DNA from: Hymenobacter glacieicola
GTDB taxonomy: Bacteria > Bacteroidota > Bacteroidia > Cytophagales > Hymenobacteraceae
DNA: 64,000 nt
NCBI RefSeq assembly: GCF_014640315.1
Contig: NZ_BMGS01000008.1
Coordinates: 62,001-126,000, forward strand
Direction of reading: 5' to 3'
Part shown: positions 1 to 64,000 of the stretch, piece by piece
Layout: every line of letters starts with the position of its first letter
How positions within the stretch are numbered: the stretch's first letter is position 1
Translations under genes and position numbers: made by a program
Notes under the pieces: model-generated
Databases searched by the model: none
What the model saw: only the letters and a program-made list of their open reading frames with translations
Told to the model about the DNA's origin: nothing

Positions 1-372
1 ATGGGGTAGGATTGAGTAGGAGAGGTTCGGTTTAGAAAGGCGGTTCGCCCGGTGCAACAGGAAATTTTTTCAGCACATGTTCTGCGTATCCGGGGGGGCA
101 TGGCCGACGCGGTTGTGCTACTTGATTGTAAGGAAGCTAATCAGTCAGCGGAAAAGATGCCGCGACCAGCCAACATCAAATGAGGCGGGTTTTGGCGGCG
201 GAAGGGCGGTAGAAGTTGCCTGGCTTAGCACTGAGCCTGTGGCGCTTGTGGGCTCGGATAAAAAGCAGGCAGGTTGAACAGAAGCAGGCGGCGTAGTAGC
301 GGAGGCATAGGCAGGTATGATTAGAGCGAAGAAAAGTAGCACCGACTACGGGGCCTCAAGATGCAGAGAAAG

Positions 373-388
373 ATGCAAACGTTTGCAT
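373..388. promoter_or_regulatory. LacI-type operator candidate 1
   Basis: ATGCAAACGTTTGCAT is a perfect 16-bp palindrome with the central CG typical of LacI/GalR-family operators. The same GCAAACGTTTGC core recurs at 651-662, 5950-5961 and 6293-6304, with a one-base variant at 6266-6277. All copies I noticed are in the non-coding DNA of the polysaccharide locus. The cognate regulator is not in the window. Confidence 0.7.
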
Positions 389-648
389 AAGTTAGGTTAC
401 AAACTTAGCTTGCACGGCAACTCTAATCCTAGTACGTATGGGTTAGATGCTACTCGTGAAACTGCCTCTCCTAGCTTGCCACTTTCCTGAGAGCCACCAG
501 AAGTAGGAGGGAAGCAAGAAGCACTACGTCTTGCTTCCGGACAGCGACATGCCTATTGAGGTTAACTTGAATAGTTCTCTTTTCTGAAAGGCAAATTTTC
601 TTGCGACGAGCCTACTTATATGGAGCTGATCTGGCCTTTTATAGCGCA

Positions 649-664
649 TTGCAAACGTTTGCAA
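649..664. promoter_or_regulatory. LacI-type operator candidate 2
   Basis: TTGCAAACGTTTGCAA is a perfect 16-bp palindrome 215 bp upstream of the GH5 start codon. It shares its 12-bp core with the sites in front of galK and susC, which implies the GH5 gene belongs to the same regulon. Confidence 0.7.
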
Positions 665-879
665 CTACCGTCAGCCACCGGTACAGCGCAACTTGTTACG
701 AGTGTAGCTCGGTATTCTTTCCGTCCTATTCAGGTCCTTTATTTCCACCGCAGCCCTACTGCAGTATGTCCTGTTTCCTGGCCTGCTGCTGAGGTAGCCA
801 GCTGCTTTCTTGGTTTTTTCCTGCTGAGCAATTCGCTTAGCCCTCGCTTTCCGATTTCTTTCCCAATTCCCCATTTCGC

Positions 880-1977
880 ATGAAGAAGCTGCTACTTTTT
901 CTGCTGCTGCTCGGTGCCACTACCGGCACCTTTGCGCAGAAAACCAAACTCAAAACCAAGGGGCCGGCCGCCGCGGCTACGCTGCAAGACCGGCGCTGGT
1001 CGGCCGAAAAGGCTACTGCGTGGTACAAGACCCACTCCTGGATGACGGGGGCCAACTTCACCCCGAGCACCGCCATCAACCAGCTGGAAATGTGGCAGGC
1101 CGACACTTTCGACCCCACCACCATCGACCGGGAACTGGGCTGGGCCGAGGGCATCGGCTTTAATACCATGCGCGTATTTCTGCACAGCCTGGCCTGGCAG
1201 CAGGACCCCAAAGGCTTCAAGGAGCGCGTAAATACCTATCTCGGCCTGGCCGACAAGCACCACATCAAAACCATTCTGGTGTTCTTCGATGACTGCTGGA
1301 ACAAGGAGGCGAAAATTGGAATTCAGCCGGCGCCCAAGCCCGGCATCCACAACTCCGGGTGGCTGCAGGACCCCGGCGAGCCTGCCTCCCGCGACTCAGT
1401 AACCTTCGTGAAACTCAAGCCCTACGTGCAGGATGTACTGCGCAGCTTCGCCACCGATAAGCGCGTCTTGCTCTGGGATTTATACAATGAGCCCGGCAAT
1501 AATGGTAAGCTGAATTCGTCTCTGCCCCTGGTGCGCAACGTGTTTGCCTGGGCCCGCGAAGTGAACCCCACGCAGCCCCTGAGTATGGGCCTCTGGAACT
1601 GGGACTTTGAAGCGCTGAACAAGTACCAGGCCCTGCACTCCGACGTCATTACCTACCATAACTACGACGATGTGGCCGCGCACCAGCGCGTGGTTGAGCT
1701 GCTGGAAACCCACGGCCGCCCCCTCATCTGCACTGAGTACATGGCCCGGCCCCGCAACTCTCGCTTCGTGACCATTCTGCCCATGCTCAAAAAGCAGAAC
1801 GTGGGCGCCATCAATTGGGGCCTCGTGGATGGCAAAACCAACACCAAGTACCAGTGGGAAGTACCCATTGCCGACGGTGGCGAGCCGGTAGAGTGGTTTC
1901 ACGAGGTTTTTCGTCGCGACGGCACGCCCTACCACCAGAACGAAACCGACCTGATTAAAAAGCTAAACGGCCGGTAG
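880..1977 (+). CDS. Secreted GH5-like glycoside hydrolase
   Basis: This 365-residue protein has an N-terminal signal peptide (MKKLLLFLLLLGA, probable cleavage after TFAQ near residue 20) and looks like a clan GH-A glycosidase of the GH5/cellulase type. The probable acid/base is Glu204 in DLYNEPGN, the probable nucleophile is Glu286 in ICTEYMAR, and a YHNY segment near 259-262 and a late INWGLVDGKT motif fit the barrel. Such enzymes cleave beta-glycosidic bonds with retention. The specificity cannot be read from sequence; xylanase, mannanase or galactanase activity are all possible. It probably acts in the periplasm or outside the cell. It is the first gene of the locus, and two operator palindromes lie upstream. 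Confidence 0.8.
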   Translation: MKKLLLFLLLLGATTGTFAQKTKLKTKGPAAAATLQDRRWSAEKATAWYKTHSWMTGANFTPSTAINQLEMWQADTFDPTTIDRELGWAEGIGFNTMRVFLHSLAWQQDPKGFKERVNTYLGLADKHHIKTILVFFDDCWNKEAKIGIQPAPKPGIHNSGWLQDPGEPASRDSVTFVKLKPYVQDVLRSFATDKRVLLWDLYNEPGNNGKLNSSLPLVRNVFAWAREVNPTQPLSMGLWNWDFEALNKYQALHSDVITYHNYDDVAAHQRVVELLETHGRPLICTEYMARPRNSRFVTILPMLKKQNVGAINWGLVDGKTNTKYQWEVPIADGGEPVEWFHEVFRRDGTPYHQNETDLIKKLNGR

Positions 1978-2017
1978 CCCAGCCAAGTAAACAAGCCCCC
2001 TAACTCCCAATCATACA

Positions 2018-2119
2018 CCCGTTGTCATTCGGGGCTGCCCACAGGGCTGCTGCCGTTGGTACACAGTACGTTGGCTGCCAACGCGGAAGGCTCTGCGGGC
2101 GGCTCCGGACGACAACGGG
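2018..2119. repeat. Imperfect intergenic inverted repeat
   Basis: CCCGTTGTC at 2018-2026 is matched by GACAACGGG at 2111-2119, and the arms extend inward to about 18 bp with three mismatches. The interior can fold further (TTGGC/GCCAA). It lies just before the first GH43 gene and is similar in size to the other intergenic hairpin elements of this window, although its sequence differs. Confidence 0.5.
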
Positions 2120-2134
2120 TCCTACGGATTGCTT

Positions 2135-3202
2135 ATGAAGAGACGTTGCCACAACCTGCTGCTTCGTGTGGCGTTGCTAGTGGGCCTGCTGGTGGCCGGC
2201 CCGGCCCAGGCCCAGCAGACCACCTCGGCCACTACCTTCTCTAACCCGCTGCTACCTTCCGGGGCCGATCCGTGGAGCATCTACCACGGGGGCTACTATT
2301 ACTACACCCACACCACGGGCCGCAACATCACGCTCTGGAAAACCAAGTCGCTGAGCCAGCTGAAAACGGCCCCGCACAAAGTAGTATGGACGCCGCCCGC
2401 CGCCGGCCCCAACTCCCGCGACATCTGGGCCCCCGAGTTGCACCGCCTGGGCAACAAGTGGTACCTGTACTACGCCGCCGATGCGGGCACCAACCAAACG
2501 CACCGGCTTTGGGTGCTGGAAAACAGCTCCGAGGACCCGCTGGAAGGCACCTGGATTGACAAAGGCCAGGTCCGCGACATTACCAACAAGTGGGCCATTG
2601 ATGGCTCCGTGTTCGAGAACAACGGTCAGCTCTACTTCGTGTGGTCGGGGTGGGAGGGGGATGAGAACGGCCGCCAGGATATTTACCTGGCCCGCCTGAA
2701 AAACCCCTGGACCGTGGATGGCCCGCGCCTCAAGGTGTCGACGCCGGTGTACGGCTGGGAGCGAAACGGCGACCTGAACAATCCCCAGGACCCACCCCAC
2801 GTCGATGTAAACGAAGGCCCCGAGGTGCTGCGCCACGGCAACCAGCTGGTGCTGATTTACTCCGCCAGCGGCTGCTGGACCGACTTCTACGCCCTGGGCA
2901 TGCTCACGGCTCCCGCCGACAGCGACCTGCTGCAGCCCGGTTCCTGGACCAAGTCGCCGGTGCCCGTGTTTCAGCAGGACCCGGCGGCCAAGGTGTACGC
3001 GCCCGGCCACAATTCCTTTTTCAAATCGCCGGACGGCACCCAGGACTGGATTCTCTACCATGCCAACGACGCGCCCGGCCAAGGCTGCGGAAACTTCCGC
3101 TCGCCCCGGGCCCAGCCCTTCACCTGGAACCCCGATGGTACGCCCAATTTCGGCAAACCAGTACCGCCCGGCCAGCCCCTGGCCCGCCCTTCAGGCGAGT
3201 AG
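2135..3202 (+). CDS. Secreted GH43 glycosidase A (arabinofuranosidase-like)
   Basis: The protein has 355 residues from the ATG at 2135; a TTG two codons earlier is less likely. A signal peptide ends near AQAQ (residues 24-27). The GH43 five-bladed propeller triad is visible: Asp45 in GADPW (general base), Asp156 in WAIDG (pKa modulator) and Glu227 in VNEGPE (general acid). It is clearly a paralogue of the enzyme at 11201-12268, sharing the IWAPEL, WVLENSS/FVLENSS and YHAN segments in the same order. The overall pattern resembles exo-acting alpha-L-arabinofuranosidases of GH43 (recalled, not searched). It is soluble or periplasmic, whereas its paralogue is a lipoprotein. A hairpin terminator follows at 3220-3256. 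Confidence 0.85.
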   Translation: MKRRCHNLLLRVALLVGLLVAGPAQAQQTTSATTFSNPLLPSGADPWSIYHGGYYYYTHTTGRNITLWKTKSLSQLKTAPHKVVWTPPAAGPNSRDIWAPELHRLGNKWYLYYAADAGTNQTHRLWVLENSSEDPLEGTWIDKGQVRDITNKWAIDGSVFENNGQLYFVWSGWEGDENGRQDIYLARLKNPWTVDGPRLKVSTPVYGWERNGDLNNPQDPPHVDVNEGPEVLRHGNQLVLIYSASGCWTDFYALGMLTAPADSDLLQPGSWTKSPVPVFQQDPAAKVYAPGHNSFFKSPDGTQDWILYHANDAPGQGCGNFRSPRAQPFTWNPDGTPNFGKPVPPGQPLARPSGE

Positions 3203-3217
3203 CAAAGCCCACACAAA

Positions 3218-3257
3218 GACAAGGTCCCGCTGTGTACACCAGCGGGGCCTTGTCTTT
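3218..3257 (+). terminator. Rho-independent terminator after GH43 A
   Basis: CAAGGTCCCGCTG and CAGCGGGGCCTTG pair with a 7-nt loop and are followed by TCTTTT. It ends the GH5-GH43 transcript ahead of the convergent galT gene. Confidence 0.75.
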
Positions 3258-3286
3258 TGCATCTACCGTAAAGTCTGCGTATACCC

Positions 3287-3385
3287 GTCAGCCTGAGCCC
3301 GGTGAAGGGGCTTATCACGTCAGCACGACCACCGAAACAGCGACTCATTCCGGCCTGATGGTATTCTTTCCCGGCTCAGGCTGAT
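3287..3385. repeat. Dispersed palindromic element, 'CTGAGC...GAAGG' family, copy 1
   Basis: The left arm GTCAGCCTGAGCCCGG is mirrored by CCGGCTCAGGCTGAT on the right. The inner sequence (GTGAAGGGGCTT, then CACGTCAGCACGAC) matches the interior of the elements at 39413-39530 and 60467-60569 in order and spacing. It sits between convergent GH43 and galT. Confidence 0.6.
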
Positions 3386-3438
3386 GCATTAAAAAGGGAG
3401 GCCAATGGGCCCGGGAATGACGAGCCAGAGGCGCACTT

Positions 3439-4503
3439 CTAAACCTCTTCCTGTGCGGTGGTTTGCTTGTAATGCACCTCGGGCAGCTCGCGCAGGCGCT
3501 GGGCGGCGTACTCGGGGGTGATGTCGCGCTGGGGATTGGCCAGCAGCTCGTAGCCGACCATGAACTTGCGCACCGTGGCCGAGCGCAGCAGGGGCGGAAA
3601 GAAGTGCATATGCAGGTGCCACTCCGGGTGCTGCTGCCCGTCGGTGGGGCGCTGGTGCAAGCCGGCCGAGTAGGGAAAGGACGTCTGGAACAGGTTGTCG
3701 TAGCGGATGGTCAGGCGGCGGATCACGTCCGCGAAATTGTCGCGCTCCGCGTCCGTGAGCTGGGTCACGTCCTGCACCACCCGGCGCGGCAGCACCAGCG
3801 TCTCGAAGGGCCAGGCCGCCCAGAAGGGGACCAGCACCACGAAGTGCTCGTTTTCCAAGACGATGCGTACCTGCTCGTTGAGCTCTAGCTCGAGGTAGTC
3901 TGCCAGCAGGCTGCGGCCGTGCTGCTGGAAGTAGGCCTGCTGCTGTACCGTTTCCTTGGCCGGGTCGCCGGGCACGGTGCGCTGGGCCCAGACCTGGCCG
4001 TGCGGGTGCGGGTTCGAGCAGCCCATCACGGCGCCCTTGTTCTCAAAAATCTGCACGTAGTTGATGTCGGGCCGGGCGCCCAGGCTCGCAAACTCCTCGG
4101 CCCACACGTCCACGACCCGGCGGATGTCGGGCGTACTCATTTCCGGCAACGTCAGGTCGTGGCGCGGCGAGAAGCAGATGACCCGGCCCACCCCGCTTTC
4201 GGCCTCGGCCCGCAGCAGCCCCCCCACTTCCACGGTGCCGGCCGGCGCGTCGGGGGTGAGGGCGGCAAAGTCGTTGTCGAACACGAAGGTGCCGGTGTAG
4301 GCTGGGTTGACGGCCCCGTTGGCGCGGGTGTTGCCGGCGCAGAGGTAGCAGGTGGGGTCGTAGGCCGGGCGCTGGGAGCGGTCGGGGGCTTCCTGCTGGC
4401 CCTGCCAGGGCCGCAGGGCCCGGTGTGGCGACACGAGCAGCCACTCGCCGGTAAGCGGGTTGAAGCGGCGGTGCGGATGCTGGGCGAGGTCAAATGATGC
4501 CAT
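3439..4503 (-). CDS. galT: Galactose-1-phosphate uridylyltransferase
   Basis: This is the second Leloir enzyme, exchanging galactose-1-phosphate and UDP-glucose for glucose-1-phosphate and UDP-galactose in the cytoplasm. From the ATG at 4503 it has 354 residues, the normal length; a TTG four codons upstream is less likely. Cys52 and Cys55 (CYLC) and His115 match the metal site of the E. coli enzyme. The active-site segment is NPHPHGQ, with His168 as the uridylylated nucleophile. A C-terminal [10 protein letters not shown] segment is also typical. It lies 204 bp downstream of galK on the same strand and is probably co-transcribed with it. Confidence 0.95.
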
Positions 4504-4707
4504 GCGAGAGGTCAAAAAGTGAGAAGCGAGAGTGCCGGTTCAAAGGAAGTAGCGGGCGAAACAAGTCTGTTCCCCCTCTAACGGTTTTCGGTTGCTCTTG
4601 GTCGTGAACAAGCGTCCCTAGTGGTGCGCTAAAGCTGCTCCAGCCCCGGCCAGGTGCGGCGGTTCCCACTCCTGCCCACTCAGAAGCCGGGCCCGAAACA
4701 ACCGATA

Positions 4708-5874
4708 TTAGTGGAGCGCTACCAGCTCCAGCGTATCTACTCCACTGACAATCGTAGTCTGGTAAGTTTCCAGGGGCAGGCCTAGTTGCTGCTGGTAGGC
4801 GGCCGTCTGGTGGGCGATGAAGGAGTCTACCTGATCCGGCGCCACTAGGTTAATGGTGCAGCCGCCGAAGCCGCCGCCCATCATGCGGGCCCCGAACACC
4901 CCGGGCGCCTGCTGGGCCGCGGCCACCAACACATCCAGCTCCCGGCAGCTGACCTGGTAGTCGTCGCGCAGCCCGGCGTGGGAGGCGTACATTTCCCGGC
5001 CGAAGGCGCGCAGGTCGCCGGCCAGCAGGTGCTGACAGGCCGCTTCTACCCGCGCGTTTTCCTCTACCACGTAGCGGCAGCGGCGGTACACCACATCGCC
5101 GAGCTCGGCCCAGCGGGCCTGCACCTGCGGCAGGGTAGCGTCGCGCAGGCTCTGCACATGGGGGTAGTGACGGTGCAGCACGGCCACGCCCTGCTCGCAC
5201 TCCTGGCGGCGCAGGTTGTACTCGGAGCTGGCCAGCGAGTGCTTCACGCCGGAGTTGCAGAGCACGACCTGGGCGGCGCGGGTGTCAAAGGGGAAGTACT
5301 CGTACTGCAGGGAGCGACAGTCCAGGCGCACGACCTGCCCGGCCTGCCCGAACAGGGAGGCAAACTGATCCATGAGGCCACATTGCACCAGGGCAAACTC
5401 GTGCTCAGCTTTCTGGGCCAGGTGCGCCAGCGTCATACGGTCCAGGTTTGTGTGCAGCAGCGCGTCCAGGGCATAGGCCAGCCCGCACTCCACCGCCGCC
5501 GAGGACGAGAGGCCCGCCCCCATCGGGATGCTGCCCCCGAACACGCAGTCGAAGCCCGGCACGGCAATGCCCCGCTGCTGAAACTGCGCCACCACGCCCA
5601 GCAAGTAGTTGGCCCACAAAATGGTACAGGGCTCGACCGGCCCGGCCTCCGTGGTGTACAGCTGCTGGTTATCGTGGGAGTACAGCCGAATGATAGAAGT
5701 ACCGCTTAGCCCCACCGCAAAGTAAATAGCCTTGTCGATGGCTGCGGGCAGCACAAAGCCCTGGTTGTAATCGGTGTGCTCGCCAATCAGGTTTACCCGA
5801 CCGGGCGCGCGTACTACCAAAGGTGCATAGTGGAACTGCTGCTGGAAAGCAGCGGCGAGTATATCAGGTAGCAT
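4708..5874 (-). CDS. galK: Galactokinase
   Basis: This GHMP-family kinase phosphorylates alpha-D-galactose at O1 using ATP. I choose the ATG at 5874, giving 388 residues (E. coli GalK has 382), because translation from the TTG at 5913 adds an unrelated hydrophobic leader. The galactokinase signature GRVNLIGEHTDY is at residues 25-36, the ATP-binding loop PMGAGLSSSAA at about 118-128, and the third GHMP motif MMGGGFGG near 335. It is divergent from susC, and an operator palindrome lies 76 bp in front of its start. This suggests induction together with the uptake genes. Confidence 0.96.
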   Translation of the reverse strand: MLPDILAAAFQQQFHYAPLVVRAPGRVNLIGEHTDYNQGFVLPAAIDKAIYFAVGLSGTSIIRLYSHDNQQLYTTEAGPVEPCTILWANYLLGVVAQFQQRGIAVPGFDCVFGGSIPMGAGLSSSAAVECGLAYALDALLHTNLDRMTLAHLAQKAEHEFALVQCGLMDQFASLFGQAGQVVRLDCRSLQYEYFPFDTRAAQVVLCNSGVKHSLASSEYNLRRQECEQGVAVLHRHYPHVQSLRDATLPQVQARWAELGDVVYRRCRYVVEENARVEAACQHLLAGDLRAFGREMYASHAGLRDDYQVSCRELDVLVAAAQQAPGVFGARMMGGGFGGCTINLVAPDQVDSFIAHQTAAYQQQLGLPLETYQTTIVSGVDTLELVALH

Positions 5875-5949
5875 AAGCCAGAAGAAAAGGAGGTGCAGAA
5901 CAAACCCGGCCAACTACGAGGACTAGGGTAACTCTAACTGGGGTACTGC

Positions 5950-5961
5950 GCAAACGTTTGC
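5950..5961. promoter_or_regulatory. LacI-type operator candidate 3 (galK side)
   Basis: GCAAACGTTTGC is a perfect 12-bp palindrome 76 bp upstream of the galK ATG. It is identical to the core of candidates 1, 2 and 5. Confidence 0.7.
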
Positions 5962-6265
5962 AACAATACGTTATGTTTTTGGGATTGTCAGCCCTGTTTA
6001 GGTGAAATTCGTGAAATGGCTGGTGTATCAGTCAGTTGTAGAACGTATAAAATAGAATTTAGCCGTTACACAGTTGGACCTGCTGGCCTTCCAGATGACA
6101 ACTAATCTTTATAATTTCTTGGCATTTCCTGAAATCGTGCTTATTCTTACGCTGCCGTTTCGGAATTGATGCAAAGCAACAGCGCGCCTGTCGCGCTTTG
6201 AATCCGCCTTTAGAGCCTGATTTACTGGTTTTTGTTTCTTGCTTTCCTCAGTTTTTGCCTGCCTT

Positions 6266-6277
6266 GCAAACGTTTGT
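6266..6277. promoter_or_regulatory. LacI-type operator candidate 4 (susC distal)
   Basis: GCAAACGTTTGT matches the core in 11 of 12 bases. Its centre is 27 bp from that of the next site, so the two may be bound as a pair. Confidence 0.6.
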
Positions 6278-6292
6278 CTGAAGTTTGTTGGC

Positions 6293-6304
6293 GCAAACGT
6301 TTGC
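6293..6304. promoter_or_regulatory. LacI-type operator candidate 5 (susC proximal)
   Basis: GCAAACGTTTGC is a perfect match to the core and ends 40 bp before the susC ATG. An in-frame TTG at 6285 would make this palindrome coding. The palindrome argues against that start and for the ATG at 6345. Confidence 0.7.
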
Positions 6305-6344
6305 AATACATGTTTCCACCAAATTCCCACCTCAACATTTTCCC

Positions 6345-9300
6345 ATGAAAAATTCCTACCTCAGATTGCGCCGACCAGCCGAGCTGGCGTTGCGCTGCAT
6401 CCTGCCTCTGTCGGCCCTGGCGGGTACGGAAGCAGTGGCTGCTGAGCTTCCCAAGGCAGATGTCCACCGTAATGAGGTTGCTGCTCAAACGATTACGGGT
6501 CGTGTAATTGATGAGAAAGGGCAGGGCATGCCCGGGGTTACCGTGCTGGAAAAAGGTACTTCCAACGGCGCAACCACCGACGCCGATGGTCGCTACTCCC
6601 TTTCCGTAGCCGACAATGCAACTCTTTCCTTTTCCTTCGTAGGTTACCTCACCCAGGAGGTTCCCGTCAGCGGCCGCACCAGTGTTAACATCAGCCTCGC
6701 CCCAGACTCAAAAGCCCTGAACGAGGTAGTTGTAGTTGGCTACCTCACCCAAAACCGTCAGGATGTAACCGGCTCCGTAGCCTCCTTGAGCGGACGTGAA
6801 GCACAACGGGCCCCCGTGGCAACCATTAGCGAAGGCATTCAGGGCCGCCTGCCTGGCGTACAAGTAATTAACTCCGGCGTGCCGGGCCAAGCTCCGATTG
6901 TTAATATCCGTGGCCTGGGTTCTATCAATGGCGGCAGTGGCCCCCTGTACATCATTGATGGACTGTGGGTAGAGAATATCCGGGACTTCAACCCGCAAGA
7001 TGCGGAGTCTATTCAGGTACTGAAGGACGGTGCTTCCCTGGCACCCTACGGTTCACGCGGGGCTAATGGCGTTATTATTATAACCACTAAGAGAGGGAAG
7101 TCGGGGACGCCAGCCATTACCTTTAATACCTACGCTGGGGTTCAGAAAATCAACAAAACCTACGATTTGATGAACGCCGAGCAGTGGGCCGCCATCAACC
7201 GACAGGCGTACCAAAATGCCGGCCGCGCTCCGCAGCCGTTTGCCGCCAATCTGCCGGGTGTTGACACCGATTGGCAGAAGGAATTGATCCGTACCGGCTC
7301 GGTTCAGGACTACAACTTGGGCTTCTCGGGCGGTGGGCCAAACTCTAACTTTCTGCTTTCCGGTGGGTACTTCAACCAAAAGGGAACGGTGCAGGGACCG
7401 AAGTTTGAGCGCTACAGCATCCGTCTGAATTCAGGCTTTAACCGGGGGCGCTTGCGCGTAGGCGAAAACCTGCAACTGGCCCGCACCAACCAAACGCAAC
7501 TTAACGGGCTGCCTTTCCTGGACGTGTTGCGCATGCTACCTGTTATTCCGGTAACGGATGCGGCTAACCCCGGCGGATTTGGGTTCGGCAATAATAACGC
7601 CAGCACCTTCGGCACCAACCCCATTGCCCTGCAGAAGCTGCTCAACAACACCAGCGTAAACAACCGCATCCAGGGCAACGTGTACGGAGAGCTAGATATC
7701 CTCAGCTTTCTGCGCTACCGCCTCAACCTGGGCGCGGAATACCTGGGCTACCACGACCGGGAAAAGCGTCAGTACGGCCAGTGGCGCCAGAATGACCCGC
7801 TGAACCCCTCGTACTACGCCGAAAACCAGGGTAACAACACGTTTACCATGGTGGAAAACACGTTGACGTTCGACAAAAGCTTCGGGCAGAACAACGTGAC
7901 GGCCGTAGTGGGTTACACTGAGCAGCACCAGCGCAATGAGTTTACCCGGGGCCGTAACAACGGGTACGGCACCGGCCCCGTGTATTACTGGGCCCTGGAC
8001 GCTGGCAGCAGCTCGCCGCAGGTGCAGGGCAGCACCGCCGTATATAACAAGCGCTCCTGGATTGGGCAGGTTACCTACGATTACGACCAGCGCTACCTGC
8101 TCACGGGCGCTTTCCGCCGGGACGGTTCGTCGCGCTTTAGTCCTGCGGATCGGTACCGAAACTTCTACGCTGCTTCCGCCGGCTGGCGCATTTCGCAGGA
8201 GGCGTTTATGGCAGATATGTCCACCATCAGCAACCTGAAGCTGCGGGCGAGCTATGGCGTGCTGGGCAACGAACAACTGGGGGGCGAATATTCGGGCGCT
8301 TACCGCTGGCAGGGGGTAATTAATACCAACGTGAACTACCCCTTCGGCGGCGACAATATCCAGAACGGTAGCATCCAGACTCAGCTACCAAGCCCTAATA
8401 TTACCTGGGAAGAGCGCCGCACCACCAACGTCGGCTTTGACCTAGGCCTGCTGGAGGACCGGATTACGCTTTCGGCCGACTACTACCAGTCGGAAACCCG
8501 GGATGCTAACGTAGACCCCGCCCAACCGCTCGTGCTTGGTAATGCGGGAAGCAACCCCTACCAGCCGGTAGGCCGCATCCAAAACCGTGGACTTGAGTTG
8601 CTGCTAGGCTACAACGAAAACCGCAAGGACTTTAAGTACAGCATTACGGGTAACCTGACTACCCTCAAAAACAAAGTCACCAGCCTGGGTAACGCCGCTA
8701 CCTCGCCTTTCTTTGTGTCGGGTCCTGGCGAATCGACGCGCACGGAAGTGGGCTATGAAATCGGCTCCTTCTACCTCTACCAGTTTGATGGCATCTTCCA
8801 GACCGGCGACAATATTGCCAGCAGCGCCCAGCCAAACGCTCAGCCCGGCGACGTACGCTACAAGGATGTGAACGGGGACGGGCAGATTAGTGCGGCTGAC
8901 CGCGCCCACGTAGGCCGCGTGTTCCCCAAAATACAGTACGGTCTAAACTTGACGGCCAGCTTCAAAGGCTTTGATGTTGCTGCCTTCTTTCAAGGAGTGC
9001 AGGGCAACGACATTCTGAACACGGGCCGCTACTGGCTGGACCGCACCGATGACAACGGCAACTACCGCGTAGATTTCAGCCCCTGGACGCCGACGAACCC
9101 GTCTACCACTACCCCCCGGGCCATTATTTCGGGTGGGGGCGGACAAGCAGGTGAAGCGGCCATTAACAACTCCCGCCTCAACTCTACCCGGTGGCTGGAG
9201 GATGGCTCTTACCTGCGGCTGAAAAACCTGCAGATTGGCTACACCATCCCGAAAACGCTGACCGATCGGGTGAAAGGAGTGGGTAGCCTGCGCTTCTATG

Positions 9301-9446
9301 TGACGGGCCAGAACCTGTTCACCATTACAGACTACACCGGCTACGACCCCGAAGTGGTGGGCATGGGCCTGCTGTCCCGCGGCGTGGATGAGGGTAGCTA
9401 CCCCAACATCCGCACGGTTTCCATTGGTGCTCAGCTCGGCTTCTAA
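6345..9446 (+). CDS. SusC-like TonB-dependent outer-membrane transporter
   Basis: With the ATG at 6345 the protein has 1033 residues, normal for SusC. A signal sequence is followed by a carboxypeptidase-D-like beta-sandwich (from GRVIDEKGQG, residues about 50-130). Next come the plug domain, with the SusC signature around NPQDAESIQVLKDGASLAPY and the GANGVIIITTK end, and a long beta-barrel that terminates in the outer-membrane signal Gly-Phe. It should import oligosaccharides across the outer membrane, energised by TonB, with the SusD partner encoded 44 bp downstream. Upstream operators suggest control by a LacI-type regulator rather than an adjacent hybrid two-component or anti-sigma system, neither of which is present. 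There is no N-terminal STN signalling domain. Confidence 0.96.
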   Translation: MKNSYLRLRRPAELALRCILPLSALAGTEAVAAELPKADVHRNEVAAQTITGRVIDEKGQGMPGVTVLEKGTSNGATTDADGRYSLSVADNATLSFSFVGYLTQEVPVSGRTSVNISLAPDSKALNEVVVVGYLTQNRQDVTGSVASLSGREAQRAPVATISEGIQGRLPGVQVINSGVPGQAPIVNIRGLGSINGGSGPLYIIDGLWVENIRDFNPQDAESIQVLKDGASLAPYGSRGANGVIIITTKRGKSGTPAITFNTYAGVQKINKTYDLMNAEQWAAINRQAYQNAGRAPQPFAANLPGVDTDWQKELIRTGSVQDYNLGFSGGGPNSNFLLSGGYFNQKGTVQGPKFERYSIRLNSGFNRGRLRVGENLQLARTNQTQLNGLPFLDVLRMLPVIPVTDAANPGGFGFGNNNASTFGTNPIALQKLLNNTSVNNRIQGNVYGELDILSFLRYRLNLGAEYLGYHDREKRQYGQWRQNDPLNPSYYAENQGNNTFTMVENTLTFDKSFGQNNVTAVVGYTEQHQRNEFTRGRNNGYGTGPVYYWALDAGSSSPQVQGSTAVYNKRSWIGQVTYDYDQRYLLTGAFRRDGSSRFSPADRYRNFYAASAGWRISQEAFMADMSTISNLKLRASYGVLGNEQLGGEYSGAYRWQGVINTNVNYPFGGDNIQNGSIQTQLPSPNITWEERRTTNVGFDLGLLEDRITLSADYYQSETRDANVDPAQPLVLGNAGSNPYQPVGRIQNRGLELLLGYNENRKDFKYSITGNLTTLKNKVTSLGNAATSPFFVSGPGESTRTEVGYEIGSFYLYQFDGIFQTGDNIASSAQPNAQPGDVRYKDVNGDGQISAADRAHVGRVFPKIQYGLNLTASFKGFDVAAFFQGVQGNDILNTGRYWLDRTDDNGNYRVDFSPWTPTNPSTTTPRAIISGGGGQAGEAAINNSRLNSTRWLEDGSYLRLKNLQIGYTIPKTLTDRVKGVGSLRFYVTGQNLFTITDYTGYDPEVVGMGLLSRGVDEGSYPNIRTVSIGAQLGF

Positions 9447-9490
9447 GCCGCTAGTCTGCTTTAGCTCACTCTTCCCATCCGAGAATTCCC

Positions 9491-11041
9491 ATGAAACTAC
9501 ATACTCTTCGATTAGCCGCTCTTGCGGGTAGCCTGCTGCTGACTACCGCCTGCGACAAGGACTTCCTCGACCAGATCAACCTTAACCAGCCTACCACCGA
9601 ATCGTTTTGGCAAACGGAGGCCGATGCGGTAAAGGGCATTAATGCTGCCTACAGCGGCTTGCAGCAACTGGGTACCTACCGCCGCTGGCTGCACTTTGCC
9701 TACGACCTGCGCTCCGATGACAGCTTCAGCCAAAGCCCCTGGGGCGAGCTAGCTGACTTCACTCGCTTTACCCAGGCCAACTACGATTTTGAAGTGTCGC
9801 AGAACCTGTGGCGCGACCACTACCGGGCCATTTGGCGCACCAACCAGGTGCTGGCTAATGTGCCTGCCATCCAGATGGATGCCAACCTGAAGAAGCGGGT
9901 ACTGGCCGAGGCCTATTTCCTGCGGGCCTTGTACTACTACAACCTGGTAAGCCTCTACGGTAACGTACCCCTGTCCCTAACGCCCTCCGACCCCACGAAC
10001 CTGCCGGCTCAGGCCACGGAGGCGCAGGTGTGGCAGCAGATCATCACCGACTTGCAGGCCGCCAAGCCTGATCTGGCCGTTTCCTACACGGGCAGCAACG
10101 ACATCGGCCGGGCCACCAAGGGAGCCGCTACCACCTTGCTGGGCAAGGTATACATGCAAAACCGCCAGTGGGCCCTGGCTTCAGCGCAGTTTCAGGAAGT
10201 CATCAGCGCCAACCAGTACCAACTCACGGCTAACTACACCGACAACTTCCGGCACACCACTGAGAATAATAGAGAGTCCATCTTCGAAGTTCAGTTCTCG
10301 GATATCAAGCTAGGAGGCAACGATGGCGACGATGCTACCTCCTCGGAAGGCGGCCAACGCTCCCAGTTCTGGGGCGTGCCCGGCGCTGGCTTCGTTGATG
10401 GCGAAGTACGCCCCTGGGTGGTACAGGAGTTTCTGAAGGAAGGTACGGCCAGCGGTGCCCGCGACCCCCGGCTGTCGGCTACGATGTTTTATAACCGCCG
10501 TCAGTTCGCTTCTACGTTGCCCGTAGATGCCGATACGTTGGTATACGGCCGCGGCTTCCTGCAGCGCTTCGGGGGCAATGCCCGCGACCGGGAGCGTATC
10601 TACTGGCGCAAGTACCAAACGGACTATTTCCGCACCTTCGAGAACTTCGACTCGCCTATTAACCACCGGGTAATGCGCTACGCCGACGTGCTCTTGCTGC
10701 AAGCTGAGGCGCTGAATGAGCAGGGCCAGACGGCAGCGGCCGTACCGCTGATCAACCAGGTTCGTCAGCGTTCCGGCCTGGCTCCGCTGGTAGCAGCTAA
10801 CTTTACCCAGGCCAGTCTGCTAACCCAGCTTATGCACGAGCGGGTAACGGAGCTGACTGGGGAAGGACAGCGTTGGTTTGATTTGCGGCGCTGGCGCCTG
10901 ATTGACACCCAAGCCGGCTTGGCTGAACTCCGGGCTCGCGACACAGATTTTAATAGCTTCCAGCTGAATCGTTCGCGCCTGCTGCCCATCCCGCAGTCTG
11001 ATGTAGACTTAGCTCGTTTGCAGCAAAACCCCGGGTGGTAA
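9491..11041 (+). CDS. SusD/RagB-like glycan-binding lipoprotein
   Basis: This 516-residue surface lipoprotein has a lipobox ending at Cys21 (LLLTTAC). An acidic DKDFLDQ segment follows the cysteine, as is common for surface-exported Bacteroidota lipoproteins. The helical tetratricopeptide-like core is recognisable from ESFWQTEADAVKGINAAY and from RALYYYNLVSLYGNVPL. Near the C-terminus, RYADVLLLQAEALNEQG and ERVTELTGEGQRWFDLRRW are classic SusD signatures. It captures the glycan and acts as the lid of the SusC channel encoded just upstream. A terminator follows. Confidence 0.95.
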   Translation: MKLHTLRLAALAGSLLLTTACDKDFLDQINLNQPTTESFWQTEADAVKGINAAYSGLQQLGTYRRWLHFAYDLRSDDSFSQSPWGELADFTRFTQANYDFEVSQNLWRDHYRAIWRTNQVLANVPAIQMDANLKKRVLAEAYFLRALYYYNLVSLYGNVPLSLTPSDPTNLPAQATEAQVWQQIITDLQAAKPDLAVSYTGSNDIGRATKGAATTLLGKVYMQNRQWALASAQFQEVISANQYQLTANYTDNFRHTTENNRESIFEVQFSDIKLGGNDGDDATSSEGGQRSQFWGVPGAGFVDGEVRPWVVQEFLKEGTASGARDPRLSATMFYNRRQFASTLPVDADTLVYGRGFLQRFGGNARDRERIYWRKYQTDYFRTFENFDSPINHRVMRYADVLLLQAEALNEQGQTAAAVPLINQVRQRSGLAPLVAANFTQASLLTQLMHERVTELTGEGQRWFDLRRWRLIDTQAGLAELRARDTDFNSFQLNRSRLLPIPQSDVDLARLQQNPGW

Positions 11042-11065
11042 GCTCGTCTTGCTGACTCGGTACTG

Positions 11066-11105
11066 TAAAACAGCCGCTGTACCTTCCGGTGCAGCGGCTG
11101 TTTGG
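11066..11105 (+). terminator. Terminator after susD
   Basis: AAACAGCCGCTG and CAGCGGCTGTTT form a 12-bp stem. The transcript probably ends or is attenuated here, so the downstream glycosidases could be expressed at a lower level or from their own promoter. Confidence 0.75.
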
Positions 11106-11200
11106 CTTAAAGTGAAGGGGTAGGGTAACGCCACGGTGGCTCCTTTGCCTGGCCTTTTACTGCTACTATCCGACATTCTTTTCCTGTTCTGCCCATCGTT

Positions 11201-12268
11201 ATGCTGTTTTTCCGCTCCTCTTTCTGGGCTTCCCTGCTGCTGGTTGGAACCCTGGCTTGCTCCAAATCCTCCTCAACGGCCCCTGCGCCTACGCCGGCCC
11301 CGCCCACCCCGCCTACCACTACCACCTTCACGAATCCGCTGCTGTCAGTAGGGCCCGATCCGTGGGTTGTTCGGCGGGGCGACGTGTACTACTACATGAG
11401 CACCACGGGCGGGAACCTGGTCATCCGCAAAACGGCGAAAATGTCAGAGCTGGGCTCGGCAATCAGCACCGTGGTCTGGACGCCCCAGCAGGCGGGCGTC
11501 AACCAAATCGAAATCTGGGCGCCGGAGCTGCACTTCCTCGACGGTAAGTGGTACATCTACTACTCCGCCAACCCGCTGTGCTGCGACGGGCACCGCATTT
11601 TCGTGTTGGAAAACAGCAGCGCGGATCCGACTACCGGCACCTGGGTTGATAAGGGCCGCATTGCCGTGCCGGGTCAGGACGTGTGGGCCATTGATGGCAC
11701 GGTGCTGGAGCAGAACGGCAAACGCTACCTGCTCTGGTCGGGCCACGAGGTAGCTCGCAACTCAACCCAGCGCCTGTACATCGCCGAAATGAGCAACCCC
11801 TGGACCCTGGTGGGGCCGCGGGTGGAACTCTCCAAGCCTGAGTTCAGCTGGGAGCAACTCGGCGACCCGGATGTGAACGAGGGGCCGGAAATTCTTAAGC
11901 ACGGCAACAAAACCTTTGTGGTGTACTCGGCCAGCCACTGCAGCACCGACGACTACGCCCTGGGCCTGCTCACGGCCTCCGCTACGGCTGACCCCTTGAA
12001 GCTCAGTTCCTGGACCAAAACGCCTACCCCCGTGTTCGTGAAGAACCCTGCGGGCCGCGCCTTTGGGCCGGGCCACAACGGCTTCTTCCAGTCCAAAGAC
12101 GGCACGGAAGATTGGATTATTTACCACGCCAACCCCCAAGCTGGCCAGGGCTGCGGCGACAACCGGAGCCCGCGCATGCAGAAGTTTACCTGGAAAGCCG
12201 ACGGCACGCCCGATTTTGGTACGCCCGTGGCTCTGGGCGCGGCCCTGGCGAAGCCCGCCGGCGAATAA
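11201..12268 (+). CDS. GH43 glycosidase B, lipoprotein (arabinofuranosidase-like)
   Basis: This 355-residue enzyme is anchored through Cys20 (GTLAC), followed by a Ser/Pro/Thr linker to about residue 42. Its GH43 triad is Asp53 (GPDPW), Asp165 (WAIDG) and Glu227 (VNEGPE). It parallels the secreted GH43 at 2135-3202 along its whole length, so the two arose by duplication but differ in location: lipid-anchored here, soluble there. It probably trims terminal arabinofuranosyl (or related) residues at the surface or in the periplasm. An arabinose-releasing role is inferred from family resemblance only. Confidence 0.87.
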   Translation: MLFFRSSFWASLLLVGTLACSKSSSTAPAPTPAPPTPPTTTTFTNPLLSVGPDPWVVRRGDVYYYMSTTGGNLVIRKTAKMSELGSAISTVVWTPQQAGVNQIEIWAPELHFLDGKWYIYYSANPLCCDGHRIFVLENSSADPTTGTWVDKGRIAVPGQDVWAIDGTVLEQNGKRYLLWSGHEVARNSTQRLYIAEMSNPWTLVGPRVELSKPEFSWEQLGDPDVNEGPEILKHGNKTFVVYSASHCSTDDYALGLLTASATADPLKLSSWTKTPTPVFVKNPAGRAFGPGHNGFFQSKDGTEDWIIYHANPQAGQGCGDNRSPRMQKFTWKADGTPDFGTPVALGAALAKPAGE

Positions 12269-12323
12269 TCGGCAATTTTAGCGCTGCGAGTATCCCACCT
12301 ACCTAACTGTAGCTTCCTGATAC

Positions 12324-13979
12324 ATGGTCTTACACACGAAAACCCACTTAGTTGCGGGGCTGGCCCTGAGCCTGCTGGGCGCCTGCCAGTCGGCCACTAC
12401 CACGAGCGTCAGCACGCCCACGGCTACTACTACCGAAACTGTGGCGGAAGCTGATGCGCTGCCCCTGTCCATTACCAATCCGGTGCTGCCCGGCGACTTC
12501 CCCGACCCTTCCATCACCAAGGTAGGCGACACGTACTGGGCCACGGCCACGTCCTCGAACTGGGGGCCCATCTTTCCGCTGCTCAAATCCACGAACCTGA
12601 CCGACTGGCAGCTGGCCGGCCACGTATTCCCTAATGAGGTGCCTGCCTGGGCCGACTACTACTTCTGGGCCCCGGAAATCAGTCAGGAAGGCGACAAAAC
12701 CTACATCTACTACACGGCCCACAAAAAGGGCGGCAACCTGGCCGTGGGCGTGGCCGTGGCCGACAACCCCTCCGGTCCGTACCGCGACCTGGGCCCCCTG
12801 GTGGGGCAGCCCCACGGCTCCATCGATGGTTTTCCGATGCGGGATGAAAAGGGCGAGCTGTACCTGATCTGGAAGGAAGACGGCAACAGCGTAAATGAGC
12901 CGACGCCCATTTGGGCCCAGCGCCTGAACGAAGAGCACACCGCCCTGATGGGGGAGAAAAAAGAGCTGTTCCGCAACACGGCCCCCTGGGAAGGCAACCT
13001 GGTGGAAGGCGTGAGCATAGTCAAGCACAACGATTACTTCTACGCCTTTTATGCCGGCAATGGCTGCTGCGGGCACAATTGCACCTACGGCATTGGGGTA
13101 GCCCGCGCCAAAAACCTGCTGGGCCCCTGGGAGAAGTACGAGAAGAACCCCATTCTGACCAAAGGCGAAAAGTGGACTTGCCCCGGCCACGGCACCGTGT
13201 TCAACCGCGGCAACCGCTGGTACATGCTGCACCACGCCTACGACACCCGCAGCTTCGAGTTTGTGGGCCGGCAGGGCGTCATCAGCGAGTTTGCCTGGAC
13301 GGCCGGCGGCTGGCCCGAGTTCCGCGGCGGGAGCTCCATGCCCGCCACCCCGGCCCCCGTGGCCACGGCCCGCAGTTTCCGCGACGAGTTCGACCAAGCC
13401 ACCCTGCTGCCCTCCTGGCAGTGGCCGGTGGAGGAGCGCCCCACCGTGGGCGTGCGCGGCGGCCAGCTGCAACTCACGGCCCGGCCCCAGCACAGCGGCG
13501 CGGTGCTCGGCCAGCAGACCACCTCCGCCGACTACACCGCCACGACTACCCTGCTGAACCCGGCCAAACTGCCCGCGGGCACCGTGGCTGGCATTGCGGC
13601 CCACGGCGACCCGGAAAACACGCTGGCCCTCACGGCCGGGGGCGGCAAGCTGCAGCTCTGGCAGCTGGAGAAAGGCAAGCAGAAAACTATAAGCGAAGTA
13701 AAGCTGCCCGCGGCTCCGGCCCTGACCCTGCGCCTGCAGGCCCAGAACAGCACGCAATTTCGCTTCGACTGGAGCGCCGATGGGGGAAAAACCTGGCAGA
13801 GTCTGCCCGGTGGTAGCAGCCCCGTCAGTGGCGCTTACTTGCCGCCCTGGGACCGGGGCGTGCGGGTAGGAGTGCTGGCCAAAGGACCCGCTACGGCTAC
13901 CGTAGCCTTCGAAAACTTCAACTTGGAAAACCAGGTAGTCACGGCCCGGGCCGATGGCACTACGCCAGCGGGCAAGTAG
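12324..13979 (+). CDS. GH43 glycosidase C, lipoprotein with C-terminal beta-sandwich
   Basis: The protein has 551 residues with a lipobox ending at Cys21 (LLGAC) and a Thr-rich linker. The GH43 propeller spans about residues 48-345, with Asp61 (DFPDPS), Asp168 (GSIDGF) and Glu228 (VEGVS) as the triad. Residues about 355-540 (from RSFRDEFDQ to VAFENFNL) form a second module like the concanavalin-type C-terminal domain of beta-xylosidase-like GH43 enzymes. It belongs to a different GH43 subgroup from the two smaller enzymes. Beta-xylosidase, alpha-arabinofuranosidase or exo-galactanase activity are possible. It follows GH43 B after 55 bp and is probably in the same operon. Confidence 0.87.
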   Translation: MVLHTKTHLVAGLALSLLGACQSATTTSVSTPTATTTETVAEADALPLSITNPVLPGDFPDPSITKVGDTYWATATSSNWGPIFPLLKSTNLTDWQLAGHVFPNEVPAWADYYFWAPEISQEGDKTYIYYTAHKKGGNLAVGVAVADNPSGPYRDLGPLVGQPHGSIDGFPMRDEKGELYLIWKEDGNSVNEPTPIWAQRLNEEHTALMGEKKELFRNTAPWEGNLVEGVSIVKHNDYFYAFYAGNGCCGHNCTYGIGVARAKNLLGPWEKYEKNPILTKGEKWTCPGHGTVFNRGNRWYMLHHAYDTRSFEFVGRQGVISEFAWTAGGWPEFRGGSSMPATPAPVATARSFRDEFDQATLLPSWQWPVEERPTVGVRGGQLQLTARPQHSGAVLGQQTTSADYTATTTLLNPAKLPAGTVAGIAAHGDPENTLALTAGGGKLQLWQLEKGKQKTISEVKLPAAPALTLRLQAQNSTQFRFDWSADGGKTWQSLPGGSSPVSGAYLPPWDRGVRVGVLAKGPATATVAFENFNLENQVVTARADGTTPAGK

Positions 13980-14054
13980 CCCGAAATTAGGCCTTGAGTT
14001 TTTCTGCCTGCGGGCTTTCCTCTTTCGACTTTCTCCCGTTATTTTCTGCGCTTT

Positions 14055-15269
14055 ATGATGGATTTCTCCCGGAACGGGGCCCTGGCTGGTTTGCTGCTGC
14101 TGGCAGCTTGCAATCAACCAACCACTTCTGAACAGGCCGCCGGCACTGCCCGTACTTCTGCCAGCCCCGATTCAACCCAAGCTGCCACAACCACTGCTAT
14201 GCCCACCTCCACCTCGTTCGGTACCGCCCCAGACGGCACCGAAGTACAGCTCTACACGCTCACGAATGCCCACGGCCTGAAAGCCACCATCACAACCTAC
14301 GGCGGCACGCTCACCAGCCTACTCACGCCCGACAAAAATGGCCAGCTCGGCGACGTGGTGCTGGGTTTCGATAACCTGGAAGGCTACACCAGTGAGTCCT
14401 ACCTCAAAGAAGGCCCGTACTTCGGGGCCCTGATTGGGCGCTACGGCAACCGCATTGCTAAGGGCAAGTTCACTCTGGATGGGAAGGAGTACACCCTGGC
14501 CAAAAACAACGGCGCCAACACCCTGCACGGCGGCAAAAAGGGCTTCGACAAGGTGGTGTGGCAGGCTCAGCCCGGCACCTCCGCCGATGGCCAGACCTTG
14601 ACGCTGACGTATTTGAGCAAGGACGGTGAGGAAGGCTACCCCGGCAACCTCACCGTGAAGGTCGTGTATACCCTCACCAACGACGACGCCCTGCGCCTCG
14701 ACTACTCGGCCACTACCGATAAGGCTACCCCGCTCAACCTAACCAACCACAGCTACTTCAACCTCAACCACGGCCAGGCCAAGAACGCCCTCGACCACGT
14801 GCTGACGTTGAAGGCGGACCGCTTCACGGTGGTGGATGCTACCCTGATTCCGACCGGGGAACTGCGGCCGGTGCAGGGCACGCCCATGGATTTCCGCCAG
14901 CCCCACGCCATTGGGGAGCGAATTGCCCAAGTGCCCGGTGAGGCGCCCGGTGGCTACGACCACAACTGGGTACTAGCCGACAAACTGCGCACCACGCCGG
15001 AAGTGGCAGCCACCGTGTACGAGCCCGTGTCGGGCCGCACGATGGAGGTGCTCACCGACCAGCCCGGCGTGCAATTCTACTCCGGCAACTTTCTGAAGGG
15101 CAACCTGACGGGCAAAGGCAACACGGCTTACGTGAAGAACTACGGCTTCTGCCTCGAAACCCAGCACTTCCCCGATTCGCCCAACCAGCCTACGTTTCCG
15201 AGCACCATCCTCCAGCCCGGCCAGACGTTCCACTCCACCACCGAGTACCGGTTTGGAGTGCGCAAATAG
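14055..15269 (+). CDS. galM: Aldose 1-epimerase (mutarotase), lipoprotein form
   Basis: The 404-residue protein interconverts alpha- and beta-anomers of galactose or glucose. The GalM fold begins near residue 52 after a lipobox (LLAAC, Cys19) and a 30-residue Ser/Thr/Ala-rich linker. The catalytic residues are visible: His158 (TLHGG), His232 in NHSYFNL (general acid) and Glu368 in ETQHFPDSPN (general base). Most GalM proteins are cytoplasmic; this one should be membrane-anchored outside the cytoplasm, placing mutarotation next to the extracytoplasmic glycosidases. Two in-frame ATGs lie side by side at 14055 and 14058. It is the last gene of the locus and is followed by a terminator. Confidence 0.93.
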   Translation: MMDFSRNGALAGLLLLAACNQPTTSEQAAGTARTSASPDSTQAATTTAMPTSTSFGTAPDGTEVQLYTLTNAHGLKATITTYGGTLTSLLTPDKNGQLGDVVLGFDNLEGYTSESYLKEGPYFGALIGRYGNRIAKGKFTLDGKEYTLAKNNGANTLHGGKKGFDKVVWQAQPGTSADGQTLTLTYLSKDGEEGYPGNLTVKVVYTLTNDDALRLDYSATTDKATPLNLTNHSYFNLNHGQAKNALDHVLTLKADRFTVVDATLIPTGELRPVQGTPMDFRQPHAIGERIAQVPGEAPGGYDHNWVLADKLRTTPEVAATVYEPVSGRTMEVLTDQPGVQFYSGNFLKGNLTGKGNTAYVKNYGFCLETQHFPDSPNQPTFPSTILQPGQTFHSTTEYRFGVRK

Positions 15270-15336
15270 CGCCCCGCTTCGGCGGTAGCGCCCTGGCATT
15301 CTGCGTTGCAGTAACAGCGCTTTTTGCCCCCCACAA

Positions 15337-15391
15337 TGCGCCTTCCCTCTCTCGTGAGCTTGAGCTCACGCGGGATGGAAGGCGTTTTTGA
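15337..15391 (+). terminator. Terminator closing the polysaccharide locus
   Basis: CGCCTTCC and GGAAGGCG enclose an inner palindrome (CGTGAGCTTGAGCTCACG), and GTTTTT follows. It stands 70 bp after the mutarotase gene. Confidence 0.7.
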
Positions 15392-15534
15392 TGCTAGGTA
15401 ACGACTAAGTAAAATGCTGTCAAACAAGAAGTTATTGACAAATAAAACGGTGGCATCACCAACTGGACAGTATAGTAAGGCGTATACTAACGCCGTGGTG
15501 CCCCGTTGGCGCCACTGGTTAACCTGCCTTCCCG

Positions 15535-15912
15535 ATGAAAACGAAATTCCTACTGGCCGCCGCTCTGCTTCTGGGCACGACCACGGTTGCTACCGCCCAG
15601 ATCAGCCCCGATGCTCCCCAGCGTAGCGGAACTGTAAACCAAACTACCCTGCCGCCAACTAACCCGGCCAGTTCCAACAACCCCGGCACCATTTCCCAGA
15701 GCACGCCCACGCGGGCCAACGCGCCCCAACAGCGGGTAATTGGTACCATCGACGAAACGCCGCTGCCCGCCCAGACGACAAGTACCATCAAGCGGAACAT
15801 GCGCCAGACAACCCCGGCTTCACGCGCTACTCCCGAAAACAAGCGCCGCGCTACGCCCCAAGCTACACCATCTCGCCGATCTACTACACCTGCTAACACC
15901 ACCCGGCCGTAG
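15535..15912 (+). CDS. Small secreted Thr/Pro-rich protein of unknown function
   Basis: The 125-residue product has a signal peptide (MKTKFLLAAALLLG, likely cut after TAQ near residue 22). The mature chain is low-complexity, rich in Thr, Pro, Ala, Asn and, towards the end, Arg, with no fold I recognise. A mature protein of this kind could be disordered and cell-wall or envelope associated. The gene stands alone, with a very strong bidirectional terminator directly after the stop. Confidence 0.7.
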   Translation: MKTKFLLAAALLLGTTTVATAQISPDAPQRSGTVNQTTLPPTNPASSNNPGTISQSTPTRANAPQQRVIGTIDETPLPAQTTSTIKRNMRQTTPASRATPENKRRATPQATPSRRSTTPANTTRP

Positions 15913-15913
15913 G

Positions 15914-15980
15914 TTTCACCTGGGCCATAAAAAAGCCCGCTCAGCACTGCTGAGCGGGCTTTTTTATGGCCCAGGTGAAA
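15914..15980. terminator. Perfect 33-bp-arm palindrome, bidirectional terminator
   Basis: Positions 15914-15946 and 15948-15980 are exact reverse complements around one central base. The core AAAAAAGCCCGCTCAGCA with its mirrored T-run makes an efficient terminator in both directions for the two convergent genes it separates. The outer 15 bp on each side (TTTCACCTGGGCCAT and complement) go beyond what termination needs. Confidence 0.9.
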
Positions 15981-15981
15981 C

Positions 15982-16332
15982 TTAGGCTTGATCTTCAAGC
16001 TGCCCTCCTGCTTTCAGGAGCTGGTCGGAGAGGGCGGTAAGCTTGCTCCGGACTTCGGCAGAAGCCGTGCGGGCTACCTCGGCGGTCTGGGAGCCCAGCA
16101 TGCTGAGCGAGCGGCCAATAGCCCGGCCATCCAGTCCGGCAGTTTTCTCGCTGCTCAACAAGGACTGGAGGTTACCGATTTCGCGGGCTATGTTCTGCAG
16201 GGCAGGGTCGCCGCTTTGCAGGAAGTGCTGCTGCCAGGCTTCGGTGCTATCCATGGCGGCGCTCAGGGGCAAGCCCGTAATGCCGTTGCTTAAAGATTGG
16301 GTGGTGGTATTCAGAAGATCGGTAAGAGCCAT
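15982..16332 (-). CDS. Conserved-looking small helical protein of unknown function
   Basis: This 116-residue protein has no signal peptide or membrane segment and is predicted by eye to be mostly helical (NLQSLLSSEKTAG, then a long SAEVRSKLTALSDQLLKAGG helix). I do not recognise a family. It begins 26 bp downstream of uvsE on the same strand and is probably co-transcribed with it, so a role near DNA damage handling is possible but only by association. Confidence 0.65.
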   Translation of the reverse strand: MALTDLLNTTTQSLSNGITGLPLSAAMDSTEAWQQHFLQSGDPALQNIAREIGNLQSLLSSEKTAGLDGRAIGRSLSMLGSQTAEVARTASAEVRSKLTALSDQLLKAGGQLEDQA

Positions 16333-16358
16333 AACGCGGGAAATAGTAAGAGGCTGAT

Positions 16359-17267
16359 TTATACGGTTTGGGCAGCTACAATGCGGCCCAGGTTGCGCAG
16401 GATGCCACAGGCGCGGCCGGCGCTGGCTTCCTTATCCTTGATTTCGAGCATAATGTCTACGTCCAGGTCGCCGAGTTCGGCTATGAAGCCCTGGAACAGG
16501 TCTTCCTCCAGGGAAGCAGTGTGCTTGCCCCGCCGCTCGCCCAGGGCCTGCGAACTGTAATCCATCATCATGACCCCGTCGCGGGTGGGGTGCCAGGTAG
16601 CGGCGGCCAGGCGCAGGGCCTCGGCCATAGGCTCGCCGTGATTCAGGCACTCGTGGTGGAAGTTGTCGAAGAGGATGGGGATGCCTACGGCCGCGTGCAC
16701 CCGCAGGCAATCCTGGAGGCTGAACAGCCGGTCGTCGTTTTCGATGACAAGGCGGGCACGCACAGCTTCGGGCAGGGTGTGGTAGGTAGCAATGAAGCGG
16801 GAAATGGCCAGCTCCCGGTCGCCGTATAGGCCACCCACATGAATCTGCAGCTTATGGGTGCTGTCTAGGCCCATCAAATCCAGCATGGAGCCCTGGTAGA
16901 CGAGTTCCTGCACGCTGCGCTCCACAATGCCCGCGTCGGGCGAGTTTAGCACCACAAACTGGTCGGGATGGAAGGAAACCCGCATGCTGTTGGCCTTGAT
17001 ATAGTCGCCAACGCTCCGAAACTCCGCCGCAAAGCGCGTCTGCCAGGGAAAGGTGTTGATGGGGTGGGAGCCAAACGGAACAATGCCCGAACCAATCCGG
17101 AAGAACAGCAGGTGCTGGGCCACGTTCCACACCAGAATGCGCTGCAAACACGCCAGGTTGTTGCCTACGGCCAGTTCTACCCGCTCATCGGAGTAGGAAG
17201 CCAGCCGGAAAGTGCTGGTCGAAGTGCAGTCTAACGACTCATTAACGCAAGGATAGCCTATTCTCAT
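16359..17267 (-). CDS. uvsE: UV damage endonuclease UvsE/UvdE
   Basis: This 302-residue TIM-barrel endonuclease nicks DNA 5' of UV photoproducts, starting a repair route independent of UvrABC. The probable metal ligands are visible: His100 in SFHPDQF, His143 in IHVGG, Glu176 in VIENDD, Asp201 and His204 in FDNFHHE, and a late Glu in MLEIKDKEAS. The start MRIGYPCVN is the usual one for the family. UvsE is scattered among bacteria and fits pigmented, radiation-exposed Cytophagales. Confidence 0.93.
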   Translation of the reverse strand: MRIGYPCVNESLDCTSTSTFRLASYSDERVELAVGNNLACLQRILVWNVAQHLLFFRIGSGIVPFGSHPINTFPWQTRFAAEFRSVGDYIKANSMRVSFHPDQFVVLNSPDAGIVERSVQELVYQGSMLDLMGLDSTHKLQIHVGGLYGDRELAISRFIATYHTLPEAVRARLVIENDDRLFSLQDCLRVHAAVGIPILFDNFHHECLNHGEPMAEALRLAAATWHPTRDGVMMMDYSSQALGERRGKHTASLEEDLFQGFIAELGDLDVDIMLEIKDKEASAGRACGILRNLGRIVAAQTV

Positions 17268-17386
17268 AGACTAGCTTACGTGAGAAGCAGTGATTTAGTG
17301 ACTTGAAGATGCAGGGAGTGGCATACAAGTGCAGATAGAGGCAACCGTAAATGTGTAGCTGGAAGTGATGATTACTACACAGACGC

Positions 17387-17425
17387 CCCAAACGCCCGCC
17401 CTCCGGAGGACGGGCGTTGTTTGTT
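17387..17425 (-). terminator. Terminator downstream of the minus-strand gene at 17493
   Basis: AACGCCCG and CGGGCGTT pair around a CTCCGGAGGA core, which is itself palindromic. T-rich flanks lie on both sides. It ends the leftward transcript of the 223-residue protein gene. Confidence 0.6.
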
Positions 17426-17485
17426 ACACACTGAATCACTCACCACGTTACCACCCACTCAATCACTAACTCACTAAACCACCGT
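17425..17485. repeat. Short degenerate 'AATCACTCAC' tract
   Basis: The segment repeats CACTGAATCACTCACC, CACTCAATCACTAACTCACT and similar units. On the opposite strand these read as GTGAGTTAGTGATTGAGTG, the same GTGAg-type units found in the inverted-repeat arms at 39382 and 42637. It may be a half-copy of that kind of element. Confidence 0.4.
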
Positions 17486-17492
17486 CTTCCCG

Positions 17493-18164
17493 CTACTCGT
17501 AGCCGCGGTTGTCCTTGAAGTTGGCGTTGTAGCGGCGGCGGGCCTGGCGGGCCTGCTCGGCGGCTTTGACGGCAGCTTCCTCGGCCTGGATTTCCTCCAT
17601 CTTCCGGCGCTCCTTGCCCGCCCGCGAGAACTGCTCATAGATAAGGCTGACGGGGCTGGCCAGGGTAGGAGTGGGGGCTTTGGGCGCCGCCGAGTCGACG
17701 GCAAACAGGGGCTTGGGCGCTGGCGGGCGTTTCACGTAGCTTTTCGGGGCGGTACTGGGCCGCTTGATGTTGCGCAGGGCTTTGTTGATAGTGGCCCGGT
17801 CGGGGCGGCCCTCCGTTACGCGCACCTCGCCCAGCATCACGGTATCCTGCTGGAGCTTGATGTGCACGATAAGCTGGGACAGGCCCGAGCCGCCCAGGGG
17901 TAGACGCTGGGCCTTGAAGCCCACGGCCCGAAAAACCAGCGTATCGGTGCTGGCCGCCGTAATGTTGAAGTCGCCCTCCCGGTTTGCCACTACCCCCAGC
18001 CGGGTGCGCTGCACCACCACCGAAGCGCCCGGAATAGCTTTGCGGGTGCTGGCATCGGAAATGCTACCCGTCACGCGTACCTGGGCCGTAGCAGCCCCCG
18101 CCGCCAAGAAAATACCGATGAGCAACAGCCAGAAAACCGGCAAAAAACCGAAGCGACGAATCAT
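17493..18164 (-). CDS. Secreted protein with carboxypeptidase-D-like regulatory domain
   Basis: The 223-residue protein has a strong signal peptide (GFLPVFWLLLIGIFLAAG), then one carboxypeptidase-D-like beta-sandwich (residues about 30-110, from VTGSISDASTRKAIPGASV). This is the same module found at the N-terminus of SusC. The rest is a Pro/Lys-rich linker and a charged helix (EEAAVKAAEQARQARRRY). It has no barrel or peptidase domain. Many Bacteroidota encode such free-standing modules, probably at the outer membrane or periplasm. Function unknown. Confidence 0.8.
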   Translation of the reverse strand: MIRRFGFLPVFWLLLIGIFLAAGAATAQVRVTGSISDASTRKAIPGASVVVQRTRLGVVANREGDFNITAASTDTLVFRAVGFKAQRLPLGGSGLSQLIVHIKLQQDTVMLGEVRVTEGRPDRATINKALRNIKRPSTAPKSYVKRPPAPKPLFAVDSAAPKAPTPTLASPVSLIYEQFSRAGKERRKMEEIQAEEAAVKAAEQARQARRRYNANFKDNRGYE

Positions 18165-18254
18165 TATGGGGTAAACTAACGCAGCGGCGGCGTGGAAAGC
18201 CAGCAGAACCTACCGGCAACGGGTTATTATCGACGGAACAACACCAAACAGAGA

Positions 18255-18290
18255 CAAAAAAAGTCCGCACCGTTGCAGGTGCGGACTTCT
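18255..18290 (-). terminator. Terminator for the minus-strand lipoprotein gene at 18317
   Basis: AGTCCGCACC pairs with GGTGCGGACT, and the leftward transcript continues into a run of eight U. Confidence 0.8.
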
Positions 18291-18316
18291 CAATAAGTAG
18301 TTAGGGAGTAGTTCGA

Positions 18317-18982
18317 CTACTCAACTTTCACCTTTTCGCCGTCTACGGGCTTGGCTTTCATGGTAGCGTCGTCGGCATCAATCTTGGCCTTGTTGCCTTG
18401 GCTGTCCTTGATTTTGATGTCGCCATCACGCTTTACCTTCACCTTGCCGTCGGTGCCTACCGAGCCAGCACCCGATTCCATGCCCGTGGAGCCGGCAGCG
18501 TCCGTGTCCGATGAGCTCATGTCGGAAGTCGCCATGTTGGTATCGTCCTCCATGTAACGGTCATCCATGTAGTCCACGCGGCTCGACTCATAGGCGGAGT
18601 ACTGGGTGGGGTCGGTCAGGATGGTTTTCATCTCCATGTCGGAGTTGTTGTACACGTCGCGCATAGCCGCCGACATGCCCGCCGTATCGGTAGCGTACTT
18701 GCTTTGCAGCTCGGCAATGCGCTGGCCGCGGGTCAGGTACACCGTCCGGATTTTCGTGCGGGTAGCGTCGTCGAACTTCATTTTGGCTGCCATGTCGGCC
18801 GCAATCCGGTCGGCGCGGCGCTGAATAGCTTCCTCCGAGTAGGCCGTAGCCATCGAAGGGGTAGTGGTGCTGGTCGTCGTGGTCGTGGTGTCGGTGGTCG
18901 TGGTGTCAGCCGTTTTATTGTCCGAGCACGAAGCCAGCGAGAAGGCCGCGGCGGCCGAAAGCAGAAGCAGGGTCTTTTTCAT
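18317..18982 (-). CDS. Acidic lipoprotein of unknown function
   Basis: The 221-residue protein has a lipobox ending at Cys19 (SLASC), then a run of about 20 residues that is almost only Thr and Asp. A helical region follows (EEAIQRRADRIAADMAAKM, then LTRGQRIAELQSKYA) that loosely resembles the LTxxQ helices of Spy/CpxP-type periplasmic proteins. The tail is hydrophilic with repeated charged strands (KVKVKRDGDIKIKDSQGN). I cannot assign a function. An envelope stress or metal-binding role would be a guess. Confidence 0.75.
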   Translation of the reverse strand: MKKTLLLLSAAAAFSLASCSDNKTADTTTTDTTTTTTSTTTPSMATAYSEEAIQRRADRIAADMAAKMKFDDATRTKIRTVYLTRGQRIAELQSKYATDTAGMSAAMRDVYNNSDMEMKTILTDPTQYSAYESSRVDYMDDRYMEDDTNMATSDMSSSDTDAAGSTGMESGAGSVGTDGKVKVKRDGDIKIKDSQGNKAKIDADDATMKAKPVDGEKVKVE

Positions 18983-19088
18983 CAGTGAGAGACGTTCAGT
19001 GAGAGAAAAATGGAAGGGAGAGAGGAGAGTTGGAGAATTCCAATGGCAGCTATACGGTGCTGCTACTGTAGCGGTTACCCGCCGGCAA

Positions 19089-19124
19089 ACAAAAAGCCGC
19101 CGCGAGTTCTCGCGGCGGCTTTTA
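19089..19124 (-). terminator. Terminator for the metallophosphoesterase gene
   Basis: AAAAGCCGCCGCGAG and CTCGCGGCGGCTTTT form a perfect 15-bp stem. The leftward transcript from 19147 ends with GCTTTTTG. Confidence 0.8.
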
Positions 19125-19146
19125 ACTGGCGGTCAGGCTTCTGCTA

Positions 19147-20394
19147 TTAGGCGCGGCGCAACTCAAAAACGGTGATTTCGGGTAGGAAGCCGACCCGGCC
19201 GTGGTAGCCGATAAAGCCCAGCCCGGCATTTACGTACAGGTACTGGCGGCCGCGCTGGTACAGGCCGGCCCACTGCTTGTAGGCGTACTGCACGGGGCTC
19301 CACTTCATGAAAGGCAGGTTCACGCCAAACTGCATGCCGTGGGTATGGCCCGAAAGCGTCAGGTCGATGTCCTCGTAGGCGTGCACTTGCTCGTCCCAGT
19401 GCGAGGGGTCGTGGGAAAGTAGAATCTTGAACGGCACGGTAGGGTCGGCGGCGGCGTGGGCCTTGTCGAGCTTGCCGTACTGGGCAAAGCCGCGGGCCCC
19501 CCAGTTCTGCACGCCCAGAATGCCAATTTTCTCGCCGTTGCGCTCCACCGTCCGGGCCTCATCCAGCAGCAGCTCCCACCCGATTTTGGCGTGGTTGGCC
19601 TTGATGCGGGCCAGGTTAGCCGCTTTGGCCGGGGCGCCACCCTGCTCTTCCCAGTTCACGTAGTCGGCGTAATCGTGGTTGCCCAGTACCGAGTAAATGG
19701 GTAGGCTGGACTGAATGCCGGCCAGCGTGTCAATGTGCTCCTCTACCTCGTGGGCAAAGTTGTTCACCAGGTCGCCGGTCATGAATACCAGGTCGGCCTG
19801 CTGCTTGTTGATAAGGGCCACGGCGCGCTGCAGGGGTTCCTTGCTCTGGAAAGAGCCGGTGTGCAGGTCAGAAATCTGGAGCACCTTGAAGCCATCGAAC
19901 GAGGCCGGCAGGTTAGGAAAGCGCAGGGTCACGCGCTTCACGGTGTAGTCGGTGCCGCCCTTTACCATGCCCCAAATCAGGGCCACGAAGGGCACGGCGC
20001 CTGCTACCAGAGCTAGCTTGCTCAGAAACTCACTGCGCGAAATAGCGGGGCCTTCGCCGCTGCCGGCCGGCCGGGAAATGGCCTGCGCGGCCCAGCGGCC
20101 GATGCGCACCACGTCTTCCAGCAGCAGCGGAATCGTGACGACAATTTTGGCCGCCACCATGGCCAGCAACACGCCCCCGAAGTAAGACTTAAAGGAAGCA
20201 GGGGCGCGGCGGTTGCTCATGGCCCAGATGCCCAGGCCCCAGATCAGGATGGTCAGTACCCAGTACACGGCCAGGGTAGTGCGCCGGGCCGTGGGGGAGG
20301 CATTCTGCACCAAGGTGCGCACGGCCTGAAAGCCGTACCACTCCCCGGCAATGACCAGGGCAAAGAAAATAAACGGAAGGACGGATCTTGACAT
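19147..20394 (-). CDS. Membrane metallophosphoesterase (YkuE-like)
   Basis: From the ATG at 20394 the protein has 415 residues. About four hydrophobic segments occupy the first 150 residues (PFIFFALVIAGEWYG, TLAVYWVLTILIWGLGIW, YFGGVLLAMVAAKIVVTI and LVAGAVPFVALIWGM). A calcineurin-like phosphoesterase domain follows with its metal-binding motifs in order: ISDLHTG, TGDLVNN, LGNHDY, LLSHDPSHWD and LSGHTHGMQFG. Relatives hydrolyse phosphodiesters or UDP-sugar lipids at the membrane. The substrate is not known here. A longer frame to 20448 lacks support. It is divergent from radC. Confidence 0.88.
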   Translation of the reverse strand: MSRSVLPFIFFALVIAGEWYGFQAVRTLVQNASPTARRTTLAVYWVLTILIWGLGIWAMSNRRAPASFKSYFGGVLLAMVAAKIVVTIPLLLEDVVRIGRWAAQAISRPAGSGEGPAISRSEFLSKLALVAGAVPFVALIWGMVKGGTDYTVKRVTLRFPNLPASFDGFKVLQISDLHTGSFQSKEPLQRAVALINKQQADLVFMTGDLVNNFAHEVEEHIDTLAGIQSSLPIYSVLGNHDYADYVNWEEQGGAPAKAANLARIKANHAKIGWELLLDEARTVERNGEKIGILGVQNWGARGFAQYGKLDKAHAAADPTVPFKILLSHDPSHWDEQVHAYEDIDLTLSGHTHGMQFGVNLPFMKWSPVQYAYKQWAGLYQRGRQYLYVNAGLGFIGYHGRVGFLPEITVFELRRA

Positions 20395-20507
20395 AGTAGA
20401 AGGGCTAACCCGCGCGCGGCAGATTGGTTCGGGCTCAGCGGCCATCAAAACAGACGCGGATGCAAGGTTTTTGCTTTAAATTCCGGGCGTTACAACAACG
20501 GTGCCCT

Positions 20508-21260
20508 ATGCAAGAGTTTGACAATCTGACTGAAAATCTATCCAATCTGCCTACTCCCATCCGCTACGAAACGCCAACGGCCTTCGGTATTAAGAGTTGG
20601 GCCGAAGAAGACCGGCCCCGCGAAAAACTGCTGCAAAAAGGTCGGGCGGCCTTGTCCGACGCCGAGCTGATGGCCATTCTGCTGGGCTCCGGCACCACCA
20701 AGCTCTCGGCCGTGGATGTGGCCAAGCTGGTGCTTAATGCCGCCGGCAACGACCTAAATGCGCTGGCCCGCTTCTCGGTGAAAGAGCTGATGCGCCAAAA
20801 AGGCATCGGTGAGGCCAAGGCCATTACCATTGTGGCGGCCCTGGAGCTAGGCCGGAGGCGCAAGGAAGCCGATGCCCCCGCCCGGCCTACCATCACCAAC
20901 TCCCACGACATTTACCGGGTAGTACGGCCCTACCTCCAGGATTTGCCCCACGAGGAGTTCTGGGTGGTGCTCCTGAACCGGGCCAACGTGGTCATGCGCA
21001 CCGTCAGCATTAGTCGGGGCGGCGTGGCCGGTACCGTGGCCGATCCGAAGCTGATTTTCAAGGAAGCCCTGGAGCAGCTGGCCTCCTCCATCATTCTGGT
21101 GCACAACCACCCCAGCGGCAACCGCAACCCCAGCGCCGCCGACGTGGCCCTTACGCGCAAGCTCAAGGAGGCCGGCCACTTTCTGGATTTGCCCATCCTC
21201 GACCACCTTATCTACACCGATGCGGGCTATTATAGCTTCGCCGACGAAGGCACGCTGTAA
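20508..21260 (+). CDS. radC: RadC-like JAB/MPN domain protein
   Basis: I start at the ATG at 20508, giving 250 residues. The N-terminal part (from IKSWAEEDRPREKLLQKG) with a helix-hairpin-helix-like KGIGEAKA segment near 98-105 is followed by the JAB domain. Its zinc-binding JAMM motif is intact: His199, His201 (HNHPSG) and Asp212. The family is historically linked to DNA repair, but its biochemical role is unsettled. Earlier in-frame ATGs at 20424 and 20460 would add a leader not seen in the family. Confidence 0.92.
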   Translation: MQEFDNLTENLSNLPTPIRYETPTAFGIKSWAEEDRPREKLLQKGRAALSDAELMAILLGSGTTKLSAVDVAKLVLNAAGNDLNALARFSVKELMRQKGIGEAKAITIVAALELGRRRKEADAPARPTITNSHDIYRVVRPYLQDLPHEEFWVVLLNRANVVMRTVSISRGGVAGTVADPKLIFKEALEQLASSIILVHNHPSGNRNPSAADVALTRKLKEAGHFLDLPILDHLIYTDAGYYSFADEGTL

Positions 21261-21282
21261 TGGCCCGCAGGACGCGGAGGCG

Positions 21283-21290
21283 TATCTTTG
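21283..21290 (+). promoter_or_regulatory. Bacteroidota -7 box, TATCTTTG, abutting a start codon
   Basis: The box matches TAnnTTTG and ends only 4 nt before the ATG at 21295. Transcription starting at the usual distance would give an essentially leaderless mRNA. I see no clear TTG -33 element. Confidence 0.6.
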
Positions 21291-21294
21291 CCGG

Positions 21295-21936
21295 ATGCGT
21301 ATTAATCCTAAGTTATTTATTGGCCTCGGGCTGCTGCTCGTGTTGGGCTACTTCGTGCAAGACCTCGTGCTGGGCGACAACCAGTACGCGGCCGGCGTGA
21401 ACAAGGCCCGCAAAGAGAAAAACGACTCCTTCCGCCGGGCCACCGACTCGCCGCTTTCCGCCGAGCAGCGCAACGAGTTTGACAGCCTGCGCTACTTCGC
21501 CCCCGACAAAGCCTACCGGGTAAACGCCCAGATTGAGCAGTTTGCTACCCCCGAAACGGTGCAGATTCCGCTGACGGATGGCAAGGCCGATACCTACCTG
21601 CGCTGGGGCCGCGCTTCCTTTAAGCTGGCCGATACGCCCCAGCAATTGGTGCTGCTGCTCCGGCCCAACGAAAAGGACGGCAAGCTCTTCGTGGCCTTCG
21701 CCGACAAAACCAACGGCTTTACTACCTACGGCGGCGGCCGCTACCTCGACGTGGCGCTGCCCGCCGAGGGCGAGGATGAGCTTACCCTCGATTTCAACCA
21801 GGCCTACAACCCGTTCTGCGCCTACGGCACCGCCTTTGCCTGCCCCGTGCCGCCCCAGGAAAACCGGCTGACTGTGGAAGTACGGGCCGGCGAAATGGCC
21901 TTCCCGGAAACCGACCACACCGGCCACAACCACTAA
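21295..21936 (+). CDS. DUF1684 family protein, membrane-anchored
   Basis: The protein has 213 residues with one N-terminal signal anchor (LFIGLGLLLVLGYFVQDLVLG). The body matches the DUF1684 family as I know it: GGGRYLDVALP followed by DFNQAYNPFCAYGTAFACP and PPQEN. The family is common and uncharacterised. The gene follows radC after 34 bp but has its own promoter box. The start was chosen because it is the last ATG before the anchor and directly follows that box. Confidence 0.85.
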   Translation: MRINPKLFIGLGLLLVLGYFVQDLVLGDNQYAAGVNKARKEKNDSFRRATDSPLSAEQRNEFDSLRYFAPDKAYRVNAQIEQFATPETVQIPLTDGKADTYLRWGRASFKLADTPQQLVLLLRPNEKDGKLFVAFADKTNGFTTYGGGRYLDVALPAEGEDELTLDFNQAYNPFCAYGTAFACPVPPQENRLTVEVRAGEMAFPETDHTGHNH

Positions 21937-22103
21937 CGCCAACCTCCACCACCCAGTACCGCAACCGGCGCGGCTCATCAGATAATAGTGGCGTGCATGG
22001 CGCGAATCCTGGCTGGTCTTAAGGCAACAAGTAGCCGCCAGATCAGGCACGAGACGTTCGGGCCCCGGCCGGGGGAGGCGTTTTTGCCGCCCGCCCGAAT
22101 CCG

Positions 22104-22111
22104 TACCTTTG
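22104..22111 (+). promoter_or_regulatory. Bacteroidota promoter of pheT (TACCTTTG)
   Basis: TACCTTTG fits the TAnnTTTG consensus. TTTTTG at 22081-22086 is a plausible -33 element with 17 bp between. The leader to the pheT ATG is about 55 nt. Confidence 0.65.
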
Positions 22112-22170
22112 CCGCGCCTACGGCCTCCTCTGAGCCTGTTACCTGGCTTCTGACAACTGACAATTGACCA

Positions 22171-24603
22171 ATGAAAATATCCCTCGACTGGCTTCGCACG
22201 CTCATTCCTACTGATAAATCCGCCGAGGAAATTGGCCAGCTACTGACGGGCTCGGGGCTGGAGGTAGAAGGCATTGAGGAGCTGGAAAGCATTCCGGGTG
22301 GCCTGCGCGGCGTAGTGCTGGGCACGGTGCTCATCTGCGAAAAGCACCCTGACGCCGACAAGCTTAGCCTAACCACCGTGGACGTGGGCGACGCCACCCC
22401 CCGCCAGATTGTGTGCGGGGCCGCCAACGTGCGGGCAGGCCTAAAAGTAGTAGTGGCGTTGGAAGGTGCTACCCTCTATCCAACTCAGGGCGAGCCGTTC
22501 AAAATCAAGAAGTCCAAAATCCGCGGCGCGGCCTCTGAGGGCATGATCTGCGCCGAGGACGAAATTGGGTTGGGTACCTCGCACGCCGGCATTCTGGAAC
22601 TGGACACGGACCTGCCCAACGGTACGCCCGCCGCCGAGTACTTCGGTCTGGGTTCCGATTCGGTGTTTGAAATTGGCCTGACCCCGAACCGCGCCGATGC
22701 AGCCTCGCACTACGGGGTAGCCCGGGAGCTGCGCGCCCTGCTGCGCCAGCCCTGCCACCTGCCCGACGTCAGCCACTTCCACGCGCCCGCGGCGGCCCAG
22801 AACATTCGGGTAACCCTGGAAGATGCGGCCGCTGCCCCGCGCTACGCCGGCCTGCTGCTGGAAAATGTGCAGGTAGGCCCGTCGCCGGAGTGGCTGCAGC
22901 GCCGCCTGCGCAGCATCGGCCTCTCGCCCATCAACAACGTGGTAGACGTCACCAACTTTGTGCTGCACGAGCTGGGCCAACCCCTGCACGCCTTCGACGC
23001 CAACCAGATTACGGGCAACCACATCCGGGTGAAGCGGGCCGAGGCCGGCGAGAAGTTCACGACCCTGGACGGGGTAGAGCGCACCCTGCGGGCCGAGGAC
23101 CTGGTTATTGCCGATGCTAACGGCGCGCCCATGGCCCTGGCCGGCGTGTTCGGGGGCAAGACCTCCGGCGTGTCGGAGGCCACTACCCGGGTATTCCTGG
23201 AAAGCGCCTACTTCGCGCCCGCCGTAGTGCGCAAAACCGGCCAGACCCACCAGCTCAAAACCGACGCGTCCTTCCGCTTCGAGCGGGGTACCGACCCACA
23301 CATGGTGCCAGTAGCCCTGAAGCGCGCCGCCTTGCTGCTGCAGGAGCTGGCCGGCGCTACCGTGGCCGCGCCAGCCGTAGATGAATACCCCACCCACATC
23401 AGCCATACGCCGGTACGCCTGCGCCTGCCGCGGGTAGAGAAGCTGGTGGGCCAGTTTATTGCGCCCGAGCGAATTCGTCAGATTCTGACTGACCTCGATA
23501 TCCTGATTGCGGAGGAGCTGACGGACGAAACCGGCCACGCCGAGTGGATTCTGTCGGTGCCCCCGCACAAAGTGGATGTGACCCGGGAGGCCGACATTAT
23601 TGAGGAAATTCTGCGTATCTACGGCTACAACCACGTGGCGCTGCGCCCTCACAACTCGGCTTCCTACCTGGCCAAATTCCCGAATCCTGACCCGGAGATT
23701 ATCCGTCAGAACACGGCCCGTTTGCTCAGCGGGCAGGGCTTCTCAGAAATTATTACCAACTCCATTACCAACTCGTTGTACTTCGAGAAGGAAGGCGAAA
23801 CGGACGCTACGCTGGTGCGCTTGCTCAACTACAACAGCGCCGAGCTAAACGTGCTGCGGCCCACGCTGCTGCACAGCGGCCTGGAGGTAGTGCGCCACAA
23901 CGTGAACCGCCGCCAGCGCGACCTGAAGCTCTACGAGTTCGGCAAAACCTACCGCCAGCAGGCCGACGGCCAGTACGAGGAGCAGAACAAGCTCGTCATC
24001 TACCTGACCGGCAACACGGCCGCCGAAACCTGGCAGCAGAAATCGGAAAAGGCTACCTACCACCAGCTGGCCGGTGCCGTGCAGCAGGTCTTGGCGTTCC
24101 TGGGCTTTCCGCAGCCTACCTCGCAGCCGGTGCAGCACCCCTACCTGGCCGGCGGCCTCACGCTACTGGCCCAAAACCAGCCGGTAGCCCAGCTCGGAGC
24201 CGTATCGGGGGCCGTGCTCAAGAAACTGGACGTGTCGCAGCCGGTGTGGTATGCCGAGCTGGATTGGGACTGGCTGATGCGCAAGTACAAGAACAACTTG
24301 GTGGCCCGCGAGCTGCCCAAGTTCCCGGAAGTGCGCCGCGACCTGAGCCTGGTAGTCGACAAAACCGTCACCTTCTATCAGCTTCAACAGATTGCCCGCC
24401 GCACCGAGAAAAAACTCCTGCAGCAAGTGAATGTGTTCGACGTGTACGAAGGCGAAAACCTGGGTACCAATAAAAAGTCGTATTCCGTGAGCTTCCTGCT
24501 CCAGGACCCCACTCAAACCCTGACCGACCAGGCCATCGACGGCGTGATGCAGCGCCTGATCCAGCAGTTCGAGCAGCAGGCCGGCGCGGTAATTCGGCGG
24601 TAG
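22171..24603 (+). CDS. pheT: Phenylalanine-tRNA ligase beta subunit
   Basis: The full-length 810-residue beta subunit of the (alpha-beta)2 synthetase that charges tRNA-Phe. Order of domains: N-terminal MKISLDWLRTLIP, EMAP-like tRNA-binding fold (about 45-155, with KHPDADKLSLTTVDVG), B3/B4 editing region, B5 domain, catalytic-like core (from FSEIITNSITNSLYF), and a C-terminal ferredoxin-like anticodon-binding domain (FPEVRRDLSLVVD to the end). The alpha subunit is not in this window. Confidence 0.98.
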   Translation: MKISLDWLRTLIPTDKSAEEIGQLLTGSGLEVEGIEELESIPGGLRGVVLGTVLICEKHPDADKLSLTTVDVGDATPRQIVCGAANVRAGLKVVVALEGATLYPTQGEPFKIKKSKIRGAASEGMICAEDEIGLGTSHAGILELDTDLPNGTPAAEYFGLGSDSVFEIGLTPNRADAASHYGVARELRALLRQPCHLPDVSHFHAPAAAQNIRVTLEDAAAAPRYAGLLLENVQVGPSPEWLQRRLRSIGLSPINNVVDVTNFVLHELGQPLHAFDANQITGNHIRVKRAEAGEKFTTLDGVERTLRAEDLVIADANGAPMALAGVFGGKTSGVSEATTRVFLESAYFAPAVVRKTGQTHQLKTDASFRFERGTDPHMVPVALKRAALLLQELAGATVAAPAVDEYPTHISHTPVRLRLPRVEKLVGQFIAPERIRQILTDLDILIAEELTDETGHAEWILSVPPHKVDVTREADIIEEILRIYGYNHVALRPHNSASYLAKFPNPDPEIIRQNTARLLSGQGFSEIITNSITNSLYFEKEGETDATLVRLLNYNSAELNVLRPTLLHSGLEVVRHNVNRRQRDLKLYEFGKTYRQQADGQYEEQNKLVIYLTGNTAAETWQQKSEKATYHQLAGAVQQVLAFLGFPQPTSQPVQHPYLAGGLTLLAQNQPVAQLGAVSGAVLKKLDVSQPVWYAELDWDWLMRKYKNNLVARELPKFPEVRRDLSLVVDKTVTFYQLQQIARRTEKKLLQQVNVFDVYEGENLGTNKKSYSVSFLLQDPTQTLTDQAIDGVMQRLIQQFEQQAGAVIRR

Positions 24604-24696
24604 CAAGTAGTGGCATTGCGCCTCTGAAGGCGTGGTCTGCTCCTATCAACAACATTGCACTAACTGACCACTTTAGTTTCTGTGTAACCTACAGCT

Positions 24697-25257
24697 ATGG
24701 ATGAGGGCATAGAGCAATACCTGCGCAACCTAGATGAAGTAATCAAGCAATATCCAGTAGGTACTTTGATTGAAGCTACCGTAACGAAACATGTACCCTT
24801 CGGAGTATTTGTCAGCATCGGTCCTAATAAGGTTGTTGGATTAGTCCGGATTGTCGACTTCTTAGAGGTCTATGATAAGTCTCCCGTACAGTTTCCTCCT
24901 CTGCACAGCACTATAAAAGGCGTTGTTCTCGGCGTTAGCGGTATGCAAGTGAACATTGGGATGAGACCTAGTCATATTGGCCCAGGCAGGTCTGCAGTCG
25001 TAGTCTCTCGTATCACAGACCGAGGATTTATGCTTCCCGCGTATCTTCACCGAAAACAACAAAACAAAAATGGCCTCTACCCAGCAGCTTGCTCAACTCG
25101 ACCGCATGGAGCGGCAGGTAACCACTTTAGTGGCTGCCTATCAGCAGTTGCGCGAGGAGCTGGCCGATGCCCACACTACCATTCAGCAGCTCCGGGCCGA
25201 CGTACGCGACCGGGAGCGGCAGCTGAAGGATTTCCAGAATCAGGAGAATATCACTAA
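24697..25257 (+). CDS. S1-type RNA-binding domain protein, 3' end overlapping the next gene
   Basis: The first 110 or so residues look like an S1/OB-fold RNA-binding domain: TLIEATVTKHVPFGVFVSIG, then VGLVRIVDFLE and KGVVLGVSGMQVNIGMRP. The frame then runs 188 nt into the following coiled-coil gene in a different frame. That tail (from about residue 125) is rich in Pro, Gly, Cys and His and does not look selected. The DNA from about 24660 to 25060 is clearly A+T-richer than pheT or zapA. I infer a gene that entered between pheT and the coiled-coil gene and lost its original 3' end. Confidence 0.6.
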   Translation: MDEGIEQYLRNLDEVIKQYPVGTLIEATVTKHVPFGVFVSIGPNKVVGLVRIVDFLEVYDKSPVQFPPLHSTIKGVVLGVSGMQVNIGMRPSHIGPGRSAVVVSRITDRGFMLPAYLHRKQQNKNGLYPAACSTRPHGAAGNHFSGCLSAVARGAGRCPHYHSAAPGRRTRPGAAAEGFPESGEYH

Positions 25258-25369
25258 ACTTGTCAATACCATAGCTGGTGCAGAACCGGCCAATGTCAAC
25301 GAGCTGAAACTTCGCCTCAACGAATACATCCGAGAAATAGATAAGTGCCTTGCCTATTTGAGGGAGTAA
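25070..25369 (+). CDS. Small coiled-coil protein upstream of zapA
   Basis: The 99-residue protein is a long coiled coil (MERQVTTLVAAYQQLREELA through VRDRERQLKDFQN) followed by a compact C-terminal stretch (ELKLRLNEYIREIDKCLAYL). A small coiled-coil gene directly before zapA is a pattern I recall from Bacteroidota, where the pair is thought to act in cell division. Its promoter should lie inside the overlapping S1-type ORF. It is followed by zapA after 29 bp. Confidence 0.82.
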   Translation: MASTQQLAQLDRMERQVTTLVAAYQQLREELADAHTTIQQLRADVRDRERQLKDFQNQENITKLVNTIAGAEPANVNELKLRLNEYIREIDKCLAYLRE

Positions 25370-25398
25370 CCACCTAACCCACCGCCCACTGGCTACTG

Positions 25399-25689
25399 AT
25401 GTCCGAATTATCCATCAAAATCCGCGTTGCTGACCGGGATTACCCCATGCGGGTAAGCCCCCAGGATGAGGAACGCCTGCGCCTCGCGGGCCGGCTGCTA
25501 AACGAGCGGCTGAAGGAATTTCGCGACCGGTACGGCATTCAGGACAAGCAGGATCTGCTGGCCATGATTGCATTATCAACAATGGCTGACCAACTCAAGG
25601 TCAGCAAGGAAAAGGACGGGACCGACGCGGCCCTCACCGAGCGCCTCGCGCGCCTGGATGAGCTGCTGTCGGGAGTGGTGCTGGTCTAG
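25399..25689 (+). CDS. zapA: Cell division protein ZapA
   Basis: This 96-residue protein fits ZapA, which bundles FtsZ filaments at the division site. An N-terminal beta-strand region (ELSIKIRVADRDYPMRV) is followed by the dimerisation helices (EERLRLAGRLLNERLKEF, then DLLAMIALSTMADQLKV). Position between the coiled-coil gene and rny supports the call. Confidence 0.9.
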   Translation: MSELSIKIRVADRDYPMRVSPQDEERLRLAGRLLNERLKEFRDRYGIQDKQDLLAMIALSTMADQLKVSKEKDGTDAALTERLARLDELLSGVVLV

Positions 25690-25691
25690 CC

Positions 25692-25822
25692 AGTTACGCG
25701 GTTAGCAGCAGCGCGAAGCGTAAGCCCGAGCAGGGTGGGGTAATCGGCCCTGCTAACTGCGCGGGCATTGGTGTTTCTGCCGAAGCTATGGGTTTCTTCC
25801 TTCCTAAAACCCCTTCATAGCT
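25692..25822 (+). ncRNA. Candidate structured RNA between zapA and rny (6S-like position)
   Basis: Twelve bases at 25697-25708 (CGCGGTTAGCAG) pair with 25750-25761 (CTGCTAACTGCG). The same right strand can instead pair inwards: AGCAGGG at 25729-25735 with CCCTGCT at 25748-25754. A second hairpin (GCTATGGGTTT with AAACC...CATAGC, 25785-25821) ends three bases before the rny ATG. Compensating arms of this length in a 134-bp gap are unlikely by chance. I recall 6S RNA being found next to zapA in several phyla, so 6S RNA is one candidate; a 5' leader controlling rny is the other. Confidence 0.45.
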
Positions 25823-25823
25823 C

Positions 25824-27521
25824 ATGTCCGAATCTCTTTATATTGTCCTGGCAGCCGTGCTGGCCCTCGTGGTTGGCGTCGTGCTAGGACGCCTGCTGGC
25901 GGGCAAAGCCCGGCAGGACCACGAAGCCGACGCCAAGGCGCGGGCCCAGCAATTGCTGGCCGAAGCCGAAGCCCAGGCTACCCGCACCCGCGACGAACGA
26001 ATTCAACAGTCGAAAGATAAATTCCGCACCCTCAAACAGGAATTCGAGCAGGAAAGCCGCCGCCAAAAGCAGGCTCTGGAGCAGGAGCTAACCGAGCGCC
26101 GCGCCGCCGTAGTCGAGCAGGAGCAGAGCATCAAGCAGCTCACCCTTACTACCCAGAAGCAGCTGGAGCAGATTCAGCGTAAGGAAAAGGAGCTGGAAGC
26201 CACCCGGGAGCGAATTGAAACCCAGGCCCTGCAGCAGCGCGAAAAGCTGGATGCCCAGGAGGAAAAGCGCCGTACCGTGCTCGAAAACCAGCTGGCCAAG
26301 CTGGAACAGCGCGAGCGGGAAGTAGAAGAGGAACTGGAAGAGCGCGGCCAGGAGCTCAGCACCAAGCTGCAGCTGGTAACCACGCAGCTGGAAAATATTT
26401 CGGGCCTGACGGCCGCCGAAGCTCGTGAGCAGCTGGTAGAGTCGCTGAAAAACGAGGCTCAGATTCAGGCTTCCAGCTACATCAAGGACGTAGTAGCCCA
26501 GGCCAAGCTCACGGCCACCAAAGACGCCAAGAAGGTAGTGCTGGAAACCATTCAGCGCACCGCCGCCGAGCACGCCATTGAGAACTGCGTGTCGATCTTC
26601 AACATTGAGTCGGACGACGTTAAAGGCAAGATTATCGGCCGCGAAGGGCGCAACATCCGGGCCCTGGAAGCGGCTACCGGCGTGGAAATCATTGTGGATG
26701 ATACGCCCGAGGCCATCATTATTTCCGGTTTTGACCCCGTGCGCCGCGAGGTAGCGCGCCTGAGCCTGCACCTGCTGGTGAAGGACGGCCGCATTCACCC
26801 GGCCCGCATCGAGGAAATCGTGGCCAAAACGCGCAAGAACATTGATGAGGAAATCGTTGAAATCGGCGAGAAAACCATCATTGACCTAGGCATTCACGGC
26901 CTGCACCCCGAGCTGATCAAGATGGTAGGCCGAATGCGTTTCCGCTCTTCCTACGGTCAGAACCTGCTCCAGCACTCCCGCGAGGTAGCCAACCTGTGCG
27001 CCACCATGGCCGCCGAGCTGGGCCTGAACGTGAAGCACGCCAAGCGCGCCGGCCTGCTGCACGACATCGGTAAGGTAAGCACCGAGGAGCCCGAGTTGCC
27101 CCACGCCATTCTGGGCATGGAAATGGCCAAGAAGTACAAGGAGCACCCCGACGTAGTGAATGCCATTGGGGCCCACCACGACGAAATCGAGATGACGGCC
27201 ATGATTTCGCCCCTAGTGCAGGCCTGCGACGCCATCAGCGGCTCGCGCCCCGGCGCCCGCCGCGAGATGATGGAAAGCTACATCAAGCGCCTCAAGCAGC
27301 TGGAAGAGACGGCCAATGGCTTCAAAGGCGTAAATCAATGCTTTGCCATTCAGGCCGGCCGCGAGCTGCGCGTAATGGTAGACGCCGAGAACGTAACCGA
27401 CGAGCGCGCCGCCGAACTGAGCTACGAGATTTCTCAGAAGATTGAGAAGGAAATGCAGTACCCCGGCCAGATCAAAATCACCGTAATCCGCGAAATGCGT
27501 GCCGTAGCGTACGCCAAGTAA
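25824..27521 (+). CDS. rny: Ribonuclease Y
   Basis: This 565-residue membrane-anchored endoribonuclease initiates mRNA decay. An N-terminal transmembrane helix ([18 protein letters not shown]) is followed by a long coiled coil (about 30-230). Then come a KH domain ([19 protein letters not shown] near 270) and an HD phosphohydrolase domain with the LLHDIGKV metal motif (near 410) plus the upstream [12 protein letters not shown] His. Normal length for the family. A strong terminator follows. Confidence 0.97.
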
Positions 27522-27542
27522 CCTGCTAAGCCCAAGAAGCCA

Positions 27543-27577
27543 AGCGCGCTGCAACACCCGTTGCAGCGCGCTTTTTT
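27543..27577 (+). terminator. Terminator after rny
   Basis: AGCGCGCTGCAAC and GTTGCAGCGCGCT form a perfect 13-bp stem followed by TTTTT. Confidence 0.9.
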
Positions 27578-27606
27578 GTGCGTGGTGCAACCGCCGGGTA
27601 CATGGT

Positions 27607-28419
27607 ATGGCTCCTGTTGCTGAACCTTATCTGATTAACTTATTGCATACACCGATACGAACTGTGGTGGCATCCTTATCCACTCTAAAAAGAGCGGCCT
27701 GCGCCGTTGTTGGCTCCTTGCTGATGAGCTGTTCCGTGTATGCTCCCCTGCAGCCCGGCGCTCCGCTGGTGCATAAACAAGGCGAGGCCGAAGTAGCAGC
27801 CAGCGCCTACCTCACGGGCCGGCTCGAGGCTTCCGCCGCTTACTCGCCCGCCAAGCATGTCATCGTGCGTGCAGCCGGCGGCCTGCGCAGTGACGGCCGC
27901 GACTCCGCGTACTTCCGCATCCGGCAGTTGGAAGTGGGGGCCGGTACGTATCAATACATCGATGAGCAGTGGCTGATAGGCGGAATGCTGGGCTACGGCC
28001 AGGGCCGTAGCAGCCGGCGCTACCGCGACGACTTTGAGTCTGTTTTTAGAAATTCCGTACCGACCAACGAGTACGCGGCTCATTTTCACAAGCTCTTTGG
28101 GGAAGCCTACGTTGCCAATGATGCCGGTTGGACGACATTCGGGGGTGCCTGCCGGGTTTCACGGGTGCAGTTTGCTACCCTAACCAATCGGGGCAACCCC
28201 ATCCCCCTGCACCACATGGTTCGGGTGGAGCCCATGCTGTTTATGCGTTTCGGCGGGCAGGGGCGCGTACCCTGGTTGCAAGGGCAGGTAGCAACCAGCG
28301 TATCCTGGTCGCCCAACTCTAGAGCAGCTAATACTAGTACGGCCATTCGTGATACGCGGGAAGGACGGCTCTTTACTTCCTTCGGGCTGGTGATATATCC
28401 GCACTTATTCAAGGAGTAA
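27607..28419 (+). CDS. Outer-membrane-type lipoprotein, paralogue of the protein at 29965
   Basis: From the ATG at 27607 there are 270 residues, but the lipobox (LLMSC, Cys42) then lies unusually far in. A GTG at 27664 or 27667 would give a more normal signal peptide, so the start is uncertain. After the cysteine, a short APLQPGAP linker leads to alternating hydrophobic and polar strands (VAASAYLTGRLEASAAYS, then LEVGAGTYQYID) resembling a small beta-barrel. The 'PLxxxKQGE' opening and strand pattern recur in the lipoprotein at 29965-30699, which suggests the two are related. Confidence 0.72.
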   Translation: MAPVAEPYLINLLHTPIRTVVASLSTLKRAACAVVGSLLMSCSVYAPLQPGAPLVHKQGEAEVAASAYLTGRLEASAAYSPAKHVIVRAAGGLRSDGRDSAYFRIRQLEVGAGTYQYIDEQWLIGGMLGYGQGRSSRRYRDDFESVFRNSVPTNEYAAHFHKLFGEAYVANDAGWTTFGGACRVSRVQFATLTNRGNPIPLHHMVRVEPMLFMRFGGQGRVPWLQGQVATSVSWSPNSRAANTSTAIRDTREGRLFTSFGLVIYPHLFKE

Positions 28420-28428
28420 GGTGCCTGC

Positions 28429-29829
28429 TCAAACCGGCTTTTCCAGTTTGGCGAACAGGTTGTTTAGGGCTTCTGCCCAGGTAGGGTGCGCAAACACCAT
28501 GTTCTGTAGTTGGTCGCAGGTGAGGCCACCGGCCATGGCCAGCTGAAGCATGGACATGATTTCACCGCCCTGCTCGCAGAAAATGGTGGCCCCGATTAGG
28601 TGGTTACGGGCGTCCACCAGCACCTTCATAAAGCCCGCGCTGTGGCCCGTTTCCTGGGCCCGCCCCACCACGCGCACTGGCATGCTTGCCACGCGGTAGT
28701 CGAGTTGCTGCTCCCGGGCCTGGGTTTCGGAAAGGCCGATGCGGCCGAGCTGGGGCTGGGTAAACACTACGTAGGGCAGGGGGCGGGCCTTAGCCGAGCG
28801 GCGCTTGCGGTGCAGTAAGTTGTCGCGCACGACGCGGTAGTCATCGTAGCTGAGGTGGGTGAACTGCGGGCCGGGATGCACGTCGCCGAGGGCATAGATG
28901 CCGCGCACGTTGGTTTGCAGCCGCTCGTTCACCAGAATATAGCCCTTCTCATTAGTTTCGACGCCGGCCGCTTCCAGGCCTAGCTCGTCGGTGTTAGGTT
29001 CCCGGCCCACGGCCACCAACAGGTGGGAGCCGCGCAGGCGCCGCTCGCCAGCAGTAGTGGCAGCCGTGAGCGTGTACACGCCGTCGGCATTGCGCGATAC
29101 GTGGCGTACCCGGGCCCCAAGCATGAATTCGACCCCATCAGCCGCCAGTTGACCGCGCAGGGCTTCGCACACATCATCATCTTCGTGCTCCAGTAGGGTA
29201 GGGCCTTCGTCTATGATGGTGACGCGGCTGCCAAAGCGCCGAAACATTTGCCCGAATTCCAGCCCGATGTAGCCCCCACCCAAAATCAGCAGGTGTTCGG
29301 GTAACTGCTTCAGATTGAGCAGCTCTTCGTTCGTCATAAACCCGGAATCGGCCAGTCCTTCAATGGGGGGCACGGCGGCCCGGGTACCGGTATTGATGAA
29401 AATGAGCGGGGCCTTCACCAGCTGCTGCTCGCCACTGGCCAGGGCAACGCGCACGGTGCGCGGACTGGTAAAGGCTGCGTGGCCGTGGAGCACCGTAATG
29501 CCCGGTTGCTCTTCGGTTAAGTTCTTCTCTACGCCTTCTCGTTTGGCTTGAATAATAGCGTCCTTGCGCGCCACAATGGCGCGTAGGTCGGCTTTGGGCG
29601 CGCTGGCTTTCACCCCGTAATCAGCAGCAGTGGCTACTTGCTCCATTCGTTCGGCGGAAGCCAGCATGGCCTTTACCGGGGAGCAGCCGTAGTTGATGCA
29701 GGAGCCGCCGAGGTAGTGTTTCTCAACCAGGGCTACCGTGCGCCCGGCTTGGGCCAGGGCCGTGGCCAAGGGGTTACCGGCCTGGCCGGAGCCAATGATA
29801 AGCGCATCGTAGCGAACAGAAGTAGCCAT
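28429..29829 (-). CDS. FAD-dependent disulfide oxidoreductase (dihydrolipoamide dehydrogenase/mercuric reductase-like)
   Basis: From the ATG at 29829 it has 466 residues. The FAD-binding GSGQAG fold is at residues 10-15, and the redox-active disulfide is in GGSCINYGC near 41-49. The NAD(P)H fold ILGGGYIGLEFG is near 175. The second FAD motif IYALGDVHPGP is near 310, and the dimer-interface HPTWAE with the catalytic His-Glu pair is at the C-terminus. All active elements of a group I disulfide reductase are present. No lipoyl complex subunits or mer genes are nearby, so the substrate is unknown. Confidence 0.9.
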   Translation of the reverse strand: MATSVRYDALIIGSGQAGNPLATALAQAGRTVALVEKHYLGGSCINYGCSPVKAMLASAERMEQVATAADYGVKASAPKADLRAIVARKDAIIQAKREGVEKNLTEEQPGITVLHGHAAFTSPRTVRVALASGEQQLVKAPLIFINTGTRAAVPPIEGLADSGFMTNEELLNLKQLPEHLLILGGGYIGLEFGQMFRRFGSRVTIIDEGPTLLEHEDDDVCEALRGQLAADGVEFMLGARVRHVSRNADGVYTLTAATTAGERRLRGSHLLVAVGREPNTDELGLEAAGVETNEKGYILVNERLQTNVRGIYALGDVHPGPQFTHLSYDDYRVVRDNLLHRKRRSAKARPLPYVVFTQPQLGRIGLSETQAREQQLDYRVASMPVRVVGRAQETGHSAGFMKVLVDARNHLIGATIFCEQGGEIMSMLQLAMAGGLTCDQLQNMVFAHPTWAEALNNLFAKLEKPV

Positions 29830-29964
29830 AGTAGGGAAGGGGTAGGGGGGCGTAAGCCCAACGGTAACGCTATACGCGCCAAACCGGTAAAACGCCGCCC
29901 CCTGCCCGACACAACGAAAGCGCCGTTCCAACGTTCTGCCTCCAACTGCTCATTCCTGCTGCCT

Positions 29965-30699
29965 ATGCCGCTTTTGCTTCTCCGTTGCCTGCTGCCGCTT
30001 CTGCTCCTGGTCTTGGCCAGTTGTTCCTCGCTCTATTTTCCGCCCCCGCCTCAGGTGCCCTTACTTACTCAGAAAGGCGAGTGGAGCGGCAGTATTCACA
30101 CCAATTTCAGCCAAAACACGTCGGTGCAGGGTGCGTATGCCTTCACGGATCATCTGGGGGTAATGGGTTCGGCGTCGTTTCTGCACACCGACAAAAAGAA
30201 GCGAGCCGAGGACCATGATTTTGGGGAGATAGGCCTCGGGTACTTCACCCGGATTCGGGACAAGCGCGTGCTGGAATTTTACGGCGGCTACGGCCTGGGC
30301 CACACCAAACGGGTGGAGCGCACCCCCGCCGAAGGCATCACGCGGACGCTGGAAGGCAACCTGACCAAGTATTTTGCCCAGGCCAACTACACCTCCAAAG
30401 ACAAGAAAACTTACCACGTGCTGGGCCGCGACTGGCCCGTAACTTACGGCACGGCCCTGCGCCTGAGCTACGTCAACCTCAGCAACTTCCGCCTCGACAA
30501 CCAAGCCCGCGCCTCCGAGGACAATATTTTCCTGGAGCCCATTACCTACACCCGCATCAACCTGGTCGGCCCCGTTGACTTCCAGCTGATTAGCGGCAGC
30601 AATTTCGGCCTCAAGCACCGCAAGTTCCTCAAGGCGGCCAACTCCGTGTTCCAGTTCGGGCTGGTGGTGAACGTAGGCGGGCAGAGCGGCCTAAAGTAG
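29965..30699 (+). CDS. Outer-membrane-type lipoprotein, paralogue of the protein at 27607
   Basis: I use the ATG at 29965, giving 244 residues with a clean lipobox (LLVLASC, Cys20). The mature part begins with SSLYFPPPPQVPLLTQKGEW and continues as amphipathic strands (WSGSIHTNFSQNTSVQGAYA, LEFYGGYGLGHTKRV, VFQFGLVVNVGG), consistent with a small outer-membrane beta structure. It starts 136 bp from the divergent flavin oxidoreductase. A longer in-frame reading to 29638 overlaps that gene and is not credible. Confidence 0.75.
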   Translation: MPLLLLRCLLPLLLLVLASCSSLYFPPPPQVPLLTQKGEWSGSIHTNFSQNTSVQGAYAFTDHLGVMGSASFLHTDKKKRAEDHDFGEIGLGYFTRIRDKRVLEFYGGYGLGHTKRVERTPAEGITRTLEGNLTKYFAQANYTSKDKKTYHVLGRDWPVTYGTALRLSYVNLSNFRLDNQARASEDNIFLEPITYTRINLVGPVDFQLISGSNFGLKHRKFLKAANSVFQFGLVVNVGGQSGLK

Positions 30700-31028
30700 C
30701 TACTTCGGAAAAGGGCTAGTATTTGCTTTGGCAATTGTTGAGTTTGCTCTTTGATAAAGCCGAGTTGACCCGCGCTCAGCAGGTCCCTTTCAGCAACGGC
30801 TGGCAAAAGGCAGGTAGCAATTACGCCCAGGATGGCTCCTTAGCGAAAACAGCGGAAGGACGTTCGCCAACCGGCCCTACCAGGAATTCTTGACGCATTG
30901 CCCGTAGCAGCCAGCGCTTTGGCAAGGGCTGAGCAGCGCGTAGGAAAAATTCGCGCCCAGGCAGGTAGCTCGTCCGCTGAGCTTAATGTGCAGTCGTTTT
31001 CATACCACTAGTCCCTGGGTAGGTAAAA
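30700..31028. other. Gene-free stretch, possibly with decayed coding sequence
   Basis: No intact gene is visible. On the plus strand two open stretches in different frames read like protein: one ends in FSNGWQKAGSNYAQDGSL and the next contains ALPVAASALARAEQRVG, ending at a stop near 31010. They could be remnants of a degraded gene or chance in GC-rich DNA. Confidence 0.3.
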
Positions 31029-31062
31029 ACAAAAGCCCCGACATATGTCGGGGCTTTTGTGC
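31028..31062 (-). terminator. Terminator of sucD
   Basis: ACAAAAGCCCCGACAT and ATGTCGGGGCTTTTGT are perfect complements. The leftward sucD transcript would end in U-rich GCUUUUGUUUUU. Confidence 0.88.
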
Positions 31063-31082
31063 GCAAAACGTTGAAGCAAAAA

Positions 31083-31964
31083 TTACTTGTTGCCCAGCAC
31101 GCGCAGCATCGTGTCGCCGATTTCGGCGGGCGAGTCGACTACGTGGATGCCGCACTCGCGCATGATGGCCATTTTCGCGGCGGCCGTGTCGTCGGCGCCG
31201 CCTACGATGGCACCGGCGTGGCCCATGCGGCGGCCGGGAGGCGCCGTCTGGCCGGCAATAAAGCCTACTACGGGCTTCTTGTTGCCGGTTTCTTTGATCC
31301 AGCGGGCCGCTTCGGCTTCCATGCCGCCGCCAATTTCGCCAATCATTACGATGCCCTCGGTTTCGGGGTCGTTCATGAGCAGCTCCACGGCTTCTTTGGT
31401 GGTGGTGCCGATGATGGGGTCACCGCCGATACCGATGGCCGTGGTCTGTCCCAGGCCGGCTTTGGTCAGCTGGTCAACGGCCTCGTAGGTCAGGGTGCCC
31501 GACTTGGACACGATGCCTACCCGGCCTTTCTGGAAAATGAAGCCCGGCATGATGCCTACTTTGCACTCGCCGGCGGTCATCACGCCAGGGCAGTTGGGCC
31601 CGATCATGCGCAGACCTTCGCGGCCTTTGAGGTATTCCTTCACCGCAATCATGTCCTTGGTCGGGATGCCTTCGGTGATGGTCACGATAACTTTAATGCC
31701 AGCGTCAGCTGCTTCCATGATGGCGTCGGCGGCAAAAGCCGGGGGCACGAAGATGATGCTGGTATCGGCGCCGGCCTGGGCTACGGCCTCGGCCACGGTA
31801 TTGAACACCGGACGGTCCAGGTGCTGGGTGCCGCCTTTGCCGGGCGTTACGCCACCAACTACGTTGGTGCCGTACTCAATCATCTGCTGGGCGTGGAACG
31901 AGCCCTCGGAGCCGGTGAAGCCCTGCACAATCACTTTGGAATCCTTGTTGACCAGAACACTCAT
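31083..31964 (-). CDS. sucD: Succinate-CoA ligase, alpha subunit
   Basis: This 293-residue subunit of the TCA cycle enzyme carries the CoA-binding fold and the phosphohistidine. [11 protein letters not shown] opens the CoA-binding Rossmann fold, [11 protein letters not shown] and [10 protein letters not shown] follow, and the phosphorylated residue is His249 in [12 protein letters not shown]. The ATG at 31964 is the standard start. The beta subunit gene is not adjacent, as is usual in Bacteroidota. A 311-bp divergent region separates it from the PLP enzyme at 32276. Confidence 0.97.
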
Positions 31965-32275
31965 AGAAGCGGGGTTAAAAAGAAGATGCGGGTTGCGGGT
32001 GGGAACTAGCCCCCGCCAATACGGCAGCGGCGTGCAAAAGTAGGCTTTTTTGGGGGCGCGGCAAGCTACCTCTGCATTACACCCGAGCACTAGGCAAGCC
32101 GGGCCAGCCGCAGGGCATTATGGCCGGCCCGCGGCCACTAAAGCCGCTGCGCCGCCGGCAGTTGATTTCTAGTCGGGTTGGCGGGCGGTGGCGGATAGGA
32201 GGGAGCCGCAGCGGGCTACGACGGCAAATCCGTACCTTTGTGGTCCTCTCTCCAAACACCACCTACCTCTCACCC
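31965..32275. other. Divergent intergenic region, sucD / PLP enzyme
   Basis: Apart from the promoter box at 32233-32240 I recognise nothing. It contains several short GC-rich palindromes around 32120-32220 (for example GCCGGCCCGCGGCC) but no gene. Confidence 0.5.
32233..32240 (+). promoter_or_regulatory. Bacteroidota -7 box (TACCTTTG)
   Basis: TACCTTTG fits TAnnTTTG and lies 35 nt before the ATG at 32276. It is identical to the box in front of pheT. Confidence 0.6.
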
Positions 32276-33253
32276 ATGTATCTGAATAACATCATTGAGG
32301 CTATCGGCAACACCCCGCTGGTGAAGCTCAATAAAGTCACGGACGGCATCAAAGGCACCGTGCTGGCCAAAGTGGAATACTTTAACCCCGGCAACTCGGT
32401 GAAAGACCGGATGGCCCTGAAAATGGTGGAGGATGCCGAGCAGGCCGGCCTGCTCAAGCCCGGCGGCACCATCATCGAGGGCACTTCCGGCAACACCGGC
32501 ATGGGCCTGGCGCTGGCCGCCATTGCGAAGGGATACAAGTGCATCTTCACCATGAGCGACAAGCAAAGTAAGGAAAAGCAGGATATCCTGCGCGCCGTGG
32601 GCGCCGAGGTTATCGTGTGCCCCACCAACGTGGCCCCCGACGACCCACGCAGCTACTACTCGGTGGCCCGCAAGCTCAACCAGGAAATCCCCAACTCCAT
32701 TTACCCCAATCAGTACGATAACCCCTCGAACTCGGCGGCCCACTACGAAACCACTGGCCCTGAGCTGTGGGCCCAGACGGAAGGAAAAATTACCCACTAC
32801 GCCTGCGGGGTAGGAACGGGCGGCACCATCTGCGGCACGGCCAAATACCTGAAGGAGCAGAATCCGGCCATCGTAACGGTAGGCCTGGATACCTACGGCT
32901 CGGTGTTCAAGAAGTATAAGGAAACGGGCATTTTCGACGAAAATGAAATCTACCCTTACAAAACCGAGGGCATCGGCGAAGATATTCTGCCTAAGAATGT
33001 TAACTTTGACTTGATTGACCTCTTTATCAAAGTCACGGATAAGGACGCGGCCATCATGACTCGTCGGCTTGCTAAGGAGGAAGGATTGTTTGTTGGTTGG
33101 TCCTGTGGTTCGGCCGTATACGGAGCCCTGGAATACGCAAAAGAGCACCTGAAGGAAGATGATACGATGGTCATCGTCCTGCCCGACCATGGCACCCGCT
33201 ACCTCGGCAAAATCTATAATGATGACTGGATGCGCGAACAGGGCTGGCTCTAA
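32276..33253 (+). CDS. PLP-dependent cystathionine beta-synthase / cysteine synthase
   Basis: The 325-residue protein is a fold-type II PLP enzyme. Lys43 in GNSVKDRMA binds the cofactor, TSGNTG (70-75) holds the substrate carboxylate, and GVGTGGTICG binds the phosphate. The C-terminal LPDHGTRYLGKIYNDDWM is more typical of cystathionine beta-synthases than of CysK, although the regulatory CBS domains are absent. It probably condenses serine or O-acetylserine with homocysteine or sulfide. I chose the ATG at 32276 because upstream in-frame sequence contains the promoter box. Confidence 0.9.
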   Translation: MYLNNIIEAIGNTPLVKLNKVTDGIKGTVLAKVEYFNPGNSVKDRMALKMVEDAEQAGLLKPGGTIIEGTSGNTGMGLALAAIAKGYKCIFTMSDKQSKEKQDILRAVGAEVIVCPTNVAPDDPRSYYSVARKLNQEIPNSIYPNQYDNPSNSAAHYETTGPELWAQTEGKITHYACGVGTGGTICGTAKYLKEQNPAIVTVGLDTYGSVFKKYKETGIFDENEIYPYKTEGIGEDILPKNVNFDLIDLFIKVTDKDAAIMTRRLAKEEGLFVGWSCGSAVYGALEYAKEHLKEDDTMVIVLPDHGTRYLGKIYNDDWMREQGWL

Positions 33254-33302
33254 CCGCTTAGCCCCGTCAGCTTCCAACCTCTAACCCTAAACTCCCGGTA
33301 TC

Positions 33303-33722
33303 ATGTCAAAGAAGTTGCGCAACGTGGTGTTGGTGGACGATAATGAAACCACCAGCTTCCTGAATAACCGTCTGCTCAGCCGCCTCGACGTGGCCGACCA
33401 GGTGCACACCTTCTCGAAGGCCGAGCAAGCCTACCAGCAGATCTGGGGCGGCAGCAAGGGCGAGCAGCCCAGCGACGAAGCCCCCGACCTGGTGTTCGTA
33501 GACTTGAAAATGCCCGGCATGGATGGTTTCGAGTTCCTGAAGCTCTACAGCTCCTTGCCCGAAGCCGTCCGGGAAAAGACCGTTATGGCCGTGCTGACTA
33601 CCTCCATGCACGCCGCCGATACGGCCCGCGTGGCCCAGTACGAAGGCGTGGAGTACTTAGCCAAGCCCCTGACGGAGGAAAAGATGCAAAAGCTGCTGCA
33701 AAAGCGCTTTGTAACGGTGTAA
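33303..33722 (+). CDS. Single-domain response regulator
   Basis: A 139-residue receiver domain with no output domain. Asp12-Asp13 (VDDNE) form the acidic pocket, Asp67 in VFVDLKMPGMDG is the phosphorylation site, Thr99/Thr100 (VLTTS) the switch residue and Lys121 (AKPL) the conserved lysine. Such proteins act by protein-protein contact in phosphorelays. No histidine kinase lies nearby. It follows the PLP enzyme by 49 bp and may share its transcript. Confidence 0.93.
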   Translation: MSKKLRNVVLVDDNETTSFLNNRLLSRLDVADQVHTFSKAEQAYQQIWGGSKGEQPSDEAPDLVFVDLKMPGMDGFEFLKLYSSLPEAVREKTVMAVLTTSMHAADTARVAQYEGVEYLAKPLTEEKMQKLLQKRFVTV

Positions 33723-33741
33723 GTTCAGCTTGCACCAGCCC

Positions 33742-33780
33742 CTAAAAAAAGCCCGGCATCGAATGATGCCGGGCTTTTGC
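33742..33780 (+). terminator. Terminator after the response regulator
   Basis: AAAAGCCCGGCATC and GATGCCGGGCTTTT pair perfectly with a 5-nt loop. Confidence 0.88.
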
Positions 33781-33881
33781 GTTACCCGGATAGGGAAACC
33801 GGAGTGCATCTGAAGTAAATACCTACACATGCTACCCGGAATGCAACGTCGCAGCTTTTACGTTTGGGCGGACCTACTTGC

Positions 33882-33905
33882 TACACTATACTACACTACA
33901 CTACT
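33882..33905. repeat. Short CTACACTA direct repeat at the ade 3' end
   Basis: The sequence repeats ACTACACTA-type units (CTACACTATACTACACTACA, then CTAC) across the ade stop codon. A slippage-prone tract here could alter the last codons of ade. No functional meaning is evident. Confidence 0.5.
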
Positions 33906-35551
33906 GCCTCCACAAAGCGGAAGGCCTCGCCATCAAACAAACCTTTGTCGCTAAGCTTGAGGCTGGGAATTACCAGCAGGGCCATAAAGGAAAGCGTCAT
34001 GAAGGGCGCCTGCAACGGGGAGCCTAGCTGCTTGGCCAGCGCATCGACGGCGGCGTAGGCTTCCGCTACGTGCGGGCCCTGCTGATCGGACATCAGGCCC
34101 GCCACGGGCAGGGGCAGAATCAGCTCTTGCCCATCGGGTGACACCACGGCCAGGCCCCCGCGCGCTTCCATGACCAGGTTTACGGCCCGGGCCAGGCTCT
34201 CGTCGTCGCAGCCGACGGCCGTGATGTTGTGCGAGTCGTGGCCGACGCTGCTGGCCAAGGCGCCCCGCTGCAGCCCGAAGCCCTGAATAAAGGCCACGGC
34301 CGGCGGGGCCGACTGGTAGCGGTTCACCACCGTGAGCTTGAGAATGTCCCGGGCTACATCGGGCTGCACCAGGCCATTTTCTACGCGGGCCGGTACGTCG
34401 TGGCGGGCCGTGATAAGCTGCCCATCGAAGCACTCCATTACCCGAATGGTAGCGGCCGACTGCGGGGCCGGCAGCTGAAAGTCCTGGGCGCCGACGGGGG
34501 TAGTAACAAAGTTGTTTACTACCGCCACGGGCACGGCCGGAATCAGGGTGCGGCCGTTTTCAGCTACTAGCTCCCCGTTGAGGTAGGTGCGCTGCACCAT
34601 GAAATCCGTCAGGTTATTAACCACAATAAAGTCGGCCGGGTCGCCTTCGCGCAGCAAGCCAACCGGCAGCTTGTAGTGCTCCACGGGGTTGCGGCAGGCC
34701 ACGCGCAGTACTTTCAGCACATCCTGGCCGCGGGCTACGGCGCGCTGCACCAGCTGGTTGATGTGGCCCAGCACCAGGGTATCGGGGTGCTTATCGTCGG
34801 AGCAGAACATCAGGTACTCGTAGTGCTCGGGCAGCAGGTCAATCAGGGCCTCGAAGTTGCGGGCCGCCGAGCCTTCCCGGATTAGAATCTGCATGCCCAC
34901 GGCTAGCTTGTCCAGGGCTTCTTCGGCCGTAAAGCACTCGTGGTCGGTGCTGATGCCGGCGGCGGCGTACTGGCGGGCGTCCTCGCCGCGCAGGCCGGGG
35001 GCGTGCCCATCTACCGGGCGGCCGTAGCGCTGGGCCAGCCGAATTTTCTCCATCACCAGCTCGTCGCGGTGGAGCACGCCGGGCCAGTTCATCATTTCCG
35101 CGAGGTAGCCGATTTCGGGGTGCTCCTGGAAAAGCAGCTCAATATCGGCGGCCGTTATTTCGGCCCCGGCAGTTTCAAACGGGGTAGCGGGCACGCAGGA
35201 GGGAGCCCCGAAGCAAAACTTAAACGGCACCTGCCGGCCGTTCTCCAGCATGTACTGCACGCCGGCTACGCCCAGCACATTTCCAATTTCGTGGGGGTCC
35301 GAGACGGTAGCCACGGTGCCGTGCACCACGGCCAGCCGGGCAAACTCGGAGGGCACCAGCAAGGAGCTTTCTACATGCACGTGCGCATCCACGAAGCCGG
35401 GCAGGGCGTAGGGGAGGGCCCCGTTGGGGGAGGTAGCTCCAGTGGGTTTAATGGCCTGGATGCGACCTGCTACTACCGTGATGGTGGCGGGGCGTATCGT
35501 GTTGGCAAACAGATCAATGACGTTGGCTTGCAGGATAAAATCAGCGGGCAT
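33896..35551 (-). CDS. ade: Adenine deaminase
   Basis: This amidohydrolase of 551 residues converts adenine to hypoxanthine for purine salvage. Metal-binding and active-site elements are in order: DAHVHVESS, SDPHEIGNV, then VDGHAPG, STDHEC and MFCSDDKHP, and the C-terminal ASSVGHDSHNI that is characteristic of bacterial Ade. I start at the ATG at 35551; a TTG six codons earlier is less likely. The stop codon lies in a short repeat tract. Confidence 0.95.
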   Translation of the reverse strand: MPADFILQANVIDLFANTIRPATITVVAGRIQAIKPTGATSPNGALPYALPGFVDAHVHVESSLLVPSEFARLAVVHGTVATVSDPHEIGNVLGVAGVQYMLENGRQVPFKFCFGAPSCVPATPFETAGAEITAADIELLFQEHPEIGYLAEMMNWPGVLHRDELVMEKIRLAQRYGRPVDGHAPGLRGEDARQYAAAGISTDHECFTAEEALDKLAVGMQILIREGSAARNFEALIDLLPEHYEYLMFCSDDKHPDTLVLGHINQLVQRAVARGQDVLKVLRVACRNPVEHYKLPVGLLREGDPADFIVVNNLTDFMVQRTYLNGELVAENGRTLIPAVPVAVVNNFVTTPVGAQDFQLPAPQSAATIRVMECFDGQLITARHDVPARVENGLVQPDVARDILKLTVVNRYQSAPPAVAFIQGFGLQRGALASSVGHDSHNITAVGCDDESLARAVNLVMEARGGLAVVSPDGQELILPLPVAGLMSDQQGPHVAEAYAAVDALAKQLGSPLQAPFMTLSFMALLVIPSLKLSDKGLFDGEAFRFVEAVV

Positions 35552-35612
35552 AGACCAGGGGAAAAGCAAAGGTAAAGTTGAGGTAGGCAGGCGGCTAACG
35601 GGTAAAGAACCG

Positions 35613-35620
35613 TATATTTG
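35613..35620 (+). promoter_or_regulatory. Bacteroidota -7 box (TATATTTG)
   Basis: TATATTTG matches TAnnTTTG and ends 15 nt before the GTG start of the small lipoprotein gene. Confidence 0.55.
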
Positions 35621-35635
35621 CCGAAAATCTGCGCC

Positions 35636-35794
35636 GTGAGAAAGATTGTGACTTTGCTACTAGCCGCCTTAATTGGGGGCACTGGTCTGGCGTCAACGGG
35701 CTGCGCAGCCCGCACTCCACAGCAGAAGAAAACTTTGTCGTACAAGCGCAAAGCCAAATCAGGTAAAGCGCCTTGTCCCTGCGATAGTCACTAA
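35636..35794 (+). CDS. Small lipoprotein, GTG start
   Basis: A 52-residue product begins at the GTG at 35636. A short basic N-terminus (MRKIVT) leads to a hydrophobic core and a lipobox-like LASTGC with Cys23. The mature peptide is only about 30 residues: basic and Lys/Arg-rich, ending PCPCDSH with two more cysteines. A promoter box lies just upstream. Small basic lipoproteins like this are common but uncharacterised in Bacteroidota. Divergent from ade. Confidence 0.65.
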   Translation: MRKIVTLLLAALIGGTGLASTGCAARTPQQKKTLSYKRKAKSGKAPCPCDSH

Positions 35795-35851
35795 CTGGCA
35801 GCACCTCGGTAAGAGCAGTTCGTTTCTTTACGTCAAGTTCTATTTGTACTC

Positions 35852-36502
35852 GTGAAATCCATCCTCTGGCCTGTGCTGCTACTGCTTACAGGGTTGCTGT
35901 TCCGCGCGGGTACCGCCTACGGGCAAGCACCTTATACGAATTACAGTATCAGCGACCCTCGCGCTCTACGCGGCCAGGGAGCTTGCCAGTTACTGGATGG
36001 CAACTGGCGAAGCGGAAAATTGCGCCTGGAGCCATCCGGACACTTGCGGGTGCAGTTCACCGAGGGCGAGGCCACTGTTTACCAGGCCGGGGAGCTGAAA
36101 GCCTTCGTATTGAAAACCGACACGTTTGGGGTAGTACGCAACGTAAGCACGCCCTCACGATGGCTATCGGCTGCATTTGCGCAGAAGCTGTACCAGTATG
36201 GGCAACTGGTCGCCTTCAAGCTTGACCATCGGTACACGGGCGCAAGTGGTCCTGGCTTCAGCGATGATATAGGTGCCCCGACGGGCGCTATGGATTTGGT
36301 TTTGCAACCCGCTACCGGCGACGCGGTAGTTGTACCGGCTGGGCGCGCAGCATTTATCAGAACTATGCTGCCACTGGTAGGCGACTGTCCGGAACTGGCG
36401 GCTCAGATTACCAAAGGCAAAGTAGGGCGTCAGCATATGCAGCAGATTCTGCAAACGTATGCCCGTTGGCAAAAATCAACCTCCCTGCCAACCTCAAACT
36501 AA
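35852..36502 (+). CDS. Secreted protein of unknown function, GTG start
   Basis: The 216-residue protein starts at a GTG and has a clear signal peptide (ILWPVLLLLTGLLFRAG, likely cut after YGQA). The mature region begins with strands (GNWRSGKLRLEPSGHLRVQF) and contains EATVYQAGELKAFVLKTDTF, followed by a helical C-terminus (MQQILQTYARWQ). I recognise no family. The spacing to the next gene (10 bp) suggests an operon with 36513-36905. Confidence 0.72.
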   Translation: MKSILWPVLLLLTGLLFRAGTAYGQAPYTNYSISDPRALRGQGACQLLDGNWRSGKLRLEPSGHLRVQFTEGEATVYQAGELKAFVLKTDTFGVVRNVSTPSRWLSAAFAQKLYQYGQLVAFKLDHRYTGASGPGFSDDIGAPTGAMDLVLQPATGDAVVVPAGRAAFIRTMLPLVGDCPELAAQITKGKVGRQHMQQILQTYARWQKSTSLPTSN

Positions 36503-36512
36503 TCACCCCTGT

Positions 36513-36905
36513 ATGCCCGATTCCAATCCGCTTGCCTCCCTGGTAGCTGCCGCCGAAGCCGTGCGACAGCAGTTGCAGGTAAATAGCTTTGATGCCGCCG
36601 CCGTAGCCCGGCTGGCCGAGTTCATTGAAGGCCAGCGCCCCACCATAAAAGAAACCGACCGTCAGGGCGTTATCACGGCGCTGGGGTGCTTTCTGGGCCA
36701 GTGCCTGGTCGATACCTACGGCGGCACCTGGGCCCAGGGCCCCGATGGCACTACCGGCGTGGGCATCAACCAAACCTCGTTTTTCAATCCTTTTTACCGC
36801 GTAAGCGAGCAACTGACCAAGGGAGAATCCCACTCCGTTGCTGCTTTTTTTGCGGGTGTACCTGAGCGTCTGGCTGCCAAGCCGGGCCGTAAATCCTGGA
36901 TTTAG
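36513..36905 (+). CDS. Cytoplasmic protein of unknown function
   Basis: From the ATG at 36513 there are 130 residues, without signal peptide or membrane segment. A conserved-looking core reads GVITALGCFLGQCLVDTYGG, WAQGPDGTTGVGI and FNPFYRVSEQL, with a compact alpha/beta pattern. I do not recognise the family. It resembles small single-domain proteins often found in Bacteroidota housekeeping clusters. It sits 41 bp before cmk. Confidence 0.72.
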   Translation: MPDSNPLASLVAAAEAVRQQLQVNSFDAAAVARLAEFIEGQRPTIKETDRQGVITALGCFLGQCLVDTYGGTWAQGPDGTTGVGINQTSFFNPFYRVSEQLTKGESHSVAAFFAGVPERLAAKPGRKSWI

Positions 36906-36946
36906 TGAGTCCTTTCAGTCCGCTCGAGCCTAGCCCCGACCTTGCC

Positions 36947-37663
36947 ATGAGAAAAATCGTCATCGCCATCGACGGCTACTCTTCCTGTGGTAAAAGCACG
37001 ACGGCCAAAGCCGTGGCCGCGGAGCTGGGCTACGCCTACATTGATACCGGCGCTATGTACCGGGGCGTAACGTTGTATCTGCTGGAGCATAACATCAGCT
37101 TTGATGATCTGCCACGCGTGGAGCAAGCCCTGCACGACATGCACATTGCCTTCAAGCGCAACCGCAAAACCGGCCGCAATGAGCTGTGCCTCGACGGGGT
37201 AATTCGGGAGGATGAAATTCGGCAAATGCGCATTTCTAACTCCGTAAGCGAAGTATCCGTCATTCCGGCCGTGCGCCATGCCATGGTGCGCCAGCAGCAG
37301 CGCATGGGCCGCAAGCGGGGGGTAGTAATGGATGGGCGCGACATTGGCACTACCGTTTTTCCCGACGCGGAAGTGAAAATCTTTATGACGGCCGACGTCA
37401 TGACCCGCGCCCTGCGCCGGCAGGAAGAGCTGGCGGTGAAAGACGAGCACGTGCCGGTAGAGGAAATTGTGGAAAACCTGCGCAAGCGCGACCACCTGGA
37501 CTCTACCCGCGCGGAAAGCCCCTTGCGCCGCGCCTCCGACGCAGTACTACTCGACACAACCCACATGATGATTGACGAGCAAGTGGATTTTGTGCTCGAG
37601 CGGGTGTCGGCTTCTCTGTTCTCGCTGGCCGCCACGGGCTGGCAGGGCAGCGAGCAGAAATAA
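36947..37663 (+). CDS. cmk: (d)CMP kinase
   Basis: This 238-residue cytidylate kinase phosphorylates CMP and dCMP with ATP. The P-loop is IDGYSSCGKST (residues 8-18), followed by YIDTGAMYRG, VVMDGRDIGT and a lid rich in Arg (RALRRQEEL, DSTRAESPLRRA). I prefer the ATG at 36947 over the GTG at 36905. Its position before ispH is a common arrangement. Confidence 0.94.
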   Translation: MRKIVIAIDGYSSCGKSTTAKAVAAELGYAYIDTGAMYRGVTLYLLEHNISFDDLPRVEQALHDMHIAFKRNRKTGRNELCLDGVIREDEIRQMRISNSVSEVSVIPAVRHAMVRQQQRMGRKRGVVMDGRDIGTTVFPDAEVKIFMTADVMTRALRRQEELAVKDEHVPVEEIVENLRKRDHLDSTRAESPLRRASDAVLLDTTHMMIDEQVDFVLERVSASLFSLAATGWQGSEQK

Positions 37664-37798
37664 GAAGCCAAGCGCTGCCGGGAGCAAAAGTGCGGCAGAA
37701 TTGTTGTAGGTCTACCAGCTATTCGATTCGTGGTCAGCGAATCGACTGCGCCGACACTCTGGCTGCTGACCAAGCCGAAGCGTCACATCTTAGAGTCC

Positions 37799-38683
37799 AT
37801 GAACGTCACCATCGATAAGAATTCCGGCTACTGCTTCGGCGTTGAATTTGCCATTCAAATGGCCGAGGACGAGCTGGGCCAGCAGAAAACACTGTACTGC
37901 CTCGGCGACATTGTGCACAACCGCATGGAGGTAGAGCGCCTGCACGCGCTGGGCCTGCGCATCATCGACCGGGAGCAGTTGGAAGAACTCCACGACGCCA
38001 AGGTGCTCATTCGGGCCCACGGCGAGCCGCCGGAAACCTACGAGCTGGCCCTGCGCAATAACATCGAGCTGATTGATGCTTCCTGCCCGGTGGTGCTCAA
38101 GCTCCAGAACCGGGTGAAGCACGCCTTTGATGCCACTACCCGCCAAAACGGCCAAGTAGTTATCTACGGGCAGCCCGGCCACGCCGAGGTCATTGGCCTG
38201 ACGGGCCAGACCCGCAACGAGGCCATCATTGTCATGACGGAGCAGGACCTCGACCAGGTTGACTTCTCCCGGCCCGTGACCTTGTTCAGCCAGACTACCA
38301 AGAGCACGGCGGGTTTCTACCACATGAAAGAAGTGATAGAGCACCGCATCAGCGCGGCCGGCGGCTCTCTGGAGGCCTTTGACGCCAATGACAGCATCTG
38401 CCGGCAGGTAAGCAACCGGGAGCCCGCGCTGGCCAAGTTTGCCGTCCAGCACGACGTTATCATCTTTGTGAGTGGCCGCAAAAGCTCCAATGGCAAGGCC
38501 CTGTTTTCGGTGGTAAACAAAACCAACCCGCGCAGCTACTTCGTGGAAAATGAGCAGGAGCTGGATGAGGAGTGGTTTCACGGCGCCGAGTCCGTGGGCA
38601 TCTGCGGGGCTACCAGCACGCCCATGTGGCTGATGCAGCGGGTAAAAGACCGGATTGAGGAAGTAGCCGCCCACGCCGTATAG
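37799..38683 (+). CDS. ispH: 4-hydroxy-3-methylbut-2-enyl diphosphate reductase
   Basis: The last enzyme of the MEP isoprenoid pathway (IspH/LytB), 294 residues. The three cluster-binding cysteines are in GYCFGVE (Cys13 region), DASCPVV and GICGATSTP. The substrate-binding IRAHGEPP, GQPGHAEV and QTTKST segments are also present. The ATG at 37799 gives the usual MNVTIDKNSGYCFG start. The MEP route probably feeds menaquinone and carotenoid synthesis here. Confidence 0.96.
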   Translation: MNVTIDKNSGYCFGVEFAIQMAEDELGQQKTLYCLGDIVHNRMEVERLHALGLRIIDREQLEELHDAKVLIRAHGEPPETYELALRNNIELIDASCPVVLKLQNRVKHAFDATTRQNGQVVIYGQPGHAEVIGLTGQTRNEAIIVMTEQDLDQVDFSRPVTLFSQTTKSTAGFYHMKEVIEHRISAAGGSLEAFDANDSICRQVSNREPALAKFAVQHDVIIFVSGRKSSNGKALFSVVNKTNPRSYFVENEQELDEEWFHGAESVGICGATSTPMWLMQRVKDRIEEVAAHAV

Positions 38684-38704
38684 CTCACCTCACATCCTCC
38701 AGCA

Positions 38705-38784
38705 CTGTCATTCCGAGCGAAGCGAGGAATCTGGCCTACCCTCGTGGTGGTGCCCCAGATTCCTCGCCTCGTTCGGAATGACAG
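38705..38784. repeat. 80-bp intergenic hairpin element
   Basis: CTGTCATTCCGAGCGAAGCG (left) and its near-complement CGCCTCGTTCGGAATGACAG (right) form roughly 30-bp arms with few mismatches. The GAGCGAAGCGAGGAATCT core resembles the CTGAGC...GAAGG family found elsewhere in the window. It lies between ispH and the DUF502 gene. Confidence 0.8.
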
Positions 38785-38813
38785 TTTAGAGGGGTAGCTT
38801 GCGCACGGGCCCA

Positions 38814-38821
38814 TATCTTCG
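38814..38821 (+). promoter_or_regulatory. -7-like box TATCTTCG abutting a start codon
   Basis: This differs from TAnnTTTG at one position and ends 4 nt before the ATG at 38826, the same spacing as at 21283-21295. Confidence 0.45.
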
Positions 38822-38825
38822 CGCC

Positions 38826-39380
38826 ATGCGCCGTTTGCTTAATTACTTCCTGAGTGGGTTTCTGATTGTTGCCCCCATTGGCCTGACCATCTACATTCTG
38901 TACGCGCTGCTGCGCTGGCTTAACGACTTGTTTGCGGGGCTGAGCTTTGACGTGCCGGGTCTGGGACTGGTGGTGGCCATCCTGCTGATTTCGGCCGTGG
39001 GGTTCGTGGCAAAGTCGTTTCTGGTGCGGCCCTTCCTGATTATTACGGAGCGGCTCTTGCACCGCACCCCGCTGGTCAGCATCATTTACTCCAGCCTCAA
39101 AGATCTGTTTGACGCTTTCGTGGGCGACAACCAGAAGTTCAACCGGCCGGTGCTCGTGCGCATGAGCGCCACCGAGCAAACCTACAAAATGGGCTTCGTG
39201 ACCCAGCCCAGCATGCAGGCCATTCACCGCGACGATCTGCTGGCGGTGTACTTTCCTCATTCCTACAACTTCTCCGGGGAACTGGTGCTGGTGCCGGTTC
39301 AGAATATCACCTACCTCGACCTACCCAGCAGTGAAGTCATGAAGTTCATCGTCTCGGGTGGCGTATCGAGGCTGGGATAG
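38826..39380 (+). CDS. DUF502 family membrane protein
   Basis: The 184-residue protein has two transmembrane helices in its first 85 residues (YFLSGFLIVAPIGLTIYILY and GLGLVVAILLISAVGFVAK). A soluble domain follows with the family pattern RPFLIITERLLHRTPLVSII and FPHSYNFSGELVLVP. DUF502 proteins are widespread and uncharacterised. The ATG at 38826 directly follows the promoter-like box. Confidence 0.88.
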   Translation: MRRLLNYFLSGFLIVAPIGLTIYILYALLRWLNDLFAGLSFDVPGLGLVVAILLISAVGFVAKSFLVRPFLIITERLLHRTPLVSIIYSSLKDLFDAFVGDNQKFNRPVLVRMSATEQTYKMGFVTQPSMQAIHRDDLLAVYFPHSYNFSGELVLVPVQNITYLDLPSSEVMKFIVSGGVSRLG

Positions 39381-39381
39381 A

Positions 39382-39561
39382 GTGGTGAGATGGTGAGTTT
39401 GTGAAATAGTGAGTAAAAGGTCCGTCATCCTGAGCGGGAGCGAAGGACCGTACCATGCCAGCACGATAATCGTAACAAGGACCTGTTCACGCGTGAGAAG
39501 GCCCTTCGGCTACCGCCTCAGGATGACGGACCTTTTACTCACTGTTTCACCATCTCACCAC
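39382..39561. repeat. 180-bp nested inverted repeat containing 'CTGAGC...GAAGG' copy 2
   Basis: The outer arms are GTGGTGAGATGGTGA (39382-39396) and its exact complement (39547-39561). After an 8-bp insertion on the left, a 30-bp arm follows (39405-39434, ending CCGTCATCCTGAG), complemented with one mismatch at 39517-39546. The interior holds GAAGGACC, CCAGCACG and similar segments shared with the elements at 3287 and 60467. Confidence 0.85.
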
Positions 39562-39570
39562 TTCACCCTC

Positions 39571-40365
39571 ATGAAAACCCACCTGCATTTCCAGAAGTAT
39601 GGTACGGGGCCGCGGGTAGTGCTGGCGTTTCATGGGTACGGGCAGGGCGAAGGGCACTGGCGCACGTTTGTGCAGGCGCTGGGCCCGGGGGTTACGGTGT
39701 ACGCCTTCGACCTGTTCTACCACGGTCGTAGCAAGCTAACTAAAGCCGATGCGCCCCTTACCAAAAAGCGCCTTGCCGAGTTGCTCGGGGAATTTCTGCG
39801 CGCTCAGACCATCGAAAAGTTTAGCTTGCTGGCCTTTAGCATGGGGGCCAAATTCGCCCTTACCCTGGCCGAGCAAGTGCCGGAGCAGGTAGAGCAGATC
39901 TGGCTGATTGCGCCCGATGGCTTGCAGCGGCAGTTCTGGTACGCGTTGGCTACCTACCCACCCTGGATGCGCGGGGTGCTGGGCCGGGCGGTACTGCGCC
40001 CCCAACGGATTCTGCGCTTCCTCGACACACTGCACCAGCGGCGCCTTCTCGATGCCAACCTTATCCGTTTTGCCCAGTGGCAGCTCGACAGCCGGGAAAA
40101 GCGCCTGCGGGTGTACCGCAGCTGGACGGGGTTTCGCCGGCTGACTTTCGACCTGAGCAAGCTGGCCGCTACCCTTAACCGCCAGCCCACGCCCGTCACG
40201 TTCTTTCTGGGCCGCCACGACCGGGTGATTCCGCACGCAGGATTACAAGGGTTTATTGCCTCCCTGCGGGCGGCTCACACGGTGCTGCTGGAGGCGGGCC
40301 ACGCCGGCCTCATCTATGACGTAGCAGCCTACCTGCGCCGCCACCCCGAGCTGCGTTTAGCTTAG
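39571..40365 (+). CDS. Alpha/beta hydrolase
   Basis: From the ATG at 39571 there are 264 residues. The hydrolase fold is clear: oxyanion segment [12 protein letters not shown] (19-30), nucleophile Ser90 in LAFSMGAKF, acid Asp in [10 protein letters not shown] and His in LEAGHAGL near the C-terminus. The substrate is unknown. The frame is open upstream through the inverted repeat, but that part is not protein-like. The gene overlaps the convergent macrodomain gene by 9 bp. Confidence 0.88.
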
Positions 40366-40926
40366 CGTGCGGGCCAGCAGCTCATATCCGTCGTCGTCAA
40401 AGGCTACGAAAACGACCTCCTGCGGAAACTCGTGCGCCTGCAGAAACTGCTTTACTTCCCGGGTGGCGATTTCCGCTGCTTCCGCTTTGGGGTAGCCGTA
40501 GATGCCCGTGCTGATGCCCGGAAAAGCTACGCTACCTAGGCGGTGTTGCTCGGCCAGGCGCAGGCTGTTGCGGTAGCAGTTGGCCAGCAGCTCCGGCTCG
40601 TGCTGGTGGCCACCGTTCCAGACCGGGCCTACCGTGTGAATAACATGACGAGCCGGCAGCCTTCCGCCCGTGGTGATGACGGCCTGCCCGGTAGCCAGCC
40701 CGCTGCCGTAGTGGCTGGCGCGCAGGGCACGGCAGGCTTCCAGAATTTCGGGGCCGCCGGCGCGGTGAATGGCCCCATCAACGCCGCCCCCGCCCAGCAG
40801 GCTGGAGTTGGCCGCATTCACCACGGCGTCGGTGTCCAGGTGAACAATGTTGCCGCGGTAGAGCAGGACGCGGCCGAAGCGCCGGGCTTCCGTGCGCCAG
40901 CTTGCAGGAGAGGAGGTATCAGGCAT
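40357..40926 (-). CDS. Macrodomain protein (O-acetyl-ADP-ribose deacetylase-like)
   Basis: This 189-residue protein is a stand-alone macrodomain of the YmdB/MacroD type, which removes acetyl groups from O-acetyl-ADP-ribose or ADP-ribose from proteins. [20 protein letters not shown] contains the catalytic loop with Asn and Asp residues, [11 protein letters not shown] follows, and [10 protein letters not shown] is the diphosphate-binding loop. A GTG two codons upstream of the ATG at 40926 is possible. There is no adjacent sirtuin or ADP-ribosyltransferase. Confidence 0.93.
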
Positions 40927-41137
40927 GACCACTGGGGTAGGGTTTCCGCTCCCTAACGCCTCCGGTGCGGCGGCTGTTGCCCTTTCCTCGTGCCTAAAGC
41001 TGCCGGGGTGCTACCGGTTCAGAGGCCCATTTTAACGGTTCAGCCCTCCCAAATGTCGGTTTGAGTAGATATGAATTTGCGTATATTGAGTAGCGTCCTA
41101 CGTTTGAGCATCCAACAACTAGAAACCCTACGCACCC

Positions 41138-41422
41138 ATGGAAACCTCCCAGCGCGACCCTCAACTATGGCGGATGGCGAAAGACCGCGCCAAGTTCAAG
41201 TCCCACCTGTTTACCTATATCACCGTCAACGCCTTGCTCTGGACCATCTGGCTGCTGACGGGTCGGCCTGCTACGCCGCTGCCCTGGCCCGTGTGGTCCA
41301 CGGTGTTCTGGGGCATTGGAGTTGCCATTCAGGGCTTTTCTACCTACGGCAGCATGGGCCGGGCGCAGCTCTCGGAGCGGGAGTATGAGCGGCTAGTGCG
41401 CGAACGAGCTAACCGCGTGTAA
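41138..41422 (+). CDS. 2TM domain protein
   Basis: The 94-residue protein has two hydrophobic helices (HLFTYITVNALLWTIWLL and VWSTVFWGIGVAIQGFSTYG) flanked by a basic N-terminal helix and a charged tail. This matches the small 2TM family, which also occurs fused to Bacteroidota sensor proteins. Function unknown. Single gene with a 211-bp upstream gap. Confidence 0.82.
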   Translation: METSQRDPQLWRMAKDRAKFKSHLFTYITVNALLWTIWLLTGRPATPLPWPVWSTVFWGIGVAIQGFSTYGSMGRAQLSEREYERLVRERANRV

Positions 41423-41489
41423 ATCAGAATGCCACCGCAGCTACTACCCGAGCTGCAACCTTACGGCCGGGCCCGGGGTTTGTGGCAGT

Positions 41490-42635
41490 ATGAACATGCG
41501 CCACTTCCTTCCCCTGCTCGCCCTGACCCCGCTGGCCCTGGCCTCCTTGGCACTTAAACCGAAACCGAGCCCCGCGCCGGCTGCGCCGGCCGCCGATGTT
41601 AACCTGAGCAAAATCAAGCTGCCGGCTGGCTTTACCATCAGCTACTTCGCCAAAGGCGTACAAAGCGCTCGGGAGCTGGCCGTGGGCCCCGACGGCACGG
41701 TGTACGTGGGCACCAAGGATGACAAGGTGTTTGCCCTGCCCGACCGTAACAAGGATGGGCGGGCCGACGAGGTAGTAACCGTGGCTACCGGCCTGAACGC
41801 GCCTAACGGGGTAGCCGTGCGCAACGGAGCCCTGTACGTGGCGGAAATTAACCGGATTCTGCGCTACGACAACATTGCGGCCCGCCTTCGCCAGAAGCCC
41901 AAGCCCGCGGTGGTGTACGGCAAGCTCCCGACCAAGGAGTGGCACGGCTACCGCTACATTGCCTTCGGGCCCGATGGCAAGCTCTACGTGCCAGTAGGGG
42001 CTCCCTGCAACAGCTGCCTGCCCGAAGAGCCGATTTACGCCACCATCAACCGCATGAACCCCGACAGCTCGGGCCTGGAAACCTACGCCTACGGAGTGCG
42101 CAATACGGTCGGCTTCGACTGGAGCCCCCAGGACAAGGCCCTGTGGTTTACCGATAACGGCCGCGACCAGCTCGGTGATAACCTGCCCGCCGACGAGCTG
42201 AACCGCTCCGCCGGCCCCGGCCAGCACTTTGGCTTCCCATACTTTTTTGCCGGCGACGTGCCCGACCCGGAGTTTAGCCGAGGCAAATCGGCTAGTACTT
42301 ACATCAAACCCGCCCGCAAGCTGGGGGCTCACGTGGCGGCTTTGGGCATGAAATTCTACACCGGCAAGCAGTTTCCGGCCCAGTACCGCAACCAGATTTT
42401 TATTCCCGAGCACGGGTCCTGGAACCGCAGCAACAAAATCGGCTACCGCATCAGCCTCGTGCGCCTCGATGCCACCGGCAAGCAAACCCGCAGCTACGAA
42501 ACCTTCGCTGAGGGCTGGCTGCAGGGCCAAACGCCCTGGGGCCGCCCCGTCTGCCTGCTCGTGCTCCCCGATGGCTCCCTGCTGGTTTCCGACGACCAGA
42601 ACGACGCCGTCTACCGCATCAGCTACAAGGGGTAA
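41490..42635 (+). CDS. Secreted PQQ-type sugar (glucose/sorbosone) dehydrogenase
   Basis: This 381-residue protein has a signal peptide (MRHFLPLLALTPLALASLAL) and a six-bladed propeller of the soluble glucose/sorbosone dehydrogenase family. Typical segments are LAVGPDGTVYVGT, GLNAPNGVAV, YRYIAFGPDGKLYVPVGAPC, WFTDNGRDQLGDNLPADELN and IFIPEHGSWNR. It would oxidise sugars in the periplasm with pyrroloquinoline quinone. No PQQ synthesis genes are in the window, and it lacks an attached cytochrome domain. A 32-bp-arm inverted repeat directly follows. Confidence 0.88.
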   Translation: MNMRHFLPLLALTPLALASLALKPKPSPAPAAPAADVNLSKIKLPAGFTISYFAKGVQSARELAVGPDGTVYVGTKDDKVFALPDRNKDGRADEVVTVATGLNAPNGVAVRNGALYVAEINRILRYDNIAARLRQKPKPAVVYGKLPTKEWHGYRYIAFGPDGKLYVPVGAPCNSCLPEEPIYATINRMNPDSSGLETYAYGVRNTVGFDWSPQDKALWFTDNGRDQLGDNLPADELNRSAGPGQHFGFPYFFAGDVPDPEFSRGKSASTYIKPARKLGAHVAALGMKFYTGKQFPAQYRNQIFIPEHGSWNRSNKIGYRISLVRLDATGKQTRSYETFAEGWLQGQTPWGRPVCLLVLPDGSLLVSDDQNDAVYRISYKG

Positions 42636-42636
42636 A

Positions 42637-42754
42637 GGTGAAATTGTGAGATGGGGAAAGGGTGAGTTGTCGTTCGAATGGCTTTACTGGCGCATATTGC
42701 GCCTGCGGGGCCAAGAACAGCAAACTCACCCTTTCCCCATCTCACAATTTCACC
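42637..42754. repeat. Perfect 32-bp inverted repeat with 54-nt loop
   Basis: Positions 42637-42668 (GGTGAAATTGTGAGATGGGG and on) are the exact reverse complement of 42723-42754. The loop contains a small palindrome (GGCGCATATTGCGCC). The repeat begins directly after the stop codon of the dehydrogenase and ends 4 bp before the start of the next gene, so it fills the whole gap. Its arms share GTGAGATGG with the element at 39382. Confidence 0.95.
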
Positions 42755-42758
42755 ACTT

Positions 42759-43220
42759 ATGAAGCAGCGCGGACCGAAGCGAACAGTGGGGCGGCGGGAA
42801 CTGGTCGACTTCCCGCATTTCCAAGTGTGGGGAGTGGAAGCCAAGGTGGACACCGGCGCGTATACCGGCGCTATTCACTGCTCTAACATTCACGTGGAAA
42901 CCGGGGCCGATGGCCGTCAGCGCCTGCACGTGCAGCTGCTAGACACCCCGCACCCTAACTTCGATGGGCTGCCCATGCAGTTCGATGAGTTCACGCTGCG
43001 CGACATCCGCAGCTCTAATGGAGAGGTGCAGGAGCGCTACGTAATCCGGGCGGCCGTGCGGCTGTTTGGGGAGGATTTCGAAACAGAATTTTCGCTTTCT
43101 GACCGCTCCGATATGAAGTATCCCGTACTAATCGGCCGGGTGCTGCTGCGCGAGGCCCGGTTGGTGGTAGATGTAGCCCGGCGCAACCTGTCGTATAAAA
43201 ATAAGCTTGCGGCCCGCTAA
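42759..43220 (+). CDS. RimB-like retropepsin-fold protease (ATP-dependent zinc protease family)
   Basis: From the ATG at 42759 there are 153 residues. The pattern [21 protein letters not shown] with [14 protein letters not shown] gives the aspartic-protease-like DTGA motif of the family formerly called ATP-dependent zinc proteases. The C-terminal [20 protein letters not shown] is also typical. Family members (RimB) are encoded next to RimK and are reported to modulate glutamate tails added to ribosomal protein S6. Its position 80 bp before rimK supports this. Confidence 0.88.
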
Positions 43221-43248
43221 CCGGGGCCAGCTTGCGGTGTAGGTCACC

Positions 43249-43256
43249 TATCTTTG
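43249..43256 (+). promoter_or_regulatory. Bacteroidota -7 box (TATCTTTG) before rimK
   Basis: TATCTTTG fits TAnnTTTG, 44 nt before the rimK ATG. This suggests rimK has a promoter of its own besides read-through from the rimB-like gene. Confidence 0.55.
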
Positions 43257-43300
43257 CCCGGCGCGTCTGCCCCTATTCTTTCATACCTATCCTGCTTCCA

Positions 43301-44245
43301 ATGAAACTGGCGATTCTGTCGCGTGAGCCAAAGCTATACTCTACCACCCGCCTTGTGGAAGCTGCCGAACAGCGCGGCCATGAGGCCGTGGTAGTGGATC
43401 ATTTGCACTGCAATCTGGTGCTGGAAAAGGGCAAGCCTGGCATCATCTACGAGGGCCAGAAGCTGGAAGGCTTCGATGCCATTATTCCCCGCATCGGGGC
43501 TTCCGTGACGTTTTATGGCTGCGCCGTGGTACGGCAATTTGAGATGATGAAGGTGCGCACGGCCGTGGAAAGCCAAGCCATCGTGCGCAGCCGCGACAAG
43601 CTCCGCTCCATGCAGATTCTGAGTCGGGCCGGAGTGGGCATGCCGAAAACGGCCTTCACCAACTACTCCGACGAAGTACCCGAAATGATTCAGCAGGTAG
43701 GCGGGGCGCCCGTCATTATCAAGCTGCTGGAAGGCACCCAGGGCCTGGGCGTGGTGCTGGCCGAGTCAGCCAAGGCGGCCCAGTCCGTTATCGAGGCGTT
43801 TCACAATCTGAAGGCCCGCATTATTGTGCAGGAGTTCATTGCCGAAAGCAAGGGCGCTGATTTGCGCGCTTTTGTGGTGAACGGGGAGGTAGTGGGGGCC
43901 ATGAAGCGCCAGGGCAAGGAAGGCGAGTTCCGCTCCAACCTGCACCGCGGCGGCTCCGGCACTCTCGTAAAGCTAACCCGGGCCGAAAAAGCCGCCGCCC
44001 TGCTGGCCACCAAGGCCCTGGGCTTGGGTATTGCCGGCGTGGACATGCTGCAAAGCAAGCGCGGCCCGCTGGTGCTGGAGGTCAATTCTTCGCCGGGTCT
44101 GGAAGGCATTGAAAAAGCCACCGGCCTGAACATTGCCGGCAAAATTATTGAGTACACTGAGCAATTGTCGCAGAAGAAAAAGCGGCCTAAAGCAGCCGCC
44201 AAGCCCACTGAGCCCGAAGTACTACCCGATAATCAGGCCGACTAA
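43301..44245 (+). CDS. rimK: RimK-family ATP-grasp glutamate ligase
   Basis: The 314-residue protein has the RimK layout: N-terminal pre-ATP-grasp ([20 protein letters not shown]), central [16 protein letters not shown], and the ATP-grasp core with [35 protein letters not shown] and the metal-binding [20 protein letters not shown]. RimK ligates glutamates to the C-terminus of ribosomal protein S6. The C-terminus here carries a Lys/Ala/Pro-rich tail after about residue 290. The upstream in-frame extension to 43232 overlaps the promoter box and is rejected. Confidence 0.94.
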
Positions 44246-44318
44246 CTTGGCAGCCGGTGGGCTGGCACCGCCGCCCGCTCTTGCCACCAGGGGCAGAACC
44301 TAGCGCCTGAAAGTATCA

Positions 44319-44358
44319 TAAACGACCAGGGTTCCGGTGGGGAAGCCTGGTCGTTTGT
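44319..44358 (+). terminator. Terminator after rimK
   Basis: AACGACCAGG and CCTGGTCGTT, extended by GTTCC/GGAA, form the stem, followed by TGTTTT. Confidence 0.7.
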
Positions 44359-44424
44359 TTTACGCCGCGGTCGGGTCGGCCGGGTTTTTGTAGTCCCGTA
44401 GAAATCAAGTTATTCCGCACTGCC

Positions 44425-45507
44425 TTGCCTACCTACACCACCGCACCCGCCGACCTGCACCTGAACGGATTAACCATTGCCCCCGGCGAGCAAGTCCTGA
44501 CGCGACTTGTGATTTCGCGCCTACCCTCCGGGACCGTAATTGACATTCCGGTACACGTGTTTCGGGCCACCGAGCCCGGGCCTACGGTGCTACTAATGGC
44601 GGGCCTGCATGGCGACGAAGTGAACGGCATTGAAACCATCCGGCGCCTGATCCGGCGGCGCATGCTGCAGCCTCAGCGCGGCACCATTCTGGCCATTCCC
44701 ATCCTCAATATCTACGGCTTCCTAAATTTCTCGCGGGAAGTGCCCGATGGCAAAGACGTGAACCGCTCCTTTCCGGGCAATCCGCGCGGCTCCCTAGCCA
44801 GCCGGGTAGCGCACCGTTTTATGCGCGAAATCATGCCCCTGATTGACTACGGCATTGATTTTCACACGGGCGGCGCAGCCCGGGCCAACATCCCCCAAAT
44901 TCGCTGCCTGCTGCATCAGGATGCGGAAACTGACGCGCTGGCGGAAGCCTTTGGGGCCCCGTTCACCCTGCACGCCGGGCTGCGCCCCGGCTCCCTGCGC
45001 GAAACCGCCATGCAGGAAGGTCGCCGCATCATTGTGTACGAAACCGGTGAGTCGTTGCGCCTCGATGAGGAAGGCATTGACCTGGGCATTGCCGGTACGC
45101 TGCGCGTGTTGCACCACCTGGGCATGGTACCCAGCGTACCCCCGCCCGCTCGGCCCTCCGTGGTATGCATGCGCTCTACCTGGCTGCGGGCCAAGTACGC
45201 GGGGCTGTTCCGCAGCCTGGTGCACCTAGGCCAGTATATTGAGAAGGGCGAAGTGTTCGGCTCCGTGGCGGACCCTTACGGTGAGAATTCTGTGCGCCTG
45301 GAGTCGCCGGTGGCGGGCTACATTATTGGGGTGAATCATATGCCCGTGGTCAACCAGGGCGACGCCCTGGTGCACGTAGGCCGCACCGATTCGTCCCCGA
45401 GCCGAGTAGATTTAAGTGCTCCATTCGAGGAAAAACCCATGAGGCCGCTCGAAACAGAGGAAGAGGACGAGGAAGCCGGGGAGGAGATGATGCGCGACGG
45501 GGAGTAG
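44425..45507 (+). CDS. AstE/aspartoacylase-family zinc hydrolase, TTG start
   Basis: This 360-residue protein belongs to the succinylglutamate desuccinylase/aspartoacylase branch of M14-like zinc hydrolases. Zinc ligands are His and Glu in LHGDEVNG and His in DFHTGG. The substrate-binding NRSFPG is also present. A C-terminal beta domain (residues about 245-335) ends in a very acidic tail (LETEEEDEEAGEEMM). No ATG precedes the conserved region, so TTG at 44425 is the likely start. The gene follows the rimB-like gene and rimK. This trio is a neighbourhood I recall from other bacteria, which suggests a role in removing or trimming acyl/glutamyl groups. Confidence 0.85.
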   Translation: MPTYTTAPADLHLNGLTIAPGEQVLTRLVISRLPSGTVIDIPVHVFRATEPGPTVLLMAGLHGDEVNGIETIRRLIRRRMLQPQRGTILAIPILNIYGFLNFSREVPDGKDVNRSFPGNPRGSLASRVAHRFMREIMPLIDYGIDFHTGGAARANIPQIRCLLHQDAETDALAEAFGAPFTLHAGLRPGSLRETAMQEGRRIIVYETGESLRLDEEGIDLGIAGTLRVLHHLGMVPSVPPPARPSVVCMRSTWLRAKYAGLFRSLVHLGQYIEKGEVFGSVADPYGENSVRLESPVAGYIIGVNHMPVVNQGDALVHVGRTDSSPSRVDLSAPFEEKPMRPLETEEEDEEAGEEMMRDGE

Positions 45508-45623
45508 GGCCTGTGGCTTACGAGTACCGGCGAAGCAGTAGGGCTGGTTCCGATATCTCCGGGCATTTTGCTTTACTTTGACTGGCCGTACTGCGGTGCT
45601 TTGTCTTCTTCCTCTTTATCTGA

Positions 45624-46280
45624 ATGAAAAACTCAGTTCAACTTGTCATCAACGTAGTATTGGCCCTGGCGGTGGCGGTGCTGTTCTACCTGCATTTCGC
45701 CAGCAAACCTGCTGCGGCCCGTCAGAAGCCAGTGGCCGTTGCCACTACCCTTACTGATACGACCAGCACGGCCACCGTTACGGACGAGCCCGCCGACATC
45801 GTAGCCGTAGCCGATACCAACAAAGTAGCCTACGTGGAATCGGGCAAGCTGCTGGATGGCTACCAGGGCATGAAGGACGCCCGTAAGAGCTTCGAAACCA
45901 AAGCCCGCCGCTGGGAAGCCCAAAACCAAACCTTGGTACGCGGCTTCCAGACGGCCGTGCAGCAATACCAGCAGAAAGCCGAAGGTGTGACCCAAGAACA
46001 GCGCGCTTCCACGGAGCAGCAACTGCAGGGCCGGCAGGCCCAGGTGGCGCAGGAGCAGGAAAAGCTGCAGCGCCAGGCCCAGGAGGAAGAAGCTAAAATG
46101 ACCCAGCAGGTGCTGGAGCGCATCAACAAGCAGGTAGAAAAGTACGGCAAGCAAAACGGCTACCGCCTGATTCTCATTGCCGCTCCTAGCGGCACCATTG
46201 CCTACGGCCGCAAAGACCTCGACATCACCGCGCCAGTCCTCAAGCACCTCAACGACGAGTACCGGGGCGCCAAAAAATAA
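45624..46280 (+). CDS. OmpH/Skp-like periplasmic chaperone
   Basis: The 218-residue protein has an N-terminal signal anchor (LVINVVLALAVAVLFYLHF), a Thr-rich linker to about residue 65, and an OmpH domain. VAYVESGKLLDGYQGMKDA is the beta strand and first helix, a long helical hairpin runs over about 85-175, and GYRLILIAAPSGTIAYG closes the body. Skp-type proteins hold unfolded outer-membrane proteins in the periplasm. A terminator follows. Confidence 0.9.
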   Translation: MKNSVQLVINVVLALAVAVLFYLHFASKPAAARQKPVAVATTLTDTTSTATVTDEPADIVAVADTNKVAYVESGKLLDGYQGMKDARKSFETKARRWEAQNQTLVRGFQTAVQQYQQKAEGVTQEQRASTEQQLQGRQAQVAQEQEKLQRQAQEEEAKMTQQVLERINKQVEKYGKQNGYRLILIAAPSGTIAYGRKDLDITAPVLKHLNDEYRGAKK

Positions 46281-46723
46281 GCCGCTGGCTACCCGCCACA
46301 AGGCAGAAACAACCCTTAAAGCGCCGGCTTCCCGCAAGGAGGCCGGCGCTTTTTTCTACGGGCCGCCCCGTCCGGGAGTACAGTAGCGGCACTAGAGTGT
46401 GTTGATAGGCCGATACAAGGTTTCTGCCGGCACAACAGTAACCATCAGGCAAAGGCGAAGTCGAGCAGCTCGTGGGCTGGCATTGCCGTGTTAATCAGGT
46501 TGTTAGCTTGCCGGCTGCTTCAGCTTTGCCTCGGGCACGAAAGGCTCGGCACGACGTTCAGCATTGCTGGTTTTGACTGATAATCTACTCGCGCCGCTAG
46601 CGCCCGCAACCAGAAAGTAGCGGCGCCGGCAACGGGTGCAGACTGTCCGGGCTGAATTAAACCTTTGGTACTGACGTTCCTCCAAGAGGAAACCAGCCGC
46701 TACTTCGGTGGCTTTCCTCACGT
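46281..46723. other. 443-bp gap between ompH-like gene and small lipoprotein gene
   Basis: The first 75 bp hold a terminator. The remainder contains no gene I can support. A minus-strand frame running through it is an antisense shadow without protein character. A weak TAnnTTTG-like string (AACCTTTG, 46660-46667) lies 57 bp before the next ATG. Confidence 0.6.
46317..46356 (+). terminator. Terminator after the ompH-like gene
   Basis: AGCGCCGGC and GCCGGCGCT pair around a 14-nt loop, and TTTTT follows. Confidence 0.85.
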
Positions 46724-47014
46724 ATGAAGAAGCTCCTAAGATTTTCTGCATTGTTCCTAGTGTTGCTAGTGGCGGCGGCTTCGTTGCCGAGCTGCGTGGC
46801 AACCGCTCAGCCCGGGGTAGTAGTGGCTGCTGGTCCTGGCCCTTACTACGGTAGCGGCTACGGCTACCGGCCCCGGCCTTACTACCAGGCGCGGCCTTAC
46901 TACCGGCCGGTGCCCCCTCGCGTGGTAATAGTAGAGCCGCACCGGAGGGTGGTAGCACCGGCGCCCCGTCCGTACTACAACGCCCGCCCGCACCGCTACA
47001 TCCGGGTGCGGTAA
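46724..47014 (+). CDS. Small Tyr/Pro/Arg-rich lipoprotein
   Basis: The 96-residue protein has a lipobox (LPSC, Cys24) and a mature part made of near-repeats around PYY: GPYYGSGYGYRPRPYYQ, ARPYYRPVPP, RPYYNARPHRY. It has the look of a low-complexity, probably unstructured surface or cell-wall-binding peptide. Proteins of this kind are common in Hymenobacter-type genomes without known function. Confidence 0.7.
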   Translation: MKKLLRFSALFLVLLVAAASLPSCVATAQPGVVVAAGPGPYYGSGYGYRPRPYYQARPYYRPVPPRVVIVEPHRRVVAPAPRPYYNARPHRYIRVR

Positions 47015-47043
47015 CTGGGCTGCTTCCCTGGCATTTTTTCTTG

Positions 47044-47078
47044 TTAACGCCCCGTCAACGTATTGGTGGGGCGTTGCT
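47044..47078 (+). terminator. Terminator after the Tyr-rich lipoprotein gene
   Basis: AACGCCCC and GGGGCGTT pair around a 14-nt loop that itself has ends GTCAA/TTGGT. Confidence 0.65.
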
Positions 47079-47121
47079 ATGTCAGCACTACCCGTTCAGG
47101 CGCCGGCAAAGTATAGGGCAC

Positions 47122-47161
47122 CGAAAAACCCGGCCCCACACGTAGCGGAACCGGGTTTATC
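47122..47161 (-). terminator. Terminator of the minus-strand barrel gene at 47188
   Basis: AAACCCGG and CCGGGTTT pair. The leftward transcript would end in GGGUUUUUCGG. Confidence 0.65.
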
Positions 47162-47187
47162 AGGGTGCTGAACAGCGTCGGCAGTGC

Positions 47188-47757
47188 TTAGAAAGCGAAG
47201 CGCAGGCTTATGGCCGCATCATTATAGAAACCGGTATAGCCATCAAATACTTCGAAGAAAGGCTTGTAGTCCACGCCCACGGTGAACGGTAGGTCTTCCA
47301 TCTTGTACTCCAGACCCAGGATCAGGTCGGCCCCACCCACGATGTAGTTCCGGTCGTCGCGGTAGTAGGCGTAGTAAAAGTCGTTTTTCTTGCCCCGAAC
47401 GTAGCGTCCATCCAGCACGTAGTAACGGCCGGCATAAGAGCCGATGTGGCCCCCAGCCCCGTAGTAAAACTGCAGGCCCTTGAAGTCGGAAATGGGCAGG
47501 TGCTTTTCCAGCAGCAGCGTCAGCCGGCCGCCCCGGGCCTGGTACTCACGCGTGAGCAGGCCTTCGAAGGCTACGTTGTTCTTGCCGCTCAGGAAGTGCT
47601 TGAAGGTGAGGCCCGAAGACCAGCCGCCACCCCGCAACCCAATGGCCGTTTCGTATCCGGCGCCGCTGCCGCCACTTTTCTTCTTGCTCTGAGCCTGGGC
47701 TCCTCCCGAAGTTGCCAACAGCCCCAGGGCCACTAAACCAAAAATCAAACGCTTCAT
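47188..47757 (-). CDS. Small outer-membrane beta-barrel protein
   Basis: The 189-residue protein has a signal peptide (cut after AQAQ near residue 23), a Lys/Gly/Ser-rich spacer, and about eight amphipathic strands (YETAIGLRGGGWSSGLTFKH, LTLLLEKHLPI, LQFYYGAGGHIGSY, LEYKMEDLPFTVGVDY). It ends in the outer-membrane signal LRFAF. It resembles OmpW/porin-like small barrels. Function unknown. Confidence 0.82.
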   Translation of the reverse strand: MKRLIFGLVALGLLATSGGAQAQSKKKSGGSGAGYETAIGLRGGGWSSGLTFKHFLSGKNNVAFEGLLTREYQARGGRLTLLLEKHLPISDFKGLQFYYGAGGHIGSYAGRYYVLDGRYVRGKKNDFYYAYYRDDRNYIVGGADLILGLEYKMEDLPFTVGVDYKPFFEVFDGYTGFYNDAAISLRFAF

Positions 47758-47817
47758 GCGGAAAACAAACTAGTAAATAGTTAAACGTCCCGCAAAAGTA
47801 CAAGAATGGCCGGATTA

Positions 47818-48486
47818 TTACGGTCTTGCTAGCCCTTCTTCGGCTAGGGCGTTAGAAAGGTGCACGTACGGGCCGTGGCCCTCCTTTTCGGCGGCTTGCA
47901 GCATGGCACGGGCCACGGTATGGGCTGGCACGGCCCGGTAGTGGCGCAGGCGCCCAACCAGCACCGGCCGCAACACACGTAGCAGGAAGGCTCCCAGTTG
48001 CTCGCCCGCGCGCTTTTCGGGCCGGGGCCCCAGCAGCAAAGAAGGCCGGAAAAAATGGATAGCGCGGAATGGCGTCTGACGCACAGCCTCCTCCATTTCG
48101 CCTTTCACCCGGTTGTAGTAGAAGCGCGAGCGGGCATCGGCCCCCATAGCCGATACGACCAGCAACTGGGCGGCAAAATTGGCCGCCGTCAGGGCCGCCA
48201 GCTTCACTACGTACAAATAATCAACGCGGTAAAATGCGTCTTTGGAGCCCGCCTGCCGCATCGTCGTGCCCAGACAGCAGAATATATCGTCGGCAATAAG
48301 CTGCAAGCGGTGGTCTTCCAAGTGGTCGAAATCCACTATTCGCTGCTCCAGCTTGGGGTGCATAATTGGGAGCGGCCGCCGGCCAATAGCAATAACCCGG
48401 TTGTACCGCTCCGAAGCCAGGAGCAAGGGTAGCAATTGGCTGCCCATGAGGCCACTTGCCCCAGCAATGAGTGCGGTTTTTTGCAT
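47818..48486 (-). CDS. NAD(P)-binding protein of the atypical SDR type
   Basis: From the ATG at 48486 there are 222 residues. The nucleotide-binding loop is AGASGLMGSQLL (residues 8-19). An active-site-like YYNRVKGEME (Tyr-x3-Lys) and LLLGPRPEKRAGEQ fit the HTATIP2/YwnB-like group of NAD(P)H-binding Rossmann proteins. The catalytic activity is unknown. Upstream in-frame sequence to 48663 is not protein-like. Confidence 0.85.
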   Translation of the reverse strand: MQKTALIAGASGLMGSQLLPLLLASERYNRVIAIGRRPLPIMHPKLEQRIVDFDHLEDHRLQLIADDIFCCLGTTMRQAGSKDAFYRVDYLYVVKLAALTAANFAAQLLVVSAMGADARSRFYYNRVKGEMEEAVRQTPFRAIHFFRPSLLLGPRPEKRAGEQLGAFLLRVLRPVLVGRLRHYRAVPAHTVARAMLQAAEKEGHGPYVHLSNALAEEGLARP

Positions 48487-48728
48487 AAGTGGAGGTTGAG
48501 AGGCCAGCGAGAAGGGAGAGCAAGAAGGAAGGCCACCTATTCTGGTACGTACCGCTGGCTGAAACGCTGCTTTTCCCTGGGGCCAGATGCGCGGGCCGCG
48601 CTCCGGGTTGCCTGCCCCGCTGGGTGCGTATGCATCAGCAACTACTGGCAGCATACTAAGCAACGCCCTGGAGGTAGCAGCCTTCAGTAAGAAGCTACTA
48701 CCCCCAGGGCGAGGCAGAATGAGCCGGC

Positions 48729-49562
48729 TTATTTGCCCGGTACCAGGCGGGTTTGCTCGGGTTCCAGCTCTACTGCTCCTTGTTTGTACAAAGAGCCCAG
48801 GGCCTTTTTAAAGATTTTTTTACTCATGCCCAGCCGGCGGTAAATGTCATCTGGCTCACTTTTGTCGCCGAGGGGTAGGGTGCCGCCGGCTTGGCGCAGG
48901 GCCGTCAGGAGGGTTTCGGCGGCGGCCACGGCTTCGTCGTAGCCGGGGCGCTGCAGGCTCAGGTCGAGCTTGCCGTCGGGCCGTACCTGCCGGACGTAGC
49001 CCGTGTGCACGTCGCCGAGGCGCAGGGGCTTGAACACTTCGTTGTGATAAAGCAGGCCCTGGTGAGTGCCATCCACAATTACCTTGTAGCCCATGTCCGT
49101 TTCCTCGGCCACAAAAAGGTCGGCCGCGTCGCCGGCTTTGCCCGGAAACGGGTCGGGGCTCAGAAACCACTCCCACTTGGCCGAGGCCACAATCCGGTCG
49201 GTAGCTTCATCCAGGTACACGAATACCGTGGCCCGCTCGCCAGGGCGCAGGGTTCGGCGCAGGTTGCGGTAGGGTAGGAGCAGGTCTTTCTCCAGACCCC
49301 AATCCAAAAACGCCCCGGTGGGGGTCACGTCGCGCACGGTAAGGGCAGCAAACTGGCCTACCCGCGCGTAGGGCTCCAGGTTGGTGGCAATCAGCCGGTC
49401 CTCGGAGTCGCGGTACACAAACACGCGGACCACGTCGCCTACGTGCGTGCCCGCCGGAATGTACTTGCGCGGGAGCAGCAGGTCGCCGTCGTCGGAGGTC
49501 AGGTACATGCCGAAGTCTACCTCGCGGGCTACTTCCAGCTCGTTGAAATCACCAAGATGCAT
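48729..49562 (-). CDS. CvfB-like S1-domain RNA-binding protein
   Basis: This 277-residue protein matches the CvfB layout: an N-terminal S1-like pair (FGMYLTSDDGDLLLPRKYIP and VTPTGAFLDWGLEKDLLLP), a third S1-like unit (YKVIVDGTHQGLLYHNEVF), and a C-terminal winged helix (DDIYRRLGMSKKIFKKALGS). CvfB proteins bind RNA and affect gene expression. The winged-helix end suggests nucleic-acid recognition. Confidence 0.9.
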   Translation of the reverse strand: MHLGDFNELEVAREVDFGMYLTSDDGDLLLPRKYIPAGTHVGDVVRVFVYRDSEDRLIATNLEPYARVGQFAALTVRDVTPTGAFLDWGLEKDLLLPYRNLRRTLRPGERATVFVYLDEATDRIVASAKWEWFLSPDPFPGKAGDAADLFVAEETDMGYKVIVDGTHQGLLYHNEVFKPLRLGDVHTGYVRQVRPDGKLDLSLQRPGYDEAVAAAETLLTALRQAGGTLPLGDKSEPDDIYRRLGMSKKIFKKALGSLYKQGAVELEPEQTRLVPGK

Positions 49563-49750
49563 AGGTAATGAAGAATGACGTATTAAGAAGTAAAAATGGC
49601 GCTGGCGCGGAGCGGAGCGTCATTTTCTGGTATTACCCGGGACTCTTTCCCAAGAGAAACAAGGAGTCTACGCGCAACAAAGGTCCGAAGAAGCTACCCG
49701 CCAGCAATTTTTAATTCTTCCCTCCCAATTCCTTTTCCCCAGGTCATCGG

Positions 49751-51661
49751 CTACTGGTAGCGCACTACCCCGGGCTGCCCGAAGCTAAAGTCGCTGAAGT
49801 CGTAGTAGGGCCGGGAGTTTTCGAACACGCGGATGCCATTGGGCGCGCTCATGCCCCGGGGGTAAAAACCAAAGGTAATTTGGAAGGTGCGCAGGGCCGC
49901 GTACTCGTTGCGGAAGCGCAGACCCAGCCCGAAGCCGGTATAAGGCGCTTCCTGGAAGGGCAGCACCTGGCGGGGCGAGCGGGCGTTCAGCCAGGCCACA
50001 TCGGCAAAGGCCACCCCCGCCATCCGAAACCCCAGAAACGAAACGGGCGTGAACAGGGTGGCCTCGTAGTTAAACGTCACGCGGCTGGAGCCCAGCAGCA
50101 AGCCCTGGGGCTGAAAGCCACGCAGGCCGTTTTCGCCATCAATGCTCAGCGGCTGCTCGCCCGGCCGCCGGTTCAGCCCTAGGCTGCTGCGCTGCCAGAA
50201 AAAGTGCCGCCACTGGTAGTTGCCCGTGTGGTACAGGCGCGTGAAATAGAGCAGCTCCCCGCCTACCAAACCCTGCTGCCAGTCGTTGTCGCGCCCGCGC
50301 AGGTAGGAGCCGAACTCCCCGTTCAGGTACAGGTAGCCCCGTTGCGGGTGGTAGCCGGCGTAGGCCAGCCGCAGCCCGTAGTAGCGGCGGTTAGCCACCT
50401 CATTGAACTCGTAGCCGGTAGTCAGACTCAGCAGGGTGCCCGTTGGAATGTCCTCGGTGCGGCCAAAGCCGAACAGGTACTTGTCCTTGTAGTAGCGCCG
50501 GACGCTGTAGCCCACGGTGCCCAGCACCAGGTTGGCATTGAAGTAATCGGCCGTGGGTTTCTGGGCGTAATTGGTGCGAATCAGCCGGCCCGACACAATG
50601 ACGCGCCCCGGGTTTTCATACCCCAAATCGTAGCTTTTCAGCCGCAGCGCCCTACCAAGCCAGGCGTCCTGGGTGTTGTAGCGCAGCGGGTCGAACACGT
50701 ACGGGTCCTCGGGCGTGCCAACGCCCCGCGTAGCCACCACCCGGTCCACGAAATCGTAGCTTAAGGCCCCGGCGTACCGGGTATTCACGGAGTAAAAGTC
50801 GCGGCTGAACCGGACGCCCGCTTCCTTGTTGCGGGTTTCGTTGAGGTAGCGTGCCTGCCCGTACACGAAGTTGCGGAAGGGCACTAGGTAGCTGCCCGTG
50901 TAACGCCAGGTTTGGCCGCCGGGCCCGTTGTAGCTGCGGCCGTACTCGTAGCGGTTGCGGAACTGGTGGCCCAGGCCCAGGAAGTTCACGTCGCGCAGGC
51001 CAATCACCCCGGCCCCTACGTCGCGGAGCTGAAACGAGCCGCTCAGGCTGAAGATGTCCTTGGTGATAACCAGAACATCCACGCTGTCGGCGGTGCTGGT
51101 GCGCTCATTCACGAATACGCGGGCGTCGAGAATCTCGGAGGTCTGGCGCAGCAAACGTTCCGATTCGGCCAGGTCCTGGGGCTCCAGCTCGTCGCCCTCC
51201 CGGAACAGCAGCACCTGCCGCACCCGCGCCTTGTTGGTTTTAATGTGGAAGGTGTTGCCCGCCTTCTCCAGTATGTTGCGCGGAATGCGCGTGGAGTCGG
51301 AAATGCTGTACCCGAAGGCATCCAGCGTGCGCACCTCAATGCGGCGAATGACCTTGTAGTTGTGCCGGTCGTACTGCCGGTCGAGCAGGGTAGCGTCCAG
51401 TCCGGCCTGATCCTCACGCCGCTCCGTGAAGTTGAACAGGACCGAGGCCGCCTTGCCCGCTATGGTTTTGCGCTTGGTGTAGGCTTTGAGGCTATTGAGC
51501 ATGCGCTCCTGATCGAAGCGGCGGCGCAGAGAATCGGGGCGGGCGCCCGGCAAACGGGTCGTATCAGGGTGAGGTAAGGCGGGCGTTTGGGCCAATGCCG
51601 AGGAGGCCAGGGCCAGCCCCAGCACTACTACCCACATCCACACCAGGTACTTCATATTCAC
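49751..51661 (-). CDS. BamA/TamA-like Omp85-family outer-membrane protein
   Basis: This 636-residue protein has a signal peptide (VVVLGLALASSALAQ), POTRA-like repeats (YKVIRRIEVRTLDAFGYSI to DVLVITKDIFSLSG, about 105-220) and a C-terminal 16-strand-type barrel. The sequence ENGLRGFQPQ near residue 530 resembles the L6-loop RGF motif of Omp85 proteins. It lacks the five POTRA domains of BamA, so it is more like the short Bacteroidota relatives or surface-antigen proteins. It probably inserts or exports proteins or lipids at the outer membrane. Confidence 0.85.
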   Translation of the reverse strand: MNMKYLVWMWVVVLGLALASSALAQTPALPHPDTTRLPGARPDSLRRRFDQERMLNSLKAYTKRKTIAGKAASVLFNFTERREDQAGLDATLLDRQYDRHNYKVIRRIEVRTLDAFGYSISDSTRIPRNILEKAGNTFHIKTNKARVRQVLLFREGDELEPQDLAESERLLRQTSEILDARVFVNERTSTADSVDVLVITKDIFSLSGSFQLRDVGAGVIGLRDVNFLGLGHQFRNRYEYGRSYNGPGGQTWRYTGSYLVPFRNFVYGQARYLNETRNKEAGVRFSRDFYSVNTRYAGALSYDFVDRVVATRGVGTPEDPYVFDPLRYNTQDAWLGRALRLKSYDLGYENPGRVIVSGRLIRTNYAQKPTADYFNANLVLGTVGYSVRRYYKDKYLFGFGRTEDIPTGTLLSLTTGYEFNEVANRRYYGLRLAYAGYHPQRGYLYLNGEFGSYLRGRDNDWQQGLVGGELLYFTRLYHTGNYQWRHFFWQRSSLGLNRRPGEQPLSIDGENGLRGFQPQGLLLGSSRVTFNYEATLFTPVSFLGFRMAGVAFADVAWLNARSPRQVLPFQEAPYTGFGLGLRFRNEYAALRTFQITFGFYPRGMSAPNGIRVFENSRPYYDFSDFSFGQPGVVRYQ

Positions 51662-51867
51662 AATTAGCCAGTCTGGGCAAGATACAGCGCAAATGCGTTT
51701 CGCGCGGAGTTTTGTCGAGGTTAAACGGGTAGGAAGTGAGGCCTAAAATAGCAGTTCAGCTCATCATTGAAAAATGCCAGTGAAGGAACATTTCTAAGGA
51801 AATTAGCCTTGTATGATGATGCGTATCTGCGCGTAATCTTCTATTTTTAAGCCCAGAAACCGGCCCG

Positions 51868-53136
51868 ATGAACGACCAGCGTATTCAGGAAAAGCTAAGT
51901 ATTTTGGCAGATGCCGCGAAGTACGACGTATCGTGCTCCAGCAGCGGCGGCAAGCGCAAAAATGAGGACAAAGGCTTGGGCAACGCCGAAGGCATGGGCA
52001 TCTGCCACAGCTACACCGAAGACGGCCGGTGCGTGAGCTTGCTTAAGATTCTGCTGACCAACCACTGCATCTTCGACTGCGCGTACTGCGTGTCACGAAG
52101 AAGTAACGACGTGAAGCGCGCTGCCTTCACCGTGGACGAAGTAGTAGACCTGACTATGAACTTCTACCGTCGTAACTACATCGAAGGGTTGTTCTTGAGT
52201 TCCGGCATTTTCTCCTCGCCTGACTACACCATGGAGCGCCTGGTGCGCATCATTAAAAAGCTGCGCACTGAGCACAAGTTCAACGGCTACATTCACGTGA
52301 AAGCCATTCCGGGCGCTTCGGAAGAACTGATCCAGGAAGCCGGCCTGTACGCCGACCGCCTGAGCGTGAACATTGAGCTGCCGTCGGAAATGGCCCTGCA
52401 GAACCTGGCCCCCGAGAAGAACTACCAGGAGATTCTGACGCCAATGGCTCAGATTCGGGACGGTATTCAGCAGAATAAGGAGGAAAAAGCCTTGTTCAAG
52501 AAAGTGCCGCAGTTTGCTACCGCCGGCCAAAGCACCCAGCTGATTGTGGGCGCTTCGCAGGAAAACGACTTGCAGATCATCAGCCTCACCGACTCGCTCT
52601 ACAAGGGCTACGGCCTGAAGCGCGTGTACTACTCGGGCTACATTCCCGTCACCGACGACGCGCGCCTGCCCCAGGTTACGCAGCCGCCCCTGATCCGGGA
52701 GCACCGCCTCTACCAAACCGACTGGCTGATGCGCTTCTACGGCTTTCAGGCCGATGAAATTCTGGACCCCGCGCATCCCTTCCTTGACCTGGAAATTGAC
52801 CCCAAGCTGGCCTGGGCCCTGCGCAACCGCCACGTATTCCCAGTGGATGTGAATACGGCCGATTACGAGATGATTCTGCGGATTCCGGGGGTAGGGGCCC
52901 GCTCGGCCAAGCGCATTGTTGCCGCCCGCCGGTTTTCGCCCGTCACGCTTGACCACCTGCACAAGTTTGGTGTCGTGCTCAAGCGCGCCAAGTTCTTCCT
53001 GACCTGCCGGGGCCAAGCCCTGGAAAAGCGTGACTACGACGAGCAGACCATCCGCCGCCAGATTTTGTTTGGGGCCGGTTCCGTCCGCTCGGCCCTGGTC
53101 ACCCAGCAGCTCGATCTTTTCGCACAAGCTTCTTAA
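51868..53136 (+). CDS. Radical SAM protein with C-terminal helix-hairpin-helix (putative DNA modification/repair)
   Basis: This 422-residue enzyme carries the radical SAM cluster motif Cys67-x3-Cys71-x2-Cys74 (CIFDCAYC), preceded by CVSLLKILLTNH. A C-terminal helix-hairpin-helix (about 326-356, IPGVGARSAKRIVAARR) indicates DNA binding. It matches a family I know as 'putative DNA modification/repair radical SAM protein', which is usually encoded beside a DUF4130 protein. One is indeed present here, at 54374. The chemistry and substrate are unknown. It is the first gene of a four-gene cassette. Confidence 0.9.
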   Translation: MNDQRIQEKLSILADAAKYDVSCSSSGGKRKNEDKGLGNAEGMGICHSYTEDGRCVSLLKILLTNHCIFDCAYCVSRRSNDVKRAAFTVDEVVDLTMNFYRRNYIEGLFLSSGIFSSPDYTMERLVRIIKKLRTEHKFNGYIHVKAIPGASEELIQEAGLYADRLSVNIELPSEMALQNLAPEKNYQEILTPMAQIRDGIQQNKEEKALFKKVPQFATAGQSTQLIVGASQENDLQIISLTDSLYKGYGLKRVYYSGYIPVTDDARLPQVTQPPLIREHRLYQTDWLMRFYGFQADEILDPAHPFLDLEIDPKLAWALRNRHVFPVDVNTADYEMILRIPGVGARSAKRIVAARRFSPVTLDHLHKFGVVLKRAKFFLTCRGQALEKRDYDEQTIRRQILFGAGSVRSALVTQQLDLFAQAS

Positions 53137-53139
53137 GGA

Positions 53140-53216
53140 GTAGTGCGGTAGTAGTTGCTGGTTTGCCGCCGGACAACATCTCAACGCTCAACAACAAGTA
53201 ACTACTACCGCACTAC
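53140..53216. repeat. Perfect 17-bp inverted repeat in the radical SAM cassette
   Basis: GTAGTGCGGTAGTAGTT at 53140-53156 is exactly complemented at 53200-53216, with a 43-nt loop. It starts 4 bp after the radical SAM stop and ends 16 bp before the next ORF. It may act as an internal attenuator or stabilising hairpin. It is not followed by a T-run. Confidence 0.85.
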
Positions 53217-53232
53217 GAAACCCGCAAGCCCC

Positions 53233-53418
53233 ATGACCATTTCTCATCGCGCCGCCGTCGCGTCGGCCGCCGCCCTCGAAACTGCCAAACCCATGAAAGT
53301 TGCCCGTATTGCCTGCTGCTGTAAGCTCTCGGATTTGTTGCCGCTGGTGCAGCAGTTGCACCGCGAGGTAGCCCGCACCAACGCTGCTCGTGGCAGTCAG
53401 CGTTCGGAGGCGGCATAA
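53233..53418 (+). CDS. Possible small protein with Cys triplet
   Basis: A 61-codon frame lies between the inverted repeat and the hydrolase gene. It encodes KVARIACCCKLSDLLPLV followed by an amphipathic helix (QQLHREVARTN). An inner ATG at 53293 would give 41 residues starting MKVARIACCC. I know no homologue. Coding status rests on position in the cassette and on the ordered hydrophobic/charged pattern. Confidence 0.35.
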   Translation: MTISHRAAVASAAALETAKPMKVARIACCCKLSDLLPLVQQLHREVARTNAARGSQRSEAA

Positions 53419-53474
53419 GGCACATCCGGAGGCGGGAGTGGTAACCCTGCGGCGGCGGGTGGGGTAGGAAGCAT

Positions 53475-54377
53475 ATGGCTTTCGAACTTGAGCATCACCT
53501 CGTGTCAACCAACGGCATCAGCCTGCACGTGGTGCAGTGCGGCCCCGCAAACGGGCCCCTGGTTGTGCTGCTGCACGGTTTCCCGGAGTTCTGGTACGGG
53601 TGGCGCCACCAGCTACAAGCCCTGGCCGCCGCCGGTTACCGCGTGTGGGCTCCCGATCAGCGCGGCTACAACCTCAGCGACAAGCCCGCCCGCGTGGCCG
53701 ATTACCGCATGGAACAGCTGGGCGCCGATATTCTGGGGCTTCTGGATGCTGCTGGTCAGAAGAAGGCCGTAGTAATTGGCCACGACTGGGGCGCAGCCGT
53801 GGCGTGGTGGCTGGCCGCGCAACATCCCGAGCGCCTGCACCGGGTAGTAATCCTGAACGTGCCCCACCCGGCGGTGCTGGGCCGTGCCCTGCGCCGGACG
53901 CCGCGCCAGCTGCTGAAAAGCTGGTACATCTTCTTTTTTCAGCTGCCGTGGCTACCCGAGCAGCTGTTTCGGCGCCGCCAGTTCCGGTTTGGGCGCGGCG
54001 CGCTGCGGGGCACCAGTCGGCCGGGTACGTTTTCTACCGCAGACCTGCACGTGTACACCGAGGCCTGGGCGCAGCCGGGGGCCGTTACCGGCATGATTAA
54101 CTGGTACCGCGCCGCCTTCCGTACCCCCCGCCAAACCGGCCGGCCGGGCCGGATTGCCATTCCCGTCCGGATGCTGTGGGGCCGCCAGGATGCTTTTCTG
54201 GAGCCTGAGCTGGCTCAACTAAGCCTGGAAATGTGTGAGCAGGGCGAGCTAACGTACTTCAACCACGCTACCCACTGGCTGCACCAGGAAGAGCCCGAAG
54301 CCGTGAATACGCTGCTGCTAGAGTTTCTGCGAGCCGACAGGGCCGCGCTTCCCTTACCTGATAACGCACGCGCATGA
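53475..54377 (+). CDS. Epoxide hydrolase-like alpha/beta hydrolase
   Basis: The 300-residue enzyme has an Asp nucleophile (Asp104 in VIGHDWGAAVAWW) and the oxyanion motif LLHGFPEFWYGWRHQ. WGRQDAFLEPE supplies a possible acid and NHATHWLHQEEP the catalytic His. This combination is typical of soluble epoxide hydrolases and related dehalogenases. Its stop codon overlaps the start of the DUF4130 gene (ATGA, 54374-54377), implying translational coupling. A hydrolase of this type between the radical SAM and DUF4130 genes is not something I recall as standard. Confidence 0.9.
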   Translation: MAFELEHHLVSTNGISLHVVQCGPANGPLVVLLHGFPEFWYGWRHQLQALAAAGYRVWAPDQRGYNLSDKPARVADYRMEQLGADILGLLDAAGQKKAVVIGHDWGAAVAWWLAAQHPERLHRVVILNVPHPAVLGRALRRTPRQLLKSWYIFFFQLPWLPEQLFRRRQFRFGRGALRGTSRPGTFSTADLHVYTEAWAQPGAVTGMINWYRAAFRTPRQTGRPGRIAIPVRMLWGRQDAFLEPELAQLSLEMCEQGELTYFNHATHWLHQEEPEAVNTLLLEFLRADRAALPLPDNARA

Positions 54378-55342
54378 GTCGTTCCCTTTCGCCCCTGAAC
54401 TCCCGCCGAAAGGCAGCCCCCACGAAGGCCGCCGGCCCGGTAACCCCGCGCCCCACCGTGGTGCAGCTAACCAACCCGCCGCTGGATTACGCCTATGATG
54501 GCTCGTTTGAGGGGTTGCTGACGGTGCTGTTTAACATCTACGACCGGAAAGCGGCTCCTAACAGCATTCAGCCGTTGGGGGCGGTGCAGGGTGGCCTTTT
54601 TGCCCAGCCCATCCAGATTGCTACCCACGAGGCTACGGCGGCGCGGGTGTGGGAGGGCCTGCTGCGCCACATGGACCAGGAGGCCCGCACCCGCTTGTTT
54701 CACACGTTTCTGAGCGAGCAGCCCGATCGGGAGCTGCTCATCTTCCGCTACGCCGACCTGGCCATGCGCGCCGGCCGCGACATCTCCGACAACTACGCCG
54801 ACGACAACGTGCGCCGCGTTGCCGGCATTGCCCAGCAGATGTACCGCGAAAAGCACCGCATGGAAGCCTTCGTACGCTTCGAGAAAACCTCCGACGGCCT
54901 GTTTCACGCCACCATTGACCCCGACTTTGACGTGCTGCCGCTGATTGCGCCCCATTTCACCAAGCGCTACGCCGACCAGCGCTGGCTGATTTTCGACCAG
55001 CGCCGCCGCTACGGGCTGTATTATGACCTGACCCGCACCGATGTGGTACAGTTTGAAACCACTACCCCCCAGCGCACCACCGATATTTCCGCTACCGTCC
55101 TGGATGAGCGGGAGCCGTTGTTCAAGCTCTTGTGGCAGTCTTACTTCGACCACGTTAATATTCCGGAGCGCAAGAACATGAAGCTGCACCGGCGCCACAT
55201 GCCCCTGCGCTACTGGCGCTACCTGAGCGAAAAGCAACCCCGGGAGCAGCGCTTTGAGCCCATTAAGAACAAGCGCCCGGTGCAGCCCGGTGGGCCGGCC
55301 CTAAGTGAGGGAGGTAGTGCGCTGCAGGAGGAAAAAGGGTAA
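54374..55342 (+). CDS. DUF4130 protein (putative DNA repair partner of the radical SAM enzyme)
   Basis: The 322-residue protein has a short basic N-terminal extension, then the family start YAYDGSFEGLLTVLFNIYDRK (residues 36-56). This is followed by YADLAMRAGRDISDNYAD, REKHRMEAFVRFEKTSDGLF and the DUF4130 end YFDHVNIPERKNMKLHRRHM. Members are annotated as putative DNA metabolism or repair proteins and occur next to the HhH radical SAM protein. The last 40 residues are a Pro/Gly-rich tail. Its start overlaps the hydrolase stop. Confidence 0.9.
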   Translation: MSRSLSPLNSRRKAAPTKAAGPVTPRPTVVQLTNPPLDYAYDGSFEGLLTVLFNIYDRKAAPNSIQPLGAVQGGLFAQPIQIATHEATAARVWEGLLRHMDQEARTRLFHTFLSEQPDRELLIFRYADLAMRAGRDISDNYADDNVRRVAGIAQQMYREKHRMEAFVRFEKTSDGLFHATIDPDFDVLPLIAPHFTKRYADQRWLIFDQRRRYGLYYDLTRTDVVQFETTTPQRTTDISATVLDEREPLFKLLWQSYFDHVNIPERKNMKLHRRHMPLRYWRYLSEKQPREQRFEPIKNKRPVQPGGPALSEGGSALQEEKG

Positions 55343-55421
55343 TTTGCGCCCACTCCGGGGCCAGAAGGTTATCATTTGTCTCTGGAATTCTGAGCCTTTC
55401 TTCCGACTTACTACCTATTCT

Positions 55422-56282
55422 ATGGGTTCTACTACGCTCGTTTTCGGAGCCTCCGGGCAATTGGGGCAGTGCCTGCAGCACGTGGCCAAGGAGCGACACC
55501 TGTCCAGCCTGGTGTTTCTGCCAGAAGACCAAGCCAACATCCTGAACGTGGCAGCGTTGCAGGCCGTGTTTGCCCAGTATCAGCCGGGCTATGTCATCAA
55601 CTGCGCCGCTTACACTGCCGTTGATAAGGCCGAGGACGAGGTAGAAATTGCCCGCAAAGTAAACCGCGACGGGGCCGAGAACTTGGCGCGACTGTGCAGC
55701 GAGTACGGGGCCACTTTCATCCATATTTCCACCGATTTTGTGTTTGCCGGCACCGGCAACACGCCCCTGCTGGAAACAGATGAGGCCGCGCCCATCAGCG
55801 TGTACGGCCTCACCAAGCTGGAAGGCGAGCAGGTAATTCCGGCCCACACCAGCCAGTATTTCATTCTGCGCACCAGCTGGCTGTACTCGGAATACGCGGG
55901 CAACTTTGTGAAGACCATGCTCCGGTTTGGCCGGGAGCGGGAGGAGCTGAAGGTTATCTGGGACCAGGCCGGCACGCCTACTTACGCCATTGATCTGGCG
56001 GGCTGCATCCTTACCATCATCGAAAGCCAGAGCCAGCAGTACGGCATTTACCACTACAGCAACGAGGGCCTGACTTCCTGGTACGATTTCGCGGTAGCCA
56101 TTTTCGAGCTGAGCAACACGCCGGTACGAACCCTGCCCATTCGTACCGCCGAATACCCCACCAAGGCCACCCGCCCCGCCTATTCCGTCATGGACAAGAC
56201 CAAGGCCAAAACCCAGCTCGGCGTAGCTATTCCCCACTGGCGCGACAGTCTGAAGGTGTGTTTGAGCCGGTTGGAGGCGTAG
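55422..56282 (+). CDS. rfbD: dTDP-4-dehydrorhamnose reductase
   Basis: This 286-residue SDR-fold enzyme reduces dTDP-4-dehydro-L-rhamnose for cell-surface polysaccharide. It starts VFGASGQLGQ (NADPH-binding loop), with VINCAAYTAVDKAE, ISTDFVF and the active-site Tyr-x3-Lys in YGLTKLEGE, and TSWLYSEYAGNFVKTML after it. The other rhamnose genes are not here. I use the ATG at 55422; the in-frame sequence from 55305 overlaps the DUF4130 gene. Confidence 0.93.
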   Translation: MGSTTLVFGASGQLGQCLQHVAKERHLSSLVFLPEDQANILNVAALQAVFAQYQPGYVINCAAYTAVDKAEDEVEIARKVNRDGAENLARLCSEYGATFIHISTDFVFAGTGNTPLLETDEAAPISVYGLTKLEGEQVIPAHTSQYFILRTSWLYSEYAGNFVKTMLRFGREREELKVIWDQAGTPTYAIDLAGCILTIIESQSQQYGIYHYSNEGLTSWYDFAVAIFELSNTPVRTLPIRTAEYPTKATRPAYSVMDKTKAKTQLGVAIPHWRDSLKVCLSRLEA

Positions 56283-56293
56283 GCAAGCGCCAA

Positions 56294-56358
56294 GCCGTTC
56301 AACTAAAAAGTCCTTGCACCAGGTAATTGCTGATGCAAGGACTTTTTAGTTGAACGGC
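56294..56358. terminator. Bidirectional terminator, perfect 25-bp arms
   Basis: Positions 56294-56318 and 56334-56358 are exact reverse complements around a 15-nt loop. They include AAAAAGTCCTTGCA and its mirror with TTTTT. It serves rfbD and the convergent MFS gene. The right arm runs 13 bp into the MFS gene and encodes its last residues. Confidence 0.93.
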
Positions 56359-57599
56359 ATACCTCTTCTGGGTGCTGGAGCTGCCCCGCGTCCGTAAAAC
56401 CGGTTTGCCAGGTACGCCAGCGCCACAAAGCTCAGCCCTACCCCGCATACGCCCGGCCATCCAAAACGGGCCCACGCCAGGCCGCCAATCAGGGAGCCCG
56501 CGGAAGCCCCTATGAAACAGGCCGTCATGTACACGGTGTTCAGGCGGCTGCGGGCCTCGGGCAGGAGCGTGAAGATGCGGGCCTGGTTGGAAATATGAGT
56601 CATTTGCTGGCCCACATCCAGAATGACTACCCCGCTAATCAGCCCAAGCAAATAGTAGCCGCCGAAACCTAGCAGCAGGTAGGCGCCCAAAAACAGCAGA
56701 ATCCCGAGGTTGAGGGCGTAGTCGGCGCCTTTGCTATCCGCCGATTTACCGGCGAAGGAAGCGGCAAAGGCCCCGCTGGCCCCGATGAGGCCGAATAAAC
56801 CGGCTACATCAGAGTGGTAGTGATAGGCGTCGCTTTCCAGGAAAAATACCAGGGTAGTCCAGAACGCGCTGAAGCCGGCAAACATGCAGGCGCCCACCAG
56901 CGCCGAGCGGCGCAGCACCGGCAGCTCCCGCGTAAGTGTGCCCAACGACCGGAGCAGGCTGCCATAGCTGCCCGCAAACTGGGGCTGGTTGCGCGGCAGC
57001 ATGCGGGCCAGAATGCCCGTTAGCACTACCATGACTCCGGCCCCGGCCCAGAACATGGTACGCCAGCCGAAGTGCAGCCCCACGTAGCCGCTGATGGTGC
57101 GCGAGAGCAGAATGCCAATCAATAACCCGCTCATGACCTTGCCTACTACGCGGCCCCGCTCTTCGTCGCTGGCCAGGGAGGCGGCCATTGGAATCAGCAG
57201 TTGGGGCACGGCCGAGAAAATACCGATCAGCAGGCTGGCGGCGGCCAACAGAGCAAACGTGGGCGCGAAGGCGGCCCCGGCCATGCACCCGGCGGCGCAC
57301 AGCAGCAGCGCCAGAATCAGGCTTTTCCTTTCCCGCTTGTCGCCCAAAGGTACTACCAGCAGCAGGCCCAGGGTGTACCCTACCTGCGTAATGGTGGCTA
57401 CCAGGCTGACCCGGCTTTCGGCCACCCCGAAGGTGCGCCCAATTTCAGCCAGCAAGGGTTGGTTGTAGTAAATATTGGCTACCACCAGCCCGCAGGTAAC
57501 GGCCATCAGCCAGACCAGAGCCGGAGCCAGGGGGCGGGAAGGAGTAAGACGAGCGTCTTCTGTCACGGGCTGAACTTCAGCCGCTACGGCTTCTCTCAT
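56346..57599 (-). CDS. MFS transporter
   Basis: The 417-residue protein has about twelve transmembrane segments. The MFS loop 2-3 motif is recognisable as VPLGDKRERKSLI after the second and third helices, and the loop 8-9 counterpart is weak. NIYYNQPLLAEIGRTFG is a typical start for the sugar/drug efflux group. Substrate unknown. It is encoded 126 bp from the AraC-type regulator, which could control it. Its C-terminal codons are part of the bidirectional terminator. Confidence 0.9.
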   Translation of the reverse strand: MREAVAAEVQPVTEDARLTPSRPLAPALVWLMAVTCGLVVANIYYNQPLLAEIGRTFGVAESRVSLVATITQVGYTLGLLLVVPLGDKRERKSLILALLLCAAGCMAGAAFAPTFALLAAASLLIGIFSAVPQLLIPMAASLASDEERGRVVGKVMSGLLIGILLSRTISGYVGLHFGWRTMFWAGAGVMVVLTGILARMLPRNQPQFAGSYGSLLRSLGTLTRELPVLRRSALVGACMFAGFSAFWTTLVFFLESDAYHYHSDVAGLFGLIGASGAFAASFAGKSADSKGADYALNLGILLFLGAYLLLGFGGYYLLGLISGVVILDVGQQMTHISNQARIFTLLPEARSRLNTVYMTACFIGASAGSLIGGLAWARFGWPGVCGVGLSFVALAYLANRFYGRGAAPAPRRGMPFN

Positions 57600-57724
57600 G
57601 AGGATAGTGCGCGCGGCGGCCCTACGAGGGCCGCCTTGGTGGCCTCACCTAACAGCTTGCCGGGGCGGAAGGTTGTTTTCTACCCAAAAAGTAGCCTGCC
57701 TGAAGGCCAAAGAAGCGGAGCAGC

Positions 57725-58654
57725 CTACCCGGCAGCGTACTGCTTTTTGTACAGGCCCGGCGTAACGCCTGCGTACTGCTTGAACAGCTTCTGGAAATAA
57801 GCAGTGTTGTTGAAGCCGGCCCGGAAACACACCTCAGCCACCGTAGCAAGCGGATTGCGCAGCAGGCGCTTGGCCTCCGTGAGACGCTCCTGAATGATAT
57901 ATTCCACTGGCGTTAGGCCCAATTCGCGCTTGAACACCCGGAAGAAAGTGGCCTTGCTCATGCAGGCCAGCTCACTGAGCTTTTCTACTGTTATCTGCTC
58001 GGTGAGGTGCTGTTTGATGTACTGCACCACGGCCGCAAACCGGTGCGAGGCGGCGTGCTGGGTGTAGTTGCGGAACAGCAGCTGGCGGGCCTGGGTCTGC
58101 ATCAGGCGCACCAGCATTTCCTGAATCGTGAACGTGGCCAGCACATCCTTAATGCGGCCCGTGTCGCGGGAGAGCTGCACCAGTCGCTCCAGAGTGCCGG
58201 TCAGCTCGGGCGTATTCTGAAAGTGGGCGTAGTCATGCACATCCAGGTGCCAAGGCAAGTGAGCTTCAGCCCGCGGGTACTCCTCGTTCAGCAAGTCAAC
58301 GGTCTGGCGGATGGTATGCGTTGGAATGGCCACGGCCAGGCACTGGGTGGGGTGCACCTCGTCAGCCTCCGGAAAGTCGATAACCATGGTTTCCTCTTCG
58401 CCCACTACCACCGACTCACCGGGCAGGTACTCGAACGCCGGCCGGCCCGGCAGGTGCATGACCTTCTTGCCCCGCAGCATGGTAGTCAGCACCACGTGGC
58501 CCATGCTGAGCGGCACCCTATGAGCTGTGCGGTGGGTTTCGAACACGTTTAGCTCGAAGGCTTCCAGCGAATACACCGTACGGTTCTCAATCAGGGTGGT
58601 GAGCTGCTGGGGCTGGTGCAGCGCAATAGGGGCCGGGAGGTGGGGAGTAGGCAT
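57725..58654 (-). CDS. AraC-family transcriptional regulator
   Basis: From the ATG at 58654 there are 309 residues. The N-terminal part (RTVYSLEAFELNVFETHRTA) resembles the AraC N-type sensor domain, and two C-terminal helix-turn-helix motifs follow (EKLSELACMSKATFFRVFKR and ATVAEVCFRAGFNNTAYFQK). The gene is divergent from an aldehyde dehydrogenase, the usual arrangement for regulators of this subfamily, so control of that gene by an aldehyde or alcohol is likely. The frame beyond the ATG is open but not protein-like. Confidence 0.92.
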   Translation of the reverse strand: MPTPHLPAPIALHQPQQLTTLIENRTVYSLEAFELNVFETHRTAHRVPLSMGHVVLTTMLRGKKVMHLPGRPAFEYLPGESVVVGEEETMVIDFPEADEVHPTQCLAVAIPTHTIRQTVDLLNEEYPRAEAHLPWHLDVHDYAHFQNTPELTGTLERLVQLSRDTGRIKDVLATFTIQEMLVRLMQTQARQLLFRNYTQHAASHRFAAVVQYIKQHLTEQITVEKLSELACMSKATFFRVFKRELGLTPVEYIIQERLTEAKRLLRNPLATVAEVCFRAGFNNTAYFQKLFKQYAGVTPGLYKKQYAAG

Positions 58655-58873
58655 GGGCAGAGATGGGGCTTTCCTGCGAAAAGAACGGCGCGGTACTACA
58701 AGATAGCGAGTCCTGATGAAGGAGCCTATGGCCCTGGCTACTACCCACTTCGGCTCGGCACTAGGCAAGGAAACTTGCGACGATAAGTGGCTTTTGTGAG
58801 AGAATAGTAGAGCAAATCGGGGAGGTAGAAAAGCCATCTTGGAGCATCCAATTTCCACTACAATCCCACCAGA

Positions 58874-60400
58874 ATGGAAACCCTAGAAAAACCCACCACT
58901 CTTGTTGATCGGCCGAAATTCAAATCCCACTACGATAACTTCATTGGGGGTAAATGGGTAGCGCCGGTCAAGGGGCAGTACTTCGAAAACCCCTCACCCA
59001 TTGATGGTAAAGCCTTCTGTACAGTAGCCCGCAGTACCAAGGAAGATATTGAGCTGGCCCTGGACGCGGCCCACGAAGCCTTTACCTCATGGAGCAAGGC
59101 CTCGGCCACTACGCGCAGCAACGTGCTGCTTAAGATTGCCGACGTCATGGAGGCCAACCTGGCCCACCTGGCGGCGGTAGAAACCGTGGAAAACGGCAAA
59201 GCCATCCGCGAAACCATGGCCGCCGACCTGCCCCTGGCCATCGACCATTTCCGCTACTTCGCGGGCGTGATTCGGGCCGAGGAAGGCTCGGCTACGGAAC
59301 TCAACGAAAACACCCTGTCGCTGGTGATTCAGGAGCCGCTGGGAGTAGTGGGCCAGATTATTCCCTGGAACTTTCCGCTGCTAATGGCCACCTGGAAAAT
59401 TGCGCCGGCCCTGGCCGCGGGCTGCTGCGTGGTGGTAAAGCCGGCCGAACAGACGCCCGCCTCCATTATGGTGCTCATGGAAATGATTCAGGACATCGTG
59501 CCCGCCGGGGTCATCAACGTGGTGAACGGCTTCGGGCTGGAAGCCGGCAAGCCCCTGGCCAGCAACAAGCGCGTGCAGAAAGTGGCCTTCACCGGCGAAA
59601 CCACCACCGGCCGCTTGATTCTGCAGTACGCCGCCGAAAACATCATTCCCGTGACTATGGAGCTGGGCGGCAAGTCGCCAAACATCTTTTGCAAATCGGT
59701 GATGGACCACGATGACGACTTCCTGGACAAGTGCCTGGAGGGCGCGGCCATGTTTGCGCTAAACCAGGGCGAAATCTGCACCTGCCCCTCGCGCCTGCTC
59801 ATTCACGAGGACATCTACGACGAATTTATGCCCCGCCTGATTGAGCGAGTGCAGGCCATCCGGCTGGGCCACCCCCTCGACATGGAAACCATGATGGGAG
59901 CCCAGGCCAGCAACGACCAGTACGAGAAAATCCTGAGCTACCTGGAAATTGGGAAAGCAGAAGGCGCCGAGGTGCTGACCGGCGGCGAAGCATACACCCA
60001 GGAGCACGACGAACTGGCGGAGGGCTACTACATCAAGCCCACCATCTTCCGCGGGCACAACAAGATGCGCATCTTCCAGGAGGAAATCTTCGGGCCGGTG
60101 CTGTCCGTGACTACCTTCCGCGACAACGACGAAGCCATTGCCCTGGCCAACGACACGCTCTACGGCCTCGGCGCCGGCCTCTGGAGCCGCGACGCCCACG
60201 AGCTCTACCAGATGCCACGCGCCATTCAGGCCGGCCGCGTGTGGGTCAACTGCTACCACGACTACCCCGCCGGGGCCCCCTTCGGCGGCTACAAAGCCTC
60301 CGGTTTTGGCCGCGAGAATCATAAAATGATGCTGGCCCACTACCGCCAGACCAAGAACATGCTCATCAGCTACAGCCAGCAGAAGCTGGGCTTCTTTTAA
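58874..60400 (+). CDS. Aldehyde dehydrogenase (AldB/ExaC-like)
   Basis: This 508-residue NAD(P)-dependent enzyme oxidises aldehydes to acids. Its catalytic pair is Glu263 ([10 protein letters not shown]) and Cys302 in [29 protein letters not shown] and [11 protein letters not shown] form the nucleotide region. The length and the [15 protein letters not shown] end match AldB/ExaC acetaldehyde dehydrogenases. The AraC gene is divergent, and a DUF779 gene lies downstream, a frequent companion of this subfamily. Confidence 0.95.
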
Positions 60401-60670
60401 GAAGTAGAAGCTGAAACAAGGCATACATGGCAGGCAGATAACACTTGCCACGTGTGGCACTAGGGTACGTCATGCTGAGCCCCGGGAAGGCCTTGTCAGG
60501 TCAGCACGCCACTTGTTGCTACAACTCGTGCCTGCGTGCTAAAGTCCTTCACGAGGTTCAGCATGCCGTATTGTAGGTGGCATGCCGCAAGCCTAATAAG
60601 ATACGTTGGTTTTTGCTATTATTACAGTAAGTATCTTTTATTTAGTGCGTTACATTGGTAGTATTAGCCT
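60401..60670. other. 270-bp gap with repeat and A+T-rich tail
   Basis: The gap contains the palindromic element at 60467-60569, followed by an A+T-rich stretch of about 80 bp (60590-60670) ahead of the next ATG, which probably holds its promoter. Confidence 0.5.
60467..60569. repeat. Dispersed palindromic element, 'CTGAGC...GAAGG' family, copy 3
   Basis: ACGTCATGCTGAGCCCCGGG (left) and TCACGAGGTTCAGCATGCCGT (right) form imperfect arms of about 28 bp. The interior (GAAGGCCTTGTCAGG, TCAGCACGCCACTTGTTGCT) matches the elements at 3287 and 39413. Confidence 0.7.
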
Positions 60671-61021
60671 ATGTCCTTTATTAAACGTGTCGCGTTGCTT
60701 ATCATGCTTGGCTGCGCTACCTCCGTGGCTCAGGCGCAACTTCTGCCCGTGCCTAACAGCCGCAATCCTGATTGGGTGTTGGAAAAAGCGGCTGTGCCCA
60801 AGCCTGACGCATCTGTGCTGCCTCTTATCACCGACCGGATGCCCAACGCAGCGCAAAAAAGTATTTCCAGCAGTGGAAACCGCCATTACTGCTGGGACGC
60901 CCAGCAGCAGCTAGCCTATGAATGGGTTAGCCAGCCGGGACGAGTAGCGCCAGACCAACGCGTAACCGTGCGCGAAGAACGAACGGGCACTGCCTATACC
61001 TACCGCCGGCGGGCCAAGTAG
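60671..61021 (+). CDS. Small secreted protein of unknown function
   Basis: The 116-residue protein has a signal peptide (MSFIKRVALLIMLGCATSVAQ, cleaved near AQAQ) and a short hydrophilic body with Pro-rich start, one Cys (HYCWDA) and a basic end (TYRRRAK). No domain recognised. It lies 28 bp before the DUF779 gene and may be in the same transcript. Confidence 0.68.
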   Translation: MSFIKRVALLIMLGCATSVAQAQLLPVPNSRNPDWVLEKAAVPKPDASVLPLITDRMPNAAQKSISSSGNRHYCWDAQQQLAYEWVSQPGRVAPDQRVTVREERTGTAYTYRRRAK

Positions 61022-61049
61022 CCGGAACCTCATTTCCCACTTTCCACCC

Positions 61050-61451
61050 ATGCCTACTCCCCGCGTTCTGGCCACTCCCGCCGCCGAAGCCACCATTGAT
61101 TTATTGCGCGAGCAACATGGCCCGCTGATGTTCCACCAAAGCGGGGGCTGCTGTGACGGCTCCTCGCCCATGTGCTTTGCCAAGGGCGAGTTTCGGGTTG
61201 GCAGCTCCGACGTGTGGCTGGGCCAGATTCATGGGTGCGACTTTTTCATGAGCGCGGCGCAGTTTGAGTACTGGCAGCACACCCAGCTCATGGTGGATGT
61301 AACCAAGGGCCGGGGCGCCAGCTTCTCGCTGGAAATTCCACTTGGCGTACGGTTTCTGATTCGCTCCCGCCTGTTTACGGAGGAGGAATCCAGAAGCATG
61401 GCACCCGTGTATGACGGGGAGGAATATGTAGGCAGATCGGCGGAGGCCTAA
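61050..61451 (+). CDS. DUF779 family protein
   Basis: The 133-residue protein matches DUF779 as I know it: MFHQSGGCCDGSSPMCF, then WLGQIHGCDFFMSAAQFEYW and GASFSLEIPLGVRFLIRSR. The Cys-rich GGCCDG and CF segments and the HGC motif could bind metal. DUF779 genes sit close to AldB-type aldehyde dehydrogenases in many genomes, as here. A functional partnership is likely, but its nature is unknown. Confidence 0.88.
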   Translation: MPTPRVLATPAAEATIDLLREQHGPLMFHQSGGCCDGSSPMCFAKGEFRVGSSDVWLGQIHGCDFFMSAAQFEYWQHTQLMVDVTKGRGASFSLEIPLGVRFLIRSRLFTEEESRSMAPVYDGEEYVGRSAEA

Positions 61452-61631
61452 CGGGCAGCGGGCGTATGTACGGAGGGGTTTGTGCGTATTTGCGCGTGGT
61501 AAATGCGTGTAAGCCGGTAGAGAAATACGTGTTTTTCGACTGGTTTTCAAGGGAGAAGGGCGCGTATTCCTAAGAAGCCTATTCGGCTGAATAGGATGCC
61601 TGTCTGTTCTTTCACCCTTCACCTACACCGT

Positions 61632-62540
61632 ATGTTCTATCACGACCGACAACTCCAGTACAAAGTCCGGGTGGACAAACCTGATCCTGTATTTGCCCGC
61701 ATGCTGCAGCAAGCCATTGGCGGCATCGAAGGCGAAATTCGGGTGTGCCTGCAATACCTGTTTCAGGCCTGGGGCAACCGCGGCCCGGAGAAGTACCGCA
61801 ACATGTTGCTTGAAACCGGTACGGAGGAAATAGGCCACATTGAAATGCTGGCCACGGCAGTAGCCCTTAACCTGGAAGGTGCTCCTACCAGTATGCAGGA
61901 AGAGTTTGCCAACGATAAAGTAGTTGGCGCCATTATGGGCGGCATGGACCCGCGCCACATTCTTTCCTCGGGCATGGCCGCCTTGGCCGTGGATGCGAAT
62001 GGGGTACCGTTCAACGGCTCGTGGGTAGTAGGCAGTGGCAATATTGTGGCCGATATGTACAGCAACGTGGCGGCCGAAGCTACGGGCCGCACCCTGGCAA
62101 CCCGCCTCTGGCACATGACCGACGACGCTGGCATGAAGGATTTCCTGTCCTTCCTAATTGCCCGCGACACCATGCACCAAAACCAGTGGATGGCCGTCAT
62201 TGAAGAAAACGGCGGCCTACGCTCCATGCCAGTACCTAACAGCTTCCCGCAGAGCGAAGAAGTGCAGGGCTTCAACTACGCCTTCGTCAGCACCTATATC
62301 GGCTCCGATACTACCGAGGGCGGCCGCTGGACCCAGGGCCCCTCGCTCGATGGGAAAGGTGAATTCCACGTGGAAAAAGCTGCTCCGCTGGGCGGCATCC
62401 CCAAACTGGCCCCACCCGTGCCGGGCGCTTTCGCCCAGAAAGAGCAGATGACACCTGTTGACTCCCTGATTGGCACTGTCACGAGCAAGATTGAAGGTGC
62501 ACTGAGCGGCAGCGGGGGCACCTCCACTACTGACAGCTGA
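61632..62540 (+). CDS. Manganese catalase
   Basis: This non-haem catalase of 302 residues decomposes hydrogen peroxide at a dimanganese centre. Its metal ligands match the known Lactobacillus enzyme in spacing: Glu35 (GGIEGE), Glu66 and His69 (EEIGH), Glu149 and His182 (ARDTMHQNQW). The C-terminal part is longer than the core and Ser/Thr/Gly-rich at the end. No signal peptide. A terminator follows. Confidence 0.95.
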   Translation: MFYHDRQLQYKVRVDKPDPVFARMLQQAIGGIEGEIRVCLQYLFQAWGNRGPEKYRNMLLETGTEEIGHIEMLATAVALNLEGAPTSMQEEFANDKVVGAIMGGMDPRHILSSGMAALAVDANGVPFNGSWVVGSGNIVADMYSNVAAEATGRTLATRLWHMTDDAGMKDFLSFLIARDTMHQNQWMAVIEENGGLRSMPVPNSFPQSEEVQGFNYAFVSTYIGSDTTEGGRWTQGPSLDGKGEFHVEKAAPLGGIPKLAPPVPGAFAQKEQMTPVDSLIGTVTSKIEGALSGSGGTSTTDS

Positions 62541-62561
62541 TAGCAGAAGCCACTTTAGAAC

Positions 62562-62598
62562 AAGAAAAAGCCCCGGCCGGTTGGTCGGGGCTTTTGCG
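62562..62598 (+). terminator. Terminator after manganese catalase
   Basis: AAAAGCCCCG and CGGGGCTTTT form the core of the stem, with CGGCCGGTTGGT as the loop. Confidence 0.85.
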
Positions 62599-62618
62599 TA
62601 ATGCTAGCAGGGGCAGGC

Positions 62619-63095
62619 TTAGTTGCTGACTTTCACGGGCAGGCCCTCGAGCTGCACGTAGCTGAGCTTCCAGGCATTTTTCTTGTTTTTCTTCCAGAGC
62701 AGGATAAAGTTGCCCTCGCCTTCGCCGCTGGGCTGGCCGGGGGCCTCGGGCAGTACTTCCGTGGAGAAAGTGCCGGCCTCGTAGGCTGTGTTGGCGTCGG
62801 TGCCCGCGCTGGTGCCGTAGAGTTTCAGGTCGGCTATGGTACCCATAGTGGCGCGCACCCACTTATCTGAAACTTCTGACTTGCCATTAAAACGGGTAGC
62901 GCCCTGGGCGTACTGCACATCGTCGGCCAGCAGCGTGTCGAGGGCCGCCGTGTTTTTGGCGTTCCAGGCGCCGATGAATTGCTGGTTGAGGCTTTTTACA
63001 TCTACAGCAGCAGCGGCGTCATCTGGCTTAGGCGCCGAGCAGGAGGAGGCCAGCAAAGCGGCACTCCCGAGCAGAAAACCAAAAAAAGGTTTCAT
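62619..63095 (-). CDS. SnoaL/NTF2-like (DUF4440-type) lipoprotein
   Basis: The 158-residue lipoprotein has a lipobox (LLASSC, Cys19) and an NTF2-like cone fold: SLNQQFIGAWNAKNTAALDT then LLADDVQYAQG, and the late FILLWKKNKKNAWKLSYVQL strands. This fits the DUF4440/SnoaL-like superfamily, which includes small-molecule-binding and enzymatic members. Function unknown. Confidence 0.82.
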   Translation of the reverse strand: MKPFFGFLLGSAALLASSCSAPKPDDAAAAVDVKSLNQQFIGAWNAKNTAALDTLLADDVQYAQGATRFNGKSEVSDKWVRATMGTIADLKLYGTSAGTDANTAYEAGTFSTEVLPEAPGQPSGEGEGNFILLWKKNKKNAWKLSYVQLEGLPVKVSN

Positions 63096-63142
63096 GGGAA
63101 CAGAGGTTAGGTGAGGCAGAACGGGGAGAAAAAGAAGGAAAC

Positions 63143-63174
63143 AAAACGCCCAGGCCCGGGGGCCTGGGCGTTGA
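63143..63174 (-). terminator. Terminator of the glycine-zipper gene
   Basis: AACGCCCAGGCCC and GGGCCTGGGCGTT form the stem with a very small loop. On the leftward transcript it is followed by UUGUUUCC. Confidence 0.65.
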
Positions 63175-63194
63175 AGCTACAGGAAAAAGCGGGA

Positions 63195-63746
63195 CTACCA
63201 GCTCTTGCGACGTACTTCCGAGGTAGGATAAGCCGCGTCGCGGGCACCGTAGTTGTTGTTGGGCAGGTAAGCCGAGCTCATGGCCAGCGAGGTAGGAGCA
63301 GCAGCGGCGGCCGGAGCGCCGAAGCTGTTCATCATGGCAGGAGCGGCAGCCGGAGCAGCAGCGGCAGCCGGAGCAGCAGCGGCAGCAGCCAGGGCGGCGT
63401 TGTTGTTAGCGCGGGCTTTGGCTTCGCCGCGGGCAATGCCGGCGCGGTAAGCGGCAGCACGGCGCTGCTCAGCACGGTTGGCGGCCGCTACGCGGGCGGC
63501 CTCGGCGCGGCGCTTGTTGTCGGCGGTCCGGCCGATGCTGTAGCCCAGGCCGGCCCCAGCGGCACCGCCCACGGCGCCACCTACTACGCGGTTACGCTTG
63601 TTAATCAGAGCACCCGCGGCGGCACCGCCCAGGCCACCAATAATGGCACCTTTGGCGCTGGAGCTAACCTTGCGGTCTTGAGCAAAGCTGCTGGCAATGG
63701 TAGTGAAGAACATCACGAGGGCGAGAAGCAAACTTACCTTTTTCAT
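63195..63746 (-). CDS. Secreted glycine-zipper protein with Ala/Pro-rich tail
   Basis: The 183-residue protein has a signal peptide (cut after SSFAQ near 23), then a glycine-zipper region (GAIIGGLGGAAAGALI and GGAVGGAAGAGLGYSIG, residues about 33-75) able to insert in or associate with membranes. A charged helix (ADNKRRAEAARVAAANRAEQ) and an Ala/Pro low-complexity tail (AAAAAPAAAAAPAAAP) follow. Such YMGG-type proteins are common in envelopes; function unknown. Confidence 0.8.
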   Translation of the reverse strand: MKKVSLLLALVMFFTTIASSFAQDRKVSSSAKGAIIGGLGGAAAGALINKRNRVVGGAVGGAAGAGLGYSIGRTADNKRRAEAARVAAANRAEQRRAAAYRAGIARGEAKARANNNAALAAAAAAPAAAAAPAAAPAMMNSFGAPAAAAAPTSLAMSSAYLPNNNYGARDAAYPTSEVRRKSW

Positions 63747-63945
63747 GTCAAGAGAAATTTAGGGTGAGCGGGCCAGTTGATCAGCAGCCCTGAACTCAGT
63801 TTTACAAGCACCATGCCAATACGAACCGAATCTGCCCCGGGTTCAGCCCGGAAACAGGGAAAAGCAGGCGGCTTTTTCTATCCCAGCAGTCAAGTAAAAA
63901 CAGGCTCTAGCTCTCTGCTGTAAAGGTTTTCGCGTACAGTTAGCT

Positions 63946-64000
63946 ATGGAAGAAACGTTACTATTCCGGGTTGATAAAATTTTTTCTCTACCCGGCCTGG
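63946..64000 (+). CDS. Possible gene start cut by the window end
   Basis: An ATG at 63946 opens a frame that reads MEETLLFRVDKIFSLPGL up to the end of the window. The short stretch is too small to identify. It is listed because it follows a gene-free 200 bp and looks protein-like. Confidence 0.35.
   Translation, partial: MEETLLFRVDKIFSLPGL

Follow-up and report, generated by a model that had tools for sequence, protein, structure and literature searches.

The 64-kb window (the whole stretch of DNA that was analysed) holds a locus that we read as one SOS operon built in three layers, with a probability, its proposed working included, of roughly 0.7. The first layer would be an old repair pair, a radical SAM protein with a helix-hairpin-helix (rSAM) and a DUF4130 protein, the genes of which normally abut. 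Between the two lies a microprotein (47–77 aa in the family), which would share the LexA-controlled promoter and otherwise be independent of the pair. A soluble epoxide hydrolase would have been added 3′ of the microprotein in Hymenobacter s.l. and lost many times. The four open reading frames (ORFs) that a preliminary description had assigned to a candidate DNA modification or repair cassette are all present where it placed them, including the tiny one with its Cys triplet (Table 1).

Table 1. Features of the locus, with positions in the window
Feature	Position	Strand	Remarks
Divergent 636-aa protein	49751..51661	-	Context only; constant neighbour within the Hymenobacteraceae
Predicted LexA (SOS) box	51794..51806	.	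CTAA-GGAAA-TTAG; motif from the accessible part of PMC8565304
Radical SAM protein, C-terminal helix-hairpin-helix	51868..53136	+	TIGR03916 (rSAM_link_UDG), 422 aa
Inverted repeat/hairpin between rSAM and the microprotein gene	53140..53216	.	24-nt arms, 92% complementary
Conserved Cys microprotein	53233..53418	+	61 aa; family found solely in Hymenobacteraceae
Soluble epoxide hydrolase	53475..54377	+	300 aa; lineage-specific accessory gene
DUF4130 protein	54374..55342	+	TIGR03915, 322 aa, no UDG domain

The LexA box and the surroundings of the locus

The predicted LexA box, 61 bp 5′ of rSAM, is the sole exact CTAA-N5-TTAG in the window; it had been overlooked in the preliminary description. Counting from script-called rSAM starts (possibly misplaced in G028, G065, and G091, where the rSAM frame is split), an exact box lies at most 250 bp 5′ of rSAM in 60/101 loci of the genus and in 38/40 other loci of the family. 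An exact box is missing in 41 of the 101 genus loci and, outside the family, is found in just 5/32. Over the 141 Hymenobacteraceae loci, 98 have an exact box and 140 a box with at most one mismatch (~1.3 and ~28 expected by chance), and the density of boxes upstream of rSAM is ~42-fold (genus) and ~47-fold (family) that of the rest of the same loci. Because the box is conserved at the same place, the locus is a predicted SOS operon: DNA damage would inactivate the Bacteroidetes LexA, and the operon would be transcribed.

We take the rSAM family of the present locus to be COG4277. In the accessible part of PMC8565304, CTAA-N5-TTAG is the LexA motif of Bacteroidetes, the Hymenobacteraceae are named among the families with large regulons under this motif, and a COG1573–COG4277 base excision repair operon is predicted to be SOS-regulated in the phylum. 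The LexA motif and the phylum are common to that operon and to the present locus; neither the microprotein nor the hydrolase is named in that part of the article. The DNA-repair setting proposed earlier is supported by the conserved box and by this published prediction.

The divergent neighbour, for which no Pfam or NCBIfam family is found at E ≤ 0.001, is kept in 99/101 genus loci, in 40/40 other family loci, and in 45/48 named family loci, with none in the 32 loci outside the family. Synteny extends over the entire locus in the Hymenobacteraceae, so position by itself says little about function. A reading as a defence system was dropped, as none of the four cassette proteins has a match in PADLOC at E ≤ 0.01.

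The outer pair

The rSAM protein matches TIGR03916 over positions 1–414 of the 415 of the profile (E 1.6e-205, 683 bits for a cut-off of 343.5), with PF04055 and HHH_3 as Pfam domains. The cysteines of the CX3CX2C motif (C67/C71/C74), together with Cys 23, 46, and 55, are invariant in 78/78 rows. The former would hold the radical SAM cluster and the latter probably a second cluster. The DUF4130 protein matches TIGR03915 (E 3.3e-79, 266 bits, cut-off 112.25) and PF13566 (E 6.9e-52, 175.8 bits, cut-off 27), its sole matches at E ≤ 0.1; it differs in this from the UDG-fused form of the pair, where a uracil-DNA glycosylase is joined to DUF4130. As elsewhere, the two genes are same-strand neighbours, both far over the cut-offs, and they are indeed the known neighbours recognized in the preliminary description. 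In the genus, rSAM is present in 101 genomes and DUF4130 in 100 (n = 101). The pair normally abuts (the two alignments are at most 42 bp apart in 29/32 loci outside the family), whereas here the microprotein and the hydrolase sit in between. The pair is a known, poorly understood, old, and widely distributed repair pair; both proteins would act on DNA lesions, with the helix-hairpin-helix of rSAM for DNA.

The AF2 model of DUF4130 (pLDDT 83) gives DHH-superfamily chains at the top of both lists of fold matches, with Z at most 8.1 and a Foldseek E of 0.03 at best. The likeness to the DHH/DHHA1 superfamily (RecJ, Cdc45, family II pyrophosphatase) comes from the predicted fold, and the catalytic motifs have no residue-by-residue match. 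A conserved YDG follows the first strand (compare DYDVDG in RecJ). The comparison with RecJ and NrnA profiles gave no signal and carries no information either way, since the positive control, NrnA against RecJ, failed likewise (4/8 NrnA rows are without the DHH motif and were probably read in the wrong frame). The resemblance of the predicted fold to DHH/RecJ proteins is a lead only; if DUF4130 were a degenerate DHH protein, this long-uncharacterized domain would have a structural home.

The epoxide hydrolase

The third gene had been called epoxide-hydrolase-like, and this holds well: the protein matches Abhydrolase_1, contains the motifs HGFPE and GHDWG, and aligns with PDB 5ng7 at E 2.1e-70. 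Soluble epoxide hydrolases use an Asp nucleophile, two Tyr of the cap, and a His–Asp pair, and have an HGxP motif. In the 65 copies compared, D104, Y194, Y211, H34, and P37 are all invariant, with D239 in 63 and H267 in 62. Judged by its sequence, the protein is a canonical soluble epoxide hydrolase, with the family and the catalytic set of 5ng7, EphA/EphB, and human EPHX2; unlike these, it is encoded behind an SOS box. Its substrate would be a small molecule and not DNA, the epoxide being opened in the usual way by Asp104 and His267–Asp239 together with Tyr194/Tyr211.

With a cut-off of E ≤ 1e-60 in the genus genomes, the hydrolase is part of the cassette in 60/101 congeners, and in 5/8 genomes of a sister genus. 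Close relatives thus do carry it, but no hydrolase occurs at the locus outside Hymenobacter s.l. among the loci read. About 18 losses are inferred, each with rSAM and DUF4130 left in place, and the idea that the cassette depends on the hydrolase was rejected for this reason. Its distances correlate with those of rSAM to no more than a moderate degree (Spearman 0.48; for DUF4130 the value is 0.79), so that horizontal exchange may have occurred. The gene starts mostly 43–52 bp 3′ of the microprotein and is under purifying selection (dN/dS 0.28 over 820 pairs). The ATGA overlap of its stop with the DUF4130 start, from which a functional link had been deduced, is present in the window and is not conserved: with script-called starts, the spacing is exactly −4 in 6/63 pairs and at most 32 bp in 35/63.

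The preliminary description had placed rSAM, hydrolase, and DUF4130 in one pathway of DNA-lesion repair or base hypermodification, in which the Asp of the hydrolase would open the product of the radical step. The gene's invariable place inside the pair wherever both outer genes share a contig (58/58 carriers), its short distances to its neighbours, the shared LexA box, and the selection on its sequence would all fit such a pathway. The pair, however, is nearly always there in the 41/101 congeners in which the hydrolase is not found, more distant neighbour genes are equally or better conserved, and the solved relatives of the protein are epoxide hydrolases. With the losses, the restriction to Hymenobacter s.l. 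among the loci read, and the unconserved coupling, a role in radical or DNA chemistry is highly doubtful.

The hydrolase is an ordinary passenger, often lost. We lean slightly towards a role in detoxifying the reactive epoxides that come with oxidative or genotoxic stress, for which a place in an SOS operon would be useful but indirect. The catalytic residues, each present in 62–65 of the 65 copies, and the SOS box upstream of the operon point that way, and frequent loss fits a niche function; such a substrate is putative and the induction predicted.

A cysteine microprotein of the Hymenobacteraceae

A profile search finds the microprotein in 120/120 Hymenobacteraceae genomes, 73 of which are outside the profile, and this rules out the tiny ORF as a chance one. 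Among 395 genomes of the phylum, the matches are the 4 family members and 2 at chance level in the 391 non-family genomes. At the locus, it is present in 47/48 named family loci and in 0/32 outside the family. The preliminary description had listed the tiny ORF without giving it weight, yet it is the most constant addition to the pair. In Pfam and NCBIfam scans, the copy in the window has no named family and the 48 members only scattered weak matches; among the titles and abstract openings listed from the open-licence literature, no description of the microprotein or of the hydrolase insertion was found. It is a new family without named relatives.

The collecting pattern demands the third Cys and a Leu, which makes their invariance in the 139 copies it found a matter of design. 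In the set collected by profile (A3), these two residues, C30 and L35, likewise never vary (48/48). Purifying selection acts on the core, with dN/dS of 0.33 and 0.10, and variation is free beyond it (0.67 and 0.50 outside the core, 0.50 for the whole). The C-terminus is -AA in 107/108 copies of Hymenobacter s.l. and resembles there a ClpXP degron; this end is absent from the Pontibacter, Rufibacter, and Adhaeribacter copies. The structural model is poor (pLDDT 66).

Could the ORF be conserved as a leader or an RNA element instead of a protein? It stands in an operon gap with hairpins, and in the window a hairpin (MFE −36.9 kcal/mol, z −4.2) separates rSAM from the remaining genes. In the genus, however, strong hairpins (z < −3) occur in 28/81 rSAM–microprotein gaps and in 24/79 of the following gaps taken as control, a near equality that weakens the case for a hairpin special to the former. 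In the core, amino-acid changes are fewer than synonymous ones, an in-frame ATG is available in 139/139 pattern-found copies, and the microprotein is kept where DUF4130 is lost; a function as RNA is thus very improbable. At gathering thresholds, neither the window nor any of three related loci has a match in Rfam, and a known RNA element was set aside for these four sources. A conserved stretch 3′ of DUF4130 in Pontibacter, considered as an RNA, reads as a coding start.

The microprotein could also be a partner of the rSAM/DUF4130 pair, its substrate (a RiPP-like precursor), or its regulator. It lies between the two genes by pattern in 139/141 loci of genus and family, and by profile in the remaining two (G072 and G149), and an invariant Cys beside a radical SAM gene is suggestive. 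This is unlikely, since two genomes of the Pontibacter group, the only two known without the pair, retain an intact microprotein; in addition, all 32 loci outside the family have the pair and lack the microprotein. The two genomes are on separate branches of a tree of neighbour genes, which indicates that the pair was lost separately in two lineages. Exact LexA boxes, 2 and 1 of them, still lie upstream (0.017 and 0.020 expected), although these boxes may be relics of the promoter that served rSAM, and decay may simply not have reached the microprotein. Apparent DUF4130 fragments in these loci overlap the microprotein and are an artefact of a query that starts too early; they were not counted.

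We propose, from these sequence features, that the microprotein is an SOS-induced, short-lived regulator. With a disordered N-terminal tail, a CxC, and a helix, it would bind a target in the cell through CKLxxLxPxLxxL during the damage response and, in Hymenobacter s.l., be cleared through its -AA end. SulA, SidA, YneA, and DinI are SOS-induced small regulators. Like them, the microprotein is small, stands behind a LexA box, and has (in Hymenobacter s.l.) a degron-like C-terminus; it has no family in common with them in the Pfam and NCBIfam scans. SOS inhibitors of cell division are often mutually unrelated in sequence. More tentatively, the tiny ORF might be the founding member of a group of SOS-induced, proteolytically short-lived microproteins, a damage checkpoint effector of the Hymenobacteraceae (for example, an inhibitor of division or replication) lodged in a repair operon and outlasting the repair genes.

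What was a vague candidate for a DNA modification cassette can now be put as testable statements. The locus is expected to be SOS-induced, the hydrolase to be dispensable for the function of rSAM and DUF4130, and the microprotein, present in every Hymenobacteraceae genome scanned, to have a damage-response role of its own. The accessible part of PMC8565304 gives the SOS repair genes of Bacteroidetes, and a checkpoint effector is not among them there; the microprotein is a concrete candidate for such an effector.

The cassette and its surroundings

The four open reading frames of the cassette are present as the preliminary description has them in the genome of the window (5.04 Mb): a radical SAM protein with a helix-hairpin-helix (rSAM), a tiny ORF (the microprotein), an epoxide-hydrolase-like protein (the hydrolase), and a DUF4130 protein, which with rSAM forms the pair.

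Features of the cassette region, in window positions
Feature	Positions	Strand	Description
Divergent neighbour	49751-51661	(-)	636 aa; no Pfam or NCBIfam match
LexA box	51794-51806		CTAAGGAAATTAG; sole exact box in the window; 61 bp before the rSAM ATG
rSAM	51868-53136		TIGR03916, E 1.6e-205; PF04055; HHH_3 at residues 326-355
Hairpin between rSAM and tiny ORF	53140-53216		-36.9 kcal/mol, z -4.2
Tiny ORF (microprotein)	53233-53418		61 aa; no family match
Hydrolase	53475-54377		Abhydrolase_1; closest relatives of known structure: epoxide hydrolases (5ng7, E 2.1e-70)
DUF4130	54374-55342		TIGR03915, E 3.3e-79; PF13566, E 6.9e-52

The divergent neighbour occurs in 99 of 101 Hymenobacter loci, in all 40 loci from the rest of the family (Hymenobacteraceae) and in 45 of 48 named family loci, and in none of the 32 loci outside the family. 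Downstream, rmlD is found in 86 of 101 Hymenobacter loci, 4 of 8 loci of the sister genus and 0 of 32 other family loci. Because synteny extends over the entire locus, position alone proves little; the evidential weight comes from the different fates of the parts: of 120 genomes, 2 lost the pair and none the microprotein, and about 18 losses are counted for the hydrolase.

In Hymenobacter, rSAM is found in 101 of 101 genomes and DUF4130 in 100, the sole miss (G036) being an 82% complete draft with the hydrolase at a contig end. In three genomes (G028, G065 and G091; loci L059, L096 and L122), rSAM matches in two pieces, one of them with two TGA codons in G091; these are either broken genes or assembly errors, and the three microproteins are open frames. 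Strong hairpins (z < -3) are present in 28 of 81 gaps between rSAM and the microprotein and in 24 of 79 following gaps (Hymenobacter loci L032-L131). Such intergenic hairpins recur in Hymenobacter as long, near-perfect, unrelated sequences, some made of AGTTGNN-like units.

PMC3765255 describes DUF4130 as an enzyme with a predicted link to mutagenesis, in association with SplB-like radical SAM proteins and with UDGs. In rSAM, all 78 rows keep the cysteines of the CX3CX2C motif (67/71/74) and, because the upstream C23, C46 and C55 are invariant as well, the alignment suggests a second (auxiliary) iron-sulphur site. By sequence, DUF4130 has no significant solved relative (best E 0.38). Its predicted fold (pLDDT 83, pTM 0.75) resembles DHH/DHHA1 proteins (RecJ, Cdc45, family II pyrophosphatase). 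With Foldseek, ranks 1-9 belong to the DHH superfamily, at E 0.03 or worse (we take the PAP and pGpG phosphatases among the matches to be members). With VIA, the best rows are nearly all of that superfamily, with Z of 8.1 for PAP phosphatase and about 6 to 7 for RecJ and Cdc45, a size that can be unspecific; in a profile comparison with DHH proteins the control failed. After the first strand, DUF4130 has a conserved YDGSFEGLL; RecJ of relatives has DYDVDGTTS. Kinship with the DHH superfamily is a lead from the model.

The epoxide hydrolase

The preliminary description sets the hydrolase between rSAM and DUF4130. Across Hymenobacter, this order holds, on one strand, in all 58 carriers with the pair on one contig, but the gene itself (E <= 1e-60) occurs in only 60 of 101 genomes; in the remaining two carriers it lies downstream from rSAM, with DUF4130 on another contig or missing. 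The ATGA overlap with DUF4130, read there as translational coupling, does not generalize, being seen in just 6 of 63 called pairs. In G080 (L111), about 14 kb separate hydrolase and DUF4130. Three genomes without hydrolase, G029 (L060), G031 (L062) and G071 (L102), have an unusually long gap of 2.1-2.5 kb between rSAM and DUF4130.

In the sister genus (by inference H. jeollabukensis, H. gummosus and Solirubrum), 5 of 8 genomes have the hydrolase. It is found in 0 of 32 loci across four other genera of the family (outside Hymenobacter, loci were read in 40 of 77 family genomes), and the 13 of 80 named loci with it are all from Hymenobacter or Solirubrum. A FastTree tree built from rSAM and DUF4130 has 116 rows, of which 65 carry the hydrolase; along it the presence of the gene switches 17 times, compared with 38 switches on average and never fewer than 29 in 300 shuffles. 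If the hydrolase was gained once, at the root of Hymenobacter and its sister genus, 18 losses among 109 rows are needed. Vertical descent is likely, though not clean, because in 63 genomes the distances of the hydrolase correlate at 0.48 with rSAM and 0.40 with DUF4130, versus 0.79 between the latter two. As aligned, the residues expected to open an epoxide are conserved: D104, Y194, Y211, H34 and P37 in 65 of 65 sequences, D239 in 63 (two gaps), and H267 in 62 (two gaps, one Tyr).

Predicted SOS control

We take COG4277 to be the rSAM-HhH family. PMC8565304 gives CTAA-N5-TTAG as the motif of a Bacteroidetes LexA, names Hymenobacteraceae as a family in which the regulons under it are large, and predicts that a repair operon of two genes, COG1573-COG4277, is under SOS control. 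An exact box lies within 250 bp of the rSAM start in 60 of 101 Hymenobacter loci (0.85 expected) and in 38 of 40 other family loci (0.45 expected); with at most one mismatch, the count is 140 of 141 (about 28 expected). Outside the family, exact boxes occur in 5 of 32 loci (0.15 expected) and boxes with at most one mismatch in 11 (6 expected). There are 60 boxes per 25,250 upstream bases versus 46 per 809,075 elsewhere in Hymenobacter loci, and 42 per 10,000 versus 23 per 259,400 in family loci. Since 0 of 139 gaps between rSAM and the microprotein contain an exact box, one putative promoter shared by both genes fits. The LexA box may also lie in the promoter region of the divergent 636-aa gene.

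The microprotein and the loss of the pair

With the 61 aa, tblastn (E <= 1e-3) finds the microprotein in 100 of 101 Hymenobacter loci, hydrolase present or not; the copy missed (G005) is recovered by pattern and has a different C-terminus that looks frame-shifted. The pattern search finds 139 of 141 in Hymenobacter and family loci, and all 139 could start at an in-frame ATG. The two misses (G072 and G149) are picked up by the profile A1 (65 rows), which finds the microprotein in 120 of 120 family genomes, 73 of them outside the profile. Among 395 genomes of the phylum, clear matches occur in the four family members only, and two others are at chance level (E 0.002 with internal stops; E 0.008). 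The window's genome has a single match even at E <= 10. One sister-genus genome has a second, degenerate match away from the operon (G104:C1:1131166-1131285, E 9.2e-10, three internal stops).

In the named loci, a partly independent set, the microprotein is present in 47 of 48 Hymenobacteraceae (Hymenobacter, Solirubrum, Adhaeribacter, Rufibacter, Pontibacter, one unplaced), and rSAM is absent from the 5 kb flank of the exception (L201). It occurs in 0 of 32 named loci outside the family, where rSAM and DUF4130 alignments are at most 42 bp apart in 29. In the order, 21 of 118 genomes have DUF4130 (9 of Hymenobacter, 12 of other families); for the 12, rSAM is within 55 bp or overlapping in 8, farther away in 2, and outside the fetched stretch in 2.

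The N-terminal tail is variable and predicted disordered; in Hymenobacter, most copies have HR close to their start. The core reads, by majority, KVAR-x-[SA]-[C/L/F]-x-C-[KR]-[LI]-x-x-L-x-P-x-[VL]-x-x-[LM], with C30 and L35 invariant (48 of 48); a weak model (pLDDT 66) has a helix at residues 32 to 59. Core dN/dS is 0.33 in Hymenobacter (1200 near pairs) and 0.10 in the Pontibacter group (39 pairs, both pair-less genomes included), versus 0.67 and 0.50 outside the core. In Hymenobacter and its sister genus, 107 of 108 copies end in -AA, the exception being that of G005. An -AA C-terminus can serve as a ClpXP degron, as established for ssrA and a LexA fragment.

DUF4130 (E <= 0.001) is missing from two of 120 family genomes, G165 and G179, which belong to the Pontibacter group and are 99-100% complete; rSAM is likewise absent from them and present in two control genomes of the same search. 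Both retain the microprotein (E 4.5e-19 and 3.2e-17), next to the same divergent neighbour as in other loci. In G179, the short ORF MNSPFVLEKLSVLAGLR* seems to be a remnant of the start of rSAM. Upstream of the microprotein, G165 has two exact boxes (L283 7723-7882), at -245 and, nearer to the ATG, at -98, and G179 has one at -300, with 0.017 and 0.020 expected in 440 bp; the 13 bases at -245 precede rSAM identically in the sister G107. In the tree of the neighbour protein, G165 is joined to G107 (100, starred), and G179 lies among 11 rows, also starred, that do not include G165. Because this tree parts the two, and the pair is present in G107 and in the rows nearest G179, the losses are best read as separate events. 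The flanking genes are gone twice with the middle gene intact, as predicted by selection for the middle gene. For the microprotein, INDEPENDENCE from the pair is seen in two genomes, where its gene may simply not have had time to decay.

We conclude that the cassette is a predicted SOS operon whose centre is a known repair pair. The epoxide hydrolase in it is dispensable, and the microprotein, new and present throughout the family, most likely acts independently in the damage response.
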